Positions 1-64,000 of a DNA stretch of 64,000 nt are shown piece by piece (the first letter of the stretch is position 1; each line of letters begins with the position of its first letter). The position numbers were made by a program, and so were the translations under genes. Origin of the DNA: Arcobacter sp. CECT 8985 (lineage in GTDB: Bacteria; Campylobacterota; Campylobacteria; Campylobacterales; Arcobacteraceae); the NCBI RefSeq assembly GCF_004116495.1, contig NZ_PDKC01000010.1, positions 1 through 64,000 on the forward strand, given 5' to 3'. The notes beneath the pieces were generated by a model. That model searched no databases and was not told where the DNA came from. It saw only the letters and a list, made by a program, of their open reading frames with translations.

Positions 1-241
1 CTGTTTGTAATATAAATTTTTTATCTATATAATTTCTTTTTTTTTCTATGTTTTGTGTATCTTTATATTTAAACATTTCATAAATATATGGATTTATAAG
101 AACTATAGAAATAACGATTGCAATATAAACTAAAATATTCTCAGTATTATTATTTAAGTGAGTATCATATTTAGATATGAAATAAATACTTACAAAAAGT
201 AATATTATTCCAATTATTGCTTTATTTTTATTTGTAATCAT
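1..241 (-). CDS. Small membrane protein, partial (runs off window start)
   Basis: On the minus strand an ATG at 239-241 opens a frame that stays open to base 1, giving at least 80 residues (MITNKNKAIIGIILLFV...). It has two hydrophobic stretches (about residues 9-22 and 37-50) and then a charged, lysine-rich tail. The layout, a basic N-terminus followed by a KAIIG-type helix, an Asn-rich loop and an I/S-rich second helix, copies that of the next gene upstream (259-465), so the two look like tandem paralogs. I do not recognise a family. Position just downstream of a VgrG-like fragment makes an immunity-type protein possible, but this is inference. The C-terminus lies outside the window. Confidence 0.6.
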   Translation of the reverse strand, partial: MITNKNKAIIGIILLFVSIYFISKYDTHLNNNTENILVYIAIVISIVLINPYIYEMFKYKDTQNIEKKRNYIDKKFILQT

Positions 242-258
242 TTTGTTTTCACCCAATA

Positions 259-465
259 CTAATTATATTTTTCAATACTTCTTAAATAAGGGAATAAAAG
301 ATACATTCCATATATTCCAAATATTAAAGAAATAATTATAGTAAAATCACCAAAAAAGTTATTGATTGGATCGTTTAAATCAATCATTAAAATTAAACTT
401 AAAAACATTATAACTACACCTAAAATTGCTTTTTTACCTAAATTATTATTTGTATCTTTTTTCAT
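259..465 (-). CDS. Small two-helix membrane protein, hypothetical
   Basis: A 68-residue protein with a basic N-terminus (MKKDTNNNLGKKAI), a hydrophobic helix at about 14-28, a short polar DLNDPINN loop and a second helix at about 40-58. It resembles the partial protein encoded by 1-241 in helix order, in the KKAI.G motif and in the Asn-rich loop, which suggests a local duplication. It starts 20 bases inside a possible 34-residue lipoprotein frame (446-550). No family is recognised. Tandem duplicated small membrane proteins behind a vgrG remnant are often immunity proteins, but nothing in this sequence proves that. Confidence 0.6.
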   Translation of the reverse strand: MKKDTNNNLGKKAILGVVIMFLSLILMIDLNDPINNFFGDFTIIISLIFGIYGMYLLFPYLRSIEKYN

Positions 466-550
466 TTTTATCTTCTTCTCTACAACAAGATGGTAATAGT
501 AGAATTATTACTAATATAACTAAATATCTTTTTACTTTTATAGATTCCAA
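446..550 (-). CDS. Possible 34-residue lipoprotein
   Basis: A TTG (548-550, minus strand) opens a frame reading MESIKVKRYLVILVII then LLLPSCC and a short charged tail. The lysine/arginine start, hydrophobic core and LPSC lipobox have the form of a lipoprotein signal peptide. A GAAG-rich stretch lies upstream as a weak ribosome site, and the end overlaps the next gene's start by 20 bases, as in coupled genes. It may be a real mini-lipoprotein or only the 5' remnant of a longer immunity-type lipoprotein. The TTG start and short length keep confidence low. Confidence 0.35.
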   Translation of the reverse strand: MESIKVKRYLVILVIILLLPSCCREEDKNEKRYK

Positions 551-571
551 TCTTTTGCTTCTTTTTTTATC

Positions 572-907
572 TTATAATCGAAACCATCTTTTCCACCAAG
601 GTTTTAAAGTTTTACCATCTTTTTCAAAACAAGATTTTCCTTCTCTTACTTCTTCCATATTTTTAGGTGAACAATGTGCTAATGATCTATTAAAATACTC
701 TTCTATAAATTTTTCACTTACAAATACTACTTCAAACTCATAAGGTTTATTTACTTTACTAATCCCATTTAGTTTATATACACTTAAACTCTCATTTAGT
801 ATATCTGGCAAGTCACTTCTATAGTTTATCAGTCTTATTCTAGATTTTATGTTTTGGTTGATTTCTGATCGCAGTTGTTTAGTAATATTTTCTATTTTGA
901 TAGACAT
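572..907 (-). CDS. VgrG N-terminal fragment (type VI secretion remnant)
   Basis: The frame gives 111 residues. Residues about 38-68 (SLSVYKLNGISKVNKPYEF, then EVVFVSE) have the form of the first beta-strands of VgrG spike proteins, which normally read as 'rPYeFe...fvSe'. Full VgrG proteins exceed 500 residues, so the spike body, OB fold and beta-helix are missing. The remaining 40 residues (CSPKNMEEVREGK...KPWWKRWF) do not look like VgrG and may be the 3' end of another gene joined by deletion. It is most likely a remnant of a vgrG-effector locus. It is transcribed away from the prophage; whether the short protein is made is unknown. Confidence 0.5.
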   Translation of the reverse strand: MSIKIENITKQLRSEINQNIKSRIRLINYRSDLPDILNESLSVYKLNGISKVNKPYEFEVVFVSEKFIEEYFNRSLAHCSPKNMEEVREGKSCFEKDGKTLKPWWKRWFRL

Positions 908-1000
908 AAAAATAGCCTTTGTAAAAGTAATAGAAAATATTATCTAAAAATAAGTTATAAAATTATTAATATTTGATGAAAATTAATTTGTACCAGGTAT

Positions 1001-1028
1001 AAAAAGCTCGAAAAGTTTCGAGCTTTTT
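1001..1028 (-). terminator. Original rho-independent terminator of the superoxide reductase gene
   Basis: A 12-13 bp perfect inverted repeat (AAAAAGCTCGAAA / TTTCGAGCTTTTT) with a two-base loop, flanked by A and T tracts, lies 5 bases past the displaced stop codon at 1034-1036. It would have ended the superoxide reductase transcript (minus strand) before the prophage inserted. It may work in both directions. Confidence 0.8.
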
Positions 1029-1033
1029 AAAAC

Positions 1034-1074
1034 TTACGCTTCTACTTCTACTTTCACAGGAGTAGATTCCCAAA
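1034..1074 (-). pseudogene. Displaced 3' end of the superoxide reductase gene
   Basis: On the minus strand this stretch reads WESTPVKVEVEA and stop. The intact superoxide reductase at 33810-34196 ends WESTPVTVEVAE and stop, so the two tails are homologous. Upstream of the Trp codon the match stops abruptly and an in-frame stop soon follows. This is the original chromosomal end of the gene, cut off by prophage insertion; the prophage brought the other tail. It has no start and is not expressed as a protein. Confidence 0.9.
1062..1074. other. attL core
   Basis: GTAGATTCCCAAA occurs here and again at 33838-33850, in both cases over the codons for the WEST motif of superoxide reductase. Left of it lies chromosome, right of it prophage. 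The true crossover may extend over a few flanking bases (GG-N-GTAGATTCCCAAA is shared with one mismatch). Confidence 0.85.
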
Positions 1075-1210
1075 ATTTAGCATTTCACTTCTTTTTTCTA
1101 CAAGTTCGATAAAATCGTACTCTTACCATAAAATCATTCATTGAAGATCTTTTTGATCTATTTCTCAAAAGCTACTAAAGAGTAATAAAAGTTATAAAAA
1201 GTTAATATCA

Positions 1211-1231
1211 CTGTACAAACACTGTACAACA
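1211..1231. repeat. Left arm-type repeats (TGTACAA motif)
   Basis: Two copies of CTGTACAAC-like sequence follow each other at an 11-bp step just left of the integrase gene. The same motif in the same phasing occurs inside the right prophage end (33701-33753). Repeats of this kind at both ends of a prophage are typical arm-binding sites of a tyrosine integrase or sites for its excisionase. Confidence 0.6.
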
Positions 1232-1257
1232 AAATATTTTCCCAGGAACTGATAAAC

Positions 1258-2397
1258 ATGGAAAAAACAAAATATACTGGTGTGTTCTTAAGAACATCAA
1301 AAGATGGTATAAAAACATATTATATAAAATATTCAATAAAAAACAAGCAGCACCAAGAAAAGGTGGGAACTTCTGTTGAGGGGATAACTGCACTGTATGC
1401 TTCAAAAATGAGAGCAAAAAGAACTTCAGTGGATCGTTTGAAAGATGACGCACCAATGATCTTAAAACAAAAGCATATGACATTTAATGAAGCTTTTGAT
1501 CTATACTATGAAACTGTTAAAACAAAAAGTGATGGTGAGAATATCAAGAGCAGATATACAAATCATGTTAAATCATTTTTTGGCCATTTGAGAGTAGATG
1601 AAATCACCACAAATGATGTTGAAAATTTCAGAGATAAAATAAGAAGTAAGAAAAAGAAAAATGGTGATGAATATGCACCAAAAACTAAGAATGATTGGAT
1701 TGACATAGTAGGAACTGTTTATAATCACTTGATCAAGAAAAAAGGTTTAAAGCTAACCAATCCAGCTGATCATAACAAAGTGGAACGGGAAAAGGTTGAT
1801 AATGATCGTGAACGATACCTGGAACTGCACGAAATTGAAAAGTTATGGGATAAGTTGAATAATAGAGTAGGAACACAGTATAAAGCTTATGTAACTGAAT
1901 ATATGAAGATCTTTTTGGCTTTGAGTTTAAGCACTGGCGCAAGGCTCTCAAGTGTATTAACAATTGCAAAGAGTGATATAAATCTTGATACAGATACTAT
2001 CTTGATAAAGAACCATAAAGCAAACAGAACATATCATGGTTATTTACATCCAGTATATAAAGATCTTATTAAAAGTAGAATGGCGAAATTATCACCAATA
2101 GATTATCTTGTAAGTGGTACACCAAATGTTTTGGCAAGAACTGCACCTTATAAGGTTTTTCAACCAATATTTGATGAACTATTTAACCAGGGGTTAAAAG
2201 CTGATGATAGAAAAAGAAGAGTTGTGATCCATACATTAAGACATACTTTTGCTTCACAGTTAGCGATCCAGGGAACACCTATTTTTACTATTATGAAGTT
2301 GATGGATCATGCAGATATAAGCCAAACAATCAGATATGCAAAACTAAGCCCTGAAAATGGAAAAAACAGTGTGTTTGACTTGAAGTTAAAGGCTTAG
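1258..2397 (+). CDS. Tyrosine-type phage integrase
   Basis: This 379-residue site-specific recombinase would insert and excise the prophage at the superoxide reductase gene. An N-terminal arm-binding region (about 1-60) and a SAM-like core-binding domain (about 75-180) come before the catalytic domain. The catalytic set is visible: Arg in STGARLSSV (near 225), HxxR at His325-Arg328, His351 in MDHAD and the nucleophile Tyr360 in RYAKLSP. AGGAA at 1244-1248 precedes the ATG. It lies next to attL with the TGTACAA repeats just upstream, the classic position. It overlaps the convergent HTH gene by 4 bases. A second, clearly related integrase lies at 12698-13783. Confidence 0.93.
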   Translation: MEKTKYTGVFLRTSKDGIKTYYIKYSIKNKQHQEKVGTSVEGITALYASKMRAKRTSVDRLKDDAPMILKQKHMTFNEAFDLYYETVKTKSDGENIKSRYTNHVKSFFGHLRVDEITTNDVENFRDKIRSKKKKNGDEYAPKTKNDWIDIVGTVYNHLIKKKGLKLTNPADHNKVEREKVDNDRERYLELHEIEKLWDKLNNRVGTQYKAYVTEYMKIFLALSLSTGARLSSVLTIAKSDINLDTDTILIKNHKANRTYHGYLHPVYKDLIKSRMAKLSPIDYLVSGTPNVLARTAPYKVFQPIFDELFNQGLKADDRKRRVVIHTLRHTFASQLAIQGTPIFTIMKLMDHADISQTIRYAKLSPENGKNSVFDLKLKA

Positions 2398-2651
2398 TTA
2401 AATATTTTGATTTGATTATCTACAATTGTTCTTGCAATTGCAGTGATTGAATATAGTGGCTTACCTTTTTCTTTTCTATTTAATCTAGTAAAAGGGATAC
2501 CAATCTCTTCTTCTCTATCTTTTTTAAGTCCAGCTTCTGTTCTTCCAAGAACTGAAGCAGTTTCCTTTGGAGTTAGTGCAATTTTGCTGAATTTCTCAAA
2601 TAGAAATGATGATATTAGTTTGTATTCTTGTTCTTTTTCAATTGCACTCAT
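2394..2651 (-). CDS. Small helix-turn-helix protein, possible excisionase or regulator
   Basis: An 85-residue basic protein. Residues 27-70 (LTPKETASVLGRTEAGLKKD, then a basic wing ending GKPLYSI) have the layout of an AlpA/MerR-like winged helix, as seen in excisionases and small phage regulators. It is the last gene of the leftward early operon, starts inside the preceding gene (14-base overlap) and ends convergently against the integrase. That place suits a directionality factor acting with the integrase. The family match is from the HTH pattern only, so the excisionase role is inference. Confidence 0.6.
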   Translation of the reverse strand: MSAIEKEQEYKLISSFLFEKFSKIALTPKETASVLGRTEAGLKKDREEEIGIPFTRLNRKEKGKPLYSITAIARTIVDNQIKIFN

Positions 2652-3126
2652 TGTACTTTCTCCTTTTATTGTTTTTTCTTGTTACTGCAATTTCTTTGTA
2701 TTCCATGATCGTTTCAATTGCATTGTTTTTATTTAATCTTTTTAATAGGTTTGGGCTTTTGATTTTTAGAATACCAGCTGCTTCAACTTGCCTTACTCTT
2801 TCCCTGGTAATACCAATGATATATCCAACTTCATTTAGTGTACAATCATCAAGAAATGCTGCATATTTTGTTTCTAATAGTTTCAAAAGAACATGAAATC
2901 TAATATAATCTTTTTCTTTCATTGGCTTTTCTGCATATTCTCTTTTAGATCCATTTTTTGTTTTGATCATTCTTGCTTTTTCAGTGTTTCTTTTTTCAAC
3001 TCTTTTGCAATGTTTTTCATATAGTTTTTTCTTTTTCCAGGCTGGGATCTTTGATACAAGTTCTTCCAGGATATATTTAAAAACTATCGCTTGATCACTT
3101 ACTCCATGTTCAGGGTTTGCACTCAT
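2638..3126 (-). CDS. Sigma-70 region 4-like DNA-binding protein
   Basis: A 162-residue, strongly basic protein. Residues about 112-148 read CTLNEVGYIIGITRERVRQV and then E..GILKIKSPNLLKRL, closely matching sigma-70 region 4.2, which recognises the -35 box (TL.EVG..LG.TRERVRQIE..AL.KLR.P). Region 2, which melts the promoter, is not visible, so it cannot be a complete sigma factor. The first 90 residues are lysine-rich and unlike any sigma region. It is in the leftward early operon. It may redirect host RNA polymerase, act as a late-gene activator, or simply use the HTH to bind phage DNA. Confidence 0.7.
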   Translation of the reverse strand: MSANPEHGVSDQAIVFKYILEELVSKIPAWKKKKLYEKHCKRVEKRNTEKARMIKTKNGSKREYAEKPMKEKDYIRFHVLLKLLETKYAAFLDDCTLNEVGYIIGITRERVRQVEAAGILKIKSPNLLKRLNKNNAIETIMEYKEIAVTRKNNKRRKYNECN

Positions 3127-3321
3127 TTAACTTTCCTCATTAAAAACATCAAGTGGCATTTCTGTATCCACTACCAGGGTTTTTATATTTGATATATCTA
3201 TCACATTAAATTGTTTCTTACCATCTTTTGAAACAGCACATATATAAAGGGTGTCACTGTTTTGTATAGCTTCATGTGGGATCACAATCTGCTTTTCTTT
3301 TTCATCTGCAATTGCACCCAT
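3127..3321 (-). CDS. Hypothetical 64-residue protein
   Basis: Starting at the ATG at 3319-3321 the protein reads MGAIADEKEKQIVIPHEAIQ and ends DTEMPLDVFNEES. A longer frame reaching back to 3453 lies inside the Gln/Asn-rich tail of ssb and reads like a shadow, so I reject it. The start lies 4 bases past the ssb stop and the stop touches the next start, as in a tight operon. The predicted protein is a small, mostly beta domain with an acidic tail (DTEMPLDVFNEES). No family is recognised. The acidic C-terminus is worth noting because the adjacent SSB lacks one. Confidence 0.6.
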   Translation of the reverse strand: MGAIADEKEKQIVIPHEAIQNSDTLYICAVSKDGKKQFNVIDISNIKTLVVDTEMPLDVFNEES

Positions 3322-3325
3322 CTGA

Positions 3326-3766
3326 TCATCTTTGATGTGGGTTGTAATTGTTTGGATCATAAGCATTTTGATGGTTCTGTTGGTTATGTTGATGTGCCTG
3401 GTTGTTTTGCTGCTGTTGATAGTAGTTATTTTGATCTTGTGGTTTTGGATCAAGCATTGTCATGTTATCAACTCTTAGTGCATGTTTAGATTTATTTGAT
3501 CCATCCTGGGCAGTCCACTGTTCAAAAACTAATCTTCCCTCTAATAAAACCTTAGATCCTTTTCGCAAGTATTGGTTCGCAACTTCAGCTGATCTTCCAA
3601 AGATATTAAAATCTAAAAAGCAAACTTCTTCTTTTTGATTACCTTGCTGATCTTTGTATTTATGTGTAGCAGCAATTGCACCTTTTGCAAGAGCAGCACC
3701 ACTTGGCATATATCTCAATTCAATATCCCTGGTTAAGTTCCCAACAAATATACACTTATTAAACAT
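3326..3766 (-). CDS. ssb: Single-stranded DNA-binding protein
   Basis: A 146-residue SSB with the usual OB fold in residues 1-105 (MFNKCIFVGNLTRDIELRYM, FLDFNIFGRSAEVANQYLRKG, LLEGRL). It would coat single-stranded DNA during phage replication. Residues 110-146 form a Gln/Asn/His-rich linker that ends NYNPHQR. Bacterial SSBs normally end in an acidic DDDIPF-type tip that recruits repair and replication proteins; here it is absent. So the protein should bind DNA but may not recruit host partners in the normal way. It sits in the leftward early operon between two small hypothetical genes. Confidence 0.92.
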   Translation of the reverse strand: MFNKCIFVGNLTRDIELRYMPSGAALAKGAIAATHKYKDQQGNQKEEVCFLDFNIFGRSAEVANQYLRKGSKVLLEGRLVFEQWTAQDGSNKSKHALRVDNMTMLDPKPQDQNNYYQQQQNNQAHQHNQQNHQNAYDPNNYNPHQR

Positions 3767-3767
3767 T

Positions 3768-4271
3768 CTATTTACTCCAATACTTTTCAGTTATTATGTG
3801 TGCTGCTTTCATCATATTCAGCACTGTTTTTTTATTATCTTCACTCTTTGTTTCAAAGTGATTGATCACCAGGATAAGATCATCTAGTTTGATATTGATC
3901 TTCTCTTCATTTTTATCATTCTCAAAATAAGTAACTAGCATACATCCACCCAAAAAGGCTGGGATATATTCTTGACCAGCTGCAATGTTTTTTTCAATAA
4001 GGTTTAAAAGTTTTGTGTAATTGCTGCTATACATTTTTGCGATCATTCCACTTCTTGAATTTTCTATCTTTTGATTTATGCTTTGAAGTGTTGCGATCTT
4101 TGCCAGTTCTGAAACAAACTGATCTTTTTTCTTATATAGATCTTCTACAATCTTTTTATCCTTGATAATATCAGTGCTTACATCATCATCTTTTTCAATA
4201 TCCAATCCAATCATCCTGGAATGAACAAATGCACAAAAACATTCAAGCTTTATTTTTTCCGATAGTTTCAT
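3768..4271 (-). CDS. Hypothetical early protein, 167 residues
   Basis: A mixed-charge, helical protein (MKLSEKIKLECFCAFVHSRM at the start, ITEKYWSK at the end) without a signal peptide or membrane segment. No motif is recognised. It is in the leftward early operon directly before ssb (one base between them), and its start lies inside the 3' end of the frameshifted gene 4243-4531. Neighbours (SSB, dUTPase, ParB) suggest a role in DNA metabolism, but only by position. Confidence 0.7.
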   Translation of the reverse strand: MKLSEKIKLECFCAFVHSRMIGLDIEKDDDVSTDIIKDKKIVEDLYKKKDQFVSELAKIATLQSINQKIENSRSGMIAKMYSSNYTKLLNLIEKNIAAGQEYIPAFLGGCMLVTYFENDKNEEKINIKLDDLILVINHFETKSEDNKKTVLNMMKAAHIITEKYWSK

Positions 4272-4531
4272 TTTCTATATTTCCATATTCATCAAATTTC
4301 ACACCCATCTTTTTCAATCTGCTACGAAACCTATTGATCTTTTTTGATAGTTCTTTGATTTGTTTTTTATTATTTAAGATCTCATATAAACTCATAGTGT
4401 TTAATGATCTTGCCACTTTGAGATCCAGGCTTTTATGTTCCTGGATTACCCCCCATTTCAGCAGTTAGCTGATTTATTTTAAGTTGCTGCTTTTCTTCAG
4501 AACTCATTGTGTAATTCATAGCTTTAGTCAT
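4243..4531 (-). pseudogene. Small helical protein gene, frameshifted at a G6 tract
   Basis: The ATG at 4529-4531 overlaps the dUTPase stop by 8 bases, a normal coupled start. The frame reads MTKAMNYTMSSEEKQQLKIN, then stops after 32 residues. The break is at a run of six G on the minus strand (4449-4454). With five G the frame would continue through VIQEHKSLDLKVARSLNTMS and a basic coiled region to a stop at 4243, 95 residues in all. That continuation reads like a real protein and overlaps the next gene as operon genes here do. It is either a recent +1 mutation, a phase-variable tract, or a sequencing error. Confidence 0.7.
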
Positions 4532-5195
4532 GATTAGATCCTTTTAAAGAGTAAACATTTTCAATGTAGTAAGTGTTTAGATCGTTATATAAAAGATCAA
4601 ACAGTTCATCATCTGCACCCCATTCATTTGCTATTTCAAAAGCAACTGCATTATCTTCTCTACCATTCCAGTTCTTAACATAATGGCCACTTTTATATCC
4701 CTTATCTTGTCTAAACTTGTTAAGGCAGTTTTTCACAATATATGCAATATAAATATCTTCATTTGTCATATCAATGTTTGTAAAAAGACTTTTTAGCTGG
4801 TGTAATTTTTCACAACTATCTTCTTTTATTATCCCATCAATATTTTTTTCAATATCAGTTTCAAAATCAAAACTTGTTTCAAAAATTGTTCTAAATTTAT
4901 TTGAAGTAAGCATAATTGCAGTTTCAAGTTTTTGTTCTATACCAAAAACATTTGTATGAATTTGAATTTGTTCAGATATTATAAAATGAAGAATATCTAT
5001 TGCTTCAACTTTTACATTTTCAAGATCAGGTTCTTGTTTTTTCCACCACTTATAACCCCAGCTTTCAAGTAATTCACCACTTTCTGCAATAATTGCACTT
5101 TGCCAGTTATATCCTTGCTTGTGCCACTCCTTGTGAACTTGCATATTAAATTGATTTTGCATAGTTACCATTGTGTTAAAAATATTTGTATTCAT
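4524..5195 (-). CDS. dut: Dimeric all-alpha dUTP diphosphatase
   Basis: A 223-residue enzyme of the dimeric dUTPase/MazG-like superfamily, which hydrolyses dUTP to dUMP and pyrophosphate and keeps uracil out of phage DNA. The metal-binding pattern is visible: ESGELLESW followed by YKWWKK at about 37-53 and KVEAIDILHF at about 61-70, the E..E...E..D set of the family found in Campylobacter, trypanosomes and some phages. Its length matches the family. It is in the leftward early operon, with an ATGA overlap with the small gene upstream. Confidence 0.88.
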   Translation of the reverse strand: MNTNIFNTMVTMQNQFNMQVHKEWHKQGYNWQSAIIAESGELLESWGYKWWKKQEPDLENVKVEAIDILHFIISEQIQIHTNVFGIEQKLETAIMLTSNKFRTIFETSFDFETDIEKNIDGIIKEDSCEKLHQLKSLFTNIDMTNEDIYIAYIVKNCLNKFRQDKGYKSGHYVKNWNGREDNAVAFEIANEWGADDELFDLLYNDLNTYYIENVYSLKGSNHD

Positions 5196-5332
5196 GTTTG
5201 TTTTTCCCTTTTATTTGTTTTGTTGTTTGAGTTAAACTTGATGTATGCAGCTGGAAAAACATATGTTTTGTTTATTCTTGCTTTTTCAACAGTTTCTTTG
5301 TGATCCTCAACTATCTTTTCTTGAATATTCAT
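5192..5332 (-). CDS. Hypothetical 46-residue protein
   Basis: Reads MNIQEKIVEDHKETVEKARI, then NKTYVFPAAYIKFN and a basic tail. The ATG is at 5330-5332, one base past the previous stop. Its stop overlaps the dUTPase start as ATGA. This tight fit on both sides supports a real, coupled gene despite its size. The first half is an amphipathic helix. No function is recognised. Confidence 0.6.
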   Translation of the reverse strand: MNIQEKIVEDHKETVEKARINKTYVFPAAYIKFNSNNKTNKREKQT

Positions 5333-5333
5333 C

Positions 5334-5825
5334 TTAAAGTTCTTTTATCTTGTTATTTCTTTTGGTGATTTTCATGCTATATGAAACTTCAACTGATCTT
5401 TCATAAAAATATGTGCTTCCACAACTTTGGCATTCTTCATCACCACTATCTGAAGCTTCCCAGCTATCTGATTGTTCATATCCACAATGAGGGCAACATA
5501 TTTCATCTTTGAAGTTTAGTTCTTCAAGTTCTTGTGGTTTTTTACACTCTTCAACAGATAAATAATTTAGTTTAAAATCAAGGCTGCACTTTCTGTAATA
5601 TTTACCATCTATTTTCAATATTTCTGTATCAAAATTAAGTGATTTATCAAGTGTTTTTATAATTTCAAAATCTTCAATACTTTTATCTTTTTCACATATA
5701 AGTTTCACATCCCATTTGACAATATAAAATGGCTTAGGATCTCTTTCTTCTGCTTCTTTGCCACACATTCCACATTTCCCCTTTACAATAGGGTATTCGC
5801 AACATTTACTAATTTTATTACTCAT
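5334..5825 (-). CDS. Zinc-ribbon protein, hypothetical
   Basis: A 163-residue protein with two likely zinc sites. The N-terminus has a treble-Cys pattern (KCCEYPIVKGKCGMCGKEAE) and residues about 112-142 a full CPHCG ... CQSCGS ribbon separated by an acidic segment. The middle is mostly beta (IVKWDVKLIC, KYYRKCSLDFKLNYL). Such ribbons usually bind nucleic acid or bridge proteins. It lies directly behind ParB (one base gap) in the leftward operon. No named family is recognised. Confidence 0.75.
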   Translation of the reverse strand: MSNKISKCCEYPIVKGKCGMCGKEAEERDPKPFYIVKWDVKLICEKDKSIEDFEIIKTLDKSLNFDTEILKIDGKYYRKCSLDFKLNYLSVEECKKPQELEELNFKDEICCPHCGYEQSDSWEASDSGDEECQSCGSTYFYERSVEVSYSMKITKRNNKIKEL

Positions 5826-5826
5826 T

Positions 5827-6864
5827 TTAAACTTCCTCTATTGTAATTTTGTATGTTTTGTTTTCATCTAGTTTTTCATGTATTTCTTCCCAAGGATCAC
5901 CAATCCATTCAAAACCTTTTGCACTCCATTTGCTTGGTGTGAAATTAAACTTTTCTTTAAATTTTTCTTTCCCTGGGGAAATTTCTTTGTTTTCATTTTC
6001 TTTTTTCTTTGGTGATAAAAGTGCGTCAAAATAAACATTAAATGTAAAACCACTATCTTTTGCTTGATCAGGATATTTTTTATAAGCTTTTGATAAAGCA
6101 CTATTCTCATTTGGTGCTTTGATAATTTCATCTGCAAAAATATTTCTATCTTTATCACGAATTTGAAGTAAATAACTATTGATAACTACTTCATCACATT
6201 GTTCATTTTTCTCTTTCACACCTGGTTTAAAATCTTTTATATCATCCCTGGTGATCTCACCAGCAAGATATTTTTCATATACTTCTTTTTGTACATCTGT
6301 ATCTTTTACCCTGGCGATCTCTTCCAGCACTGAAAGTGGAAGATCATTTTCATTTTCTTCAATATCTTTGATAATTTGACTATCTAGTTTTAAGCAGCCA
6401 AAGGCTTTTGATATATAAGATGGTGATTTACCAATTGCTTTTGCTAGATCTGCTTTCTTTTTATATTGGCCACTGTTCCAAAGTATGCTGATATATTTGG
6501 CAACTTCAAGATCTGTTAGATCTGATCTTTGAATATTTTCGATTAATGAGAGTTCTTGAACTTTGTTGCCATCAGCTTGAATAATATGTGCTTTGATAGT
6601 TCGAGATCCAAGGTGCTTTGTAGCCCTATATCTTCTTTCACCCGATATGATCATAAACATACCAGCACCATCACTTACCACTGCGATTGGTTGGATCAGT
6701 CCATGTTCTTTGATTGAAGCTGCTAGATCCTCAATCTCTTCAAAAGATTTTCTAGGCTGATTTGGGTTTGCATAAACCTTATCAATATCAAGTTCCTGGA
6801 ATGGAGTTACTCCACTGGTTTTAACTTTGCCTTTAGTGACTTTACCAATTGCTTCTAAGTTCAT
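5827..6864 (-). CDS. parB: ParB/RepB/Spo0J-family partition protein
   Basis: A 345-residue ParB. The CTP-binding N-domain is clear: NPNQPRKSFEEIEDLAASIK near 35-55 and the GERRYRA motif near 78. Next comes the family helix-turn-helix region (about 115-185: ENIQRSDLTDLEVA, KKADLAKAIGKSPSYISKAF). The C-terminal 150 residues are not typical. ParB would load on a centromere (parS) and be moved by ParA, stabilising an extrachromosomal prophage. I chose the ATG at 6862-6864, with AGGA 8 bases upstream; a GTG lies one codon earlier. It overlaps parA by 23 bases. Three TTTCCCACGGGAAA near-palindromes in the prophage are candidate targets. Confidence 0.92.
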   Translation of the reverse strand: MNLEAIGKVTKGKVKTSGVTPFQELDIDKVYANPNQPRKSFEEIEDLAASIKEHGLIQPIAVVSDGAGMFMIISGERRYRATKHLGSRTIKAHIIQADGNKVQELSLIENIQRSDLTDLEVAKYISILWNSGQYKKKADLAKAIGKSPSYISKAFGCLKLDSQIIKDIEENENDLPLSVLEEIARVKDTDVQKEVYEKYLAGEITRDDIKDFKPGVKEKNEQCDEVVINSYLLQIRDKDRNIFADEIIKAPNENSALSKAYKKYPDQAKDSGFTFNVYFDALLSPKKKENENKEISPGKEKFKEKFNFTPSKWSAKGFEWIGDPWEEIHEKLDENKTYKITIEEV

Positions 6865-7462
6865 CACACAATCCTTTTATTTCAGCCTTTGCAACTTCAT
6901 TTTTAGTATCAAAGATAGATTTTCCAACACCAAGTGTTTCTTTATAGATCTTTCTGTTTCTTATGATTGAGTTTAGAAGGCTTATATTCTCACTTTCACC
7001 AATTGCCCTGGTGATAACATCAAAATCTTTTGTAAGTGGGTGTATGTTGTTTAAAACTACATTTACAAATGGGTTTCCAATCTCTTCTAGGATCGCTTCA
7101 AAAGTTTTAAAACCTAAAACTTCAGTAAGTGAATTTGAAATTGGAACAATGATCTGATCACTCCAAGATATTGCAGTTCTGTTAATATCATTATCAAAAC
7201 CACCAACATCAACAATAAGTATTTCATCATTATTGTAAGTTTCAAATGTGCTGATAAGTTCAGCAGCAGTTTCACATTGGATCACTTCTTTTTTGTCAAG
7301 TCCACTTGCATATCTAATGTCATTTATAAAAAAGATAGTTTGCTGGAAATCTAAATCAATGATCTTAACCTTTTGGCCATCATTGATAAAACAGTTTGCT
7401 ATGTTCCAGGCTAGTGTGGATTTACCAACACCACCTTTTGTGTGTGCAACAGTTAGGATCAT
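6842..7462 (-). CDS. parA: ParA-family partition ATPase
   Basis: A deviant Walker ATPase: MILTVAHTKGGVGKSTLAWN carries the KGGVGKST loop, IIDLDFQQ the A' box and ILIVDVGG the Walker B. From the ATG at 7460-7462 it has 206 residues, which fits small type Ib ParA proteins without an N-terminal HTH. A longer frame to 7567 adds 35 unrelated residues and passes over a better short coding frame (7459-7530), so I use the shorter start, preceded by GGGGGAA. It pairs with parB by overlap. The operon is preceded by two repressor operators (7713-7764), so lysogenic control by the repressor is likely. Confidence 0.9.
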   Translation of the reverse strand: MILTVAHTKGGVGKSTLAWNIANCFINDGQKVKIIDLDFQQTIFFINDIRYASGLDKKEVIQCETAAELISTFETYNNDEILIVDVGGFDNDINRTAISWSDQIIVPISNSLTEVLGFKTFEAILEEIGNPFVNVVLNNIHPLTKDFDVITRAIGESENISLLNSIIRNRKIYKETLGVGKSIFDTKNEVAKAEIKGLCDELRSNW

Positions 7463-7530
7463 AATACATATTCCCCCATCTTCAAAATCATTTGATCTAT
7501 ACAGATCAGTAATTCTTCTAGTTTTTTCAT
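7459..7530 (-). CDS. Possible 23-residue leader peptide before parA
   Basis: ATG at 7528-7530 follows AAAAGGAACTGAAG, the best ribosome site in the area. The peptide MKKLEELLICIDQMILKMGE plus YVL is an amphipathic helix, and its stop overlaps the parA start as ATGA. It could be a small protein or a translational coupler for parA. Length alone makes the call uncertain. Confidence 0.45.
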   Translation of the reverse strand: MKKLEELLICIDQMILKMGEYVL

Positions 7531-7559
7531 CTTCAGTTCCTTTTATGAATTTATATCCA

Positions 7560-7637
7560 TATACCAACCACCAAGTATTTCTTTTTACTCCTGATTTAAT
7601 TCTCTAAAAATATGTGTGCTAATAGGTGGCTGGTATA
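7560..7637. repeat. Inverted repeat in the parA leader
   Basis: TATACCAACCACC at 7560-7572 faces GGTGGCTGGTATA at 7625-7637, a 13-bp inverted repeat with one mismatch around a 52-base loop. It lies between the repressor operators and the parA genes, so it would be in the leader RNA or serve as a site for ParA/ParB autoregulation. Confidence 0.4.
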
Positions 7638-7712
7638 TAGACATAAAACCAGCATGAGATTTAACAGTAAGTTGTAAAAGAACATAACCTTTTTTGAAAA
7701 GGTGTATTGAAA

Positions 7713-7729
7713 TGATACATAATGTGTTA
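7713..7729. promoter_or_regulatory. Left operator, copy 1
   Basis: TGATACATAATGTGTTA matches the prophage operator consensus TGATACATNATGTATCA in its left half and partly in its right half. It begins exactly 35 bp before copy 2 and controls the start of the leftward partition/replication operon. Confidence 0.75.
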
Positions 7730-7747
7730 TTAAATGAAACTTAAATA

Positions 7748-7764
7748 TGATACATTATGTATCA
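7748..7764. promoter_or_regulatory. Left operator, copy 2 (perfect palindrome)
   Basis: TGATACATTATGTATCA is a perfect 8-1-8 palindrome. Its relatives lie between the repressor and Cro genes, so this is the left operator region of a lambda-like switch. It stands between the leftward parA operon and the rightward 33-residue gene and could control both. Confidence 0.85.
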
Positions 7765-7809
7765 ATATGATAGAATATGATTTGACGAAATAAAATAGAG
7801 GAATACAAA

Positions 7810-7911
7810 ATGATTGAAATGAGTTGGATTGAGTTGGGTGAAACTATTGTATATGCTGGATTAGGTGGGTTTGTATTAGGTTATGTTTTAAGTGTTTTAT
7901 TGACACACTAA
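7810..7911 (+). CDS. 33-residue membrane peptide beside the left operator
   Basis: ATG at 7810 follows GAGGA with good spacing, and the frame reads MIEMSWIELGETIVYAGLGG then FVLGYVLSVLLTH and stop. It has one glycine-rich transmembrane helix (about 12-31). The two operators lie 46-97 bases upstream, so the repressor probably controls it. It ends convergently on the next gene with a 4-base overlap. A single small membrane peptide at an immunity locus could act in exclusion of other phages or in lysis timing; this is inference. Confidence 0.6.
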   Translation: MIEMSWIELGETIVYAGLGGFVLGYVLSVLLTH

Positions 7912-8192
7912 AGCTGGATACATTTTTCACCAGTTGCAGTGCAAGTTTTTTTATCATAAAAAGGGCATATTACTTTTGAAGCTTTACCAGCTGTCATAAA
8001 TAGTTTTATTTTAGGTTGTGTAAAAGATTTGTTTCCAACTCTTTGGAGTGGAGTGTGTTCGCCTTTGATATGACAACTTGCATTGTGTTCAGTAGTTGTT
8101 TTTAGGGAACCAACTTTTACACCAATTGTAAAGCCAAGTGTACCCACAGAAACTAAAATGGCAACAAATTCATAATTTGTAAATTCTAACAT
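7908..8192 (-). CDS. Membrane-anchored Cys-rich small protein
   Basis: A 94-residue protein with an N-terminal transmembrane helix (about 8-28, FVAILVSVGTLGFTIGVKVG), a polar middle with Cys40-His42, and a C-terminal ICPFYDKKTCTATGEKCIQL segment with three Cys. The helix is glycine-rich like that of the convergent 33-residue peptide. The Cys set may bind metal or form disulfides. It has its own position between a terminator (8236-8270) and the left operators. No family is recognised. Confidence 0.6.
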   Translation of the reverse strand: MLEFTNYEFVAILVSVGTLGFTIGVKVGSLKTTTEHNASCHIKGEHTPLQRVGNKSFTQPKIKLFMTAGKASKVICPFYDKKTCTATGEKCIQL

Positions 8193-8235
8193 ATAAAAAT
8201 CCTTTTGAGAATTATATCATAGAATATTCTAGGCA

Positions 8236-8270
8236 TAAAAAAAACCCAGGCCAAAAAGTGACATGGGTTT
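8236..8270 (-). terminator. Terminator of the repressor operon
   Basis: AAACCCA (8242-8248) and TGGGTTT (8264-8270) form a hairpin that, read on the minus strand, is followed by a run of T. It lies 22 bases past the stop of the 8292-9281 gene. Confidence 0.75.
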
Positions 8271-8291
8271 GAATTTTTTAGTTAGATATTT

Positions 8292-9281
8292 TTAGTTTTC
8301 TATATAGTCAAGAATAAAAGCTTTGATTGGTTTTTTTGTTACACCATCTTTTACTATTTTTATTTTTAGTTTAACTTCTTGTTTTGTTTCTGCTTTTGTC
8401 ATAAGTCGCATTCTTTTTGCAGCTGATATTGTTTCAGAATTTGCAAGAGGTGCAACACCTTGGATCTTGAACATTTTACCATCTTTAACAAAGTTGTAGT
8501 ATTCAAGCATATATGTTCCCTCAATTGGATCTTCTTCTATATCATCAACTGTTGGTTCAACATAGTTATATTCAGGTTCATTTGCGTTTGTAAGAGTATG
8601 ATTATCAATGTTTACATTTTCGCCATCTTTAAGAACTGAAACTGTAACTTGCTTTGGTTTATTTATAGCATTTTGTAAAGTTTTGTTTAGCTTCACTTCT
8701 TTGTCTTTTTCAAGGATTTTATTTACTAGATCTTGATAAGTTTCTCTTTCTCTTTGTCTATCTTCTTTTTCTCTTTCATCAGCTGCTCTTTCTTCAGCTG
8801 CTTCCATTTCTCTTATTTTTTGTTCAGAATGTGTTTTAACTTTTTGAAGATCAGCTTCTACATTGTAAGTGTATGCAGAATGAGAAAACCACATCAAAGA
8901 AATACCCAAAATTACATACATTAAATGTTTACTTTCCATATTCTTTAACCCCTCTAATCCCAATAAATCACTTATTAATTCAAGACATCCATCTTGTAAT
9001 TTAAACTGTAAAAACTTTGCTTCTTCATCGAATTCTATCTCAAAATTTCTTTCAAGTTCATTTATAAGTCGTGTGTAATTATCCTGGTGAGAAACAATGA
9101 TCTTTGCAATATCTGCGTCAATCACAGAAGCATGATGTTCTGCAAATCTACCACCATCAAGCTTTAACATATAAGTAATAGGTTTTATTTCACCAAGTTT
9201 AAAATCTTCATTATTTAAGATCGCTTCTCTTACTGCTTTTATTTCATCAACATTTGTTATATTTAATACTTGTGTCGGCAA
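8292..9281 (-). CDS. Hypothetical membrane protein with coiled coil
   Basis: A 329-residue protein with three parts: a soluble N-domain (1-110), one transmembrane helix (about 118-136, HLMYVILGISLMWFSHS), and a long charged coiled coil (about 140-200, rich in E, R and K) leading to a beta-rich C-domain (TYMLEYYNFVKDGKMFKIQG). It starts with TTG, directly against the previous stop, in the operon that begins with the repressor. As a lysogeny-linked gene it may change the host surface or block superinfection, but no family is recognised. Hydrophobicity and charge pattern are the only evidence. Confidence 0.65.
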   Translation of the reverse strand: MPTQVLNITNVDEIKAVREAILNNEDFKLGEIKPITYMLKLDGGRFAEHHASVIDADIAKIIVSHQDNYTRLINELERNFEIEFDEEAKFLQFKLQDGCLELISDLLGLEGLKNMESKHLMYVILGISLMWFSHSAYTYNVEADLQKVKTHSEQKIREMEAAEERAADEREKEDRQRERETYQDLVNKILEKDKEVKLNKTLQNAINKPKQVTVSVLKDGENVNIDNHTLTNANEPEYNYVEPTVDDIEEDPIEGTYMLEYYNFVKDGKMFKIQGVAPLANSETISAAKRMRLMTKAETKQEVKLKIKIVKDGVTKKPIKAFILDYIEN

Positions 9282-9401
9282 TTATTTTCCTTTGTTTTTA
9301 GATATTAGTTTTTTTAGTTTTTCCATCTGATCCTGGATCTCTTTAGATCCAAAGAATTTATCATCTGAAATAATTTGAATAGTTGTGTATTTGTTTTTCA
9401 A
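9282..9401 (-). CDS. Hypothetical 39-residue protein
   Basis: A TTG start (9399-9401) overlaps the previous stop and the stop codon abuts the next TTG start. The peptide reads MKNKYTTIQIISDDKFFGSK then EIQDQMEKLKKLISKNKGK, a short beta segment and an amphipathic basic helix. Tight packing in the repressor operon supports it. No function is recognised. Confidence 0.5.
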   Translation of the reverse strand: MKNKYTTIQIISDDKFFGSKEIQDQMEKLKKLISKNKGK

Positions 9402-9508
9402 GATAAACCCTTTATAAAATTATCGTAAATCAAATATCCAACAATGAATATAATTGTAAATATTGCTGATACTTTGATCCTAAAGAGTAGATATTTAAAA
9501 TTTGGCAT
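9398..9508 (-). CDS. 36-residue membrane peptide in the repressor operon
   Basis: The ATG (9506-9508) overlaps the repressor stop as TAATG. The peptide (MPNFKYLLFRIKVSAIFTII, FIVGYLIYDNFIKGLS) is basic at the start and then hydrophobic, a single-pass membrane peptide. Coupling to the repressor means it would be made in the lysogen. Confidence 0.55.
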   Translation of the reverse strand: MPNFKYLLFRIKVSAIFTIIFIVGYLIYDNFIKGLS

Positions 9509-10107
9509 TAGAAGTCTTTATCTATTTTACCAACAACTAAAGCCATTTTTAATTCAACTGGATCATCACAATGTATTGTAATAACATCATATTCTTCAGT
9601 ATTTAGAGGTATCAAAGATATAATTGTTCCAGCTTCATTTATCTTATATCTTTTTATTCCACTTTCACCATTTAAATTATAATGAACTATTTTTCCACTA
9701 TCTATTATTCTATTTGGGCAGCAATAAACAATATCTCCATCATTTATTTTTGGTTGCATACTATTCCCATCTGCTTCAACTGCATACATTCCAGTTTTGA
9801 ACATATCAACTGGAACTGGTATTGGATCATAACCATTAAGATCATAATCTTTTGGTACACCACATGAAGATTTTCCTATAAGTGGAATAATTCTATTTTT
9901 AATTAAGCTTGACTCACTTATTAGATAATCACCTGAAACATTAAAAAATTTTGATAGCATATAAATTTGTTCAGGATTTGGACTTCTTTTTTCAGGTTCA
10001 TTGATCCATCCACTTACAGATGATCTACTTGTTCCAAGATAGTCAGCTATTTGCTGAACACTAACTTTTTTTTCATCTTTTAATTCACTAATTTTTTTAC
10101 CAATCAT
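9508..10107 (-). CDS. LexA/CI-type phage repressor (HTH plus S24 peptidase)
   Basis: A 199-residue repressor. Residues 5-60 form an XRE-type helix-turn-helix (SVQQIADYLGTSRSSVSGWI). The C-terminal half is an S24 self-cleavage domain: a likely Cys-Gly cleavage site in GKSSCGVPKDY, the serine in EADGNSMQPKINDGD and the lysine in SGIKRYKI. It should hold the prophage silent and be cut after DNA damage through RecA. I start at the ATG at 10105-10107 (AAGGAATT upstream); a longer frame to 10143 would run through an operator. Divergent from cro with three operators between. Confidence 0.9.
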   Translation of the reverse strand: MIGKKISELKDEKKVSVQQIADYLGTSRSSVSGWINEPEKRSPNPEQIYMLSKFFNVSGDYLISESSLIKNRIIPLIGKSSCGVPKDYDLNGYDPIPVPVDMFKTGMYAVEADGNSMQPKINDGDIVYCCPNRIIDSGKIVHYNLNGESGIKRYKINEAGTIISLIPLNTEEYDVITIHCDDPVELKMALVVGKIDKDF

Positions 10108-10125
10108 AAAATAATTCCTTTTATT

Positions 10126-10142
10126 TGATACATATTGTATCA
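10126..10142. promoter_or_regulatory. Right operator, repressor-proximal copy
   Basis: TGATACATATTGTATCA, a 17-bp near-perfect palindrome, lies 19 bases before the repressor start. It is the copy most likely to control the repressor's own promoter. Confidence 0.85.
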
Positions 10143-10160
10143 CATATTAAAAAGCCAATA

Positions 10161-10177
10161 TGATACATAGTGTGTTA
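10161..10177. promoter_or_regulatory. Right operator, middle copy
   Basis: TGATACATAGTGTGTTA, with the same asymmetric right half (GTGTTA) as left operator copy 1. It begins exactly 35 bp after the first right operator. Confidence 0.8.
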
Positions 10178-10195
10178 AGTTTAAGTTTTTATTAA

Positions 10196-10212
10196 TGGCA
10201 CATTATGTATCA
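10196..10212. promoter_or_regulatory. Right operator, cro-proximal copy
   Basis: TGGCACATTATGTATCA, with a perfect right half and a weaker left half. It begins 35 bp after the middle copy and ends 8 bases before the cro ATG, so binding would block the start region of the rightward transcript. Confidence 0.8.
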
Positions 10213-10220
10213 TTTTCAAC

Positions 10221-10424
10221 ATGAAACGTGAAAATTTAAAACAATTACTATTAAAACACTATTCAGTCGCTGGTGTAAACATGATCTTAAGAGGTGAGAG
10301 AAAACCATCTTATGAAGTAATGTTCCAGCTTTCTGAAAAGAACAATGTGCCTTTCACTGCTTGGAAAGATATTACATCTTTCATATCAAATGATACAAAA
10401 AGTGTTGAAGTAGCGCAAGTATAA
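10221..10424 (+). CDS. Cro-like regulator
   Basis: A 67-residue basic protein. Residues 4-40 (LKQLLLKHYSVAGVNMILRG, then ERKPSYEVMFQLSEKNN) give a Cro/CI-type helix-turn-helix of the YdaS/Cro kind. It is divergent from the repressor, and three shared operators lie in between, which is the lambda switch layout. It should favour lytic growth by turning off the repressor promoter. No clear Shine-Dalgarno sequence precedes the ATG, so a short-leader or leaderless message is possible. Confidence 0.8.
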   Translation: MKRENLKQLLLKHYSVAGVNMILRGERKPSYEVMFQLSEKNNVPFTAWKDITSFISNDTKSVEVAQV

Positions 10425-10451
10425 CAACAAAACCAATTATAGGGGTAAAAA

Positions 10452-10958
10452 ATGAATATAGATAAGTTATTTGGAAAAGATGAAATACCAAATTATGGTA
10501 TTTATGAAGTAGCACACCAGGTGGTATATGATTATATGAAAAAAAATGATATTCCAAAGATTGATGAAGTTGCTGCAAAGCTTGGTACAACTTCAGGTGT
10601 TTTATATAGAAGATTAAACCCACAAGATATGACAATGCCACTTAGTATGGATAGTGTTATTGCGATCACTCACTTAACTGGTGATATGCGAATACTTGAA
10701 GCTATGGCCAAAGTATTTGATCAAGTTTTAATCTCAAAAACAAAAGCACAAGCAAAATCAAGCGATATAAATCTTTTAGTTGATATTGCAAACATGGAAA
10801 ATGGTGATGTGTTCAGAGTAGTTAAAAAAGCAATAGCAGATGATCAGATCACACCTGAAGAAAGAGAAGAAATATTAAAAGAAATAGATGAAGCACAGAA
10901 AGCAAATGCAGAACTTAAAGATCGTGTGCTGCACTTAGCAATAAAAGATCAGGAGTAA
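10452..10958 (+). CDS. Phage regulatory protein, CII (CP76) family
   Basis: A 168-residue protein of the kind found just after cro in many phages. Residues 30-100 show the family pattern: EVAAKLGTTSGVLYRRLNP, then DSVIAITHLTGDMRILEAMA. The C-terminal third is acidic and helical (ITPEEREEILKEIDEA). It would act as a transcription factor in the lysis-lysogeny choice. GGGG precedes the start. Family assignment is by pattern, so moderate to good confidence. Confidence 0.75.
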   Translation: MNIDKLFGKDEIPNYGIYEVAHQVVYDYMKKNDIPKIDEVAAKLGTTSGVLYRRLNPQDMTMPLSMDSVIAITHLTGDMRILEAMAKVFDQVLISKTKAQAKSSDINLLVDIANMENGDVFRVVKKAIADDQITPEEREEILKEIDEAQKANAELKDRVLHLAIKDQE

Positions 10959-10961
10959 TTT

Positions 10962-11147
10962 ATGGTAAAAATTGAAATAACTGATTTGAAAGATGGAAGA
11001 GCAACATGTGATATAAATGGATCACTTAATTTAATTACAGCAGAACTTGCACTTGCTATTAAGCAAATAGCAGATAATTGTGAATGTCATACTGATGAAA
11101 TATTTGAATTAATTGATGAAAGAATAATTGAAAAAGAAAAATTATAA
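10962..11147 (+). CDS. Hypothetical 61-residue acidic protein
   Basis: Three bases after the CII-like gene, reading MVKIEITDLKDGRATCDING, then LNLITAELALAIKQIADNC and an acidic end. It looks like a small alpha/beta protein with two Cys (at about 40 and 42 in DNCECH). Such small proteins are common between the CII-type and replication genes of phages. Function not recognised. Confidence 0.65.
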   Translation: MVKIEITDLKDGRATCDINGSLNLITAELALAIKQIADNCECHTDEIFELIDERIIEKEKL

Positions 11148-11157
11148 TTAAATTTTA

Positions 11158-11203
11158 CCCGTGGGGTATGTAGTCAAGCGACCAAACCGTCTACATATCC
11201 CAC
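11158..11203. other. Hairpin with degenerate CCCGTGGG site upstream of the replication gene
   Basis: GTGGGGTATGTAG (11161-11173) pairs with CTACATATCCCAC (11191-11203), 13 bp with one G-T position, around a 17-base loop (TCAAGCGACCAAACCGT). No T tract follows, so it is not a standard terminator. Its base includes CCCGTGGG (11158-11165), the reverse complement of the core of the three TTTCCCACGGGAAA sites. Confidence 0.6.
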
Positions 11204-11218
11204 ACCAACAACACTAAT

Positions 11219-11304
11219 CAGGAACTTCATAGTGAAGTTAGTTGTAATTTTATCAGTTCCTTTATTGCAACTGGCTTTAGCTGATTTCACTATGCAGTTC
11301 CTGG
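11219..11304. other. Second inverted repeat, leader of the replication gene
   Basis: CAGGAACTTCATAGTGAA (11220-11237 region) faces TTCACTATGCAGTTCCTG (11286-11303), an 18-bp inverted repeat with one mismatch; inner AGTTG/CAACT segments extend the pairing. The right arm ends just before the AAAGGAAC ribosome site of the replication gene, so the structure could control its translation or form part of the origin. Confidence 0.6.
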
Positions 11305-11322
11305 AGTAAAGAAAGGAACAGA

Positions 11323-12162
11323 TTGAAACATATACTAAAACAACTTAATCAAAAACCAATAGCTTATTATCCAGTTTATCGTGAAATTACTGGATCAACT
11401 ACTGGTGGAATATTACTATCACAACTTATGTACTGGTTCAGCAAAAAAGATAAGATTTTTAAGACTGATAAAGAGATTATGGAAGAAACTTTTTTGACTA
11501 GAAAAGAGTTAGAAAATGCAAAAAAACTTATAAAAAAACTTGATTTTATAACAGTTTCAAGAGAGGGATTACCAGCTAAAACATACTATGAAATTGATTG
11601 GAATGAGATGTTATCAAGTTTACACCATTGGGGGAAACTAGAAAAACCAAAAGGTGAAAACACTACTCCCCCAAAGGTGAAAACACTACTCCCCCAAACG
11701 GGTAAACATTCTATATATACAGAGAATACAACAGAGAATACAACAGAGAGTATAACTCCCTCTTCAATAATTTCTTTTTATAAATCTAATATTTCAAGTA
11801 AAAATCAAGACATTCAAGAGCCATCAAGTTTTAATCAAATTTCACTTAGAAAAGATGATTTTGAAAAAATTATGAAAGGTCTTGAAAATTATGCAAAATA
11901 TATTTCATCTACTGGTAGGAAACCTGAACAACTTTTCTTTTTTATCAGAAATAGAATTTATCTTGATTACCAAGAAGAACAAGTTGCAGTAAAAGGAAAA
12001 AATGAAGCAATCGTACCAGCTGATCTTGTAGGTAAAAGATTTTGCATTGATGGTGAAGATATTGAATTTCAAGAAGATGGATATTTGAAGATCGCTAAAG
12101 ATTGGAAAGTAACAAATGCAGAAAATGTACAGCAATTAGTAAATTTAGTAAGGGGTGCATAA
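11323..12162 (+). CDS. Phage replication initiator (lambda O-like)
   Basis: A 279-residue protein starting at TTG behind AAGGAAC. The N-terminal 100 residues are a winged-helix domain (TGGILLSQLMYWF, FLTRKELENAKKLIKKL) found in phage replication proteins. A low-complexity linker (about 105-145) is encoded by tandem DNA repeats, and the C-domain (DDFEKIMKGLENYAKYISST...) may bind a helicase or loader. The repeats within the gene match the lambda O and origin arrangement. It would bind them and open the origin. The family is inferred from domain form and position. Confidence 0.7.
   Translation: MKHILKQLNQKPIAYYPVYREITGSTTGGILLSQLMYWFSKKDKIFKTDKEIMEETFLTRKELENAKKLIKKLDFITVSREGLPAKTYYEIDWNEMLSSLHHWGKLEKPKGENTTPPKVKTLLPQTGKHSIYTENTTENTTESITPSSIISFYKSNISSKNQDIQEPSSFNQISLRKDDFEKIMKGLENYAKYISSTGRKPEQLFFFIRNRIYLDYQEEQVAVKGKNEAIVPADLVGKRFCIDGEDIEFQEDGYLKIAKDWKVTNAENVQQLVNLVRGA
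11650..11695. repeat. Two tandem 23-bp iterons, candidate origin
   Basis: Bases 11650-11672 and 11673-11695 are identical 23-mers (AAAGGTGAAAACAC then TACTCCCCC). Since 23 is not a multiple of three, they are translated in two different frames (KGENTTPP and KVKTLLPQ), so identity is kept at DNA level. A partial copy in inverted form (TTGGGGGA) lies at about 11629-11636. Confidence 0.75.
11719..11754. repeat. Three tandem 12-bp repeats
   Basis: ACAGAGAATACA occurs twice and then once as ACAGAGAGTATA. They are in frame and encode a repeated Thr-Glu-Asn-Thr unit. They lie next to the 23-bp repeats and may add to the origin as an AT-rich or binding region. Confidence 0.65.
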
Positions 12163-12569
12163 TGAGAGTATTAACAGAACTGGAAATGAATGAATTTAAC
12201 AAGACTTATGATTTTTTAAATTACTACATTGGAACAGCTGCTTATAAAGCTAAAAAAATCCAGGAAATAAAATTTGATGGATCATCTGCAAACAGTGAGA
12301 TCATTAAATTTGTAAGTGGGTTCAAAAATCTTCATAGAGCAGAAGAACTTGATATTACTTTTAAAGCACATCACACAGAACTTCAAAAAATTAACTTGAT
12401 GTTCAATGAAACAACAGCCATACATAAAAAAGCAGTGATGAAAAGATTGATTAAATATTGTTTTAATAATCGTGTGCAACCTCATAGATTGAGAATGAGA
12501 GGGTGGAAAAACTATCAGATCATCAAAGACGAAACACCAGTTATTGTTGAATATGGTACAGCTGCTTAA
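12162..12569 (+). CDS. Hypothetical early protein, 135 residues
   Basis: The start overlaps the replication gene stop as TAATG; a longer frame back to 12102 is a shadow of that gene. The protein (MRVLTELEMNEFNKTYDFLN...) is helical and basic toward the end (RLIKYCFNNRVQPHRLRMRG WKNYQ region). It has no signal peptide or membrane segment. Coupling to the replication gene suggests a partner role in replication such as loading, but no family is recognised. Confidence 0.65.
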   Translation: MRVLTELEMNEFNKTYDFLNYYIGTAAYKAKKIQEIKFDGSSANSEIIKFVSGFKNLHRAEELDITFKAHHTELQKINLMFNETTAIHKKAVMKRLIKYCFNNRVQPHRLRMRGWKNYQIIKDETPVIVEYGTAA

Positions 12570-12696
12570 TCGTAAAAAAACAATCAGAAAACAAAAGTTT
12601 AAGATTGTAGCAAAAGGTATTGATAAATTTGCAAATTGCACTATTTATGGATTTGTTTATGATGAAAGAAAGATAAAAAAGGAATGGTTGAAGTGA
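12553..12696 (+). CDS. Hypothetical 47-residue basic protein
   Basis: ATG at 12553 lies inside the end of the preceding gene, and TGA ends one base before the integrase ATG. The peptide reads MVQLLNRKKTIRKQKFKIVA, then KGIDKFANCTIYGFVYDERK. It is strongly basic with a probable small beta-sheet. It fills an otherwise empty 130-base gap in the operon. No function is recognised. Confidence 0.5.
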   Translation: MVQLLNRKKTIRKQKFKIVAKGIDKFANCTIYGFVYDERKIKKEWLK

Positions 12697-12697
12697 T

Positions 12698-13783
12698 ATG
12701 ATAGGTTCAAAAAGATATGGATCGAAAGTACAACTAAACTACCTAAAAGGTGGTGATATTTCTTATTTTATAGTTTATAAATCAGGTAAAAAAACTATTT
12801 ACAAAAAAGTAGGTAGGAAATCAGAGGGAATAAATGAAAAAAAAGCTATTGAACTTAGAAACCAAATACTTTCAGAGTTAAGACATGGGATTGATTTATC
12901 ACAAAAGAGCATGAAAACTCTTACTCTGGATAGATTAGCAGAACTATATTTTGCAAGTATTGCTGCACATTGCAAAAGCCATGATAAATACAAACAAGAA
13001 TATGAAAGACACATCAAACCAGCATTTGGTGATATACCAATTGCAATGCTGGATGATATTTTGATTCAGGAATTTCAAGCAATTAAACTTTCTGATAAAA
13101 AAAGCAAAGGCAGTATAAATCAATATATCAAAGGCCTTAAAAGAATACTTAACTATGCGATAAGAAAATCAATAATTTCACACAGTCCATTCAAAGAAAT
13201 AAGAATGTTCCAGGTGGATAATTCAAGACTTAGATATTTGAGTTTGAAAGAAGTGCAACTGCTTCAAGAAGAAGTTCAAGATCATCTTCTTTTGAAGTTG
13301 GTGGTGAAGATCTCATTAAGCACTGGTGCAAGAATTAACAGTGTGCTGGGTATTCAAAAAAAGCATATTGATCAAGAAAATAAAACAGTGCAGCTATATG
13401 ATCATAAAAGAAAATGTTGGTATGTGGGATATTTGGATCAAGAAACATTTCACCTGGTGTGTGATCATATCCAGGAGTTTGGGATCAATGATCATGTAGT
13501 TTCAACAGATGGGAAGAAAACAAAATATGCAGATGTTTATAAGCTGCTAAGACTGATCTTTGATGAAAGATTTAACCAGGGATTAGACAAAAAAGACAGA
13601 GCAAACAGAGTTGTGATCCATACACTAAGACACACTTTTGCTTCACACTTGGCAATAGCTGGTGTGAGTATTCAAAAGATCCAAAAGTTGATGAACCACA
13701 AAGATATTAAACAAACAATGAAATATGCAAAGCTTTCACCTGATAGTGGAAGAAATGCAGTTGAAGAACTTTACAAAGGATAA
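12698..13783 (+). CDS. Second tyrosine-type integrase
   Basis: A 361-residue recombinase with a full catalytic set: Arg in STGARINSV, His308-x2-Arg311 in VVIHTLRHTF, His334 in MNHKD and Tyr343 in KYAKLSP. The C-terminal 60 residues are very close to those of the left-end integrase (1258-2397); the N-terminal halves are much less similar. It lies between the replication and head genes, in the same direction as both, not at a prophage end. It could resolve dimers of the plasmid form, serve another att site, or be a remnant of an older element. No missing residue suggests inactivity. Confidence 0.9.
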   Translation: MIGSKRYGSKVQLNYLKGGDISYFIVYKSGKKTIYKKVGRKSEGINEKKAIELRNQILSELRHGIDLSQKSMKTLTLDRLAELYFASIAAHCKSHDKYKQEYERHIKPAFGDIPIAMLDDILIQEFQAIKLSDKKSKGSINQYIKGLKRILNYAIRKSIISHSPFKEIRMFQVDNSRLRYLSLKEVQLLQEEVQDHLLLKLVVKISLSTGARINSVLGIQKKHIDQENKTVQLYDHKRKCWYVGYLDQETFHLVCDHIQEFGINDHVVSTDGKKTKYADVYKLLRLIFDERFNQGLDKKDRANRVVIHTLRHTFASHLAIAGVSIQKIQKLMNHKDIKQTMKYAKLSPDSGRNAVEELYKG

Positions 13784-13786
13784 AAA

Positions 13787-13981
13787 ATGATTATAGCATG
13801 GGGAATTTTAATACCAGCAATTGTGGTATTTATTTTGGGATTAATAATAGCACCTTTTTATAATAGGGATGTTAGAAATGGAAAATATAAACCAAGTAAT
13901 GATTACACAAAAGAAGATAGTAGAGGTATATTCTACTCATACATAGCAATATTATGCTGTGTTCAATATATTTGGGGCTAA
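13787..13981 (+). CDS. Small membrane protein, hypothetical
   Basis: A 64-residue protein 3 bases after the second integrase. It has an N-terminal hydrophobic helix (about 3-23, IIAWGILIPAIVVFILGLII), a charged middle with NRDVRNGKYK, and a second short hydrophobic segment (IFYSYIAILCCVQYIWG). Likely two membrane passes. Function not recognised. Confidence 0.6.
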   Translation: MIIAWGILIPAIVVFILGLIIAPFYNRDVRNGKYKPSNDYTKEDSRGIFYSYIAILCCVQYIWG

Positions 13982-13984
13982 CTA

Positions 13985-14506
13985 ATGTTAGTTGAATTAA
14001 CTGGCCTGGATGATGTTCTTAAAACACTTCATCCAAGAGCATATCAAAAAGCACTGAACAGAACAGTGAATGATATTGGATCAAGAGTTAAAACTCAAAT
14101 GACCAAGGAAGTAAGAAAAACATACAACATCAAAGCAGCTGAAATCAAAAAGTATATCAAGGTTAGTAGATCAAGATATTCAAATATGCAGTATGTGATG
14201 GATGTTAGAAGTAAGAGAAGAAATGCAATACATTTTGGTTCAAAGATCTTGAAGAAAAAAGGTTATGCAACTGTAAGGATCAAGAAAGAAAATGGAAGAA
14301 GTAAATTAAGAAATACTTTCCTTTCAAAAGATAAAAAAGCATTGCTTCATAGAGTTGGTAAAACACAAAAAATCAAAGCAGTTCAAACAGTTTCAGTTGC
14401 ACAAATGTTCAATAAAAAGATTTTAAAAGAAGCAGATCAAATGGTAAAAAATGAGTTTGGAAATAAGTTAAAAAACAACTTTGATTTTTATATCGGCAAG
14501 GTTTAA
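13985..14506 (+). CDS. Minor tail protein Z-like
   Basis: A 173-residue basic protein. ALNRTVNDIGSRVKTQMTKE near residue 22 and the KTYNIKAAEIKKYIK segment match the pattern of the GpZ minor tail family of lambda-like phages. GpZ acts late in tail assembly at the head-proximal end. Its place before the terminase instead of among tail genes is unusual. Identification is by motif only. Confidence 0.6.
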   Translation: MLVELTGLDDVLKTLHPRAYQKALNRTVNDIGSRVKTQMTKEVRKTYNIKAAEIKKYIKVSRSRYSNMQYVMDVRSKRRNAIHFGSKILKKKGYATVRIKKENGRSKLRNTFLSKDKKALLHRVGKTQKIKAVQTVSVAQMFNKKILKEADQMVKNEFGNKLKNNFDFYIGKV

Positions 14507-14515
14507 AAAAAGTAG

Positions 14516-14869
14516 GTGAAAATTATGTATAGAAATAGGTTAGAAAATAGTATTAAATTTCCCACGGGAAAATATATCTTAATCAATTTATTTATCGTAT
14601 TGCAAAGCAGTTTGAAAGTAGTAGCAAATAAAAGTAACTATATGGAATATTATTTAAAAGTAAAGCAAAGCATGAAAGCTCGTGTTAAAGGTACTTCCAG
14701 AGGGTTTTCTTTTGAGGGTACTGTCGAGCGCAAAAAAGTTCTATTTATGAGTTTTGAAACTTGGTTGTATTTTTTTAAAAACACTAATCCTAGCCTAAGT
14801 ACTGGGATTACGGCTTTACACCACTTTTTACACTTGGTTGTATTTTTGATTTTCAGAGGTGTAAAATGA
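14516..14869 (+). CDS. Doubtful ORF in the pre-terminase region
   Basis: A frame of 117 codons from a GTG (or ATG at 14525) to 14869. The residues (many Phe, Leu, Ser; no domain) do not look like a folded protein. Its DNA holds a TTTCCCACGGGAAA site, two 16-bp direct repeats and a hairpin, so the region is more likely a control or packaging site. I keep it as a weak candidate because GTGAAAATTATG follows an AGGT. Confidence 0.2.
   Translation: MKIMYRNRLENSIKFPTGKYILINLFIVLQSSLKVVANKSNYMEYYLKVKQSMKARVKGTSRGFSFEGTVERKKVLFMSFETWLYFFKNTNPSLSTGITALHHFLHLVVFLIFRGVK
14558..14571. promoter_or_regulatory. Putative ParB site (parS-like), copy 1
   Basis: TTTCCCACGGGAAA, a 6-2-6 near-palindrome with no G/C-rich surroundings. 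It is identical to the sites at 15104-15117 and 24255-24268. Confidence 0.5.
14759..14847. other. Pre-terminase repeats and hairpin, candidate packaging site
   Basis: ACTTGGTTGTATTTTT occurs at 14759-14774 and 14832-14847. Between them TAATCCTAG (14785-14793) and CTGGGATTA (14802-14810) form a 9-bp hairpin with one G-T pair. The terminase small subunit gene starts at 14866. Packaging sites (cos or pac) usually lie just before or inside this gene. The role is inferred from position. Confidence 0.4.
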
Positions 14870-15537
14870 GTAAAAAGTATATTTCTCAATCAGAATTAGC
14901 AAGTTTATACAGCAAACCAGGTGGGTGTACTCAACAGTATATTGCAAAGCTAAAAAAGAAAAAATACTTTGATGAAGTCTTGGATAATAATGGAAAATTT
15001 TTAAGATCAAAAACACACGAATATCTTACGATCATTGAAGAGAGTAAAGATGAAACAAGAGAAGCACAAAGACAAGCAAACTCAAAAGAAGATAATGAAG
15101 ATATTTCCCACGGGAAAAACAATCAAAATACAATAGCTGGATCAACTGATCTTACAAAAGAATTTGGAATGTTTGATGTTTCATATCTTGGAGCTGAAGC
15201 ACAAGTTGAATTGACAGCATTACTTGAAAGTGGTGGAAAAGAAAAAAGTGCAGTTCAAAAAATACAGATCAAAGATGCTTTTATTGAGAGTAAAAGAAAA
15301 GAGCTTGAATTTAAAAAAGAACTTGGTGTGCTTATTGAACTTGAAGAAGCTGAAGCAGTTATGGAGTTGGTGGCTGCAAACATGAAAACCAAGATGTACA
15401 ATGTATCACATCTATTTAAATCTAAATATCATAAAACCACAAAAGAGCAAGTTGAGTTTTTATATAAGCTTATTGATGAAGCATTTGGTGAGTTCAATAA
15501 ATACGGGTTAGATGATGTAAAGGGTGAAAAAGAATGA
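14866..15537 (+). CDS. Terminase small subunit
   Basis: A 223-residue protein directly before the large terminase, with a 4-base ATGA overlap. Residues 1-50 (MSKKYISQSELASLYSKPGG, CTQQYIAKLKKKKYF) form a Nu1-type winged-helix for recognising the packaging site. The rest is charged and helical (IKDAFIESKRKELEFKKELG), as expected for oligomerisation and large-subunit contact. A TTTCCCACGGGAAA site lies in the coding sequence (15104-15117). Confidence 0.75.
   Translation: MSKKYISQSELASLYSKPGGCTQQYIAKLKKKKYFDEVLDNNGKFLRSKTHEYLTIIEESKDETREAQRQANSKEDNEDISHGKNNQNTIAGSTDLTKEFGMFDVSYLGAEAQVELTALLESGGKEKSAVQKIQIKDAFIESKRKELEFKKELGVLIELEEAEAVMELVAANMKTKMYNVSHLFKSKYHKTTKEQVEFLYKLIDEAFGEFNKYGLDDVKGEKE
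15104..15117. promoter_or_regulatory. Putative ParB site (parS-like), copy 2
   Basis: TTTCCCACGGGAAA inside the small terminase gene. Here it is read as I-S-H-G-K, a different frame from copies 1 and 3 (F-P-T-G), so the identity is not caused by protein constraint. Confidence 0.5.
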
Positions 15538-17390
15538 GTTGCAAACCAAGTTTAACAGTTCAGCAAAGAAAGTTGCTGGGTTATGGTCAAGCACTTTTAA
15601 AACCTAAACCAAGATTAACTGGATCACAGTGGGCTGATACTTACTACCACTTATCACCTGAAAGTTCTGCTGCACCTGGTAAGTGGAAAACACTTCCTTA
15701 TCAAGTTGAACCAATTGATTGTATGACAGATGAAACAACAGAACAAGTGACTTGGTGGAAGTCTGCAAGAATTGGATATACGAAGTGCATAAATGTTGCA
15801 GTTGCATATCATGTTCATCAAAACCCAGCTTCAATACTTCTTGCACAACCAACTGAAGATGAAGCACTTGGTTATGCTGAAGATGAAATTGAGCCAATGA
15901 TCAGAGATAATGATGTTGTAGCAGATCTTATTGGTAAAACTACAAAAAAGGGAAGAAACAAAAAAGAGAAAACAGCTAAGAAAATGTATCCAGGTGGGAT
16001 ACTTGAATTAGTTGGTGCACACAGTCCAAGAAACTTTAGAAGAAGAACTGTAAGGGTTTTTATTGGTGATGAAATTGATGGTTGGGAACAGTCAGCTGGT
16101 AAAGAGGGTGATCAAATATCACTGGGTAAAAAAAGAACCAATGATTTTTGGAATAGAAAAATTATTCTTGGATCTTCACCAACTACTGAACACCTATCAA
16201 AAATCAAACCTGAATTCTTAAAGGGTGATCAAAGATATTATTACGTGCCTTGCCCACATTGTGGCCATAAACATAAACTGGAATTTAAAAACTTAGATAT
16301 GCCAAGAACTGAAGATGGTGATCTGATTGAAGATGAAGTTGGTTTCTTTTGTCCTGATTGTGGATCAAAATATACAGAAGAACATAAAATTGAAATGATT
16401 GAAAAAGGTGAATGGATCGCAACAAAACCATTTAAAGGCCATGCAAGTTTTCATATATGGGCAGCTTATTCATATAATGCCAATAGTTCATGGGTTGCAA
16501 TAGCTAAAGAGTGGTTTGAAGTTCAAGGAAATATTCAAAAATTAAAAACATTTACAAACCTGGTACTGGGTGAAACTTGGGAAGAAGAACAAGGTGATGA
16601 AATTGAAGATGATGAACTACTTGAAAGAAGAGAAGATTATACAACTTTACCAAATGAAGCAATAGTGCTTACATGTGGAGTTGATACACAAGATGATAGA
16701 TTAGAGGGTGAGATCAAAGCCTGGGGAATGGATGAAGAAAGTTGGGGTGTAAAATATTTCAGAATTGAGGGCAGCCCAGGGCAAAGTAAAGTGTGGGAAG
16801 ATCTTGATGATATTATCACATCTACTTACAAAAGAGAAGATGGGGTTGAACTTAGAGTGCTTTGCACTTGTATAGATAGTGGTGGTCACTTCACCAATGA
16901 TGTTTATAAGTTTTGTAAAAAAAGAGAAATGAAAAGAGTATTTGCAATCAAAGGTGCAAACACTCCTGGTAAGCCAATTGTATCAAGGCCAACAACTTCA
17001 AACAAATTGAAAGTAAAGCTTTTTACTGTTGGAACTGATACTGCAAAAGAGTTGATATTTACCAGGTTACAGCTGGAAGAGTTTGGTGAGGGATATATGC
17101 ACTTCAACAAAACTTATGATAAGAAATATTTCCAAATGCTAACAGCTGAAAAAGTGATCAATACATACAAGAATGGAAAAGCAGTAAGAATTTATAAACA
17201 GATCAGGGCAAGAAATGAAGCCCTTGATTACACTGTATATAATCTTGCAGCACTTAATATTTTAAATCCAAACTTCCAAAAGATCCAGGAACGATTGAAG
17301 CCAGTTGAGAAAAAAGAGATACAACAACCAAGACAAAGAAAACAATTAACAAGAAAAAAAGGGGGATTTGTAAATGGGTGGAAACAATAG
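15534..17390 (+). CDS. Terminase large subunit, GpA family
   Basis: A 618-residue packaging motor. The ATPase half has the lambda gpA-type loop WWKSARIGYTKCI near 63-76, a Walker B VFIGDEID near 176-183, and a Cys4 zinc ribbon (CPHCG...CPDCG at about 240-280). The C-terminal half holds a nuclease-like region with VLTCGVDTQDDRLEG near 380 and CTCIDSGGHFTNDV near 445. It cuts and pumps DNA into the prohead. Size and order (small subunit, large subunit, portal) fit lambda-like phages. Confidence 0.92.
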   Translation: MSCKPSLTVQQRKLLGYGQALLKPKPRLTGSQWADTYYHLSPESSAAPGKWKTLPYQVEPIDCMTDETTEQVTWWKSARIGYTKCINVAVAYHVHQNPASILLAQPTEDEALGYAEDEIEPMIRDNDVVADLIGKTTKKGRNKKEKTAKKMYPGGILELVGAHSPRNFRRRTVRVFIGDEIDGWEQSAGKEGDQISLGKKRTNDFWNRKIILGSSPTTEHLSKIKPEFLKGDQRYYYVPCPHCGHKHKLEFKNLDMPRTEDGDLIEDEVGFFCPDCGSKYTEEHKIEMIEKGEWIATKPFKGHASFHIWAAYSYNANSSWVAIAKEWFEVQGNIQKLKTFTNLVLGETWEEEQGDEIEDDELLERREDYTTLPNEAIVLTCGVDTQDDRLEGEIKAWGMDEESWGVKYFRIEGSPGQSKVWEDLDDIITSTYKREDGVELRVLCTCIDSGGHFTNDVYKFCKKREMKRVFAIKGANTPGKPIVSRPTTSNKLKVKLFTVGTDTAKELIFTRLQLEEFGEGYMHFNKTYDKKYFQMLTAEKVINTYKNGKAVRIYKQIRARNEALDYTVYNLAALNILNPNFQKIQERLKPVEKKEIQQPRQRKQLTRKKGGFVNGWKQ

Positions 17391-17574
17391 AGGTAGGCCA
17401 AAAAGTGCTGATCCAAAAGTAAAATTTGATAATGTTCGATTAAAAACAACAACAATGTTTGATATAAAAATGATCGCTGAAGAACTTGGAATAAATGAAA
17501 GCACATTGGTTCAAACTATCCTAGAAAACGAAATGCCCAAGTATAAAAAACTTCTAAATTTAGAGGATTTTTAA
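17374..17574 (+). CDS. Small DNA-binding-like protein, hypothetical
   Basis: A 66-residue protein that starts inside the terminase end (17-base overlap). The basic start (MGGNNRGRPKSADPKVKFDN) and KTTTMFDIKMIAEELGINES, then TLVQTILENEM, resemble a ribbon-helix-helix fold, with a beta strand and two helices. It may bind DNA near the packaging genes. A 15-bp element shared with 30452-30466 begins at its stop. Confidence 0.6.
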   Translation: MGGNNRGRPKSADPKVKFDNVRLKTTTMFDIKMIAEELGINESTLVQTILENEMPKYKKLLNLEDF

Positions 17575-17588
17575 TTTTTGTCCCTTTT
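17574..17588 (+). promoter_or_regulatory. Shared 15-bp element, candidate late control site, copy 1
   Basis: ATTTTTGTCCCTTTT is identical at 30452-30466. Both copies begin at or just after the stop of the preceding gene and lie 67-71 bases before a gene with a TTG start. It may be a phage late promoter or an RNA processing signal. Confidence 0.4.
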
Positions 17589-17644
17589 TTAATATGCCAT
17601 TAATTTGAAATAATTCGGTCAAGAGAAAAAATAAAGGATTTATC

Positions 17645-17878
17645 TTGGCTACATTTGCAGAAGAAATGGTTACAAAGCTTGAAACAGTTCTACTTGGAAA
17701 AGCTTCAAATGATGTTCTTGAATATGAAGTTGGTAGCAGAAAGTTAAAGCATTATACTTTTACTGAACTTGTACAAATGAGAGATAGATTTAAAAGAGAA
17801 GTTGCAGCAGATAAAACAGCAGCTGATCTTGCAGCTGGTCTTGGTAATTCAAAAAGAAAAATTTTAACTAGGTTTTAA
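17645..17878 (+). CDS. Head-tail joining protein, gpW-like
   Basis: A 77-residue protein with a TTG start behind AAAGGATTT. It has two helices around a beta hairpin (MVTKLETVLLGKASNDVLEY, VGSRKLKHYTFTELVQMRD), which fits the small gpW-type head completion proteins that lie between terminase and portal in lambda. gpW closes the portal vertex after packaging. Identification is by size, position and the 'v...GR.l.yt...l...' pattern. Confidence 0.6.
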   Translation: MATFAEEMVTKLETVLLGKASNDVLEYEVGSRKLKHYTFTELVQMRDRFKREVAADKTAADLAAGLGNSKRKILTRF

Positions 17879-17880
17879 TT

Positions 17881-19356
17881 GTGAAATTATTTGGATTTGA
17901 AATTAAAAGAGCAGCTAAACCACTTCCAGCAAGAAGATCATTTCATGCTGCAAATACTGGAAGCCTTTATGCTTCATGGATACCATCAAACACAACTGCT
18001 GATATTGATATAAAAAAAGATCTTAAAAGTATTCGTGCAAGAAGTCGTGAACTTATGCGAAATGATGATTATGCGATTAAGTTCAAGAGGATGGTTAAAA
18101 GAAAAGTAGTTGGGCAAAAAGGTGTAAAACTACAAAATAAAGCCAAAGATACAAATGGAAACTTAGATAAAAAAGCAAATGATTTGATTGAAGCTGCTTA
18201 TAAAGAACATTGTAAAAAAGGAATGTTTGATGTAACTGGTAAATACTCACAAAAAGAGTTCTGCAAAATGGTTGTAGGAACACTTGCTGAAGATGGTGAA
18301 GTTCTTATAAGAACTGTCAAAGGCTATGATAATAAATTTAGAATTGCTTATCAACTTTTAGAAGCTGATCACCTGGATGAACAATTTAGTGATGTGGATA
18401 GAAATATTCATATGGGTATTGAATTTGATGAATGGGATAGACCTATTGCATATCATCTTTACAAAAAACATCCTGGAAACTATGGTGCGAATAGAGATAC
18501 TACCAGGGAAAGAGTTCCAGCAGAACAAATCAAACATTTATTTATTCCATCAAGAATTTCTTCAACTAGAGGTGTGCCATGGATGGCCACTGCTATGACT
18601 AGATTAAAAATGACAAATGGGTATGAAGAAGCTGAACTTGTAGGCGCAAGAATTGGTGCAAGTAAAGGTGGTTTTTACACTCAAAATGCAGAGGGTGATG
18701 AATATGCTGGGGATACAACAATAAATGGAACACCAGCAAATGAAATCACACCAGGTGAATTTGAAGTGCTACCAGCTGGATGGGATTTTAAAGCTTATGA
18801 TCCACAGCACCCAAATGCTTCATTTAAAGATTTTATGAAAGTTGTATTGCGTGGGATTAGTGCTGGGCTTGATGTGAGTTACAACAATCTTGCAAATGAT
18901 CTTGAAAGTGTTAATTTTTCAAGTTTAAGAGAGGGTAAAAACGAGGAAAAAGAAGTATGGCAAGATCTACAAACTTGGTTAGAAGATAATCTTTTAAACG
19001 ATCAATTTTCAGAGTGGCTTGAAATGGCACTTTTAACACAACAAGTTGCATTGCCTTTTTATAAATTAGAAAAATTTAATCAACCAACTTGGTTACATAG
19101 AGGATTTGCCTGGGTAGATCCATACAAAGATGGATTATTGAATGTTTTATTAAATAAAGAGGGATTAAGAAGTCATACAAAAATACTTGCAGATGTTGGT
19201 GAAGATATTGAAGAGGTTTATGCAGAACTTCAAAAAGAAGTAGAACTTAGAAAAAAATATGGGATTGAAACAATGAGCCATGCAGAAATAGCAAAAATCA
19301 TTACTGAAACAATACAGTTTGAAGAAAGTGAGGATGGAAATGAAGAAAAAAATTGA
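17881..19356 (+). CDS. Phage portal protein, lambda family
   Basis: A 491-residue portal with GTG start. Landmarks are the early R.R.LmRND.YA segment (SIRARSRELMRNDDYAIKF, about 43-61), the LLEADHLDEQF segment near 160, HLFIPSRISSTRGVPWM near 220, and GLDVSYNNLANDLESVNFSS near 330, all typical of the lambda gpB family. It forms the ring through which DNA enters the head and to which the tail joins. It overlaps the capsid gene end by 17 bases. Confidence 0.93.
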   Translation: MKLFGFEIKRAAKPLPARRSFHAANTGSLYASWIPSNTTADIDIKKDLKSIRARSRELMRNDDYAIKFKRMVKRKVVGQKGVKLQNKAKDTNGNLDKKANDLIEAAYKEHCKKGMFDVTGKYSQKEFCKMVVGTLAEDGEVLIRTVKGYDNKFRIAYQLLEADHLDEQFSDVDRNIHMGIEFDEWDRPIAYHLYKKHPGNYGANRDTTRERVPAEQIKHLFIPSRISSTRGVPWMATAMTRLKMTNGYEEAELVGARIGASKGGFYTQNAEGDEYAGDTTINGTPANEITPGEFEVLPAGWDFKAYDPQHPNASFKDFMKVVLRGISAGLDVSYNNLANDLESVNFSSLREGKNEEKEVWQDLQTWLEDNLLNDQFSEWLEMALLTQQVALPFYKLEKFNQPTWLHRGFAWVDPYKDGLLNVLLNKEGLRSHTKILADVGEDIEEVYAELQKEVELRKKYGIETMSHAEIAKIITETIQFEESEDGNEEKN

Positions 19357-21130
19357 ATTAAGAGAAGAGATAAGGAATGTCCTGGGATCTGAAAAATTTT
19401 ACAGAACTTTTGACATTGAAAAGATTGATACTGAAAACAGAACAGTGGAGCTGAGTTTTTCAAGTGAAGATCCTTATGAAAGATGGTGGGGTATTGAGAT
19501 CCTAAGCCATGAAAATGGTGCAATTGATTTTTCAAGGTTAAAAAATTCAGCTCCATTGTTAGCAGAACATAATCGGGATGTACAAATAGGTGTTGTGGAA
19601 GATGCCTGGGTTGAGAATGCAAAGGGGCGTTCAAAAGTCCGATTTAGTAAAAACTCTGAAAAGGGAAAAGAGTATTTTGCTGATGTGGAAGATGGTATTA
19701 GAAAAAATGTAAGTGTAGGGTATGAGATCTTAGAAATGGTTCTAACTTCTGAAAAAGATGGAATGGAAACTTATACAGTTACAAAGTGGTTGCCTTTTGA
19801 AATTTCAATGGTTTCAATTCCAGCTGATCAAACAGTTGGAGTGGGTAGAAGTAAAGAAGAAAAAATTAAAAATCAAAATGAAGAGGGAAAAAGTATGACT
19901 GAAGAAGAAAAAAAAGCATTAAGATTAAAAGAACAAAAAGCTGCAAGAGAAGCTGAAAAAGCAAGAGTTAGAGAAATTGGTGCAATTGGTGCAAAATACA
20001 ATATGTCAGATTTAGCAACTAAAGCAATTGATGATGATAAAACAGTTGATCAGTTCAGAGCTGAAGTATTAGAAAAAATGGATATTGCAAAACCAATCAA
20101 TTCAAAATCAGCTGATGTTGATATGCCTGAAGAAGAGATCAAAGCTTATTCATTTTCAAGAGCAATTGCAGCTGCAATCACTGGTGACTGGTCAAAAGCA
20201 CAAATTGAGAAAAAAGCAAGTGACGCAGTAGCTAAAAAAATGGGGAAAGATAGTAGAGGTTTCTTTATTCCACCACAAGTGTTAAAAAGAGATTTAACTA
20301 CAACAACAAATGGTGGTAGTTCTATTATTCAAACAACAAACGGTGGTGCTTCATTTATTGACATGTTAAGAGAAGAATTACTTCTTGCAAAACTTGGTGG
20401 TACTGTATTAAGTGGAATGGTTGGTAATGTTTCAATTCCTAAACAAAATGGTGCAACTACTGCTTACTGGATCACAGAGGGTGGAACTATAACAAAAAGT
20501 GATATTGGATTAACAACACTTGATCTTACACCAAAAACTGTTAGTGGTAAAACTGCGTATTCAAGACAAATGTTATTACAGGGCAATCCTGATGTAGAAA
20601 GCTTAGTTATGAGAGATCTTGCAAGAACTATTGCACTTGCAATTGATAAAGCTGCATTTAGTGGATCAGGTGCAAGTGGTGAACCATTAGGTTTAATTAA
20701 TACAACTGGTGTAAATGCAATTGATTGTTCAACAGCTGCTGGTGGTTTAGATTTTGCAAAAGTTGTTGATTTTGAAACACAAGTTGCAATAGATAATGCA
20801 GACGCAGAAACAATGTTCTATGCTGCTGGTGCTTCAGTTACTGGAATATTAAAAACAAAAGCTGTTGAAGATGGTCAAACTGAAAAACTATTAATGAATG
20901 GTGAAGTAAATGGTTATAAACATAAAAGATCAAATCAAGTTGGTGCAAACACAATGATCTTTGGTGACTTTAGCCAAATTATTACAGCACTATGGGGTGG
21001 GTTAGATATTTTACTTGATCAGTATTCAGAAGCTGATAGTGGTTCAGTTGTGATCAGAGCATTCCAAAGTGTTGATGTAGGTGTTAGACAAACTGGTGCG
21101 TTTAGTGTATCAACAAATATTAATCAATAA
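19340..21130 (+). CDS. Fused prohead protease and major capsid protein (HK97 type)
   Basis: From the ATG at 19340 (AGGA 5 bases before) the product has 596 residues. Residues 1-175 are an HK97-type protease, with the His in APLLAEHNRDVQIG and the Ser in PFEISMVSIPAD. A charged helical delta/scaffold part follows (about 185-270), then the HK97-fold capsid (from about 290: FIDMLREELLLAKLGGT, GNVSIPKQNGATTAYWITEG, GSGASGEPLGLIN). The protease would cut itself and the scaffold away during maturation. Fusions of this kind are known in phages. Two earlier start codons at 19319 and 19334 are less likely. Confidence 0.9.
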   Translation: MKKKIELREEIRNVLGSEKFYRTFDIEKIDTENRTVELSFSSEDPYERWWGIEILSHENGAIDFSRLKNSAPLLAEHNRDVQIGVVEDAWVENAKGRSKVRFSKNSEKGKEYFADVEDGIRKNVSVGYEILEMVLTSEKDGMETYTVTKWLPFEISMVSIPADQTVGVGRSKEEKIKNQNEEGKSMTEEEKKALRLKEQKAAREAEKARVREIGAIGAKYNMSDLATKAIDDDKTVDQFRAEVLEKMDIAKPINSKSADVDMPEEEIKAYSFSRAIAAAITGDWSKAQIEKKASDAVAKKMGKDSRGFFIPPQVLKRDLTTTTNGGSSIIQTTNGGASFIDMLREELLLAKLGGTVLSGMVGNVSIPKQNGATTAYWITEGGTITKSDIGLTTLDLTPKTVSGKTAYSRQMLLQGNPDVESLVMRDLARTIALAIDKAAFSGSGASGEPLGLINTTGVNAIDCSTAAGGLDFAKVVDFETQVAIDNADAETMFYAAGASVTGILKTKAVEDGQTEKLLMNGEVNGYKHKRSNQVGANTMIFGDFSQIITALWGGLDILLDQYSEADSGSVVIRAFQSVDVGVRQTGAFSVSTNINQ

Positions 21131-21143
21131 GAGGGGCTAGAGA

Positions 21144-21482
21144 ATGAGTAAAGATTTAGTAAAAGTGATGATCCTTTCATCAATTTTTGTAAGAGGTGAA
21201 ATGTTTAAAAAAGGTGATGTTGTTGAAGTAAATAAAAGAGAAGCAACAGAACTTATTTCAAGAGGTAAAGCAACTGAAGATATTGAAGTTGATGTTGGTA
21301 TTGAGGGAATTTCATTTAATGAAATGACACTTGCTGAACTTGCAGAAGTGAATTACAAGGAACTTAACAAAGATCCTTTAATTGAGTATGCAACAGCTTG
21401 TGGCCTTGAAATTGGTGATGAAAACAAAAAAGAAATCTATGCGTTAATTGAAACAGTAGATTTTGAAGCTGATGAAGAGTAA
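21144..21482 (+). CDS. Head assembly or DNA packaging protein, gpFI-like
   Basis: A 112-residue protein just after the capsid gene. The N-terminal half (KVMILSSIFVRGEMFKKGDV, VEVNKREATELISRGKA) is a small beta barrel seen in many phage proteins at this locus. The C-terminal half is an acidic helical domain (TLAELAEVNYKELNKDPLIE). Position and domain fit an accessory head-completion protein. The exact family is not certain. Confidence 0.55.
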   Translation: MSKDLVKVMILSSIFVRGEMFKKGDVVEVNKREATELISRGKATEDIEVDVGIEGISFNEMTLAELAEVNYKELNKDPLIEYATACGLEIGDENKKEIYALIETVDFEADEE

Positions 21483-21486
21483 ATAA

Positions 21487-21798
21487 ATGGCATTAGAAGG
21501 GATGATGGAAGCTGATCTTGCTGCATGTGGTGAGTTTGGTGGAACACTAACACATACTTTGGATCTAGTTGAAGAACAACTTGAATATTTATACTTTGAT
21601 GAAGAAACAGAAGTTATTCTTGAAAAGGGTGAATATGAGGGTGCAACTGCACTTGTTCCAATGGTTGTTATGCAAACAAGTGTAGCAGCCGGTGTTGGTA
21701 AAAAATCTCTTTTAACAATTGATGGTGAAGTATTTGGTGTAATTTATCCTGATAAACAAAATGATGGAACAACTAAGATCTATTTAGAAAGAGAATAA
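21487..21798 (+). CDS. Head-tail joining protein, gpFII-like
   Basis: A 103-residue protein. The beta-rich C-terminal part (GKKSLLTIDGEVFGVIYPDK then GTTKIYLERE) matches lambda gpFII and its relatives, in which a substituted beta-barrel ends in a short strand for the portal-tail junction. It stands between the capsid accessory and tail terminator genes, as in lambda. Confidence 0.65.
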   Translation: MALEGMMEADLAACGEFGGTLTHTLDLVEEQLEYLYFDEETEVILEKGEYEGATALVPMVVMQTSVAAGVGKKSLLTIDGEVFGVIYPDKQNDGTTKIYLERE

Positions 21799-22221
21799 AT
21801 GATTAGACAAAAAATTGTAGATACGATCATTGAAAAGCTGAAAACCATTTCAGCTGCAAATGGATTTTACAGTGAAGCTGGTGCAAATGTTTTTGAGTGG
21901 TTAGAAAAGCCACTTGGCAAAGATGAATATCCAGCAATCGTTGTGAGAGATCCAGCAGATAACACAACTGATGATTACACTATCACAAATCATGTTCTAA
22001 AGATTGAAGTTGATATTGCAGTAAGTGGTAAAAACACTCCCTGGAATATGAGAGAAGTTACAAGTGATGTGATCAAGGCTTTTTCTTTGGTGGAAGAAGA
22101 GTTAAATTATCAGTGCAAGTGCAATGGTAGTGAGTTTATCACAGAACAAAAAGAGACAACTTATGGTGGTGTTAGAGTTGAATTTGATGTGATGTATCAA
22201 TCAAGAAGATGGGAACAGTAA
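21799..22221 (+). CDS. Tail completion or terminator protein
   Basis: A 140-residue protein that starts directly at the previous stop. The form (RQKIVDTIIEKLKTI, EYPAIVVRDPADNTTDDYTI then IEVDIAVSGKNTPWNMREVT) is that of minor tail proteins that cap the tail tube, with an N-terminal helix and a four-strand sheet containing 'P.i.v.d..'. It would end tail polymerisation and join tail to head. Family call is by general pattern. Confidence 0.6.
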   Translation: MIRQKIVDTIIEKLKTISAANGFYSEAGANVFEWLEKPLGKDEYPAIVVRDPADNTTDDYTITNHVLKIEVDIAVSGKNTPWNMREVTSDVIKAFSLVEEELNYQCKCNGSEFITEQKETTYGGVRVEFDVMYQSRRWEQ

Positions 22222-22686
22222 ATGAGTTTTGCAGAACTAAAAAGACTTATTGACAACCTGGTGAACTTTGGAACTATAAGTGAAACAAAAAGTGCTGATG
22301 GTAAAGCATTGGCAAGGGTAAAGATCGCAGATCGTGAAACTGATTTTTTACCAATTAATTCATTTTCAAATAGTTTTAAAAAGCACTTTATACCAGCAAG
22401 AGTTGGTGAACAAGTTGTTGTGATCAGTCCTTTTGGTGAAGCAAATGGTGGTTTTATTTTAAGATCTATTTTTAATAAATCTTCTAAAGAGCCAAGTGGA
22501 TCAAATGATCACACGGAAGTTATAGAATATGAAGATGGTACACGATTTTCTTATGATACACAAGCAAAGGTTTTAACAGTTGATTGTGTTGGTGATATAA
22601 ACATCAAAGCTGGTGGAAATATCAATTTTGAAGCTGGTGGGGTTATTGATCTTACTGGTTCAAGAATAGATTTTAATCAAGGATAA
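22222..22686 (+). CDS. Baseplate spike protein, gpV-like
   Basis: A 154-residue protein with an OB-fold (about 15-100: ARVKIADRETDFLPINSFSN, ARVGEQVVVISPFGEANGG) and then an Ile/Gly beta-helical needle (DINIKAGGNINFEAGGVIDL). This is the membrane-piercing spike of P2-type tails. The next gene is its PAAR tip. The needle is short, so the PAAR tip is probably needed to complete it. Confidence 0.9.
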   Translation: MSFAELKRLIDNLVNFGTISETKSADGKALARVKIADRETDFLPINSFSNSFKKHFIPARVGEQVVVISPFGEANGGFILRSIFNKSSKEPSGSNDHTEVIEYEDGTRFSYDTQAKVLTVDCVGDINIKAGGNINFEAGGVIDLTGSRIDFNQG

Positions 22687-22689
22687 GCA

Positions 22690-22956
22690 ATGCCAGGAAT
22701 ATGTAGAGTTGGTGTGGATAGTGCTGGTGGTGTTATTCTTGGTGGTGGTCAAAATTTTGTTTATGCAAATGGGGCTTTAGTTGCAGTTGATGGTGATCCA
22801 GTTGCACCACATGGAGTTGCACCACATGCAGCACCAGTTATGATTGCTGGATCAAAGAATGTTTTTATAAATGGAATTGCTGTTTGTAATGCTGGTGATT
22901 TTGCGACATGTGGCCATGCAGCAAGTGGTTCATCAAATGTAAATGTAGGTGATTAG
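22690..22956 (+). CDS. PAAR-domain spike tip protein
   Basis: An 88-residue protein nearly all of which is a PAAR cone: repeated Gly/Val/Asn beta units with PVAPHGVAPHAAPVMIAGSK, then VFINGIAVCNAGDFATCGHA. His and Cys residues (HG, HA, C..GD..TCGH) are placed to bind the metal at the tip. It sharpens the gpV spike in contractile tails and also in type VI secretion. Confidence 0.9.
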   Translation: MPGICRVGVDSAGGVILGGGQNFVYANGALVAVDGDPVAPHGVAPHAAPVMIAGSKNVFINGIAVCNAGDFATCGHAASGSSNVNVGD

Positions 22957-23245
22957 AGTGTATGCAGTAAGTATTGGAAAAAGCATTAATAGGATTTTAA
23001 AAACTCCATTAGTTACAAGAGCCATGCGACCTGAATTTGGATCAAGGCTTTATGAACTAAGAGATCGTGAGTTCAATGATGAATATAAACTTTTAGCAAC
23101 TAGATACACATATGAAGCTATTAAGAAGTATGAACCAAGGGTGAAAGTTGAAAAGGTTAATTTTAAACTTGATCCAGTAAGTGGTGTTGTAACTTTGGTT
23201 ATTACATTGACAAATGGTGAGATTGTAGAGGTTAAAAATGATTAA
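22949..23245 (+). CDS. Baseplate wedge protein, gpW/gp25-like
   Basis: A 98-residue protein starting at GTG inside the end of the PAAR gene. SINRILKTPLVTRAMRPEFG, then SRLYELRDREF and VEKVNF are the usual landmarks of the gp25-like lysozyme-fold wedge protein (P2 gpW, 'il.T..Gtr.mrP.fGs.l.el'). It builds the baseplate with gpJ and gpI, whose genes follow with overlaps. Confidence 0.9.
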   Translation: MIRVYAVSIGKSINRILKTPLVTRAMRPEFGSRLYELRDREFNDEYKLLATRYTYEAIKKYEPRVKVEKVNFKLDPVSGVVTLVITLTNGEIVEVKND

Positions 23246-24335
23246 TTTAAAGAGTTTGCCAAAACCAAAAGTTTTACAAGAACTAGACTATGAAGCAATA
23301 CTTGAACAAAATATTGCAAACTTCAAAAGCAAGTATGGTGAAGATTGGCAACCACTTGAAAGTGATGATTTTAAGATGATGTTAGAAGCCTTTGCATATA
23401 GAGAACTTGCATTAAGATCAGAGTTCAATGAGTTGGCAAAAGCTTTTTTCTTATCAACAGCAGAAGATGAAGATCTTGAAAACTATGCAACTTTTTATAA
23501 TGTTGAAAAGCTTTTAGGATCATACCCTTATGCACCTTATGAATTTAAGATAAGTGAAGCATTAGCCCAGGATGTAACTGTACCAGTTGATTTAGTTCTA
23601 ACAGATTTAACAAGTACATATGAAGCAAAACTTCTTGAAGATGTAGTGATTGCAGCTGGTGAAACAATTGGAACTGGAACTGTTGAACTACAACTTGAAA
23701 CATCATCAAGTGAAGTAAAAACAGAGGTTATCACTACCCCACTTCCATTTGTTGTTACAGCTACATCAAAAGCTGCATTTATGAATGGATCAGATGTAGA
23801 GAGCAATGAAGAGTTTAGATCAAGAATACTTTTAAGTATGGCAGATAAATCAACTGCTGGATCTGAAGAAACTTATCTAAGCTTTGCATATAAAGCTGAT
23901 GAAAGAATTGAAGATGTTGCAGTTCTAAGTTCTACACCTGGAACAGTTGAAGTTTATTATTACAGTGCAAAAGCTGATGATCTTATGCAAACTAGAATAG
24001 AAACACAGCTTAATGCAAAAGAGGTAAGACCTTTGACGGATACAGTTGTGATAAACAAAGCAACTGAAGTTGCATACAGTGTAACTGCTGAACTGAAAAT
24101 CTTACCAGGTCAAGAAACTGCAACTGTTTTTACAAATGCAAAAGAGAGTTTAACAGCTGGACTTGAAGAACTTAAAAAGATCGGAACTGATATTACACTA
24201 AGTGAGATCAATGATTTCCTAAGAGTACCAGGAGTGAAAGAAGCAGTGATAAGTTTTCCCACGGGAAATTTAGAGATAGCAGCAAATGAAATAGGAATAT
24301 GTAGTGAAACAACAATCACTTATACCATCATTTGA
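23238..24335 (+). CDS. Baseplate protein gpJ
   Basis: A 365-residue protein of the P2 gpJ family, which forms the outer baseplate wedge. The N-terminus LEQNIANFKSKYGEDWQPLE, followed by SDDFKMMLEAFAYRELALRS, is characteristic; the middle has SNEEFRSRILLSMADKSTAG. It overlaps gpW by 8 bases and gpI by 32 bases. A TTTCCCACGGGAAA site is in its last 80 bases. Confidence 0.9.
   Translation: MINLKSLPKPKVLQELDYEAILEQNIANFKSKYGEDWQPLESDDFKMMLEAFAYRELALRSEFNELAKAFFLSTAEDEDLENYATFYNVEKLLGSYPYAPYEFKISEALAQDVTVPVDLVLTDLTSTYEAKLLEDVVIAAGETIGTGTVELQLETSSSEVKTEVITTPLPFVVTATSKAAFMNGSDVESNEEFRSRILLSMADKSTAGSEETYLSFAYKADERIEDVAVLSSTPGTVEVYYYSAKADDLMQTRIETQLNAKEVRPLTDTVVINKATEVAYSVTAELKILPGQETATVFTNAKESLTAGLEELKKIGTDITLSEINDFLRVPGVKEAVISFPTGNLEIAANEIGICSETTITYTII
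24255..24268. promoter_or_regulatory. Putative ParB site (parS-like), copy 3
   Basis: TTTCCCACGGGAAA within gpJ. It is in the same orientation as copies 1 and 2, about 9.2 kb away. Confidence 0.5.
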
Positions 24336-24903
24336 AGCTGATGGTTTACATCAAGTTGATCTAGTTGCAGCAGATGTGACAGATAATATATCTGATGAAC
24401 ACCAGGTGATCAAAGGACTTGCAAACCCTCTTATATGTAGTGAAAAGTTTTTGCCTTTTTTAGCTTATAGCTTCAAGGTTGATTTTTGGGATGAAGAGTT
24501 AAAAGAGCAAGAGAAAAGAGAGTTGATCCAACAATCTATTTTGCTACATAGATACAAGGGAACAATTTGGTGTATTGAAGAGATCTTAAAACTTCTTAAT
24601 CTTGCAAGTGATGAAGAACCAGCAAATATCAAAGAGGGGCTTAGTATCAAATATGATGGTAAGCACAAATACAATGGGATCTATACACACGGGGATGAAA
24701 CAAAGTGGCCTTTTTATGTAATAAGTTTGGCAAAACCAGTTTCAACAAAAAGAGCGCAGTTTGCAAAAAAGATTATTGATCAATATGCACCAAAGAGATC
24801 AAGACTTTACGCAATCACATATAACCAATTGAACAGATATGACGGGAACATCAAATATGATGGAACATTTACATATGGAGTAGTAGGAGCAGATAAATTA
24901 TGA
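24304..24903 (+). CDS. Tail protein gpI
   Basis: A 199-residue protein of the P2 gpI family, with GTG start inside gpJ. Landmarks are the core around PFLAYSFKVDFWDEELKEQE, then QQSILLHRYKGTIWCIEEIL, and the C-terminal AKKIIDQYAPKRSRLYAITY. It links the baseplate to the tail fibres. The last 20 residues repeat the form YDG-KYDG-, and end just before the fibre gene with an ATGA overlap. Confidence 0.9.
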   Translation: MKQQSLIPSFEADGLHQVDLVAADVTDNISDEHQVIKGLANPLICSEKFLPFLAYSFKVDFWDEELKEQEKRELIQQSILLHRYKGTIWCIEEILKLLNLASDEEPANIKEGLSIKYDGKHKYNGIYTHGDETKWPFYVISLAKPVSTKRAQFAKKIIDQYAPKRSRLYAITYNQLNRYDGNIKYDGTFTYGVVGADKL

Positions 24904-25571
24904 GTGATTTAATAGAAAAATCAGAGTTTACAGCTGGTATATATCAGATAGAAACAAATGATGATGTACTTGGTGGTGAAAATGGAATTGCAAATGCACA
25001 AGCCAAAGCCTTAGCAAATAGAACACTATGGCTTAAAACACAAGTTGCATTAAAAGCTTTATTAAATGGTAGTGCAACTGAAAAGTTTAAAGTAGCAGAT
25101 GCAACAGCAGATGATGAAGCAGTTTCAAAATCACAAATGGAAAATGCTTTAAGTGTAACTTCTCTTGCTGCTAAAACTGCTCTAGCAGATGCAGATGAAT
25201 TTGTAATATCAGATAGTAAAGATACTAATAATCGCAAAAAGACTTCATGGTCTAATATTAAAACAAAGATAAGAGGTTATCTATTAACAGGATACAGTGC
25301 AAACTTTACAAGAGCAAAAGGGCATTTAAGACTTCCTGATATGTTTGGGAATTTTACAATTAATTGGGGGAGTTTAACGGTCAATGCAAGTGTAGAAACA
25401 TATATAAATCTCGACCTTGCTTATGATACTGTTCATCTTATAGCTTTATGTTCTTCAGGTGGTGATGTCTTGGGTACACATGACGCTCAAATTGAAATAG
25501 CAGGAAAAACACAAGTTCTTTTAGGAACTACACAGCAAGAAATAGTTAGCTGGTTTTCAATAGGTAAATAG
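24900..25571 (+). CDS. Short tail fibre protein
   Basis: A 223-residue protein at the fibre position. The N-terminus contains the segment ENGIANAQAKALANRTLWLK that many phage fibre proteins use to attach to gpI. A helical shaft follows (about 60-130), then a beta-rich tip (LPDMFGNFTINWGSLTVNAS...). At 223 residues it is short compared with typical P2 fibres (over 600 residues), so it may only reach a short distance or work with another adhesin. The tip should decide host range. Confidence 0.75.
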   Translation: MSDLIEKSEFTAGIYQIETNDDVLGGENGIANAQAKALANRTLWLKTQVALKALLNGSATEKFKVADATADDEAVSKSQMENALSVTSLAAKTALADADEFVISDSKDTNNRKKTSWSNIKTKIRGYLLTGYSANFTRAKGHLRLPDMFGNFTINWGSLTVNASVETYINLDLAYDTVHLIALCSSGGDVLGTHDAQIEIAGKTQVLLGTTQQEIVSWFSIGK

Positions 25572-25582
25572 GAGAAAAATAA

Positions 25583-26122
25583 ATGAGTTACTTTATAGAT
25601 TTAAATGAAAATAGTGAAGTAGTAGGATTATATAAATCAGTAAATAAAAATATTCCTAATACAGTTGTAGAAGTAGATGAAGAGACATATAAAAAAGTAT
25701 CAGAGGAAAATCTAAATTACTATGATACAGAAACAAAAACTTTTTCTAAAAAAGATTTAAGAACTTTAAATGAATTGAAAACTTCAAAAATATCATCTAT
25801 CAACACATCATGTGAAACTACAATCACAAGTGGCTTTCCATCTTCTGCTCTTGGATCAGGATATATCTATCCATCACAAAGAGATGATCAACTTAACTTA
25901 CAAGGGTTAATCATTGATGGTTCAGATGATTTTTTCAAGTGTAAAGTTGCAGCAGATGAAAATGCAGAATGGGAACTAAAGCCACATACTATTGATCAGT
26001 TGATCATAGTTGGTAAAGCTTTAAAATCTCATGTTAAAACAAACACTGCAAGAGCATATGAACTTAAAGCACAGATCAATGCAGCAGCAACAATTGAAGA
26101 ACTTGATGGGATTAACTGGTAA
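25583..26122 (+). CDS. Tail fibre assembly-like protein
   Basis: A 179-residue protein directly after the fibre gene. The first 60 residues are a small beta domain (MSYFIDLNENSEVVGLYKSV), followed by a basic-acidic helix and a GSGYIYPSQRDDQLNLQGLI segment. The latter resembles the DUF4376-type domain found in proteins next to phage fibre genes. It may help fibre trimerisation. The function is inferred from place and form. Confidence 0.6.
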   Translation: MSYFIDLNENSEVVGLYKSVNKNIPNTVVEVDEETYKKVSEENLNYYDTETKTFSKKDLRTLNELKTSKISSINTSCETTITSGFPSSALGSGYIYPSQRDDQLNLQGLIIDGSDDFFKCKVAADENAEWELKPHTIDQLIIVGKALKSHVKTNTARAYELKAQINAAATIEELDGINW

Positions 26123-26454
26123 TGGTTAATTTCATTTTATTTATCTTAGGTGTTATTGGAATAGTTATTTTTGGAACAATTGTTTTTTTAGTACAAATTG
26201 TAAGAAAACCATTTAAAAATGAGAGTTTAAAAAAATACTTTCTAGCTTTAGCAATTGGGCTTGATCAATTAGGTGGATCAATAATCTATGGCTTGGAAGA
26301 TTGGTGCATAAGTAGTGTGGCTTATTATGACGCTGAACATGGGAAGAATGTTTGGTTTATGAGGTTGATTAACTTCTTATTTAATGATAAAGAACATTGT
26401 AAAAAGAGTTATGAAAATGAATTTAAAAAACTTGGTGTAAAGCCAATAAGATAA
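26122..26454 (+). CDS. Phage membrane protein, conserved type
   Basis: A 110-residue protein with an N-terminal transmembrane helix (about 3-27). The middle LALAIGLDQLGGSIIYGLED, then WCISSVAYY, and the end INFLFNDKEHCKKSYENEFK follow a pattern I know from small phage membrane proteins ('...lDQl.n.llgG..d.tiSsr...'). These occur in many siphophages and myophages without a known role. It overlaps the preceding stop and precedes the sheath gene. Confidence 0.6.
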   Translation: MVNFILFILGVIGIVIFGTIVFLVQIVRKPFKNESLKKYFLALAIGLDQLGGSIIYGLEDWCISSVAYYDAEHGKNVWFMRLINFLFNDKEHCKKSYENEFKKLGVKPIR

Positions 26455-26463
26455 GGGGAAAAG

Positions 26464-27594
26464 ATGAATTTAGACTTTGGTATTAATGGAAGTTTTGGTG
26501 TACAAGCTGCAAGACCAATTACAGTTAGTAGTTCAACACCAATTGGAATTGTTGCAACAGCAGATAGTGGTGCAACTGGGCTGATGAAGTTTAACAATGC
26601 TGATGAGGGTTTGACTTATATTTCTGATAACAACATCACAAGTGGAACACTTGAAAATGCTTTAACTGGAATTAGTTTACAAGGTGTGAACTGCCCACTA
26701 GTTGTTCATGTATCAACTGAAGATGTTGATGAAGCAGTAAATAAAACAAATGTATTGGCAGCACTTGATGTGATCAAACAAGCTGATCCAATCACTGGGA
26801 TTGATCTTAAAAATGGTTTGATCATAGTTCCTGAATATTCAGCTGATGTTGAAGTTGCTGCAAAGCTTGATAGTATCTCTACAAAGATGTGGACTACTGG
26901 ATTAACTGATGATTTTTCAGCTGATGAAGCTGGGTTTAAAACATACATGGAAAACTTTGGATCTAAGTATCTTTTACATTGTACTGGAAGATACAATGCA
27001 GATGGTAAGTTAATCCCTATGAGTGCAATTATGGCTGGGGTTATTGCATACCATGATGGGAACACTGCTTTTGGTTGGGCAAAAAACCATTCAAACAGAA
27101 TTGCAAAGGGTGTTGCTGGTACTGAAAGAGTTATTGAATACTTTGATGGATCTGATTGTGAAGCAAGAAGATTAAGACAAGATGGTGGATGTATGATTGT
27201 TAAAGATGTAGGTTGGAGAACTTACGGATTTGAAACAAGAGATATTGATCCAATTTGGCAATCACTTGACAGAGTAAGAACATTCCACAGACTTTTAGCA
27301 GCTATTCTTGAAGCAAACAAATGGGCAAGAGATAGAGAAGCAGATCAGCTTATTTGGGTTAGAAAATCAGTTGTTGAGTTTATGAATGAGTTAAAAGGGA
27401 ATGGAGTTGTTATCGGTTTTGATGTGTACTTTGATCCTGAAAAGAATACAAAAGCAACTGTAACAGCTGGTAAATTTTATTTAACAATCCTGGTGCAAGA
27501 TATGCCAAGTATCAGAGAACTAAATATTGAGTTAGTTTACAGTGATCAATGGGGTGAAACTCTAATCAATTATATTAATGGTGAGGAAGCATAA
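26464..27594 (+). CDS. Contractile tail sheath protein (gpFI-like)
   Basis: A 376-residue sheath of the P2 FI family. It has the usual start (NGSFGVQAARPITVSSSTPI), the NGLIIVPEYSADVEVAAKLD region and the C-terminal VRKSVVEFMNELKGNGVVIG, then YFDPEKNTKATVTAGKFYLT. It contracts to drive the tube through the cell envelope. It is paired with the tube gene (2-base gap). Confidence 0.93.
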   Translation: MNLDFGINGSFGVQAARPITVSSSTPIGIVATADSGATGLMKFNNADEGLTYISDNNITSGTLENALTGISLQGVNCPLVVHVSTEDVDEAVNKTNVLAALDVIKQADPITGIDLKNGLIIVPEYSADVEVAAKLDSISTKMWTTGLTDDFSADEAGFKTYMENFGSKYLLHCTGRYNADGKLIPMSAIMAGVIAYHDGNTAFGWAKNHSNRIAKGVAGTERVIEYFDGSDCEARRLRQDGGCMIVKDVGWRTYGFETRDIDPIWQSLDRVRTFHRLLAAILEANKWARDREADQLIWVRKSVVEFMNELKGNGVVIGFDVYFDPEKNTKATVTAGKFYLTILVQDMPSIRELNIELVYSDQWGETLINYINGEEA

Positions 27595-27596
27595 AG

Positions 27597-28097
27597 ATGA
27601 AATATCCACAAAATCTAACATATATAAACACTTTTGTTGATGGTATTGGCCATCTAGGTACAAGTAAAAAGGTGAGTTTGCCAAAGATCGAACAGATCAG
27701 AGAAACAATCACAGCTGGTGGTTTTGAAAGATCTGTTGATACAGGTGTACTTAAAGAGATTGAAGCAGAATTTGTTCTTAACGAATTTTCACCAATCGTG
27801 TTCACTGCAATGGCAGCTGCTGCAAAAACAGCAAATGGAATTTCTATTGTAACAAAAGGATCTATTTTCCAAAGTGGATCAAGGGTTTCAGTTGTTGCAA
27901 CATTCCAGGGATCAGTAGATGTTGATGATGGTGATCTTGAACCAGGTAAACAACTTGAAAGAAAAATATCTATGAAACCAAATAGATATATTCTTGAAAT
28001 TGGTGGTAAGGAAGTGATCATGCTTGATACTATAAACATGATCGCAAAGATTGATGGTGTTGATATTTTAGAAGATCTTAGATCTCATATTCAGTAA
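27597..28097 (+). CDS. Tail tube protein (gpFII-like)
   Basis: A 166-residue major tail tube protein of P2 type. It opens MKYPQNLTYINTFVDGIGHL, with KVSLPKIEQIRETITAGGFE and the late MKPNRYILEIGGKEVIMLDT, all in the FII pattern. It polymerises inside the sheath. The gene order sheath-tube-E-tape measure is that of P2. Confidence 0.92.
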   Translation: MKYPQNLTYINTFVDGIGHLGTSKKVSLPKIEQIRETITAGGFERSVDTGVLKEIEAEFVLNEFSPIVFTAMAAAAKTANGISIVTKGSIFQSGSRVSVVATFQGSVDVDDGDLEPGKQLERKISMKPNRYILEIGGKEVIMLDTINMIAKIDGVDILEDLRSHIQ

Positions 28098-28108
28098 GGA
28101 AGTAAAAG

Positions 28109-28327
28109 ATGGGAAATACAGTAAAAGTTAAAGTTGGTGAAAAAGAAGTTGAGATGAGAGAACCAAAAGTAAGAGATATGAGAGTTGTGGGAAATCACCA
28201 AAGCCAAGGAGAACTAGAAGTGCATTTGATCGCAAATCTTACTGGGCTTACAGTTGAAGAACTTGATGATCTTACAATGAAAGAATATGCACCTTTACAA
28301 AAGGCTTTAATGGGTTTTCAATCTTAG
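28109..28327 (+). CDS. Tail assembly protein gpE (zero-frame product)
   Basis: A 72-residue protein (MGNTVKVKVGEKEVEMREPK...) before the tape measure gene, where P2 has E. It is a tail assembly chaperone. The last codons hold a G GGT TTT heptamer (28312-28318) in the phase required for -1 frameshifting, and the -1 frame is open for 49 more codons. Confidence 0.8.
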   Translation: MGNTVKVKVGEKEVEMREPKVRDMRVVGNHQSQGELEVHLIANLTGLTVEELDDLTMKEYAPLQKALMGFQS

Positions 28328-28467
28328 AATATGATCATATTTTGCAAGGTATGGCCTTGATAGGTTCTACTTTGCATTTTGGTTATGTTGATATGCTTGA
28401 AATGTATTTAAATGATTTTATTTATTTTGTAGAGAGCGCAAATAAGATTGTCGAACAAGACCAATAA
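28109..28467 (+). CDS. gpE-E' tail assembly chaperone by -1 frameshift
   Basis: If ribosomes slip back one base at GGGTTTT (28312-28318), 70 codons of gpE continue with TCA at 28318 and read SILEYDHILQGMALIGSTLH, FGYVDMLEMYLNDFIYFVES and stop at 28465-28467, making 119 residues. P2 E/E' and lambda G/GT use the same trick at the same gene position to make two chaperones in a set ratio for the tape measure protein. The extension has a helical, coding-like composition. No start with a ribosome site exists for it alone, except an inner ATG (about 28354). Confidence 0.8.
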
Positions 28468-28606
28468 ACCCTAAAGTAAAAATGGCAGTTATCGTGTAAA
28501 GACTGTATGCAATATTTTCACTAAGTATTGCAACAGTTACACCAGCAATAACAGTAATAAGAAATAAACCTATAAAAGCTTTTATTGAATATATAAGATC
28601 TTTCAT
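28418..28606 (-). CDS. Small antisense membrane protein, possible moron
   Basis: A 62-residue minus-strand frame between E' and the tape measure gene. It has two clear hydrophobic helices (about 8-30, IKAFIGLFLITVIAGVTVAI, and about 35-52) and a basic end (VRQSYLRSLQNK), so it reads as a membrane protein. It is the only minus-strand gene in the late region, which is typical for a moron expressed from the lysogen. It overlaps the E' tail by 50 bases. No strong ribosome site is seen. Confidence 0.5.
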   Translation of the reverse strand: MKDLIYSIKAFIGLFLITVIAGVTVAILSENIAYSLYTITAIFTLGFIGLVRQSYLRSLQNK

Positions 28607-28644
28607 AGTTTTATTTTATCAGAAAATTAAGGAAAAGGCTAGAT

Positions 28645-30447
28645 ATGGAAAAGATGTTGGCATTGGGGGTTGTTTTATCTGCATATGATCAGTTATCACC
28701 AGCACTTGGTAAAGCAACTGAAAAGATCAATAAGTTTGATAAACAGATCACTGCACTTGGTGGAAGTATGGCCAAGTATGGAACTATGTCACTTGCTGCT
28801 GGAACTGCAATAAGTTCAGGTATTGGATCAGCAGTTACAAGTTACCAGGATCTAGCAGCAGCACAAGGTGATATAGCTTCACTTGGAATTGGTGAAAGTG
28901 GTATTGCAAAAATCACAAAAGAAGCAAGAGCCTTTTCAAATGAATTTGCTGGAACAACTGCACCTGATTTTGTAAGGGCTTCATATGATATTAAATCAGG
29001 TATATCAAGCCTAAGTGATGAGGGTGTTGCAAAGTTCACAAGACTTGCTGCAATGACTGGTGCTGCAACTAAATCAAGCACTGAAGAAATGACAAAGATG
29101 TTTGCACTAGGGCATGGAATATTCAAACAACAAAATGAAACAGATTTTGAGTTTGGGAATAGAATGTCAGCACAAGTTGGTTTAGCAGTAAAAGCATTTA
29201 GAACAGAGGGATCAGATCTTATTGCTGGTATTTCAAATATTGGTGCAATGGCAAACAAAATGGGTGTATCTTTAAGTGAAGAACTTGCAATCATTGGTAA
29301 CTCAAAAGGTGCATTTGATAGTGCAAGTGAAGCTGCAACTGGATATAGGGCATTTTTACAAGGTGTTGGATCAGCACAAGAAGAACTAGGCTTACAGTTC
29401 ACAGATAGTGAGGGCAAAATGCTGCCAATGGTTCAGATCCTGGAACAGTTAAAAGAAAAGTATGGTGATACTCTTCAAACAGTAGAAGTGCAAGATGAAA
29501 TAAGAAAAGCATTTGGATCAGGCGAAGCAGTTAAAACAATAAATGGATTAATTGATAAAACTGATCAGCTAAGACAATCACAAATAGAACTGAACAATGC
29601 AACCCTTGACAATGTTGAAGCAATGGCCAAAGCAAGGAATAAAGGTAGAGAGTTTGAAGTTTTAAACCAAAAACTGGGAAATGCCACAGCAACAATTGGA
29701 AAACTATTTGCACCAGCTGCTTATAAACTTGGTGAAGCAATTGGATCAATTGCAAATTCAGTTAGCACCTGGATAGATGATAATGAGGGATTGGCAGAAA
29801 CACTTGGCTGGGTTATTGCTGGTACTGCTGGAGTTTTAACAGTTGTTGGAACACTTGGGATCACAGTGGGTGGTTTTTTAATGGTTCTTCCAACACTTAC
29901 AGCTGGACTTAAAGCAGTACAAATTGGATTTATGACACTTGGTAGGGTTATGCTTATGAACCCTATTGGATTAATTGTAACTGGAATTGCAGTTGCTGCA
30001 ACCATGATTTATACTTATTGGGAACCGATAAAAGGTTTTTTCTCTAATTTATGGAGTGGTGTTAAAAGTACATTTTCAAATGGCTGGGATTTTATAAAAA
30101 AAGTTTTTGGATATTCGCCAATAGGTATGGTGATGAAATCTTATGGGAAAATTTTTAATTGGCTTAGTTCTAAGTTTGAGTGGTTTGGAAATGCAGTTAA
30201 AAAAATGAGAGGATTGGGATCATCTATTAAAAGCTTTTTTGGTTTTGGATCAGATGATAAAAAGGTAGCAGCTACAACACCAAGAGCAATGAAGATCAAC
30301 AAACCAGTTGCACAAAATGTTGCACAAACAAATCATATAAAAGTAAATGTAAATAATCCAGGTTCAAATGTAGATGTTGAAAAAGCAATTGTAAGTGCCA
30401 TGAATAAAGGTGGTGCAGATCGTGGTTTGAGTGATGAAGATATATAA
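28645..30447 (+). CDS. Tail tape measure protein
   Basis: A 600-residue protein. The beginning (VVLSAYDQLSPALGKATEKI) and TMP core (AAQGDIASLGIGESGIAKIT, FALGHGIFKQ) are typical, followed by a region with three hydrophobic segments (about 385-455) that may enter the host membrane during DNA ejection. The C-terminal 100 residues are basic and flexible. Its length sets tail length; at about 1.5 angstrom per residue, it predicts a tail near 90 nm, shorter than P2. Confidence 0.92.
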   Translation: MEKMLALGVVLSAYDQLSPALGKATEKINKFDKQITALGGSMAKYGTMSLAAGTAISSGIGSAVTSYQDLAAAQGDIASLGIGESGIAKITKEARAFSNEFAGTTAPDFVRASYDIKSGISSLSDEGVAKFTRLAAMTGAATKSSTEEMTKMFALGHGIFKQQNETDFEFGNRMSAQVGLAVKAFRTEGSDLIAGISNIGAMANKMGVSLSEELAIIGNSKGAFDSASEAATGYRAFLQGVGSAQEELGLQFTDSEGKMLPMVQILEQLKEKYGDTLQTVEVQDEIRKAFGSGEAVKTINGLIDKTDQLRQSQIELNNATLDNVEAMAKARNKGREFEVLNQKLGNATATIGKLFAPAAYKLGEAIGSIANSVSTWIDDNEGLAETLGWVIAGTAGVLTVVGTLGITVGGFLMVLPTLTAGLKAVQIGFMTLGRVMLMNPIGLIVTGIAVAATMIYTYWEPIKGFFSNLWSGVKSTFSNGWDFIKKVFGYSPIGMVMKSYGKIFNWLSSKFEWFGNAVKKMRGLGSSIKSFFGFGSDDKKVAATTPRAMKINKPVAQNVAQTNHIKVNVNNPGSNVDVEKAIVSAMNKGGADRGLSDEDI

Positions 30448-30451
30448 ATAT

Positions 30452-30466
30452 ATTTTTGTCCCTTTT
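30452..30466 (+). promoter_or_regulatory. Shared 15-bp element, candidate late control site, copy 2
   Basis: ATTTTTGTCCCTTTT, identical to 17574-17588. It lies in the 71-base gap between the tape measure and U genes, the largest gap in this part of the late region. Confidence 0.4.
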
Positions 30467-30518
30467 AAATGATCCAGGGTTTTAAATAAAATCCATGAAA
30501 AGATTATAGGAGTTTATT

Positions 30519-30893
30519 TTGTTAGCTTTAATTGGTGATTTTAAATTTGATATAAATACCACAAACTTTGAAAAGCTTAAACGATCAATTTCTTTTGGTT
30601 TTGTAAAACATACAAGAGTGGGGAACTTTGATAGTTACCAGGCAATTGGTGAATATGAAGAAAAGATTGATATTGAGGGAACTTTAATTGCTAAGAGCCA
30701 AAAGCAGCTAAGAGATTTTGAACTTCTTGGAAGAAAAAAAGAACCAGTTACTTTGGTTCTTCCTGATGGAACTGCAAAGACTATTATTATCATGGATCTT
30801 GAAGAAGATAAAAGCAGCTTTTTAAGAAGTGGTGAGTTTTTAAAACAAGTATATAAAACATCACTTCAAGTTGTAGAGGATAATAATCAATGA
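30519..30893 (+). CDS. Tail protein gpU
   Basis: A 124-residue protein of the P2 gpU family with TTG start behind AGGAG. MLALIGDFKFDINTTNFEKL and SFGFVKHTRVGNFDSYQAIG, then KKEPVTLVLPDGT match the family landmarks. It joins the baseplate hub with gpX and gpD, encoded next with overlaps. Confidence 0.9.
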   Translation: MLALIGDFKFDINTTNFEKLKRSISFGFVKHTRVGNFDSYQAIGEYEEKIDIEGTLIAKSQKQLRDFELLGRKKEPVTLVLPDGTAKTIIIMDLEEDKSSFLRSGEFLKQVYKTSLQVVEDNNQ

Positions 30894-31093
30894 AAACATA
30901 TACAGCACAAAATGGTGATAGGTTAGATCAGATTGTTTTCAAAGAGTATGGGTCACTTAAAGTGTTTGAAAAAGTGGTTGAAGCAAATCCAAAATTAAAA
31001 AATAGAACTATTTTACAAGATGGTGAAGTGATCAATTTACCAGTAGTTACAATTGAAAAAACAAAGATCAATGAGGTTAAAACACTATGGTAA
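30890..31093 (+). CDS. Tail protein gpX
   Basis: A 67-residue LysM-like protein: MKTYTAQNGDRLDQIVFKEY, then NRTILQDGEVINLP. P2 gpX of this size and fold lies between U and D and belongs to the baseplate hub. ATGA overlap with gpU and a 7-base overlap with gpD. Confidence 0.9.
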   Translation: MKTYTAQNGDRLDQIVFKEYGSLKVFEKVVEANPKLKNRTILQDGEVINLPVVTIEKTKINEVKTLW

Positions 31094-32025
31094 AAAACCC
31101 AGGCTTTATGATCCTGGCAAATGGTAAGGATGTGACTGCTACAATCCAAAAAAATCTTAAATCTTTAAGTTTCCATGATGAAGTAAATGAAAAAGCAGAT
31201 GAACTAAACATTAAAGTTGGTGGTGAATTTGCACGACCAGCTTACCAAGATGAATTGAAACTTTATCTAGGATATGAACAGCCATATACTTACATGGGAT
31301 CGTTCTTGGTACAAACTACAACAAGAGATAATAAACATGTTTTAAGTATCAGTGCTACTGGTGTGAACTTTACAAATACACTTAAAGAAAAAAGAGATCT
31401 TACATATGAAAAAATATCTGTAAAAGATATATGCAAACAAGTTGCTGCAAGAAGTGGCATAAAACTTAAAAGTGATTTTGATGATGTGTTTGTTGTAAGC
31501 CAGGCACAGAGCAATGAAAGTGATCTACACTTTTTAAATAGATTGGCCAAAGAATACAATGCAATATTCAATATCAAAAATAATACCTTGATCTTCACTC
31601 AAAAGATTAAAGATGAAAAGAAAAATGATGATCTTCCAGAATACACAATCAATGCAGATAATTGTGTTTCATATTCAATAAAACATTCAAATAAAACACT
31701 TTATAAATCATGCAAATCAACCTGGCATGATACAAAAGAAAATAAAACACAATCAATCACAGTTGGAAGTGGTGAACCAGTTCTGATGAATAAAGGCAAT
31801 TTCAAAAATGCAGCTGAAGCAAAAGCAAAAGCAGCAGCCAAACTTCAAAGAGCGAACCAAGGACTTGTAAGTGGATCTTTATCAATTGAGGGTAAAGAAA
31901 TCTTTGCTGGTGGTAAATTAAACCTGGTGAACACACTTGAAGATGATGGTGAATATCAGATCAAGACTGTTGAACATACATTTGATCAGAATGGTTGGAT
32001 GATAAATATTAATTTTGAAAGGTAA
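31087..32025 (+). CDS. Baseplate hub protein gpD
   Basis: A 312-residue P2 gpD-type late control protein. Landmarks are DKHVLSISATGVNF-like strands (here DNKHVLSISATGVNFTNTLK), VAARSGIKLK, QSNESDLHFLNRLAKEYNAI and the C-terminal TVEHTFDQNGWMININFER. It forms the hub from which the gpV spike projects, and is structurally related to the VgrG N-domain, the kind of protein represented by the remnant at 572-907. Confidence 0.92.
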   Translation: MVKNPGFMILANGKDVTATIQKNLKSLSFHDEVNEKADELNIKVGGEFARPAYQDELKLYLGYEQPYTYMGSFLVQTTTRDNKHVLSISATGVNFTNTLKEKRDLTYEKISVKDICKQVAARSGIKLKSDFDDVFVVSQAQSNESDLHFLNRLAKEYNAIFNIKNNTLIFTQKIKDEKKNDDLPEYTINADNCVSYSIKHSNKTLYKSCKSTWHDTKENKTQSITVGSGEPVLMNKGNFKNAAEAKAKAAAKLQRANQGLVSGSLSIEGKEIFAGGKLNLVNTLEDDGEYQIKTVEHTFDQNGWMININFER

Positions 32026-32032
32026 TAAATAG

Positions 32033-32344
32033 ATGATTGATTTAAAAACTTTATGGATCTTTGCAATAGGTGTGTTTTTATCAGCACTCTTTTTTATAGA
32101 AGAAGCATTGACAAATGAAGAAGAAAAAGAAGTAAACATATGGAAGCTGGTGATCCTTGTGATCATAAACTCAATTCTTGGTGGGTTTATCATGGTGACA
32201 GTTTTTTATTTACTTGAACAATATTATCCACTTTGGAATATGTGGATAAAAGTTGGATTAGCTGGTGGTGTTGCAACTATGGGTAAAGATGGCATAAAGA
32301 TGTTTCATAAGTATATTAAAGTGAAAGGGAAAATAAATGCTTAG
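32033..32344 (+). CDS. Holin-like membrane protein
   Basis: A 103-residue protein with three hydrophobic helices (about 5-22, 40-60 and 66-84), a short acidic loop with EEALTNEEEKEV and a basic tail (MFHKYIKVKGKINA). The layout fits a class I holin, which opens the inner membrane at lysis. It is the first gene of the lysis cassette and overlaps the next by 8 bases. Confidence 0.65.
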   Translation: MIDLKTLWIFAIGVFLSALFFIEEALTNEEEKEVNIWKLVILVIINSILGGFIMVTVFYLLEQYYPLWNMWIKVGLAGGVATMGKDGIKMFHKYIKVKGKINA

Positions 32345-32582
32345 TTTAACTATCTTACAAATAACTGCACCATTATGCCTGGTGTTTTCACTTAGAAGAA
32401 AAATGTATAAAACAAACTTTGTTGGTTTTATTGTGATCTTGTCTGTTTGTGCATTTTTATTAATTGCAAACTTTGTGAGTGATTGGGAAAATATTCATTA
32501 CATCTTGATCACTTTACTTTTATTGTGGATCGTGACTTATAACACATATAAGCATTATAAAAATTGGAAGTGTACATGTTAG
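32337..32582 (+). CDS. Second small membrane protein of the lysis cassette
   Basis: An 81-residue protein with three hydrophobic segments (about 2-16, 27-44 and 51-67) and a short basic Cys-containing tail (KHYKNWKCTC). It may be an antiholin or pinholin acting with the preceding protein. It ends inside the start of the i-spanin gene. Confidence 0.6.
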   Translation: MLSLTILQITAPLCLVFSLRRKMYKTNFVGFIVILSVCAFLLIANFVSDWENIHYILITLLLLWIVTYNTYKHYKNWKCTC

Positions 32583-33004
32583 GTTTTTTAGGTGGATTAA
32601 GTTCTAAAGTATATTTGATTGTAATTGCTGCACTTGGTGCAATGCTTTTAACAGTTGGGATCTATTCTTATTTTGTAAGTAGTGAAAATGATGAATTAAA
32701 AGCTGATCTAAAATCATATGAATTGGCACTTGATCAAAGTGTAAAGATCTCAAATCAAAATGCCAAAGAGTTCCAGGAGTTCAAAGATAAGAACAAGGTG
32801 ATCATAGAAACTTTAAATGCTTCACATAAAGCAGAACTGAAAAGATTTAAAGCATATGCAAATAAAAAAGGGGAAATAAAAAATGTTAAAGAAAGTGATG
32901 ATGGTATTAATGCCAATATTCTTAACAGCACTCTTCAGTGGTTGCAGTCAGAAACCATTGGTGCAAACAAAGATCCAAAAGATCAAAATATCAGTACCAG
33001 GTAA
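32576..33004 (+). CDS. Inner-membrane spanin (Rz-like)
   Basis: From the ATG at 32576 the protein (142 residues) has an N-terminal transmembrane helix (LIVIAALGAMLLTVGIYSYF) and a long periplasmic coiled coil (NDELKADLKSYELALDQSVK and following). This is the Rz-type i-spanin layout. The out-of-frame lipoprotein that starts inside it (32883) is the matching outer-membrane partner. A TTG four codons upstream is an alternative start. Confidence 0.8.
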   Translation: MLGFLGGLSSKVYLIVIAALGAMLLTVGIYSYFVSSENDELKADLKSYELALDQSVKISNQNAKEFQEFKDKNKVIIETLNASHKAELKRFKAYANKKGEIKNVKESDDGINANILNSTLQWLQSETIGANKDPKDQNISTR

Positions 33005-33161
33005 ATACCTGGAAGATAAACCACTTCCAGGTGTACCAGCTGCAACAATGCAAAGTGAAACATCATCTTATATGGTAGATCTCTTTTATTTTGCAGTTGA
33101 GTGTAAAGAAGATAAAAGAGCAATAAAAAACATCTTAGAGATTAAAGGAAAAGATCAATGA
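32883..33161 (+). CDS. Outer-membrane spanin (Rz1-like lipoprotein)
   Basis: A 92-residue lipoprotein in the +1 frame relative to the Rz-like gene, overlapping it by 122 bases. It has GGGGAAAT before the ATG, a signal (MLKKVMMVLMPIFLTALFSG) with Cys at 21, and a proline-rich start of the mature part (PGKYLEDKPLPGVP). Partly nested Rz1 genes of this form are the rule in lambda-like phages. With the i-spanin it would fuse inner and outer membranes as the last step of lysis. The extra 50-residue C-terminal extension is longer than in lambda Rz1. Confidence 0.85.
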   Translation: MLKKVMMVLMPIFLTALFSGCSQKPLVQTKIQKIKISVPGKYLEDKPLPGVPAATMQSETSSYMVDLFYFAVECKEDKRAIKNILEIKGKDQ

Positions 33162-33700
33162 AAAGAATTGCATTAGTTGTTGGCCATAGTGAGAAATCAA
33201 AAGGTGCATATAATGATGAAATGAATGTGCATGAATACTATTTAAATGAAGCCCTGGCAAAGCATACATTAAATGTTATGAAGATTGAAAAAGATCTTGA
33301 TCCATTCCTGGTGTATAGAAAAAATGGTTATTCAAAATTACCTGGTGATATTAATGAAACAAATCCTGATATGATCATTTGTTTTCATCATAATGCAAGT
33401 GCAAATAAAACAGTCCAGGGAACTGAAACACTTTATTATCATAAAGCAGAAAGATCAAAAGAGTTTGCAAAAGAGATCCAAAAGAACCTGGTGGATGTTT
33501 TAGATTTTAGAGATCGTGGATTAAAACCAGTTGATAGTGAAGATCGTGGTGGATATGTTCTTAAATATACTAATGCACCATGTGTTTTGATAGAACCATA
33601 CTTTATAAGTGATAATGATGGGTTGATCATGGGTGCTGCAAAACAGTTTGAATGTGCAAGTGCAATTGCAGCTGCTGTCAAGAAAGTTTTAGATAGTTAA
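33158..33700 (+). CDS. N-acetylmuramoyl-L-alanine amidase, endolysin
   Basis: A 180-residue Amidase_3-type enzyme without signal peptide. Zinc ligands are in the expected order: His in VVGHS, Glu in MNVHEYYLNE, His in CFHHNA, and the catalytic Glu in LIEPYF. It cuts the bond between muramic acid and the stem peptide. Exported through the holin, it breaks down the wall. It starts with an ATGA overlap and is the last gene before attR. Confidence 0.9.
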   Translation: MKRIALVVGHSEKSKGAYNDEMNVHEYYLNEALAKHTLNVMKIEKDLDPFLVYRKNGYSKLPGDINETNPDMIICFHHNASANKTVQGTETLYYHKAERSKEFAKEIQKNLVDVLDFRDRGLKPVDSEDRGGYVLKYTNAPCVLIEPYFISDNDGLIMGAAKQFECASAIAAAVKKVLDS

Positions 33701-33753
33701 TTTGTACAGATTTGTACAAAGAAAAGCTTTTGCTGTACAAAGACTGTACAAAC
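33701..33753. repeat. Right arm-type repeats (TGTACA motif)
   Basis: Four copies of TGTACA occur as two pairs: TTTGTACAGATTTGTACAAA (33701-33720) at a 10-bp step and CTGTACAAAGACTGTACAAA (33732-33751) at an 11-bp step. The left prophage end has one pair of the same form (1211-1231). They are likely integrase or excisionase arm sites. Confidence 0.6.
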
Positions 33754-33754
33754 A

Positions 33755-33788
33755 TAAAAAAAGGTAGAAGCCTTAAACTCCTACCTTT
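33755..33788 (-). terminator. Prophage-supplied terminator for superoxide reductase
   Basis: AAAGGTAG (33760-33767) and CTACCTTT (33781-33788) form an 8-bp hairpin that is followed, on the minus strand, by seven T. It stands 22 bases past the superoxide reductase stop. The prophage therefore restores not only the coding end but also the transcript end. Confidence 0.8.
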
Positions 33789-33809
33789 CCCATAAAATCG
33801 AATGTTGAA

Positions 33810-34196
33810 CTATTCTGCAACTTCAACTGTTACGGGTGTAGATTCCCAAATACCATGTTTTGTACAGTATCCGTGTGCAACTAAGTTTAATTTTTTACCA
33901 GTTGGAATAATTGTAAAAGTTGTAGTATTATGAGCTTTAACATTTCCTAATGTTCCTGGAACATAAGTAGCTTTTGCTAATAATGTTTCACCATTAAATA
34001 ATGAAACAGACTCAATGTAATGATCAAAATCATCTGGGTGTGTATATTCATTTCCCATTTTTACAGTTACTTCAAATGGTTCACCTTGTTTTGCTGTTTG
34101 TGCACAGTGGATAAATGGTGAATGTCTATCGATTAAATCTTTTTTTGCTTCTCTTTCAACAGTATCAATATCAACATATTTATTGATTTTTGGCAT
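33810..34196 (-). CDS. Superoxide reductase (desulfoferrodoxin/neelaredoxin family)
   Basis: A 128-residue one-domain superoxide reductase, which turns superoxide into hydrogen peroxide without making oxygen. Iron ligands can be placed: His in RHSPFIHC, His residues in THPDDFDHYI, and Cys-Thr-Lys-His near the end. There is no N-terminal Cys4 rubredoxin-like centre, so it is the neelaredoxin type. AAGGAG precedes the ATG. The last 10 codons and the stop come from the prophage: the attR core at 33838-33850 lies on the WEST codons. The original tail (WESTPVKVEVEA) is at 1034-1074, so the two ends differ slightly (KVEVEA against TVEVAE). Confidence 0.93.
   Translation of the reverse strand: MPKINKYVDIDTVEREAKKDLIDRHSPFIHCAQTAKQGEPFEVTVKMGNEYTHPDDFDHYIESVSLFNGETLLAKATYVPGTLGNVKAHNTTTFTIIPTGKKLNLVAHGYCTKHGIWESTPVTVEVAE
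33838..33850. other. attR core
   Basis: GTAGATTCCCAAA, the second copy of the repeat at 1062-1074. Right of it is the chromosomal body of the superoxide reductase gene; left of it is prophage. Confidence 0.85.
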
Positions 34197-34309
34197 TATT
34201 TCTCCTTAATTGTAATAAGTAATTATTATATAATAAAAATTATTAATTGATAAAGGGCAAATGATTATAAAATAATAATTTAAGTTAAAAATTAGAAATT
34301 AAATACTTT

Positions 34310-34323
34310 ATTTTTGATATAAT
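34310..34323 (+). promoter_or_regulatory. Promoter of thiL, probable leaderless start
   Basis: TTTTTGATATAAT matches the Campylobacter-type extended -10 box (T-rich, then TGnTATAAT-like). It ends only 6 bases before the thiL ATG at 34330, so transcription should begin about at the start codon. No Shine-Dalgarno sequence is present. Confidence 0.55.
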
Positions 34324-34329
34324 TCCTCC

Positions 34330-35154
34330 ATGAATAAAGAAGATTATTTTATAAAACAATTTACTAAGCAAACTAGTTTAATAGGTGATGATGCTGCCGT
34401 TATTGGGCAGACTGTATATTCACAAGATGCTTTTTTTGAAAATGTGCATTTTAAAAAAGAGTGGATGAGTCTAAAACAAATTGCAGCAAAATCTATGCTT
34501 GTAAATATTTCAGATGCAATTGCAATGAACGCAATACCTCAATATGCACTTTTAACAGTGGCAATACCACCATATTTTTCAACTTCTGATTTAAGAAAAT
34601 TAGCCAATGGTTTTAAAAAAGTAGCAAAAGATTATAATATAAAAATCATAGGTGGAGATACTATTTGTAATGAAAAACTTGATATCTCTGTTACAATAAT
34701 TTCAAAAAGTGCAAATCCTATTTATAGAAGTGGTGCAAAAAAAGGCGATTTGGTTTGTTATACTGGAGAGTTAGGTAGCTGTAAAAAAGATTTAAAAAGA
34801 CTTTTTAAAGGTAAGAAAATTCCTTCAAAATCAAAGTTTATAAAGCCAAGACTAAAAGGTGAATTTTTTTATGATATTGCAAAATATGTAAATTCATCTT
34901 TAGATATTTCTGATGGATTGTTTTTTGAGCTACAAAGAGTTTCAAAAGCAAGTAAAGTAGGTTTTGAGTTTTTTGATAAAATATCTGAAAATATAGGAAC
35001 ATCTGGTGAAGAGTATGAAATGCTTTTTACTTTTCCTAAAAAGCATCTAGAAAAAATAATGCTTGCATCAAAAAAACATAATATAGCCTTGAATATATTC
35101 GCAAAAGTTATTGATGGAACTTTTGAGACAAAATACAAAAATCATCATTTTTAA
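34330..35154 (+). CDS. thiL: Thiamine-monophosphate kinase
   Basis: A 274-residue enzyme that phosphorylates thiamine monophosphate to the cofactor thiamine diphosphate. It has the family landmarks TSLIGDDAAVIG near 15-26 (metal and substrate), KSMLVNISDAIAMNA near 54-68, IIGGDTICNEKLDISVTIIS near 105-125 and SLDISDGL near 193. It is a little shorter than typical ThiL (about 320). It heads a probable operon with truD (15-base gap). Its promoter box ends 6 bases before the ATG, suggesting a leaderless message. Confidence 0.9.
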   Translation: MNKEDYFIKQFTKQTSLIGDDAAVIGQTVYSQDAFFENVHFKKEWMSLKQIAAKSMLVNISDAIAMNAIPQYALLTVAIPPYFSTSDLRKLANGFKKVAKDYNIKIIGGDTICNEKLDISVTIISKSANPIYRSGAKKGDLVCYTGELGSCKKDLKRLFKGKKIPSKSKFIKPRLKGEFFYDIAKYVNSSLDISDGLFFELQRVSKASKVGFEFFDKISENIGTSGEEYEMLFTFPKKHLEKIMLASKKHNIALNIFAKVIDGTFETKYKNHHF

Positions 35155-35169
35155 TACAAGGGATAAAAA

Positions 35170-36234
35170 TTGAATAATTTACAAAGATACTTAAATCACT
35201 CAAATATAGATGTAGTATTTAAGCAAACTAAAGATGACTTCGTTGTAACAGAAGTACCTTTATATGATTTTACGAATGAGGGTGAACATTTAATTATTAA
35301 GTTTAGGAAAAAAGAGTTAACTACTTGGGATGCAGTCTCTATATTTGCAAGCCATTTAGGTTGCTCTCCTAGAGAAATAGGATATGCAGGATTAAAAGAT
35401 AAAAATGCAATGACAATACAAAGTATTTCTGTTAATAAAAAATTTGAAGATAAACTAGGATCATTTGAGCATGAAAAAATAAAAATTCTTGACACTACTT
35501 ATCACAAGAATAAAATTAAAATAGGTCATTTAAAAGGTAATAAATTTTTTATTAGATTAAAAAGAGTAACACCTGTAAATGCAAAAATAATTCAGCAAGT
35601 ATTAGCACAACTTGCAATCTTTGGAATGCCTAATTATTTTGGATATCAACGATTTGGAATAGAAGGCGATAACTATAAAAAGGGTGAAGAAATTGTAAAT
35701 GGTCAAAGAAGAGAAAAAGATAGAAAATTAAGACAAATGTATGTAAATGCCTATCAAAGTTATCTATTTAATAACTGGTTATCAAAAAGAATTGAAGTTT
35801 CAAAGTTAGTAGAAGGTTTTGAACCAAAAGAGATATATGAAAAATTACATTTACCATTAGACTTAGTAAAGCAAATGAAAGATCAAAAACATCCATTTAA
35901 AATAATGTTAGGTGATTTATTAAGTCACTATCCATTTGGTAAAATATTTTATGCTGAAGATTTGAAAACAGAATCAACTAAATTTTTTGATAAAGATAGG
36001 GTTCCAACTGGATTATTATGTGGTAAAAGAGTTAAACTTGCACAAGATTATGCTTTACAATATGAAGAAGAATTTACAAAAACGATGAAGGAAGACGGAG
36101 CAAGAAGATTTGCTTGGGTATTTCCTTCTGATATTGAAAGTAATTATAAAGAAGATAAAAACTGGATGGAGTTATCTTTTTATCTTCCAAAAGGTTCATA
36201 CGCAACAGAATTTATTGCAGAATTAATACATTAA
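35170..36234 (+). CDS. truD: tRNA pseudouridine synthase D
   Basis: A 354-residue TruD, which makes pseudouridine 13 in tRNA-Glu. The catalytic Asp is in GYAGLKDKNAMTIQSISVNK near 79; NKFFIRLKRV, GMPNYFGYQRFG and the NAYQSYLFNNWLSKRI segment are characteristic. TTG start. It follows thiL closely. Confidence 0.92.
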   Translation: MNNLQRYLNHSNIDVVFKQTKDDFVVTEVPLYDFTNEGEHLIIKFRKKELTTWDAVSIFASHLGCSPREIGYAGLKDKNAMTIQSISVNKKFEDKLGSFEHEKIKILDTTYHKNKIKIGHLKGNKFFIRLKRVTPVNAKIIQQVLAQLAIFGMPNYFGYQRFGIEGDNYKKGEEIVNGQRREKDRKLRQMYVNAYQSYLFNNWLSKRIEVSKLVEGFEPKEIYEKLHLPLDLVKQMKDQKHPFKIMLGDLLSHYPFGKIFYAEDLKTESTKFFDKDRVPTGLLCGKRVKLAQDYALQYEEEFTKTMKEDGARRFAWVFPSDIESNYKEDKNWMELSFYLPKGSYATEFIAELIH

Positions 36235-36286
36235 TTGAAAAAACTATTAAAAGTGTTATAAATTCTCAATTATGTTAAGTTAAAAA

Positions 36287-36314
36287 AAGATAGACTTATA
36301 ATAAAGTCTATCTT
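36287..36314. other. Perfect inverted repeat with TATAAT in its loop
   Basis: AAGATAGACTT (36287-36297) and AAGTCTATCTT (36304-36314) form an 11-bp perfect inverted repeat; the centre reads TTATAATAAAG, which includes a -10-like box. It lies 12 bases before the next ATG. On the minus strand T residues follow it, so a leftward terminator is another option. Confidence 0.5.
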
Positions 36315-36325
36315 AAAGGTGATAT

Positions 36326-36682
36326 ATGAATTCTGAAGAGCTAATAAAAGAGTTGTGTGATGTAATCAAAGAGTCTGAAGAAAATGCAAGTTTAATTTAT
36401 GAGAACTTTGAATATATTCAATCTTATATCAACTCATCTAACTTATCTATGAAAGTTAAAGGCCAAATTAATGACAAAATATCTACTTCACTAGGTGTTC
36501 TTCAACACCAAGATTTACATAGACAAAAAATAGAGAGAGTTGTAAATTTTGTTTGTGATAAATATGATATTGATAAGTCAAAATATAATATTGCTGATTC
36601 AGCTAAAATAATAGATAAAAATGATGGTGATATTGTAAGTGATGATGAACTAGAAGCCTTAATCAAACAGATGCAAGGCTAA
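36326..36682 (+). CDS. Small CheZ-like chemotaxis phosphatase
   Basis: A 118-residue helical protein. LGVLQHQDLHRQKIERVVNF (about 57-76) carries the D-x-x-x-Q pattern that CheZ uses to remove phosphate from CheY (QDLTGQ in E. coli). The acidic end DDELEALIKQMQG resembles the CheY-binding peptide at CheZ C-termini. The protein is about half the size of E. coli CheZ. It is convergent with a chemoreceptor gene, which supports a chemotaxis role. Identification by motif only. Confidence 0.6.
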   Translation: MNSEELIKELCDVIKESEENASLIYENFEYIQSYINSSNLSMKVKGQINDKISTSLGVLQHQDLHRQKIERVVNFVCDKYDIDKSKYNIADSAKIIDKNDGDIVSDDELEALIKQMQG

Positions 36683-36711
36683 ATAAAAGAAGATTTAATC
36701 TTCTTTTATTT
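36683..36711. terminator. Bidirectional terminator between CheZ-like and chemoreceptor genes
   Basis: AATAAAAGAAGATT and AATCTTCTTTTATT form a 13-14 bp hairpin with T-rich sequence on both sides. It overlaps the last codons of the chemoreceptor gene and directly follows the stop of the 36326-36682 gene. Confidence 0.75.
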
Positions 36712-38872
36712 TTATATTATTTAACTCATTAAATATATCTGATGCTATAATCTCAACATCTTTTGCTTTATTATTAAGTGAATCATTATCCTCTTTGTTA
36801 GCATTTGCATCTACTAACACTTGAAGTTTTTTTTCTAATTCTTCAGTTAATTGATCAATTTTTTCTGCATTTTGCATTTTTGCATTTTCTGTTTGTTTAT
36901 ATGTTGTTATCCAGTTTAAAATTGAATTGTTTTTTGCAACTTTCCATGAATTATAACTGCCAAGTTTAGAATAAACTTCATCTTTTTGTTTTAATATTCC
37001 AACTTTAACTTTTGCTGTATCATATACTAAATCAACATTTGAAACACCTTTTCTAGACTCTTCTAAAAAGTTTGCTCTAGAAGCAGCAGTTACAAGTGAA
37101 TCAGACATACTTGCAATATAAGATGACATTTTTGAAATATCTTCTGCAACTTTTGCATTATTCTGTGTTGCAATATCTAGATTATTTATTGCATCATTTA
37201 TTTGTACAATTCCTTTTTCTTGTTCTCTTGATGCAACAGCTACACTATCAATCATATCTATAGTATTTGAAATATGTGTAGTAAGCTCTTTATATCCTTC
37301 AATCATATTATCAGATATTGATTTGCCTTTTGTAGTTTTTAAAGTAGCATCTTCTACAAGTTCTTTGATCTCTCTTGCAGCATCTGCACTTCTATTTGCA
37401 AGATTTCTTACTTCTTGAGCAACTACAGCAAAACCTTTACCAGCTTCTCCAGCTGTTGCAGCTTCAACTGCAGCATTAAGTGATAATATATTTGTTTGAA
37501 ATGCAATTTGATCAATGATTTCAATAGCTTCATTTATTGCACTTACTTTTTTATTTATCTCTTCCATTGAACTAGCTGTAGTATTTGCCAAATCCATACC
37601 ATTTTTAGCCGAGCTAGTTACATTTTGTGCAAAATTTGACATATTAACAGCTGCTTCAGTATTACCTTTTATATTTGCAGTAATCTCTTCTAGTGCAGCA
37701 GCAGTCTCTTCTAAACTAGCAGCTTGTTCTGTTGATGAAGAAGATAGTTTATCAGATGCTTTTGATAACATATGAGTACTATTACTTAGTTCATCACCTG
37801 TATTCATTATCATTGCTAAAATTTCAGAAGTATTATTTCCTACTAATTTGATTCCTGCTGCAAGAGAACCTAAATCACCAAATATTCCTTTATCATTAAT
37901 TTTATAATCAAATTTAGATTCAGAATAAGCTTTTAATGTATCATTTATTTTATTTAGAGTCTCTCTTGTTGATATAATCATTTTATTTAGATTATTTTTC
38001 AAATCCTCAACATATGGATTTGCAGCAGTTGCTTTTACATCATAAACAAAGAAACCATTACTTGTTTTTTCAAGTACATCATTTGCTTCTTCTATAACAA
38101 TTTCATCCTTTTTTATACCTTCTTTTACTTTATCCATATATTTATTAAATAGATTTGCAACTTCGCCAATTTCATCTTTTGATTCAATTTCAAGTTTTAT
38201 ATTAGTGTTATTAGAAGTAATTAAGTTTTCAAATCCTTTTTTTAGTTTGCCAATAGGATTTGTTGCTCTTTTTACTACTACTAAAACTAATCCAATAGTA
38301 ATCCATCCAAGTAATGTTGATATAATTAAAATTTCAATTAAAAGATCATAAACTCTACTATCAGCTTGATTAAGGGAGAAAGTTAAATCCATAACTCCAA
38401 TAACATCACCTTTTTGTTGATTTGCGTGACACATCAAACATTCTTGTGTTGCAATCATTGGTTTAATCATTCTTAAACTATGTTTATCGTCCTCATTTAT
38501 TTCTAATATTTGAGCTTTTTTACTTTTGAAAGATTTTAAAATATCTTGATCATTTGTAAATTTTGTACCAGGTGCATAAAGCTCAATAAGAGGTTTACTT
38601 TTTGCTACAACTAATTTTTTAACTCCATCAATTCCTCTTGCTTCTTCTTCCGCTTTTTGAATATGCTCTGGATCCCCTGTGTTCATTGCATTTCTTAAAC
38701 TCTGAAACATTGCAGTATTTAGCATTTTTAGATTCTTTTTTGTAACCGAAATAGAATCTTTTTTAACGCTTTGTGTTGTGAAATAAACAACTGTTAAACT
38801 GCTCATTGTCATAAGAATCAGTAAAGAAAATATAATTTTATTACTGATTTTTTTCATTACGATATCGAGCAT
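36695..38872 (-). CDS. Methyl-accepting chemotaxis protein with CxxCH haem motif
   Basis: About 725 residues. After a signal-anchor helix (about 9-30) comes a periplasmic domain with QECLMCHANQQKGDVIGVMD, in which CLMCH is a c-type haem-binding motif. A second helix (about 185-205), a HAMP domain and a second cytoplasmic linker follow. The signalling tip is clear: AIEIIDQIAFQTNILSLNAA, VEAATAGEAGKGFAVVAQEV. The haem domain suggests sensing of redox state, oxygen or NO. I take the ATG at 38870-38872, with AAGGGG upstream; the frame extends two codons to a TTG. Confidence 0.9.
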   Translation of the reverse strand: MLDIVMKKISNKIIFSLLILMTMSSLTVVYFTTQSVKKDSISVTKKNLKMLNTAMFQSLRNAMNTGDPEHIQKAEEEARGIDGVKKLVVAKSKPLIELYAPGTKFTNDQDILKSFKSKKAQILEINEDDKHSLRMIKPMIATQECLMCHANQQKGDVIGVMDLTFSLNQADSRVYDLLIEILIISTLLGWITIGLVLVVVKRATNPIGKLKKGFENLITSNNTNIKLEIESKDEIGEVANLFNKYMDKVKEGIKKDEIVIEEANDVLEKTSNGFFVYDVKATAANPYVEDLKNNLNKMIISTRETLNKINDTLKAYSESKFDYKINDKGIFGDLGSLAAGIKLVGNNTSEILAMIMNTGDELSNSTHMLSKASDKLSSSSTEQAASLEETAAALEEITANIKGNTEAAVNMSNFAQNVTSSAKNGMDLANTTASSMEEINKKVSAINEAIEIIDQIAFQTNILSLNAAVEAATAGEAGKGFAVVAQEVRNLANRSADAAREIKELVEDATLKTTKGKSISDNMIEGYKELTTHISNTIDMIDSVAVASREQEKGIVQINDAINNLDIATQNNAKVAEDISKMSSYIASMSDSLVTAASRANFLEESRKGVSNVDLVYDTAKVKVGILKQKDEVYSKLGSYNSWKVAKNNSILNWITTYKQTENAKMQNAEKIDQLTEELEKKLQVLVDANANKEDNDSLNNKAKDVEIIASDIFNELNNIKIKED

Positions 38873-38987
38873 CCCCAAACCCCTTTTTTTTAAGTTTATT
38901 TATTATATAATGAATTTTATTTATAAAAGATTATTGACACTGTAAATTGTTAAAAAATTTAAAAAGTGACACAAAAGAGAATAGAAA

Positions 38988-39551
38988 ATGATTGTTGGCA
39001 TTGAAGGAAAGATTGAAAAAAAAGAACCGACATTATTACATATAAATGTAAATGGTCTTATATACGAAGTATTCGTTTCTGTTAATTGTAGTGCAAAAAT
39101 TACAACAAATGTAGTCAAACTTTTTACTACTTATATTATCAGAGAAGATGCACAAACTTTATATGGGTTTTTAGACATAAATGAAAAGAAATTATTTGAT
39201 ACAGTAATAAAAATAAATGGTGTCGGACCTAAAGTTGCCCTGGCAATTTGTTCGACTTTTACTCCAGGGTCTTTCTCTCAAATAGTAAGTGCAAATGATG
39301 TATCAATGCTAAAAAGAGTTCCTGGAATTGGTCCAAAAGGAGCAAGTAGAATTTTGGTTGAACTATCTGGCTTTGTTGTTGATAGTGAAGATCCTGATGA
39401 AAATAGCAATGCTACAAGTACACTTGAAGCATCTTTAGCATTAGAATCACTTGGATTCAAAAAAGATATGGTTGCAAAAATTCTTAAAACGTGTAGTGCT
39501 ACAAATACAAGTGATTTAGTAAAAGAAGCACTAAAAAAATTACAAAAATAG
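38988..39551 (+). CDS. ruvA: Holliday junction branch migration protein RuvA
   Basis: A 187-residue RuvA. Domain I is an OB fold ([20 protein letters not shown]), domain II has two helix-hairpin-helix motifs ([16 protein letters not shown] and [16 protein letters not shown]), and domain III ([20 protein letters not shown]) contacts RuvB. It holds the four-way junction. It starts an operon with ddl, a hydrolase and murF. Confidence 0.95.
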
Positions 39552-39569
39552 TTCATTTAGGAGATTAGA

Positions 39570-40610
39570 TTGAAATTAGGTATAGTTTTTGGCGGGGTTT
39601 CATATGAACATGAAATTTCAATTGTTTCAGCAATAGCAATGAAAGATGTAATAAACACACAATTAGTTTATATATTTTTAGATCAAAATAGAGATTTTTA
39701 TTTAATTCCAAATGATAAAATAAAATCAAAACTTTTTAGTAGTGGTGAATATAAAAAATGTGAAAAACTTTCATTACAAAAAGATGCATTTTTTACACAA
39801 AAAGGGTTTTTATCTAAACCAAAAGAGATTGAAGTTGATTTATTTTTAAATATGATGCATGGTGGAGATGGAGAAGATGGTGTAATTTCATCACTATTTG
39901 AATTCAACAATCTAAAATACATCGGACCAAGAAAAGAAGCTTGTAGCGTAAGTTTTAATAAATTCTTGACTAAAGGTTATGCTTCAAGTTTGAATATAAA
40001 AACAATTGAATATAAATATTTTACTAAAAATGATGAAGTTGATATTGAAGAATTTCCTGTAATTATTAAACCAGTAAGACTTGGAAGTTCAATTGGTGTA
40101 TCAATAGTTAAATCAACAGAAGAACTATTATATGCACTTGATGTAGCTTTTGAATTTGATGATGCAGTAATAATTGAGCCATTTATTTCTGGAGTAAAAG
40201 AGTATAATCTTGCTGGTTGTAAAATAAATGATGAGTTTGAATTTTCAATTATTGAAGAGCCTCAAAAGGCTGATTTTTTAGACTTCAATAAAAAATACTT
40301 AGATTTTGCTAGAACAAGTACAGCTTTAAAAGCAGATATTTCAGAAGAGTTAGAAATAAAAATAAAACAGAGTTTTAAAACTATTTATAATACACTTTTT
40401 GATGGAGCATTAATAAGATGTGACTTTTTTGTAAAAGAGGGTGAAGTGTATTTAAATGAAATAAACCCAGTTCCAGGTAGTATGGCAAATTATTTGTTCT
40501 CTAATTTTGATGAAGTTATTAAAAAACTATCTAATAGTCTTCCAAAAAGAAGAAATATTATAATAAACTATGAGTATGTAAATAAAATACAAGCTAGTAA
40601 AGGTAAGTAA
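39570..40610 (+). CDS. ddl: D-alanine--D-alanine ligase
   Basis: A 346-residue ATP-grasp ligase that joins two D-Ala for peptidoglycan. GIVFGGVSYEHEISIVSA at the start, VIIKPVRLGSSIGVSIVK near 165 (ATP loop) and VYLNEINPVPGSM near 295 (metal and substrate) are the family signatures. TTG start. It works just before MurF, whose gene follows two genes later. Confidence 0.95.
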   Translation: MKLGIVFGGVSYEHEISIVSAIAMKDVINTQLVYIFLDQNRDFYLIPNDKIKSKLFSSGEYKKCEKLSLQKDAFFTQKGFLSKPKEIEVDLFLNMMHGGDGEDGVISSLFEFNNLKYIGPRKEACSVSFNKFLTKGYASSLNIKTIEYKYFTKNDEVDIEEFPVIIKPVRLGSSIGVSIVKSTEELLYALDVAFEFDDAVIIEPFISGVKEYNLAGCKINDEFEFSIIEEPQKADFLDFNKKYLDFARTSTALKADISEELEIKIKQSFKTIYNTLFDGALIRCDFFVKEGEVYLNEINPVPGSMANYLFSNFDEVIKKLSNSLPKRRNIIINYEYVNKIQASKGK

Positions 40611-41330
40611 TTGGCTATTAAAAATGTAGTTATATTTGATAGAGAGTTTGATATTTCTTATGAGATAGTAAACCCAACTGCAAAAAAGGACATTGTCTTT
40701 TTACATGGTTGGGGAAGCAATAAACAAATAATGAAAAATGCCTTTTCCAATACACTACCAAATTTTAGACATATTTATATTGATATGCCAGGTTTTGGTA
40801 AAACTTCAAATGAATACATTCTTCAAACTGTAGATTATGTAGTTATAATTGATAAGTTTTTACAAGCTATAAACTCTGTGCCTACTGCAATTGCTGGACA
40901 TTCTTATGGTGGAAAAATTGCTACTTTACTAAAACCACAAAATTTGATATTATTAAGTACTGCCGGTATTTTAGAAGAAAAAAGTTTTAATGTGAAATTA
41001 AAAATACTTTTTTCAAAAATTTTAAATAAACTTGGCTTGAAAAATTTCACTAAAATTTTTAGAAGTAAAGATGTAGATTCAATGAGTGAAAATATGTATG
41101 AAACTTTTAAAAATGTTGTAAATGAAGACTTTACAACACAATTTGCTGAATTTCCAAATAATGCATTGATTTTTTGGGGAGAAGATGATACTGCAACTTC
41201 ATTGGATTCAGGAAAAAAAATATCACAATTAATAAAAAAATCAACTTTTAAATCATATAAAGGAGATCACTATTTCTTTTGTAAATACGCAAAAGATATA
41301 GCAAAGAGTATAGAAGATGGAATATTTTAA
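40611..41330 (+). CDS. Alpha/beta hydrolase
   Basis: A 239-residue hydrolase with oxyanion segment FLHGWGSNK, nucleophile elbow AGHSYGGKIA (Ser near 98), a likely acid in FWGEDDTATS and His in KGDHYFFCK. The substrate is unknown. A TTG start touches the ddl stop, and its end overlaps murF by 14 bases. A conserved place between ddl and murF suggests a link to the cell wall, but it could be a general esterase. Confidence 0.85.
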   Translation: MAIKNVVIFDREFDISYEIVNPTAKKDIVFLHGWGSNKQIMKNAFSNTLPNFRHIYIDMPGFGKTSNEYILQTVDYVVIIDKFLQAINSVPTAIAGHSYGGKIATLLKPQNLILLSTAGILEEKSFNVKLKILFSKILNKLGLKNFTKIFRSKDVDSMSENMYETFKNVVNEDFTTQFAEFPNNALIFWGEDDTATSLDSGKKISQLIKKSTFKSYKGDHYFFCKYAKDIAKSIEDGIF

Positions 41331-42753
41331 TTTATTTACTGAAATAATTTTTATTATGGCATTGGGTTGGTATTTGATTACAAATCTACAATGGTATAAT
41401 TATAAATTAGAAAGAGTTGTTCTTAAACACCATAAGCAAGAGTGGCATTTTACTTATTTTGTCTTTCCAATTCTTATTTATTACCTTTTAGAACCCATTG
41501 CTTTTGATATATTCTTTTATGTATTTTATTCACCATTATTCTATTTTTGGAATAAAAAATTAGATAGACCACTTGTATTAACTTCAAGGGTAAAAAGATT
41601 TTTGGCAATACTATTGTTTATTACATTTGCAATTCAAGCGCTTTGTTTAGCAAGTGATAGTTGTGTATTTTCACCAATTTTTGTTCCTTTAATTTTAGCT
41701 TTTGTAATTTCAACGATTTTAGAAAAGATATTTTTTATATCATTTAAAAATCAAGGTAAAAAAAGAGTACAAAGTATGAGTGATTTAAAAATTGTTGCTA
41801 TTACTGCTTCTTATGGTAAAACATCAATGAAAAATTACTTATATCAAGTTCTTAAAAACAAATTTGCTACATATAAAACACCTAGATCTGTAAACACAAT
41901 TGCAGGAATTGTTTTAGATGTAAATAGAGATTTACCTACAAATACAGAAGTTTATATTGCAGAAGCTGGGGCAAGACAAGAGGGTGATATTGCAGAAATA
42001 ACTGAATTTCTAGAACCTCAATATTGTGTAGTTGGAAGTGTTGGTGAACAACATATTGAATATTTTAAAACTTTAGATAATATTATTAAAACTAAATCAG
42101 AATTATTAAGATCACCAAGAATGTTGAAAGGTTTTGTACATGAAAGTGTACCTTTACAACCCCATCCTTCGATTATAAAATTTCCTGACAATCTAAATAT
42201 CACACACAGTAATCTTGATGGAATTTGGTTTGATGTAAAAATAAATGGAGAACTCCAACATTTCCATGCACCTCTTCTTGGAAGCTTTAACGCAATAAAT
42301 CTTACTGCTGTTATTTATGTTGCTTTAGAACTTGGAATGAGTCTAGATGAGATTAAAATGTCATTTGAGAACTTAGAGTCAGTTCCTCATAGACTTCAAC
42401 TAATCAAAGCTGGTGGAAAAATAATAGTTGATGATAGCTTTAATGGAAATCTTGAAGGTATGCTAGAAGCTATAAATATATGTTCTACTTATGAAGGAAG
42501 AAAAGTAATCATTACTCCTGGATTGGTTGAATCTACAGATGAAGCAAATATTCTTTTAGCTAAGAAGATAAATAAATATTTTGATATTGCAATAATTACT
42601 GGAAAATTGAATTCTCATCTATTAAGTGATAACATAGACCAAGAAAAAATCATCATACTAAAAGATAAATCTATTTTAGAAGATACACTTGCAAAACAAA
42701 CTAGAGCAGGGGATTTAATTCTTTTTGCAAATGATGCACCAAATTTTATATAG
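41317..42753 (+). CDS. murF: UDP-N-acetylmuramoyl-tripeptide--D-alanyl-D-alanine ligase
   Basis: A 478-residue MurF with an extra hydrophobic N-terminal region (about 1-145, several membrane helices), as seen in Campylobacterota. The ligase part begins with the ATP loop ITASYGKTSMKNYL near 167, then TPRSVNTIAGIVLDVNRDLP, EAGARQEGDIAEI and the DDSFNGNLEGM segment near 373. It adds D-Ala-D-Ala from Ddl to the wall precursor. Membrane attachment would place it near the lipid steps. Confidence 0.92.
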   Translation: MEYFNLFTEIIFIMALGWYLITNLQWYNYKLERVVLKHHKQEWHFTYFVFPILIYYLLEPIAFDIFFYVFYSPLFYFWNKKLDRPLVLTSRVKRFLAILLFITFAIQALCLASDSCVFSPIFVPLILAFVISTILEKIFFISFKNQGKKRVQSMSDLKIVAITASYGKTSMKNYLYQVLKNKFATYKTPRSVNTIAGIVLDVNRDLPTNTEVYIAEAGARQEGDIAEITEFLEPQYCVVGSVGEQHIEYFKTLDNIIKTKSELLRSPRMLKGFVHESVPLQPHPSIIKFPDNLNITHSNLDGIWFDVKINGELQHFHAPLLGSFNAINLTAVIYVALELGMSLDEIKMSFENLESVPHRLQLIKAGGKIIVDDSFNGNLEGMLEAINICSTYEGRKVIITPGLVESTDEANILLAKKINKYFDIAIITGKLNSHLLSDNIDQEKIIILKDKSILEDTLAKQTRAGDLILFANDAPNFI

Positions 42754-42765
42754 TTTTATAAGGAT

Positions 42766-42984
42766 AAAACAACTCGTTGTTTTCTTTAGAGTTTGCTACT
42801 TTAAGGATTTTTTATAAATCCTGCTAAAAGTAGATAATAAAATAAAGGTCCCTTCAAAACTGGGACAGTTTTAAATAAAAACAACTCGTTGTTTTCTTTA
42901 GAGTTTGCTACTTTAAGGATTTTTTATAAATCCTGCTAAAAGTAGATAATAAAATAAAGGTCCCTTCAAAACTGGGACAGTTTT
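42766..42984. repeat. 107-bp tandem duplication with three hairpins
   Basis: Bases 42766-42872 and 42878-42984 are identical over 107 bp, separated by AAATA. Each unit holds a palindrome (AAACAACTCGTTGTTT), a nested stem (CTACTTT...AAAGTAG outside, AGGATTT...AAATCCT inside) and a terminator-like hairpin (GTCCCTTCAAAACTGGGAC followed by T residues). No frame is open. They may be two small RNA genes, a REP-like element, or a duplicated terminator region between murF and the HIT gene. Confidence 0.8.
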
Positions 42985-42997
42985 TAAGGATAAAAAA

Positions 42998-43486
42998 ATG
43001 GAACACTTATATGCACCTTGGAGATACTCTTATGTTACAGATGAAAAAATTGAAGGGTGTGTTTTTTGTCATATTTCAAAGCATGTAGAAGAAGAAAAAT
43101 ATCAAGTTCTTTTTAGTGATGAATTTTGTTATGTAGTGATGAATAAATTTCCTTATTCACCAGGACATTTGATGGTTATACCTCATTTTCATACAGATAA
43201 AATAGAAGAACTTGAAGATCAAGTATGGGCAAAAATGAGTGTAAGAATTAGACAAGCAGTTAAGTTACTAAAAGAACAAATGCCTTGTGAAGGTGTAAAT
43301 ATAGGAATGAACTTGGGAAAAGTAGCAGGGGCAGGAATCGCTCAACATGTTCATTATCACGCATTACCTAGATGGGCTGGTGATACTAATTTTATATCTA
43401 CTATTGGTGGAACAAGAGTTTATCCAGCTGATTTTAATGAAATATTTAAGAAGTTAAAAGATAACTCTTCTAAATATTTTGTTTAA
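42998..43486 (+). CDS. HIT family protein (Ap4A-type hydrolase or phosphorylase)
   Basis: A 162-residue HIT protein. The His triad is in AGIAQHVHYHALPRW near 108-122, and CVFCHISKHVEE near 21 may hold a metal. KFPYSPGHLMVIPHFHTD is typical. It acts on dinucleoside polyphosphates or similar nucleotides. AAGGAT precedes the ATG, just right of the tandem repeats. Confidence 0.9.
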   Translation: MEHLYAPWRYSYVTDEKIEGCVFCHISKHVEEEKYQVLFSDEFCYVVMNKFPYSPGHLMVIPHFHTDKIEELEDQVWAKMSVRIRQAVKLLKEQMPCEGVNIGMNLGKVAGAGIAQHVHYHALPRWAGDTNFISTIGGTRVYPADFNEIFKKLKDNSSKYFV

Positions 43487-43510
43487 ATAGAAGAAATTTT
43501 ATTCTTCTAT
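43487..43510. terminator. Convergent terminator after the HIT gene
   Basis: ATAGAAGAA and TTCTTCTAT form a 9-bp hairpin with a short T-rich loop between the stop of the HIT gene and the end of the convergent 43499-43783 gene. Confidence 0.7.
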
Positions 43511-43783
43511 ATTTCCTTCATGAGCAGAGTGCTCTTCTAACATAGCTTCTATTCTATCATATATATCTTGAGCTTGATCATCACTCATTTTATTTTCTTT
43601 TATTGCAAGTACTATGTTTTGTAACTCAACTAAAAAATCTTCCATTTCTCTTGATTCATCCATAGTATCTTCACTTTTATCACCATCTTCCATAAGTTTA
43701 TGTAAGTCTTGGATATAAGATTCTACTTCTGGTATCATTGTTGTATTTACAACTTCAAGTAACTCTTCTTTTATTTGGCTCAT
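43499..43783 (-). CDS. Hypothetical acidic helical protein, 94 residues
   Basis: A strongly acidic, all-helical protein (MSQIKEELLEVVNTTMIPEV...SAHEGNIEE) without Cys or membrane segment. It has the look of a small dimeric helix-hairpin. GAATATAC precedes the ATG on its strand. It is a single gene between convergent and divergent neighbours. No family is recognised. Confidence 0.7.
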   Translation of the reverse strand: MSQIKEELLEVVNTTMIPEVESYIQDLHKLMEDGDKSEDTMDESREMEDFLVELQNIVLAIKENKMSDDQAQDIYDRIEAMLEEHSAHEGNIEE

Positions 43784-43941
43784 GTATATTCCTAAAATTT
43801 TTTCTGATTATATAAAAGATACTCTTAATGTTACTAAATTATAAAATCTAAATTAAAAATATATAGTGCTATAAATATTTTTTTTAAAATCCAAAAATTT
43901 GTTGTATCATATATTGATTATATATTTGTGAAGGATATTTT

Positions 43942-45186
43942 ATGAAAAAAGATGTAGTAATTATTGGTGGAGGAATTGTTGGATTAAATTGTGCTTACTT
44001 TTTGCAAAAAAGTGGAAGACAAGTTACTATTATTGATGAAAATGATATCACAAACTCTACATCATTTGGAAATGCAGGTCTTTTATCTTCATATGATAAA
44101 ACACCATTAAGTTATCCTGGTGTAGTATTAAATACATTGAAACTAATGCTAAAAGGCCAATCACCTGTTATTTTACATCCAAGTGCTGATTTGAAATTAT
44201 ATAATTGGTTGATGAAATTTGTATTAAGTGCAAATGAAAAAAGATGTAAAAAAACAATGATGCTTTTTGAAAAATTTGGAGAAGAATCATTACAGTTTTA
44301 TGAAAAAATGATAAAAGAAGATAACTTAGATTTTGATTATCATAGAGATGGAATGTTATCAGTGTTTACTGAAGATAAAAGTTATGAAGCTAAGTTAAAA
44401 AAATATAATGAACCAGATGATGATAGATTTGAGATATTAAACTACTCACAAATCAAAGAGTATGTACCTACAATCACTTCAAAAGCAAAAGGTGCAATAC
44501 TATTTAAGAAAAATGCTCACTTTGATTCTAAGAGAGTTATGAGTGAATTAAAAAGACATTTAGAAGAAGTAGGCGTAGAGTTTATTTTAAATGAAAGAGT
44601 AGAACAGTTAGAAATAAAAAATGACAAAATAAAACATATTATAACTTCAAGTGGAAATCAATACAAAGCAGAACATACTATTATGTCAACTGGATACCAA
44701 ACTTTACTTGCAAATCAATACAAAAAAGATTTGATGATGACACCAGCAAAAGGTTATAGTATCACTTTTGAAATGCCAACAGAGTTAAAACCAAAAACTT
44801 CTACACTATTTAATGATTTATTTATTGTAATGACTCCCAGAAGAGATAATGTAAGACTTACTTCAAAATTAGAAATAGGAAGTACTGATCCAAAAGTAAT
44901 ACAAAAACAAATAGATAGTATAAAAAATAACTTCTTTACATATAATCAATCATTTGATATGAAAAATGAAGTTACTTGGACAGGCTTTAGACCACTAACT
45001 CCAAATGATATTCCATTAATTGGAAAAGATGAAAAGATAAATAACCTTACATATGCAATGGGACTAGGATGGCTTGGTATGACATTTGCTCCTGCAGTTG
45101 GCTCAATAATAAGTGATTTAATAGTAAATGACAAGAAAAATGCACAAAGTGATGGTATTTTATTATTTTCTGGATTTTATCAGTAA
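43942..45186 (+). CDS. FAD-dependent oxidoreductase, D-amino acid dehydrogenase-like
   Basis: A 414-residue DAO-type flavoprotein. VVIIGGGIVGLNCAYFLQKS at 5-24 is the FAD-binding GxGxxG fold with its Asp/Glu end (IIDE). SFGNAGLLSS and the late TGFRPLTPNDIPLIGKDEKI, then YAMGLGWLGMTFAPAVG, match DadA-type enzymes that oxidise D-amino acids and feed electrons to the respiratory chain. The substrate cannot be read from the sequence. AAGGAT precedes the ATG. Confidence 0.85.
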   Translation: MKKDVVIIGGGIVGLNCAYFLQKSGRQVTIIDENDITNSTSFGNAGLLSSYDKTPLSYPGVVLNTLKLMLKGQSPVILHPSADLKLYNWLMKFVLSANEKRCKKTMMLFEKFGEESLQFYEKMIKEDNLDFDYHRDGMLSVFTEDKSYEAKLKKYNEPDDDRFEILNYSQIKEYVPTITSKAKGAILFKKNAHFDSKRVMSELKRHLEEVGVEFILNERVEQLEIKNDKIKHIITSSGNQYKAEHTIMSTGYQTLLANQYKKDLMMTPAKGYSITFEMPTELKPKTSTLFNDLFIVMTPRRDNVRLTSKLEIGSTDPKVIQKQIDSIKNNFFTYNQSFDMKNEVTWTGFRPLTPNDIPLIGKDEKINNLTYAMGLGWLGMTFAPAVGSIISDLIVNDKKNAQSDGILLFSGFYQ

Positions 45187-45220
45187 TATTTTAGATAATC
45201 AAAAATGATTATCTAAAATA
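45187..45220. terminator. Bidirectional terminator
   Basis: TATTTTAGATAATCA and TGATTATCTAAAATA form a perfect 15-bp hairpin with a four-base loop. It ends the flavoprotein gene and covers the last codons of the convergent 45213-45629 gene. Confidence 0.85.
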
Positions 45221-45629
45221 CAAAAGCTATATCAGTTAGGTTTAACTGATACATAGTAACTTTAACACCAGCAGAATCAACTACATTATATATAATAGTA
45301 TATTCATCAGGATTTTCAATGTCTGGATTATTTTTTGCAAACTCTTCAAATTTCTTATTATCTATCATTGAATAGATAAATTGAGCTTTTTCTTTAAACT
45401 TATCATTATTGATATATAAATCAAATATTTGTTTGTGTTGAACCTTATCATACTTATTTACAAAGTTTTTATTGTATAGTTCTTCAACTAAATCTGATTT
45501 GTTAAATTCATTAGTATTATATAAATAGTAATCTTTGTGTAAAAGTTCATTTAGATTTTCACTAATTAGAAAATGGTTGTATCTTATATAATCTTCATCT
45601 TTTGAGATTTCATTAATATATTCAATCAT
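45213..45629 (-). CDS. Hypothetical protein, 138 residues
   Basis: A soluble, mixed helical and beta protein (MIEYINEISKDEDYIRYNHF...). It is rich in Tyr and Asn and without known motifs. AAGGAG lies before the ATG. It is divergent from the S10 operon; two copies of a TTCC...GGAA palindrome lie in the shared upstream region and could control it. Confidence 0.75.
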   Translation of the reverse strand: MIEYINEISKDEDYIRYNHFLISENLNELLHKDYYLYNTNEFNKSDLVEELYNKNFVNKYDKVQHKQIFDLYINNDKFKEKAQFIYSMIDNKKFEEFAKNNPDIENPDEYTIIYNVVDSAGVKVTMYQLNLTDIAFVF

Positions 45630-45693
45630 ATTGCTCCTTATTATATGTAAAAGTTTATTGTAATATTACTTTTATAAGAATTAATTTTAATAT

Positions 45694-45710
45694 TTCCTTT
45701 TTAAAAGGAA
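45694..45710. promoter_or_regulatory. Operator-like palindrome, copy 1
   Basis: TTCCTTTTTAAAAGGAA, a perfect 17-bp palindrome with one central base. It lies 65 bases upstream of the 45213-45629 start. A near-identical copy is at 45775-45791. Confidence 0.5.
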
Positions 45711-45774
45711 TAAAATAGTAAAAGTTGGTATTAATATAGCAAATAACTTAAAAAAACTGAATATTAGCAATATA

Positions 45775-45791
45775 TTCCTTATTAAAAGGAA
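45775..45791. promoter_or_regulatory. Operator-like palindrome, copy 2
   Basis: TTCCTTATTAAAAGGAA, one base different from copy 1 and 81 bases from it. It ends 38 bases before the -35 box of the S10 operon. Confidence 0.5.
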
Positions 45792-45829
45792 ATAAATTTA
45801 AATATTTTTTTAGAGGATGCCCATAATTG

Positions 45830-45858
45830 TTGACTTTTTAGTGGAAATAAGTTATAAT
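45830..45858 (+). promoter_or_regulatory. Sigma-70 promoter of the S10 operon
   Basis: TTGACT at 45830-45835 and TATAAT at 45853-45858 with a 17-base spacer form a near-perfect promoter, 67 bases before rpsJ. The leader has a small GTTAG...CTAAC hairpin (about 45878-45905). Confidence 0.85.
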
Positions 45859-45924
45859 CCGCGTCCATAAAATATAGTTAGGGTGCTTTTTTGGTACATC
45901 TAACGAGTTCTTTAAAGGAAAAAA

Positions 45925-46239
45925 ATGGAAAAAATTAGATTAAAGCTTAAAGCTTATGATCATAGAGTTTTAGACAGAAGTGTTGCTTCTATTGTTGAAG
46001 CTGTAAAAAGAACTGGTGCTGAGTTGAGAGGTCCTATTCCTCTTCCAACTAAAATCAGAAAATATACAGTTCTTAAAGGACCTCACGTAAATAAAGACGC
46101 TAGAGAACAATTTGAGATCAGAGTACACAGCAGAATTATTGATATTATTGCTGCAACTCCAGATACTGTTGATTCTTTAATGAAACTTGATTTAGCTCCA
46201 GAAGTGGACGTAGAAGTTAGATCAATGGGTCAAGAATAA
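45925..46239 (+). CDS. rpsJ: Ribosomal protein S10
   Basis: 104 residues; [20 protein letters not shown] and [20 protein letters not shown] identify S10 of the 30S head. In other bacteria it also acts as NusE in antitermination. First gene of the S10 operon, preceded by AAAGGA and the promoter at 45830-45858. Confidence 0.97.
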
Positions 46240-46254
46240 AAGAAAGGGTAAAAA

Positions 46255-46833
46255 ATGGAATTCATAGTTGAAAAAATCGGTATGAGCAGAACTGTTTCAG
46301 TTCCAAGTGTTCCTGTTACACTTTTAAAAGTTCTTGATACAAAAGTATGTGAGATCACTGAAAACAGTAAAGCAATCGTAGCTTATTCAAATGGTAAAAA
46401 ATTTAATAAAGCTATCGAAGGGCAACAAAAAAAATATAGTTTAAGTAAAGAGTTTAACAGATTTGCAACAATGACTGTAGCAAATACTGAAGCTGGTGAC
46501 TTAGATGTTTCTGGATTATCTGAAGCTACTGTTTTAAAAACAACTTTTAAAACAAAAGGTAGAGGATTTGCTGGTGTTATGAAAAGATGGAACTTTGCTG
46601 GTGGACCAAAATCACACGGTTCAAGATTTCATAGAGCTCCTGGGTCAATTGGTAACTGCGAATGGCCAGGTAGAGTTCAACCAGGGCAAAAAATGCCAGG
46701 ACAGTACGGAAATACAAATGTATCTGTAAAAAATGATGTTGTTTCATTTGATGCTGAAACAGGTATTTTAGTTGTTAAAGGTTCAGTATCTGGACCAAAT
46801 GGTGCATTAGGAAAAGTAAAGGTTGCTAAATGA
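46255..46833 (+). CDS. rplC: Ribosomal protein L3
   Basis: 192 residues; [20 protein letters not shown] and the [20 protein letters not shown] loop reach toward the peptidyl transferase centre. It is one of the first proteins to bind 23S rRNA. The start [11 protein letters not shown] lacks the usual 'GllGrKvGMT' form in part, as in other Campylobacterota. Overlaps rplD by 4 bases. Confidence 0.96.
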
Positions 46834-47441
46834 GTAAAGCAATAGTATTAAACGAAAAATTTGAAAATAATGGTGAGTTAGAATTACCAGCAAGTTATGC
46901 AGAGATTAACTCTCACAACTTATACATTTATGTAAAGTCATACCTTTCATCTTTAAGAGCAAATACTGCTAGAGTTAAAAATAGAACTTTAGTAAGTGGT
47001 GGTGGTAAAAAACCAAAAGCTCAAAAAGGTTCAGGTGGTGCTAGATGGGGTTCTAAAAGATCTCCTTTATTTGTTGGTGGTGGACAAATTTTTGGACCAA
47101 CAAAAAGAAACTACAATCAAAAAGTTAATAAAAAGCAAAAAGCTTTAGCATTATCTTATGCTTTAAATGCTCATGCTGGTCAAAATTCTTTATTTGTAGT
47201 TGATTCTGTAAAAGTTGAGTCAGGTAAGACTAAAGATGCAGTGGCAGTTTTAAATAAATTAAATAAAAGAGATACTTTAGTTGTAGTTGATACAATTGAT
47301 GACAAAACTTATTTAGCATTTAGAAACATTAAAAACTGTTATGTTATTGAAAAGCAAGAAGTTAATGCTTATTTAATTTCTGCATACCATTCAGTACTAA
47401 TTGAAAAATCAGTATTAGATGCACTAACAAAAGAGGCGTAA
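46830..47441 (+). CDS. rplD: Ribosomal protein L4
   Basis: 203 residues; [20 protein letters not shown], then [14 protein letters not shown] is the extended loop that lines the exit tunnel. In E. coli L4 represses its own operon; no matching leader structure is evident here. Confidence 0.96.
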
Positions 47442-47443
47442 AA

Positions 47444-47725
47444 ATGGCAGATATTACAGATATTAAAGCAATATTATATACAGAAAAAACTATAGAACTT
47501 CAAGAAAGCGGTGTTATCGTTGTTCAAACTAGTCCTAGAATGACTAAGTCTGGTTTAAAAGAAGTTTTTAAAGAGTATTTTGGTGTAACACCTTCAAAGG
47601 TTAACTCATTAAGACAAAGTGGTAAAGTTAAAAGATTTAGAGGAAGATTAGGTAAAAGACCTGACTTCAAAAAATTCTATGTAACATTACCTGAGGGCGC
47701 TGAAATAGCGAACCTATCAGCATAA
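47444..47725 (+). CDS. rplW: Ribosomal protein L23
   Basis: 93 residues; [40 protein letters not shown]. It sits at the exit tunnel and binds trigger factor and the signal recognition particle. Only 2 bases follow the rplD stop. Confidence 0.95.
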
Positions 47726-47737
47726 GGAGTATAAAGT

Positions 47738-48565
47738 ATGGCATTAAAAAAATTTAGACCAATAACTCCTGCAAGAAGATTCATGTCTGTTATGGATACT
47801 TCTGATATTACTTCTAAACCAACAGTAAGAAGCTTACTTAAAAGAGTAAAAGCAAGTGCTGGTAGAAATAATAACGGTAGAATCACTTCTAGACATAGAG
47901 AAGCAGGTGCTAAAAAATTATATAGAATTATAGATTTTAAAAGAAACAAATTTGGTGTTGAGGGTACAGTATCAACAATTGAATACGACCCATACAGAAA
48001 TTGTAGAATTTGTTTAATCTCTTATGCTGATGGTGAAAAAAGATATATCTTACAACCATCTGGATTAAAAGTAGGAGATAAAGTTCAAGCTGCAGAATCA
48101 GGATTAGATATTGTTCCAGGTAATGCAATGAAACTTTTCAGTATCCCTGTTGGTACAATGGTTCATAATATTGAGTTAAAACCAGGTAAAGGTGGTCAAA
48201 TTGCAAGATCAGCTGGTGGGTATGCTCAAATTATGGGTAGAGAAGACAAATACGTTATCTTAAGATTACCATCTGGTGAAATGAGAAAAATCCTTGGTGT
48301 TTGTATGGCAACAGTAGGTATTGTTGGAAATGAATATTACATCAATATGGTAGTTGGAAAAGCTGGTAGAAGTAGACATATGGGTATTAGACCTCAAACA
48401 AGAGGAAGTGCTATGAACCCTATTGATCACCCACACGGTGGTGGTGAAGGTAAAACTAACTCAGGAAGACATCCAGTTACTCCATGGGGTATGCCAACTA
48501 AAGGTTACAAAACTAGAAAGAAAAAAGCTAGTGATAAATTAATCATTTCAAGAAGAAAGAAGTAA
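47738..48565 (+). CDS. rplB: Ribosomal protein L2
   Basis: 275 residues; [20 protein letters not shown] near 49 and the conserved end region [20 protein letters not shown] near 226, whose histidine lies close to the peptidyl transferase centre. Preceded by AAGGAG. Confidence 0.97.
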
Positions 48566-48574
48566 GGGTTTAAG

Positions 48575-48853
48575 ATGGCAAGATCAATTAAAAAAGGTCC
48601 ATTTATAGATAAGCACCTAATGAATAAAGTTATCAAAGCTGCTGAAGCTAATGATAAAAAACCTATCAAAACATGGTCAAGAAGATCTACTATTTTACCA
48701 GATATGATTGGATTTACATTCAACGTGCATAATGGTAGAAACTTTGTTCCTGTATTAATTACAGAAAATCATGTTGGGTACAAATTAGGTGAATTCGCAC
48801 CAACTAGAACTTTTAAAGGTCATAAAGGTTCTGTACAGAAGAAGGTAGGTTAA
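48575..48853 (+). CDS. rpsS: Ribosomal protein S19
   Basis: 92 residues; [52 protein letters not shown]. Binds the 30S head with S13. Confidence 0.97.
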
Positions 48854-48857
48854 GAGA

Positions 48858-49190
48858 ATGAGTAAAGCAATATTAAAATTTATTAGAGTTTCTCCAACTA
48901 AAGCAAGATTAATTGCAAGAGAAGTTCAAGGTATGAATGCTGAATATGCAATTGCTTCATTAGAGTTCACTCCTAATAAAGCTGCAGGAATTATTTCAAA
49001 AGTTATTGCATCTGCTGTTGCAAATGCAGGTTTAGAGCCAGAAGAGGCAGTTATTACATCTGCTAGAGTAGATAAAGGACCTGTTCTAAAAAGATTTACT
49101 CCAAGAGCAAGAGGTAGTGCTTCACCTAAGCATAAACCAACTGCACACATTATGATTGAAGTAGCTGCTGCTGAAAAAGGAGATAAATAA
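48858..49190 (+). CDS. rplV: Ribosomal protein L22
   Basis: 110 residues; [20 protein letters not shown] at the start and the tunnel loop [20 protein letters not shown] near 79-98. Macrolide resistance changes in other species map to this loop; it looks normal here. ATGG overlap with rpsC. Confidence 0.96.
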
Positions 49191-49888
49191 TGGGTCAAAA
49201 AGTTAATCCAATAGGTTTAAGATTAGGTATTAATAGAAACTGGGAATCTAGATGGTTTCCTTCATTCCAAAAAATGCCAACTAACGTTGCTGAAGATGAT
49301 AAAATTAGAAAATTCGTTAAAAAAGAATTATACTATGCAGGTGTTGCACAAACTATAGTTGAAAGAACTGCTAAAAAAGTTAGAGTTACTATCGTTGCTG
49401 CTAGACCTGGTATTATCATTGGTAAAAAAGGTGCTGATGTTGAAAAATTAAAAGCAAATCTTTCTGCTTTAGTTGGAAAAGAAATTGCTGTTAATATTAA
49501 AGAAGAAAGAAAACCACAAATCTCTGGACAACTTGCTGCAGAGAATGTTGCTCAACAATTAGAAAGAAGAGTTGCATTCAGAAGAGCTATGAAAAGAGTT
49601 ATGCAAAATGCACTTAAATCTGGTGCAAAAGGTATTAAAGTTTCTGTTTCTGGTAGACTTGGTGGAGCTGAAATGGCTAGAACTGAGTGGTACTTAGAAG
49701 GTAGAGTTCCTTTACATACTTTAAGAGCTAGAATTGATTATGGTTTTGCTGAAGCTCATACAACTTATGGTTGTATTGGTATTAAAGTTTGGATATTCAA
49801 AGGTGAAGTACTTGCAAAAGGTATCCCTGCAGAAAAAGCTGAAACTTCTAAACCAAAAAGAAGACCAAGTAAAAGAAGAGGTAAATAA
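49190..49888 (+). CDS. rpsC: Ribosomal protein S3
   Basis: 232 residues; [20 protein letters not shown] start, KH domain with [20 protein letters not shown] near 66, and the C-domain [15 protein letters not shown]. Part of the mRNA entry helicase. Basic Lys/Arg tail. Confidence 0.97.
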
Positions 49889-49890
49889 TC

Positions 49891-50316
49891 ATGTTAATGC
49901 CTAAAAGAACAAAATACAGAAAGCAAATGAAAGGAAGAAATAGAGGTAAAGCTCAAAGAGGTAACTTTTTAGCTTACGGAGATTTCGGACTTAAAGCTTT
50001 AGAACATGGTAGAATTGACTCAAGACAAATCGAAGCTGCCAGAATTGCTATGACTAGAAAAGTTAAGAGACAAGCAAAAGTTTGGATTAAAGTATTCCCA
50101 GACAAACCTTTAACTGCTAAACCATTAGAAACAAGAATGGGTAAAGGTAAAGGTGCAGTTGACAAATGGGTTATGAATATTAAGCCTGGTAGAGTTTGTT
50201 TCGAAATGGCGGGTGTTAGCGAAGAGTTATCAAGAGAAGCTTTAACTTTAGCTCAACATAAATTACCATTTAAGACTAAAATTGTAACAAGAGATAGCGA
50301 AAATGAATTATACTGA
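49891..50316 (+). CDS. rplP: Ribosomal protein L16
   Basis: 141 residues; [40 protein letters not shown] near 69-88. It helps place the A-site tRNA. Overlaps rpmC by 14 bases. Confidence 0.97.
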
Positions 50317-50488
50317 TATTAAAGATAAAAGCTTAACAGAGTTAAACGAGTTATTAAAAGAGAAAAAGGTGCTTCTTTTTGAATTAAAAGCAAAGCTAAA
50401 AACTATGCAGTTAACAAATACATCTGAATTAAAAGCGGTTAAAAAAGACATCGCTAGAATTCAAACAGCAATTACTGCAGCTAAGTAA
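50303..50488 (+). CDS. rpmC: Ribosomal protein L29
   Basis: 61 residues; two-helix hairpin [20 protein letters not shown] ... [17 protein letters not shown]. Near the tunnel exit beside L23. Confidence 0.93.
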
Positions 50489-50504
50489 CTTAAGGATCTA
50501 GAGT

Positions 50505-50759
50505 ATGAGTACGCATAAAAGAGAGATTCATGGTGTTGTGGTAAAAAGATCTGGAGATAAAACTGCTTCTGTATTAGTTACAAGACAAGTTTTACACCCA
50601 AAATACCATAAGACTGTAAAAAGATTTAAAAAATATTTAGTTCATGATGAAAAAAATGAATTAAATGTTGGTGACACTGTAGTTGCGATAGAGTGTAGAC
50701 CATTATCAAAAACTAAATCTTTTAGATTAAAGAAAATTGTAGCTACAGGAGTTAAATAA
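50505..50759 (+). CDS. rpsQ: Ribosomal protein S17
   Basis: 84 residues, OB fold; [53 protein letters not shown]. Early 30S assembly protein. Confidence 0.96.
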
Positions 50760-51127
50760 TGATTCAAAGTTTTTCTAGATTAAATGTAGCTGATAATACT
50801 GGTGCGAAAGAGATTATGTGTATCAAAGTTTTAGGTGGCTCTAAAAGAAGATACGCAACAGTTGGTGACGTTATTGTTGCTTCTGTTAAAAAAGCTCTTC
50901 CAACAGGAAAAGTAAAAAAAGGTCAAGTAGTTAAAGCAGTAGTTGTAAGAACTCATAAAGAAGTTCAAAGAGAAAATGGATCTTTAATCAGATTTGACGA
51001 TAATGCTGCTGTTATCCTTGATGGTAAAAAAGAACCAATTGGAACAAGAATTTTTGGACCAGTAGCTAGAGAAGTTAGATACTCAGGTTTTATGAAAATT
51101 GTTTCACTTGCTCCGGAGGTATTATAA
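50759..51127 (+). CDS. rplN: Ribosomal protein L14
   Basis: 122 residues; [50 protein letters not shown]. Forms an intersubunit bridge. ATGA-type overlap with rpsQ. Confidence 0.97.
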
Positions 51128-51129
51128 TT

Positions 51130-51366
51130 ATGGCTATCAAATTAAAAATTAAAAAAGGTGATACTGTAAAAATCATCGCTGGTGACGACAAAGGTAAAAC
51201 TGGTGAAGTTTTACAAGTTTTACCAAAACAAAACAAAGTAATTGTAAAAGATTGCAAAGTAGCTAAAAAAACTGTTAAACCATCAGAAGAAAATAAAGAT
51301 GGTGGATTTGTTAACAAAGAGATGCCTATTGATATCTCAAATGTAGCAAAAGTAGAAGGTAAATAA
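51130..51366 (+). CDS. rplX: Ribosomal protein L24
   Basis: 78 residues; [20 protein letters not shown] is the KOW motif; ends [18 protein letters not shown]. It starts 50S assembly. Slightly shorter than the E. coli protein (104). Confidence 0.94.
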
Positions 51367-51368
51367 TT

Positions 51369-51917
51369 ATGGCAGCAAGATTATTAGAAAAATATAAAAA
51401 CGAAATTAAGCCAGCTTTAGAAGCAGAGTTTCCAAAAAACAAAATGTTAACTGCAAAACTAGATAAAGTTGTTATCTCTGTTGGTGCAGGTGAAGCTATG
51501 AAAGATAGTAAATTAATGCAAAACATTCAAGATACTATTTCTTTAATTTCTGGTCAACATGCAGTTAAAGTTATCGCTAAAAAATCAGTTGCTGGTTTTA
51601 AAGTAAGAGAAGGAATGCCTGTAGGTGTAAAAGTTACACTAAGAGGTGAAAATATGTATAATTTCTTAGACAAACTTTGTTCTATTGCACTACCAAGAGT
51701 AAAAGACTTTAGAGGTCTTAAAAGAAATGGGTTTGATGGTCAAGGTAACTTTAACTTTGGTTTAAACGAACAGTTAATGTTCCCAGAAGTAGTTTATGAT
51801 AATATCATCAAAACTCACGGTATGAATATTTCAATTTCAACATCTGCAGATAACGATGCTGAAGCATTTAGATTATTAGAGCTTGTTGGAATTCCATTTA
51901 CTAAAGGAAGAGCGTAA
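51369..51917 (+). CDS. rplE: Ribosomal protein L5
   Basis: 182 residues; [60 protein letters not shown]. Binds 5S rRNA. Overlaps rpsN by one base. Confidence 0.97.
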
Positions 51918-52102
51918 TGGCAAAGAAATCTATGATTGCTAAGCAAAAGAGAACTCCTAAATTCTCTTCAAGAGCATATACAAGATGTTCAGTGTGTGGA
52001 AGACCACATTCAGTATATAAAGATTTTGGTCTTTGTAGAGTTTGTTTAAGAAAAATGGCTAACGAGGGATTACTTCCTGGTGTTAGAAAATCTAGTTGGT
52101 AG
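51917..52102 (+). CDS. rpsN: Ribosomal protein S14, zinc-binding type
   Basis: 61 residues with two CxxC pairs: [20 protein letters not shown] then CLRKMA. This is the short zinc (C+) form instead of the 101-residue C- form of E. coli. Confidence 0.96.
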
Positions 52103-52115
52103 GAGAATTTAAGCT

Positions 52116-52514
52116 ATGATGAATGATATAATCGCAGATGCTTTAACTAGAATCAGAAATGCTGCACTTAGAAAATTAGAAGTTGCAACATTATTACACT
52201 CAAATGCAGTTGTTGGTGTTTTAGAAGTATTACAACAAAAAGAGTATATTGAGAGTTTCAAAGTTATCGATGGTGAAAATAATAAGAAAACTGTGCAAGT
52301 TACATTAAAATATGATGATAATGATAACTCTGTAATCAATGAAATTAAAAGAGTTTCTAAACCAGGTAGAAGAGTTTATAAATCTTTTAACGAATTAAAA
52401 AACTTTAAAAGCGGATACGGTACTATTATTGTTACAACTAACAAAGGTATCATTGCTAACGACGAAGCGTATGCTTCAAAAGTTGGTGGTGAAGTACTGT
52501 GTACTGTATGGTAG
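52116..52514 (+). CDS. rpsH: Ribosomal protein S8
   Basis: 132 residues; MNDIIADALTRIRNAALRKL, SKPGRRVYKSFNELKNFKSG, TTNKGIIANDEAYASKVGGE. In E. coli S8 represses the spc operon. Two ATGs are adjacent; the second (52119) gives the usual start. Confidence 0.96.
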   Translation: MMNDIIADALTRIRNAALRKLEVATLLHSNAVVGVLEVLQQKEYIESFKVIDGENNKKTVQVTLKYDDNDNSVINEIKRVSKPGRRVYKSFNELKNFKSGYGTIIVTTNKGIIANDEAYASKVGGEVLCTVW

Positions 52515-52523
52515 GAGAGTGTA

Positions 52524-53057
52524 ATGTCTAGAATTGGAAAAAAACCTATCTCAATACCAAATGGAATTGAAGTATCAGTAGATGGTACAATAGTAAATGT
52601 TAAAAAAGGAAGCAAAGTTTCTTCAGTTGAAACTCATGGTAGAGTTGGAATTGAATTAGCAGATAACAGTGTTGTTCTTACTAAAATTGGTGAACAACCT
52701 GAAGCTGCGGCTTTCTGGGGAACTTATAGAGCATTAATTAACAATGCTGTGGAAGGTCTTGATAAAGGATTTTCTAAGTCTTTAGAAATCAACGGTGTTG
52801 GTTATAGAGCAGCTGTTAAGGGAAAAGTTCTTGAGCTACAATTAGGATACTCTCACCCAATTAATTACGAAATCCCTGAGGGATTAGAAATTACAGTTGA
52901 GAAAAACTTAGTTCACGTAAAAGGTGCTGACAAACAACAAGTTGGTCAAGCTGCTGCAATTATTAGAGGCTTTAGAAAACCTGAACCATACAAAGGTAAA
53001 GGTGTTAAATATGTTGAAGAGCATATTGTTCGAAAAGCTGGTAAAACTGCGAAGTAA
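52524..53057 (+). CDS. rplF: Ribosomal protein L6
   Basis: 177 residues; [20 protein letters not shown] and the late [20 protein letters not shown], then [19 protein letters not shown]. Sits near the GTPase-associated centre. Confidence 0.97.
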
Positions 53058-53067
53058 GGTGTGAGTA

Positions 53068-53427
53068 ATGAGTAGAGCAAAAGAAATAGCAAAAAAGAAT
53101 GCTTTAAGAATAAAAAGAAAAAGTAGAGTTAGAGGTAATATCTCTGGAACTAGTGAAAAACCTAGACTAACTATTACTAAATCTAATAAATATGTTTCAG
53201 CACAAGTAATTGATGATGTTGCTGGTAACACTTTAGCTGCAGTTAATTCTAAAACTTTAGGATTAAGCGTATCTAGAGAGAGTGCTTCTAAAGCAGCTGC
53301 TAAATTAGCAGAAGATTTAAAAGCAAAAAATATAGATACTGTTGTATTTGATAGAAATGGTTATCTGTATCATGGTGTGGTTGCAGCTTTTGCTGATGCA
53401 CTTAGAGAAAATGGAATTAAACTATAA
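53068..53427 (+). CDS. rplR: Ribosomal protein L18
   Basis: 119 residues; KSRVRGNISGTSEKPRLTIT, KSNKYVSAQVIDD, FDRNGYLYHGVVAAFADALR. 5S rRNA binder with L5. Confidence 0.96.
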   Translation: MSRAKEIAKKNALRIKRKSRVRGNISGTSEKPRLTITKSNKYVSAQVIDDVAGNTLAAVNSKTLGLSVSRESASKAAAKLAEDLKAKNIDTVVFDRNGYLYHGVVAAFADALRENGIKL

Positions 53428-53433
53428 GGGTTA

Positions 53434-53880
53434 ATGATGGCAGCAGTAAATAGAGAAGATTTTCAAGAAGCAATCGTTAAAATCGGAAGAGTAACAAAAG
53501 TTGTAAAAGGTGGTAGAAGATTCAGATTTACAGCTTTAGTTGTTGTTGGTGATAAAAATGGTACAGTAGGTTTTGGAACTGGTAAAGCAAAAGAAGTTCC
53601 TGATGCAATTAAAAAAGCTTTAGATGATGCATTCAAATCATTAGTAAAAGTTTCTATTAAAGGAACTACTATTGCTCATGATATTGAACATAAGTATAAT
53701 TCAAGTAAAATTTTACTTAAACCAGCATCTGAAGGTACAGGACTTATTGCAGGTGGTGCAGCTAGACCAGTACTAGAATTATCAGGTGTTAAAGATATTA
53801 TTGCAAAATCTTTAGGATCAAACAATCCAAATAACCTTGTACAAGCTACAGTTGAAGCTTTAGCTAGAATTAAAGGATAA
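53434..53880 (+). CDS. rpsE: Ribosomal protein S5
   Basis: 148 residues; [60 protein letters not shown]. Decoding fidelity protein, shorter at the ends than in E. coli. ATGATG at the start; the second ATG (53437) may be used. Confidence 0.96.
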
Positions 53881-53884
53881 TTAG

Positions 53885-54283
53885 ATGGCATTACATAATT
53901 TACAACCAGCTGAAGGTAGTACTAAAAACGTAAAAAGAGTTGGTAGAGGTCAAGGTTCAGGAATGGGTAAGACTTCTACTAGAGGTCAAAAAGGTCAAAA
54001 ATCTAGAAGCGGATTTAAAAATAAAAGAGGATTCGAGGGTGGTCAACAACCAATCCATAGAAGACTTCCAAAGATAGGATTCTTTTCTAGAGTTGCAAAA
54101 CCTTATTCAATTAACGTTGATAAAGTTAAAGCAATCTCTACATTAGATGAAATTACTTTAGAAACAATTAAATCAGTATATAAATTATCTAAAGCAGTTA
54201 CAAAAGTTAAATTAATTGGAGCGACTGCTAAAGATTTAGCATCAAAAATTAAAGACGAAAACGTAACAACTACTGGAAAATAA
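53885..54283 (+). CDS. rplO: Ribosomal protein L15
   Basis: 132 residues; [51 protein letters not shown]. There is no rpmD (L30) between rpsE and rplO, as is usual in Campylobacterota. Confidence 0.96.
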
Positions 54284-54285
54284 TT

Positions 54286-55548
54286 ATGAGTAAAGATCTT
54301 ATAAATAAGATTCTTCTTACTTTAGGATTTATATTCCTTTATCGGGTATTGGCATATGTGCCAGTACCTGGTGTTAATATAGATGTAGTAAAAGAATTTT
54401 TTGATTCAAATGCGAATAACGCATTAGGTCTTGTTAACATGTTTAGTGGTAATGCTGTATCACGATTAAGTATTATTTCACTAGGAATTATGCCTTACAT
54501 TACAGCTTCTATTATTATGGAACTTCTTGCAGCAACTTTCCCAGCACTTGGTAAAATGAAAAAAGAGAGAGATGGGATGCAAAAATATATGCAAATCATC
54601 AGATATACTACTATTGTTATTACATTGATTCAATCAATTGGTGTTTCAATGGGATTAAACTCTTTGACAGGTCAAGGTGGAGAAAGCGCAATTTCTATTG
54701 ATATGAATACTTTTGTTGCTGTATCAGCAATATCAATGTTAACAGGGACTATGCTTTTAATGTGGATTGGTGAACAAATTACTCAAAAAGGTATTGGAAA
54801 TGGTATTTCTTTAATTATCTTTGCAGGTATCGTTTCAGCTATTCCAGGTGCAATTGGAGGAACTATTGATTTAGTTAACAATGGCCAAATGAACTTTTTA
54901 ACAGTAATTGCAATCTTAGTAGTAATTTTTGCTACAGTTGGTGCAATTATTTATGTGGAATTAGGGGAAAGAAGAGTTCCTGTTTCATATTCAAGAAAAG
55001 TTATGATGCAAAACCAAAACAAAAGAGTTATGAATTATATTCCTATTAAAGTGAATTTATCAGGTGTAATTCCAGCTATCTTTGCATCAGCAATTTTGAT
55101 GTTCCCTGCAACTGTGTTACATGGAAGTCAAAACAAAATTTTAGTAGCTATTGCAGACTTTTTAAGTCCAAGTAGTTATACATTCAATATTATTATGTTT
55201 TTATTAGTTGTATTTTTTGCATTCTTCTATGCAAGTATTACTTTTAATGCAAAAGATATTGCAGATAATTTAAAAAGACAAGGTGGATTTATTCCAGGTG
55301 TTAGACCAGGAGCTTCTACATCAAACTTCTTAAATGAAGTAGCAGGTAGATTAACTTTATGGGGATCATTATACCTTGCAGCTATTTCAACATTTCCATG
55401 GTTATTAGTTAAAGCTATGGGTGTTCCATTTTATTTTGGGGGTGTTGCAGTTTTAATCGTTGTTCAAGTTGCTATTGATACAATGAGAAAAATTGAAGCA
55501 CAGCAATATACTAGTAAGTATGAAACGCTAAGTGCGGTTGGTCTATAA
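54286..55548 (+). CDS. secY: Protein translocase subunit SecY
   Basis: 420 residues with ten predicted membrane helices; it forms the SecYEG channel. Landmarks are MFSGNAVSRLSIISLGIMPY near 46, EQITQKGIGNGISLIIFAGI near 163, and the cytoplasmic loop IADNLKRQGGFIPGVRPG near 325. It follows rplO by two bases, the usual spc operon order. Confidence 0.97.
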   Translation: MSKDLINKILLTLGFIFLYRVLAYVPVPGVNIDVVKEFFDSNANNALGLVNMFSGNAVSRLSIISLGIMPYITASIIMELLAATFPALGKMKKERDGMQKYMQIIRYTTIVITLIQSIGVSMGLNSLTGQGGESAISIDMNTFVAVSAISMLTGTMLLMWIGEQITQKGIGNGISLIIFAGIVSAIPGAIGGTIDLVNNGQMNFLTVIAILVVIFATVGAIIYVELGERRVPVSYSRKVMMQNQNKRVMNYIPIKVNLSGVIPAIFASAILMFPATVLHGSQNKILVAIADFLSPSSYTFNIIMFLLVVFFAFFYASITFNAKDIADNLKRQGGFIPGVRPGASTSNFLNEVAGRLTLWGSLYLAAISTFPWLLVKAMGVPFYFGGVAVLIVVQVAIDTMRKIEAQQYTSKYETLSAVGL

Positions 55549-55550
55549 TT

Positions 55551-56327
55551 ATGGCTATTGCAATTAGAAAACCAAATGAAATACAAAAACTTCGTGACGC
55601 TAATATTATCGTTGCGAAGACTTTGAATTATCTAAGAGAAAATGTGAAACCTGGTATGACTTTGAAAGAAGTTGACAAAATGGGTGAAGATTTTATCACT
55701 AGCTTTGGTGCGAGACCATCTTTTAAAGGACTATATGGTTTCCCTGGTGCTATTTGTACTTCGTTAAATGAAGTTATTATTCATGGTATTCCTGACGACA
55801 CTGTTTTAAAAGAAGGCGATATTTTAGGTCTTGATATAGGAACAGAGTTAGATGGATGGTATGGTGATGCTGCTATTACAATGCCAATCGGCAAAATTTC
55901 AAAAGAAGATGAAGAACTTATTGCTTGTTCAAAAGATTCATTACTTTATGCAATTAGTATAATTAAAGAAGGTATGAGATTTAAAGAGCTTTCTAAAGCA
56001 ATAGAAGACTTTATCGTTGCAAGAGGTTATCAACCACTTGTTAGATTTTGTGGACATGGTATTGGTAAAAAACCACATGATGAGCCAGAAATTCCAAACT
56101 ATTTAGAAAATGGTAGTCCAAAATCTGGACCGAAAATTAAAAATGGAATGGTATTTTGTTTAGAGCCAATGATTTGTCATGAAGGAAGAGAACCAGTTAT
56201 TTTAGAAAATGATTGGGATGTTGTTTCAGAAGATGGATTAAGAGGTAGTCATTATGAGCATACAGTTGCTGTTATTAATGGTAAAGCAGAAATTTTAAGT
56301 ACAGTAGATAATCAGGGAGAACACTAA
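55551..56327 (+). CDS. map: Methionine aminopeptidase, type I
   Basis: 258 residues. Metal ligands: Asp in [20 protein letters not shown] (two Asp), His in [19 protein letters not shown], Glu in FCLEPMI and Glu in [11 protein letters not shown]. It removes the first Met from new proteins. Two bases follow secY. Confidence 0.97.
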
Positions 56328-56328
56328 A

Positions 56329-56547
56329 GTGGCAAAAGATGATGTAATTGTTGTAGATGGTAAAGTTATAGAGGCATTACCAAATGCAATGTTTAGAGTA
56401 CAATTAGATAATGGACATGTTGTATTGTGTCATATTTCAGGTAAAATGAGAATGCATTACATTAAAATTTTACCAGGAGATACTGTAAAAGTTGAAATTA
56501 CACCTTATTCATTGGATAAGGGTAGAATCACTCACAGATATAAATAA
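56329..56547 (+). CDS. infA: Translation initiation factor IF-1
   Basis: 72 residues, OB fold: [55 protein letters not shown] start, one base past map. The usual next genes (rpmJ, rpsM, rpsK, rpsD, rpoA, rplQ) do not follow; a terminator does. Confidence 0.97.
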
Positions 56548-56555
56548 ATTTACTA

Positions 56556-56594
56556 AAAAGAGGCAGCTATTAATAAAATTTGCCTCTTTTTTTT
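56556..56594 (+). terminator. Terminator of the ribosomal protein operon
   Basis: AAAAGAGGCA (56556-56565) and TGCCTCTTTT (56581-56590) form a 10-bp hairpin followed by T residues, directly after infA. Confidence 0.9.
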
Positions 56595-56654
56595 ATTCTT
56601 TTAGAATAATCTTGATAAAATAATAATAAAATTATAAAGTGAAAAGTTATTATT

Positions 56655-57911
56655 ATGGAAACTACAAAAAAGATTATTAGAGATACTATTAAATCACTTT
56701 CAGCAAAAGATATCAAACCTACACCTTCTCATTATGAAAAAGAATTTCAAAAACAAGCAAAGAGTATAGATTATGATTATTATGAATTAAAAGAGTTTGA
56801 TACAATTTACAAAACATTAAGCGAAGAAGAGCAACTTTTTATAAGAGAGAATAATATATCTACATTTTATGAATTAGTTCATTTACTTTTAAAAAGAGTC
56901 AAAAATAAAGAATTAATTGATTTTATCAATCATATTAATTATTTTTTAGTTCCTTCAATTGATCATACAATTGAAGATAGAATTGATATATTAAAAGAAG
57001 AATTAAAAAGTAATCCTCAAAAATTAATTAGAAATAGCACTATTAGTAGATTACGAAAATTTACAAATGAAAGAATATCAAGAGATAAAGTAGTTGTTCA
57101 AGAAAAAGCAAAAGATGTAAAAAAAGTAATTAGTTTAATGGGTAAATATTTTGATAAGTGTATACTTCAAAGTAATGATACAACAAAACAATTACATGTA
57201 ATAAAAGAAGAGATAGAAACATTAGAACTTTCTAAACACTCTGTTCGTGATTTGGCAATTCTTCAAGGTAAATTGATTGATAGTATTTATAAAATAGAAC
57301 ATGGTATAGAGTCAACTCAAAGAGATCTATTTAAGGGTCAAAAAGATTGTGTTTATCTTCATAAAGAGATAAATAAACTTCAAAATGAACTAGATAAAGT
57401 TACTAAAGAAAAAGATTTGGATTTTTTAACTGGTATTAATAATAGAAGATCATTTATTTCCAATATTGATAAAATAGAAAATGAATATGAAATTTTCAAA
57501 TCAAAGTATGCAATTGTTTTTTATGATATAGATCATTTTAAATCAATAAATGATAAGTATGGTTTTGAATGTGGAGATACTATTCTTTCTACTTTTGCAA
57601 CAATTTTAAAAAAACTAACAAGAGAAGAAGATGTTGTTTGTAGATATACCGGTGAAAAATTTGTTTCATTAGTTCATTATACTGAAGAAAATGAAGCAAT
57701 AGAGTATTTAAAAAGAGTAAAAAATATTATATCAACAAATAAATTTGTTCATAAAGATATAAAATTAAAAGTTCAATTTTGTGCAACTATGGCATTTAGA
57801 AATAAATACAATAATTACAAAGAAGCAATAGAGTATGCAGAAGCTCTTATGAATAAAGCAAAACATGAAGGTAGAAATAAAATCATATTAGATTCAGGAC
57901 TTTGTTTATAA
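56655..57911 (+). CDS. Degenerate GGDEF-domain protein
   Basis: A 418-residue cytoplasmic protein. Residues 1-245 are helical and charged with coiled-coil parts. The last 165 form a GGDEF fold: DKDLDFLTGINNRRSFISNI-like start (KEKDLDFLTGINNRR), FYDIDHFKSINDKYGFECGD, and CRYTGEKFVSLVHY where RYGGDEF is expected. Three of the five signature residues are changed (Gly to Thr, Asp to Glu, Glu to Lys), including the catalytic acid, so cyclase activity is unlikely. It could be a GTP or c-di-GMP sensor. Its own gene follows the infA terminator. Confidence 0.85.
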   Translation: METTKKIIRDTIKSLSAKDIKPTPSHYEKEFQKQAKSIDYDYYELKEFDTIYKTLSEEEQLFIRENNISTFYELVHLLLKRVKNKELIDFINHINYFLVPSIDHTIEDRIDILKEELKSNPQKLIRNSTISRLRKFTNERISRDKVVVQEKAKDVKKVISLMGKYFDKCILQSNDTTKQLHVIKEEIETLELSKHSVRDLAILQGKLIDSIYKIEHGIESTQRDLFKGQKDCVYLHKEINKLQNELDKVTKEKDLDFLTGINNRRSFISNIDKIENEYEIFKSKYAIVFYDIDHFKSINDKYGFECGDTILSTFATILKKLTREEDVVCRYTGEKFVSLVHYTEENEAIEYLKRVKNIISTNKFVHKDIKLKVQFCATMAFRNKYNNYKEAIEYAEALMNKAKHEGRNKIILDSGLCL

Positions 57912-57950
57912 ATAATAAGTGTGAAAGTAAAAATTCTGTAAAATTGCCAA

Positions 57951-58616
57951 ATGACAAAAACAGTTAAAAACAAAATTTTATATCAATTAAATTTTTTGAA
58001 ATCATTAGGATACAATTATCATAGTAATGTTGATTTAGGTAATAATAGTATGGTTGATTCATCTTTACCCGATAATATTACTGAATTGGAAGATATTGTT
58101 AAGAACTGTTATTTATGTGATTTATGTAAAAGTAGAAAAAATGTATTATTTGGACAAGGCAATAGTGATGCATCTATTATGTTTATTTTAGATGAACCAA
58201 GTAGTAGTGAAGATTCTATTGGAGAATTTTATGTTGGCAAAAGTGGAGAAATATTAAAAAATATGATTCAAAATGTTTTGAATCTAAATTTGGATGATAT
58301 ATATATTACAAATATTGTTAAATGTAAAGGGCATGATGGTTTTACTACATCTCAAGCAAATAGTTGTAGTTTATATTTAAATAAACAAATTGAGATAATA
58401 AATCCTATGCTTATTGTTACTTTCGGAGAAAAAGCTTATAAGCATTTATCAACTGATAATAGTAACTTTGAACAAATTAGGGGAAATATCTTACCATATA
58501 AATATTATAATATTTTGCCAACATTTTCACCTAATATTTTACTTAGAAATCCATCACTAAAAAAGCAAGCCTATCATGATATGTTAAAAATAAAATCAAT
58601 ATTGGAGATAAATTGA
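57951..58616 (+). CDS. Uracil-DNA glycosylase superfamily protein (family 4-like, divergent)
   Basis: A 221-residue protein. Four Cys in the family 4 iron-sulfur order are present: two in NCYLCDLCKS near 43-50, then NIVKCKG and ANSCSLYL. The uracil-binding loop is changed: family 4 reads GEAPG..ED and here it is LDEPSSSED; the late HPS motif is LPTFSPNILLRNP. So fold and cluster look kept, but uracil removal is uncertain. No Shine-Dalgarno sequence is visible, and a TAAAAT box lies about 10 bases before the ATG. It overlaps the lipoprotein gene by 4 bases. Confidence 0.75.
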   Translation: MTKTVKNKILYQLNFLKSLGYNYHSNVDLGNNSMVDSSLPDNITELEDIVKNCYLCDLCKSRKNVLFGQGNSDASIMFILDEPSSSEDSIGEFYVGKSGEILKNMIQNVLNLNLDDIYITNIVKCKGHDGFTTSQANSCSLYLNKQIEIINPMLIVTFGEKAYKHLSTDNSNFEQIRGNILPYKYYNILPTFSPNILLRNPSLKKQAYHDMLKIKSILEIN

Positions 58617-59722
58617 AAAATATAATTCTTATATTCGTTGCAATTTTTTTATTTTTTGGTTGTACCCCCAAAGGGCAAGTAGAAGTAAGAAAAACTCAGC
58701 CTACATATAAACAAGAACCTAAAAATCAAATTGATGAGAATGAATCTTTTCAAAAACAAACACAAATTAAAGAAGCTAAAACTATTAGTGATGAGGATTT
58801 GGATAATAATGTTTTTAAACTTGCAATTCTTTATCCTTCTAATGTAGTAGGTAAATATGCAAATAATACAGTAAATACAATTACAGGGTATTTATTGTAT
58901 AAAAATAAAGGGTTTATGATTCAAAGCTTTGATACTTCTATTGAAAGTATTAATTCTATAAAAAAACAATATGAAGCATTAAAAGAAAAAGGTTTTCATA
59001 ATGTAATTGCACTTTTTACAAATACTGGGTATGATATAATGTCTAGTTTTTCATATGATAGTGATATGAAAGTATATTTTCCTTTGATAAATTTTGATGA
59101 AGTTTTGGCTACAAAAAAGAACTTCATTTATGGTGGTATTTCTTATCTTAAGCAAATAAAATTATTACAAACACTATCAAATAAAAACAATATAATGTTT
59201 TATCAAAATAATTACCTTGGTAAAAAACTTAAAAAGATTTATGAAAACAATGTAAATAATATTGAAGCAGTAAAAGAGATTAAAGTAAGAAATAATAACT
59301 ATAAAAGTCTTGTTGATGATGATAAACTTTTAAATTCTTCTATTACTTTAAATACTTCTATTATTAAAACATCTATTTTATTATCTCAAATTAGAGCTTT
59401 TGAAAAAGAGCCTGAGGTTATTTTATCAACTCAAATTAATTATAATCCTTTATTAGTGTCTTTAACACAAACAAAAGATAGAGTTAATTTTGTAATTGCT
59501 AATTCAATTGATAAAACAGATGCAAAATTAGAAGATACAATGGATTTATTAGGTATTGATATAGTTTATGATTGGGTAAATTATTCTACCTTAGTTGGTG
59601 TTGATAAGCTTTTTGATGATAATAATGAAAATTTGATTAAAACGCAAATCAATAATAATAGAGTCGTTTATATACCAAAATTGTATAAAAACACAGAATA
59701 CGGATTTCAAAAGATTAAGTAA
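58613..59722 (+). CDS. Lipoprotein with periplasmic binding-protein-like domain (LpoA/LppC-like)
   Basis: 369 residues with TTG start. The signal MKNIILIFVAIFLFFGC has a lipobox ending at Cys17, then a polar linker (18-65). The rest (LAILYPSNVVGKYANNTVNT, KGFHNVIALFTNTGYDIMSS, LTQTKDRVNFVIANSIDKTD) has the repeating beta-alpha form of type I binding proteins and resembles LpoA/LppC activators of wall synthases. Ligand and role are unknown. Confidence 0.65.
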   Translation: MKNIILIFVAIFLFFGCTPKGQVEVRKTQPTYKQEPKNQIDENESFQKQTQIKEAKTISDEDLDNNVFKLAILYPSNVVGKYANNTVNTITGYLLYKNKGFMIQSFDTSIESINSIKKQYEALKEKGFHNVIALFTNTGYDIMSSFSYDSDMKVYFPLINFDEVLATKKNFIYGGISYLKQIKLLQTLSNKNNIMFYQNNYLGKKLKKIYENNVNNIEAVKEIKVRNNNYKSLVDDDKLLNSSITLNTSIIKTSILLSQIRAFEKEPEVILSTQINYNPLLVSLTQTKDRVNFVIANSIDKTDAKLEDTMDLLGIDIVYDWVNYSTLVGVDKLFDDNNENLIKTQINNNRVVYIPKLYKNTEYGFQKIK

Positions 59723-59730
59723 ATCTTAGT

Positions 59731-59736
59731 TATAAT
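59731..59736 (+). promoter_or_regulatory. -10 box of the aspS promoter
   Basis: TATAAT lies 31 bases before the aspS start in AGTTATAATCGCG, a context close to the rpsJ promoter (AGTTATAATCCGCG). No good -35 box is visible, which is common in this phylum. Confidence 0.55.
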
Positions 59737-59766
59737 CGCGAATATTTAAAATACGGAGTTTAGAAA

Positions 59767-61518
59767 TTGAGAACGCATTATTGTACACAAGTAACTGAAA
59801 AAAACATTGGTGAGACTGTTACTGTTGGTGGTTGGGTTAACAGTAGAAGAGACCACGGAGGTATTATATTTATTGACCTAAGAGACAAAGGTGGATTAGT
59901 TCAATTAGTATGTGACCCACAAGACAGTAAAGAGTCTTTAGAAAAAGCAGAGACTGTAAGAGACGAGTTTGTTTTAATTGCAACAGGAAAAGTAAGAGCT
60001 AGAGGTGAAGGATTAGAAAATCCAAATTTAACTACTGGTAAAATTGAAATTGTTGTAAGTGAATTAACAATTGAAAATAAATCAAAACCTATGCCATTTG
60101 AATTAGGTGATGAAAAAGTAAATGAAGAGATTAGATTAAGAAATAGATTCTTAGAATTAAGAACACCAAAAGCTTTTGATATTTTCAAACTTAGAAGTAA
60201 AGTTACTATTCAAGTTAGAAATACATTAGATGAATTAGGTTTTTTAGATGTTGAAACTCCAATTTTAACAAAATCAACTCCAGAAGGTGCTAGAGATTAT
60301 TTAGTTCCAAGTAGAGTACATCCTGGTGAGTTTTATGCATTACCTCAATCACCACAATTATTTAAACAATTGTTAATGATTTCTGGATTTGATAAATATT
60401 TTCAAATTGCTAAATGTTTTAGAGATGAAGATTTAAGAGCAGATAGACAACCAGAATTTACACAAATAGATGTTGAGATGTCTTTTTGTGAGCAAGAAGA
60501 TGTTATTAAAGTAGCAGAAAAATTAATTTATGATGTATTTACTGCTTGTGGAAAAGAAGTTCCTTCTACTTTCCCTAGAATGACATACAAAGAAGCAATG
60601 GAAAAATATGGTTCTGATAAACCAGATTTAAGATTTGATATGCCAATGGTAGATGTTATAGATATTTTTGAAAAATCTTCAAATGAAATTTTTGCATCAA
60701 TTGCAAAAGATAAAAAGAATAATAGAATTAAAGCTTTAAAATGTCCAAATGGAGATAATATTTTCTCAAAAAGACAAATGAAAGGTTTTGAAGATTATGT
60801 AAGAAAATTTGGAGCTAAAGGTTTAGGTTATTTCCAAATGAAAGAAGATGGATTAAAAGGTCCATTAACTAAATTCTTTACAGAAGAGGACTTAGAAGAT
60901 ATTATTAAAGCTACTGAGTTAGAAGTTGGTGATGTAGTATTTTTCGGAGCAGGTGAAAAGAAAACTGTATGGGATTATATGGGAAGATTTAGACTTTATC
61001 TTGCAGATCAAATGGATATTATTCCTGCTGATACTTATAAATTCTTATGGGTTGTTGATTTCCCAATGTTTGAAATTGAAGATGGAAGAACAAAAGCATT
61101 ACACCATCCATTTACAATGCCTAAAGATTTAAATAAAGATGATTTAGAAGATATAGAATCAATCGCTTATGATATTGTATTAAATGGTACTGAACTTGGT
61201 GGAGGTTCTATAAGAATTCATAAAGAAGATATTCAAGCAAAAGTATTTGAATTAATGGGAATAAGTGAAGAAGAAGCACAAGCTAAATTTGGATTCTTAT
61301 TAAATGCACTACAATATGGTGCTCCAAGTCATGGTGGTTTCGCAATGGGTCTTGATAGATTAATTATGTTGTTAGCAGGAACAGACTCAATTAGAGATGT
61401 TATTGCATTCCCTAAAACTCAAAGAGCTCAATGTCTATTAACTGATGCTCCAAGTCCAGTAGATAATGAACAACTAAAAGAGTTAAGTCTAAGAATTAGA
61501 CAAACTCAACAATCTTAA
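59767..61518 (+). CDS. aspS: Aspartate--tRNA ligase
   Basis: 583 residues, bacterial type with the extra GAD domain. OB-fold anticodon domain (1-110), class II motif 2 [20 protein letters not shown] near 217, the GAD insertion (about 290-410), and motif 3 [20 protein letters not shown] near 530. In Campylobacterota this enzyme is normally non-discriminating and also charges tRNA-Asn for GatCAB; that is known of the group, not read here. TTG start behind GGAG. Confidence 0.95.
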
Positions 61519-61535
61519 TTTTATAAAGAGAAGAT

Positions 61536-62324
61536 ATGAAAAAAATAGTAATAATACTTTTTTTTCTGTCTTTTTATTTTGCATATGCAAAAACTAAAAT
61601 ATCAGTAGATATTCCCCCTTTACAATTTATTATTGAAAAAATAGCAAAAACGCATATTTATACAAATTCATTGTTTAGTGAAAAATATTTGACTGAATAT
61701 CCTTCAAAATCACATTTAAGAAAAATATCTTATGCTCGTGTTTATTTAACATTAAATCTTCCTAGAGAACAAAGTTATATCAAAGATTTAAAAGTTATTA
61801 GTAATATTAAAATTATTGATGTATCAAAGGGAATTACAAAAATTAATAATAATCCATATATTTGGATGGATCCTTTAAAATTTAGAAAAATAACTTTGAA
61901 TGTTTATAATGAAATCATTAAATTAGATAAAGAAAATAAAAAGTTGTATAAAAAAAATCTAGATAATTTTTTGAAAAGTATCGATAAGATTTTTTTATTG
62001 ATAAAACAACAAATGTTTGGTTTAAATAGTTATAATATTTATGCCTTTGGTGATTATTGGGATTATTATGCTGCTAGATTTGGAATTAATTTATATAAAA
62101 AGAAAAATGAGAAACTTAACGCAAAACAGATAGCTGAAACAATTGAATTTACAAGAAAAAATAATGTATGGTACTTTTTAGTAGCCCCTGAGTATTCACC
62201 TAAAGTCATAAATTTTTTTATTGAAAATTCTGAATCTAAACCTCTTCAAAATAATATCTTTAAAAAAGATTGGCAAGCAAATATATTTATTTTTGCACAA
62301 GCATTAAAAGATATGTACAAATAA
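61536..62324 (+). CDS. ZnuA-like ABC transporter substrate-binding protein without usual metal ligands
   Basis: 262 residues with a cleavable signal peptide (MKKIVIILFFLSFYFAYA). It follows the cluster A-I fold: INNNPYIWMDPLKFRKITLN near 110 corresponds to the DPHxWLDP motif, and IYAFGDYWDYYAARFGINLY near 170 to the 'HdAfgYf..ryGl' motif. In both, the metal-binding His is replaced (Tyr and Gly/Asp). No His-rich loop is present. So it may bind another ligand or have lost function. No permease or ATPase gene follows. Confidence 0.7.
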   Translation: MKKIVIILFFLSFYFAYAKTKISVDIPPLQFIIEKIAKTHIYTNSLFSEKYLTEYPSKSHLRKISYARVYLTLNLPREQSYIKDLKVISNIKIIDVSKGITKINNNPYIWMDPLKFRKITLNVYNEIIKLDKENKKLYKKNLDNFLKSIDKIFLLIKQQMFGLNSYNIYAFGDYWDYYAARFGINLYKKKNEKLNAKQIAETIEFTRKNNVWYFLVAPEYSPKVINFFIENSESKPLQNNIFKKDWQANIFIFAQALKDMYK

Positions 62325-62349
62325 GTATACAATTGTGTAATTTGTATAC
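62325..62349. promoter_or_regulatory. Inverted repeat before the sensory gene
   Basis: GTATACAA (62325-62332) and TTGTATAC (62342-62349) are perfect 8-bp inverted arms around 9 bases. It starts just after the ZnuA-like stop and could be an operator for the next gene or a weak terminator. Confidence 0.4.
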
Positions 62350-62413
62350 AAAAATGAATAATAATTTTTTTTATCTTGCTATATAATATCTGTATATTAT
62401 TTAGGGGAATAGA

Positions 62414-64000
62414 ATGTCAGAACTTGTTAATTATAAAGGAATAAATGTAAAAAAAAATTTATATCCTATAATAAAACATATAGAAGACGTAGATAAATAT
62501 AGAGAAGAATTAGGAAGATTAAGCTCATCTTGGGATATTTTTGCACTTTTAGGACAACTTGGAGATATCAATATAGATATTGGTAAAACAAAAGAGAATT
62601 TTTTAAATCTAACTTCAATTTTATTAAATCATTTAAGCGAACAAACTATAAAAAAAGTAACTCAAGAGATGAATTTTAAAGCTCAAGTTGCAATTGATGT
62701 TGTTATTAGAAATTTATTTGAAAGAACTGCAGATATTGGTTTTTTGGCAACTGATGATGATATAAGAAGTTTTATTCAAAATTATGTATCAGATTATAAT
62801 GAAAATAGTTCAATTTTAAAAAATAAAATACAAAAAAGATTCAAAGAGTATGTTGCTAAATATTCAGTATATTTTGATATTGTTTTAGTAAATACAAAAG
62901 GTAAAGTTTTAGTAAGACTTGACGATTCACAAAAAATTGAAAAAATAGATATAAACTTTGTAAACGATATTTTAAATAGTAATGAAGAGTATGTTGAAAC
63001 ATTTAAGCATCATGATTTTATACCACAATATGAAAATAGTTTAGTTTACTCATATAAAGTAACTAAAACAAATGACTCAAGTTCAGAAAAACTTGGTGCA
63101 TTATGTTTATGCTTTAGATTTCAAGATGAAATGAAAGGAATTTTTTCAAATATAATTGATACTAAAAATAAAGAGGCAATTACAATTTTAGATAAAAATG
63201 CAGTAGTTATTTCTTCTAGTGATACTGAACATATTGCACTTAATTCTAAATTGGAATTAGTATTAAATCAAGATTATAAAATTGTATCTTTTGCAGGTAG
63301 AGATTATATTGCTAAAACTTGTATTACAAATGGTTATCAAGGGTTTAAAGGTTTAGGCTGGTATGGGCATATTATGATACCAATTGAGTATGCATTTTTA
63401 AGTAATGAAATTAACTCAAAAGAGGTTGATAAGGATATTATAAACTCAATGATGGGAAATGAGCAACATTTTTCAAAAGACTTAAAAGAAGTATTTAATA
63501 AAAGTAAAACTATTCAAGATAACTTAAATAGAGTTATTTGGAATGGTAATATATCTCAAAGTAAACAAAACTCATCAAATAGAAACTTTTCAAAATCACT
63601 TTTAAATGAAATTGGTGTTACAGGTATAAGAGCTAACTCTTCGCTTAGTAATCTAACTCAAACTATTATTAGTTCAATTTTAAAAGATAGTGAATTTTTA
63701 TCTTCATTGGCAATTGATATTATGGATAGAAACTTATATGAAAGAGCAAATGATTGTAGATGGTGGGCTTTAACATCATATTTTAGAGAGGCTTTAGATG
63801 ATATTGATTCAATAAATTATAAAAAAGATGAATTAACTTCAATATTAAAATATATAAATGATTTATATACAGTTTATACAAATCTTTTAATTTTTGATAA
63901 AGAGGGTAAAATAATTGCAGTGTCAAATGATAAAGATGAATATTTAGTAGGTAAAGTTTTATCAGATGATTGGATAAATAAAACTTTACATTTAAAAGAT
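62414..64000 (+). CDS. Large cytoplasmic sensory protein, partial (runs off window end)
   Basis: The ATG follows AGGGGAAT and the frame is open for 529 codons to the window end. There is no signal peptide or membrane helix. Two similar modules are seen: RNLFERTADIGFLATDDDIR near 98 and MDRNLYERANDCRWWALTSY near 437, each followed by a Cache/PAS-like part (YFDIVLVNTKGKVLVRLDD; LYTVYTNLLIFDKEGKIIAV). This module occurs in chemotaxis sensors, so the missing C-terminus may hold a CheW or signalling domain. That end is not in the window, so the call is open. Confidence 0.6.
   Translation, partial: MSELVNYKGINVKKNLYPIIKHIEDVDKYREELGRLSSSWDIFALLGQLGDINIDIGKTKENFLNLTSILLNHLSEQTIKKVTQEMNFKAQVAIDVVIRNLFERTADIGFLATDDDIRSFIQNYVSDYNENSSILKNKIQKRFKEYVAKYSVYFDIVLVNTKGKVLVRLDDSQKIEKIDINFVNDILNSNEEYVETFKHHDFIPQYENSLVYSYKVTKTNDSSSEKLGALCLCFRFQDEMKGIFSNIIDTKNKEAITILDKNAVVISSSDTEHIALNSKLELVLNQDYKIVSFAGRDYIAKTCITNGYQGFKGLGWYGHIMIPIEYAFLSNEINSKEVDKDIINSMMGNEQHFSKDLKEVFNKSKTIQDNLNRVIWNGNISQSKQNSSNRNFSKSLLNEIGVTGIRANSSLSNLTQTIISSILKDSEFLSSLAIDIMDRNLYERANDCRWWALTSYFREALDDIDSINYKKDELTSILKYINDLYTVYTNLLIFDKEGKIIAVSNDKDEYLVGKVLSDDWINKTLHLKD

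Follow-up and report, generated by a model that had tools for sequence, protein, structure and literature searches.

The locus analysed here raises the question of why a phage-type replication initiator gene carries short tandem repeats in the middle of its coding sequence, and whether these repeats are maintained as protein or as DNA. The original prediction, made for the 64-kb stretch of DNA that we refer to as the window, was that they are iterons kept at the DNA level and arranged as in the O gene of phage lambda. Our analysis leads us to regard the locus as very probably an O-type intragenic origin, in which the iterons would be bound by the winged helix-turn-helix (wHTH) domain of the initiator itself and an adjacent array of short repeats would act as the unwinding element, a reading drawn from sequence comparisons. 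The features concerned are the following.

11323..12162, + strand: O-like replication initiator gene with a TTG start, encoding 279 aa; PHROG match
11323..11601, + strand: N-terminal wHTH domain, residues 1-93; from AlphaFold2, wHTH fold matches and covariation with the iteron arms
11624..11638, + strand: iteron 1, degenerate (ACCATTGGGGGAAAC); exact 23-bp register
11647..11661, + strand: iteron 2 (CCAAAAGGTGAAAAC); repeat detection and 23-bp register
11650..11695, + strand: perfect 2 x 23-bp tandem repeat; detected by TRF and named in the original prediction
11670..11684, + strand: iteron 3 (CCCAAAGGTGAAAAC); repeat detection and 23-bp register
11693..11707, + strand: iteron 4, degenerate (CCCAAACGGGTAAAC); exact 23-bp register
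11719..11753 (to 11754 when taken as 12-bp repeats), + strand: three ACAGAGANTAC copies, candidate unwinding element; detected by TRF and kept in relatives
11749..12159, + strand: exchangeable C-terminal domain, residues 143-279; common to loci L014, L026 and L028
12162..12569, + strand: 135-aa gene, candidate loader or partner; travels together with the C-terminal domain

The initiator gene is preceded by CI-, Cro- and CII-like genes and followed by an integrase gene, which is the layout of a lambdoid early region. Its product matches phrog_9773 (E 2.7e-18), phrog_678 (E 7.1e-6) and also phrog_6493, which are PHROGs of the O-like and DnaD-like types, and membership of the O-like group is given by the first two. 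No Pfam family was matched at E values up to 0.1; this includes the lambda O family proper (PF04492, Phage_rep_O), which lambda O itself matches at 5.7e-36, and the RepA_N domain (PF06970). Nor was a C-terminal domain of the DnaD or DnaB_2 type found by Pfam, and the match to phrog_6493 covers residues 8-165 only. AlphaFold2 confidently predicts a wHTH in residues 1-100, with a pLDDT of about 90 over residues 20-80 and a predicted recognition helix at residues 60-71, while the linker encoded by the repeat DNA (residues 106-146) is of low confidence and the C-terminal domain is weakly modelled. A search of PDB sequences with a profile of the N-terminal domain gave no match. The fold matches of this domain, which include the RepA_N N-domain structures 4pt7 and 5kbj, are to generic wHTH folds (Z about 7) and were not used to assign a family. 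Among the related genes, two loci (L032:2477-2776 and L027:1477-1776), which may represent one genome, contain an O-like gene with TGA at codon 93, where Trp is otherwise invariant (YEID*QKYEK); similarity runs on past this nonsense mutation.

Inside the coding sequence, between the DNA-binding and C-terminal domains, the window contains four palindromic iterons in direct orientation that follow one another at exact 23-bp steps (11624, 11647, 11670 and 11693), in a register set from that of the relatives. As predicted, positions 11650-11672 and 11673-11695 are identical 23-mers (both AAAGGTGAAAACACTACTCCCCC) that are out of frame with each other, being read in codon phases 0 and 2 as the peptides KGENTTPP and KVKTLLPQ; TRF reports a period of 23 with 100% match over 11650-11698. 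The three 12-bp repeats placed at 11719-11754 are also present, two of them perfect and one imperfect. What had been taken for an inverted partial copy at 11618-11635 is better regarded as one more direct iteron (iteron 1), degenerate in sequence, to which the palindromic nature of the iteron core gives the look of an inverted copy. When the window was scanned for repetition at lags of 15-30 bp, the iteron site ranked top among 1639 tiles of 117 nt, with a score of 29 and the best unrelated tile scoring 17.5, and this score was reached in none of 200 synonymous recodings of the linker peptide (mean 7.6 vs 29). No iteron sequence was found elsewhere in the 64-kb window at up to three mismatches, the chance expectation being 0. 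A second DNA match in the host genome (G000:C77) turned out to be a weak similarity within an unrelated chromosomal ORF and was rejected.

To see how the repeats fare when the protein is followed across phages, we used 45 relatives of the initiator that were gathered by protein similarity alone. The best linker repeat lag is 23 bp in 37 of them, 24 bp in five, 22 bp in two and 26 bp in one, and in 44 of the 45 the repetition exceeds that of synonymous recodings of the same peptide (200 recodings per relative, p <=0.05), which bears out the predicted upkeep of the iterons at the DNA level. The original prediction had named as one refutation a family in which the protein sequence is kept and the DNA repeats are lost. 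The relatives show the opposite: the linker peptide varies among them, as does the sequence of the repeat itself, yet a palindromic repeat with a period of about 23 bp is retained. Thus, the iterons are phage-specific (GCCAAAAGGGCGAAACTGGATAA in L015, GACGAATCGTCCAAACTGT in L016 and GTGGAATTCACCAAACTTG in L021), and what those of different phages have in common is an 11-bp palindromic core with an AAC tail. The arms of the core covary, three pairs of positions being complementary at frequencies of 0.51, 0.45 and 0.71 vs nulls of 0.32, 0.24 and 0.34, which exceeds all 1000 shuffles in a permutation that corrects partly for the relatedness of the loci. A comparison at close range is offered by L004, whose gene is 97% identical to that of the window: all five differences in the iteron zone change the protein, and one iteron position is changed from A to G in both iterons 2 and 3, resulting in an E-to-G and a K-to-E replacement.

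The arms also vary together with the protein. In a comparison of 26 relatives, corrected linearly for overall N-domain distance and including five loci with hand-picked iterons, the N-domain columns most closely tied to the iteron arms are 61 (partial r 0.67), 60 (0.45), 65 (0.36), 69 (0.24) and 64 (0.18). Residues 60, 61, 64 and 65 lie on one face where the predicted recognition helix begins, and particular helices go with particular arms: EKELRNAK with GCC, E[KR]ELKTAK with GAC, and NELR[GST]AK with GTG or GTA. This covariation supports, and does not prove, the view that the initiator binds the iterons in its own gene, and the correlation amounts to a testable specificity code for initiators of this type.

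Directly 3' of the iterons lies the ACAGAGANTAC array, with a repeat spacing of 10-13 bp, mostly 12. Judged from its distribution, it is an element separate from the iterons and far more widely shared. At least one ACAGAGANTAC copy with no more than one mismatch is found in 37 of the 45 relatives, and several others carry close variants. When 2.9 million viral contigs were scanned at the DNA level only, using two patterns with 20 fixed bases each, at least 120 stretches with a 12-bp lag and 92 with an 11-bp lag were obtained, vs 2 matches for a reversed control pattern with identical composition. We fetched 200 loci, and in 196 of them the array is inside an O/DnaD-like initiator ORF, as assigned by phmmer (E <1e-5) to 16 such initiators. 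As for the other four, L258 is a microsatellite and was rejected as a false positive; by eye, L130 resembles a frameshifted initiator fragment, L152 another initiator, and L244 a wrongly picked frame. BLAST located the array in 109 phage records, in 61 plasmids (the chimeric plasmid pPR9 is not among them) and in 2357 of 5426 E. coli genomes, and among the matches listed most sites are annotated as a replication-initiation, DnaD-like or hypothetical protein. The phages include those of Acinetobacter, Staphylococcus, Klebsiella, Vibrio, Pseudomonas, Burkholderia, Bacillus, Geobacillus, Lactobacillus, Synechococcus and others, and over all searches the array recurs in phages of Proteobacteria, Firmicutes, Cyanobacteria and Campylobacterota. 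The array was not found in the N-domain relatives from Protochlamydia, Megaera and Deinococcus plasmids; since array-free relatives exist, the N-domain family as a whole does not require it, and we rejected the idea that it is universal there. Lone ACAGAGANTAC copies with one mismatch are unremarkable in the 64-kb window (6 found vs 4 expected), and it is only the tandem array beside the iterons that is informative.

Two observations on individual records arose from these searches. A CRISPR spacer (ACTCGTCTATATATACAGAGATTACTACAGAGAT; L303, approximately 1985-2020, Picosynechococcus PCC 7002 plasmid pAQ4) matches the origin array; its CRISPR array lies near type I-D cas1d/cas2, and the spacer may target such phage origins. 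The record OR842880.1 (Xanthomonas phage SU1, L302) has a replication gene and origin very similar to those of Staphylococcus phage 37 (L297), and its host label seems doubtful.

Codon choice and reading frame speak to the level at which the array is maintained. Within the T[EK]xT units that it encodes, Glu is specified by GAG in 43 cases and by GAA in 1, vs 379 and 639 elsewhere in the same genes, and Lys by AAG in 15 cases and by AAA in none, vs 372 and 980 elsewhere. Arrays with an 11-bp lag begin in all three codon phases (51, 29 and 3 cases) and encode such different peptides as TENTYREYTEN (L069) and TETTQRLPET (L074). On these data the array is kept as DNA across reading frames. The array of the window is in frame throughout, so the case for DNA-level selection there is built on the relatives and on codon choice. 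In GC-rich loci the array is the GC minimum (0.41 vs 0.51 upstream and 0.59 downstream). In part of the relatives the array is closely followed on its 3' side by a hairpin (mean folding energy -5.3 vs -3.35 for shuffled sequences), which is GC-rich in, for example, L075, L094, L297, L300 and L305, and by eye lambda too has a dyad at this place. The window has no such hairpin, and we therefore left it out of our explanation.

The distribution of the two protein domains indicates that the locus is modular. L014, L026 and L028 share the C-terminal domain of the window and combine it with other N-terminal domains and with different intragenic repeats of their own, without the array. The 135-aa gene, which overlaps the stop codon of the initiator gene, follows this C-terminal domain also in L014 and L026. 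Since the C-terminal domain is shared with different N-terminal domains and repeats, the N-terminal domain, iterons and array appear to constitute one exchangeable unit, and the C-terminal domain with the next gene another. We infer that the C-terminal domain recruits the helicase. The gene that follows the initiator in relatives often encodes a DnaB-like helicase, a DnaC-like ATPase or a lambda-P-like protein, and the 135-aa product is a candidate helicase loader; it has no PHROG match and is not recognisable as a loader by sequence.

A transfer of the DNA elements without the protein seems to have taken place in Bacillus. The 8.4-kb mobilizable plasmids pBSG3 and pBamNAU-B3a, together with four further identical records, correspond to their 7.4-kb sisters plus a clean insertion of 170 bp (2419-2588 in pBamNAU-B3a, L296, compared with the sister plasmid L307). 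The insert corresponds, with 76% homology, to an internal part of the O-like gene in phage PM1, comprising the iterons, the array and the stretch that follows; it lacks the wHTH and the rest of the C-terminal domain and lies outside any initiator gene. This suggests that the iterons and the array may be useful as bare DNA. pBSG3 carries its own rep gene as well. The insert could possibly be a captured phage origin that serves phage-driven amplification or transduction, and that a resident or infecting phage amplifies the plasmid is a guess on our part. In any case, the insert is a natural candidate for a minimal origin.

Taken together, an O-type intragenic origin would work as follows. The wHTH domain, probably as a dimer, would use its recognition helix (residues 60, 61, 64 and 65) to bind the palindrome of each iteron, and the assembly of bound initiators would strain the DNA, such that the adjacent AT-richer array would melt and be captured in single-stranded form. 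The host DnaB helicase would then be brought in by the C-terminal domain, perhaps together with the 135-aa product. The N-terminal domain, iterons and array would travel as a module for specificity and opening, and the C-terminal domain and next gene as a second module, with the array beside the junction. That the array is the unwinding element we infer mainly because in L092, a lambda-like relative, a ACAGAGANTAC array occupies the place of the lambda AT-rich tract; L092 shares with lambda the sequence 3' of the AT-rich region, which consists of ATTCGTC and then AGAATTCTGGCGAATCC.

Several other explanations of the repeats have to be weighed against this one. The copies of 23 bp are perfect in the window, as would be expected of a recent and functionless duplication by slippage. 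Such an origin of the repeats is hardly credible, given that most relatives have the same period with different sequences, that the arms covary, and that a random duplication of 23 bp would shift the reading frame. Selection could also act on the linker peptide (TENTTENTTE and the KG.. segments), and it is true that most loci have the array in frame, with 69 of 73 copies in phase 0. We consider this very improbable: the iteron period of 23 is out of frame, linker peptides differ among phages, the repeats are not produced by synonymous recoding, GAG and AAG are near-obligatory only within the units, and out-of-frame copies of the array exist. It is somewhat easier to envisage, although still improbable, that the iterons are an intragenic operator through which the initiator represses or roadblocks its own transcription, the true origin being elsewhere. 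Autoregulation through iterons is common in plasmids, and the two long inverted repeats upstream (11160-11303) are possible other control or origin elements. Against this, the iteron site is 300 bp inside the gene, the iterons and array have moved into plasmids without a promoter or an initiator domain, and the array occupies the place of the lambda unwinding region.

The alternative that deserves most attention concerns the array only, which could be kept for another role at the DNA level, as a priming site for primase, a site for a host factor or a recombination joint between modules. Its position next to the junction where N- and C-terminal domains are exchanged speaks for such a role. Moreover, the GC dip at the array is modest (0.36-0.41), so that ease of melting alone fails to explain why the exact word is retained. 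We nevertheless think such a role unlikely, since the array is placed like the lambda AT-rich unwinding region and always directly 3' of the iterons, and since a recombination role would not account for the array being part of the 170-bp insert of the plasmids. A more specific form of the unwinding reading is that the array is a sequence-specific opening element of O-type phage origins in several phyla, read as DNA by a conserved protein. We put this forward tentatively, as somewhat less likely than not; the reader could be the initiator, through a face that stays constant, or the helicase loader, or else a host protein such as primase. That phages of cyanobacterial as well as Gram-negative and Gram-positive hosts carry a specific 11-mer array at the same place suggests a common reader and makes such phage origins findable from sequence alone.

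Some further observations were made in the window. Two long inverted repeats, at 11160-11210 and 11219-11303 (the latter with 23-nt arms that are 87% complementary), lie after the CII-like region and ahead of the initiator gene; they could form a terminator, specify an antisense or leader RNA, or belong to the origin as a second element. ParA-like and ParB-like genes (5827-7567) belong to the same element as the phage integrase gene (12698-13783), and this element may be a prophage that can persist in plasmid form. A perfect 112-bp tandem duplication is present at 42766-42984 (2.0 copies, 100%). The GC skew changes sign near 10 kb, where gene orientation also flips, so this change is no evidence for an origin and was rejected as such. 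Rfam matches on 9-14 kb were to eukaryotic families only, all of them sub-threshold, and were rejected too.

How does this locus compare with known systems? An intragenic O-type origin is textbook knowledge for lambda, where strand opening is ascribed mainly to the AT-rich tract. Like the window, lambda (NC_001416) has four palindromic iterons in the middle of its initiator gene, beginning at 39034, 39054, 39078 and 39101 and ending at 39118, with an AT-rich region directly 3'. That region opens upon binding of O to the iterons (PMC5043065), and O proteins bind a single strand of it (PMC7466680). The predicted lambda O arrangement holds as to layout, and the protein is O-like by PHROGs, though outside PF04492. 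The position of the array 3' of the last iteron and its composition agree with those of an AT-rich unwinding region, which the array may be. There are also differences: the lambda iteron is an 18-bp palindrome whereas that of the window has an 11-bp core with an AAC tail, the steps are 20, 24 and 23 bp in lambda and exactly 23 bp here, a regular 11-mer array stands in place of the A-rich tract, and no P gene is recognisable next door. Other O/DnaD-like phage initiators (phrog_9773, 6493, 678, 270, 428 and 391) have the same layout of N-terminal domain, linker and C-terminal domain, iterons of their own and the same array, but the type of C-terminal domain that the window has was seen in this analysis only in the Campylobacterota-like loci L004, L005, L014, L026 and L028.

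The RepA_N plasmids pSK41 and pTZ2162 provide a second parallel, with origin boxes centrally in rep and an encoded linker that is dispensable as protein (PMC5703833). In origins of this type, an N-terminal wHTH binds the boxes, which are semi-palindromic direct repeats around an A tract, and the chimeric initiator of pPR9, with a phage-like N-terminal domain and origin, has retained replication (PMC5703833, PMC7145576). The window shares the intragenic origin with these initiators and belongs to a different family, its protein having no Pfam match. Intragenic iteron origins being known from lambda and RepA_N plasmids, the origin of the window would by itself be a further case of an arrangement already described. 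The array as a conserved element, the constraint on its DNA and the wide range over which it occurs are, on the other hand, apparently undescribed in the available literature: the array sequence was not found in an origin context in open-access articles, a search that covered few subscription journals and is no proof of novelty. Its closest counterparts are the DnaA-trio and 13-mer elements of oriC and plasmid origins, short repeats beside initiator boxes at the site of strand opening (PMC10797057). The array resembles them in that short words adjoin initiator boxes and differs in its period of 11-13 and in its word, ACAGAGANTAC, and no DnaA boxes were noticed; by eye it contains no regular series of trinucleotides, and we rejected reading it as a DnaA-trio itself. 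If the array does act as a sequence-specific opening element, it would be a phage counterpart of the DnaA-trio, alongside which interchangeable pairs of iteron and recognition helix are plugged in.
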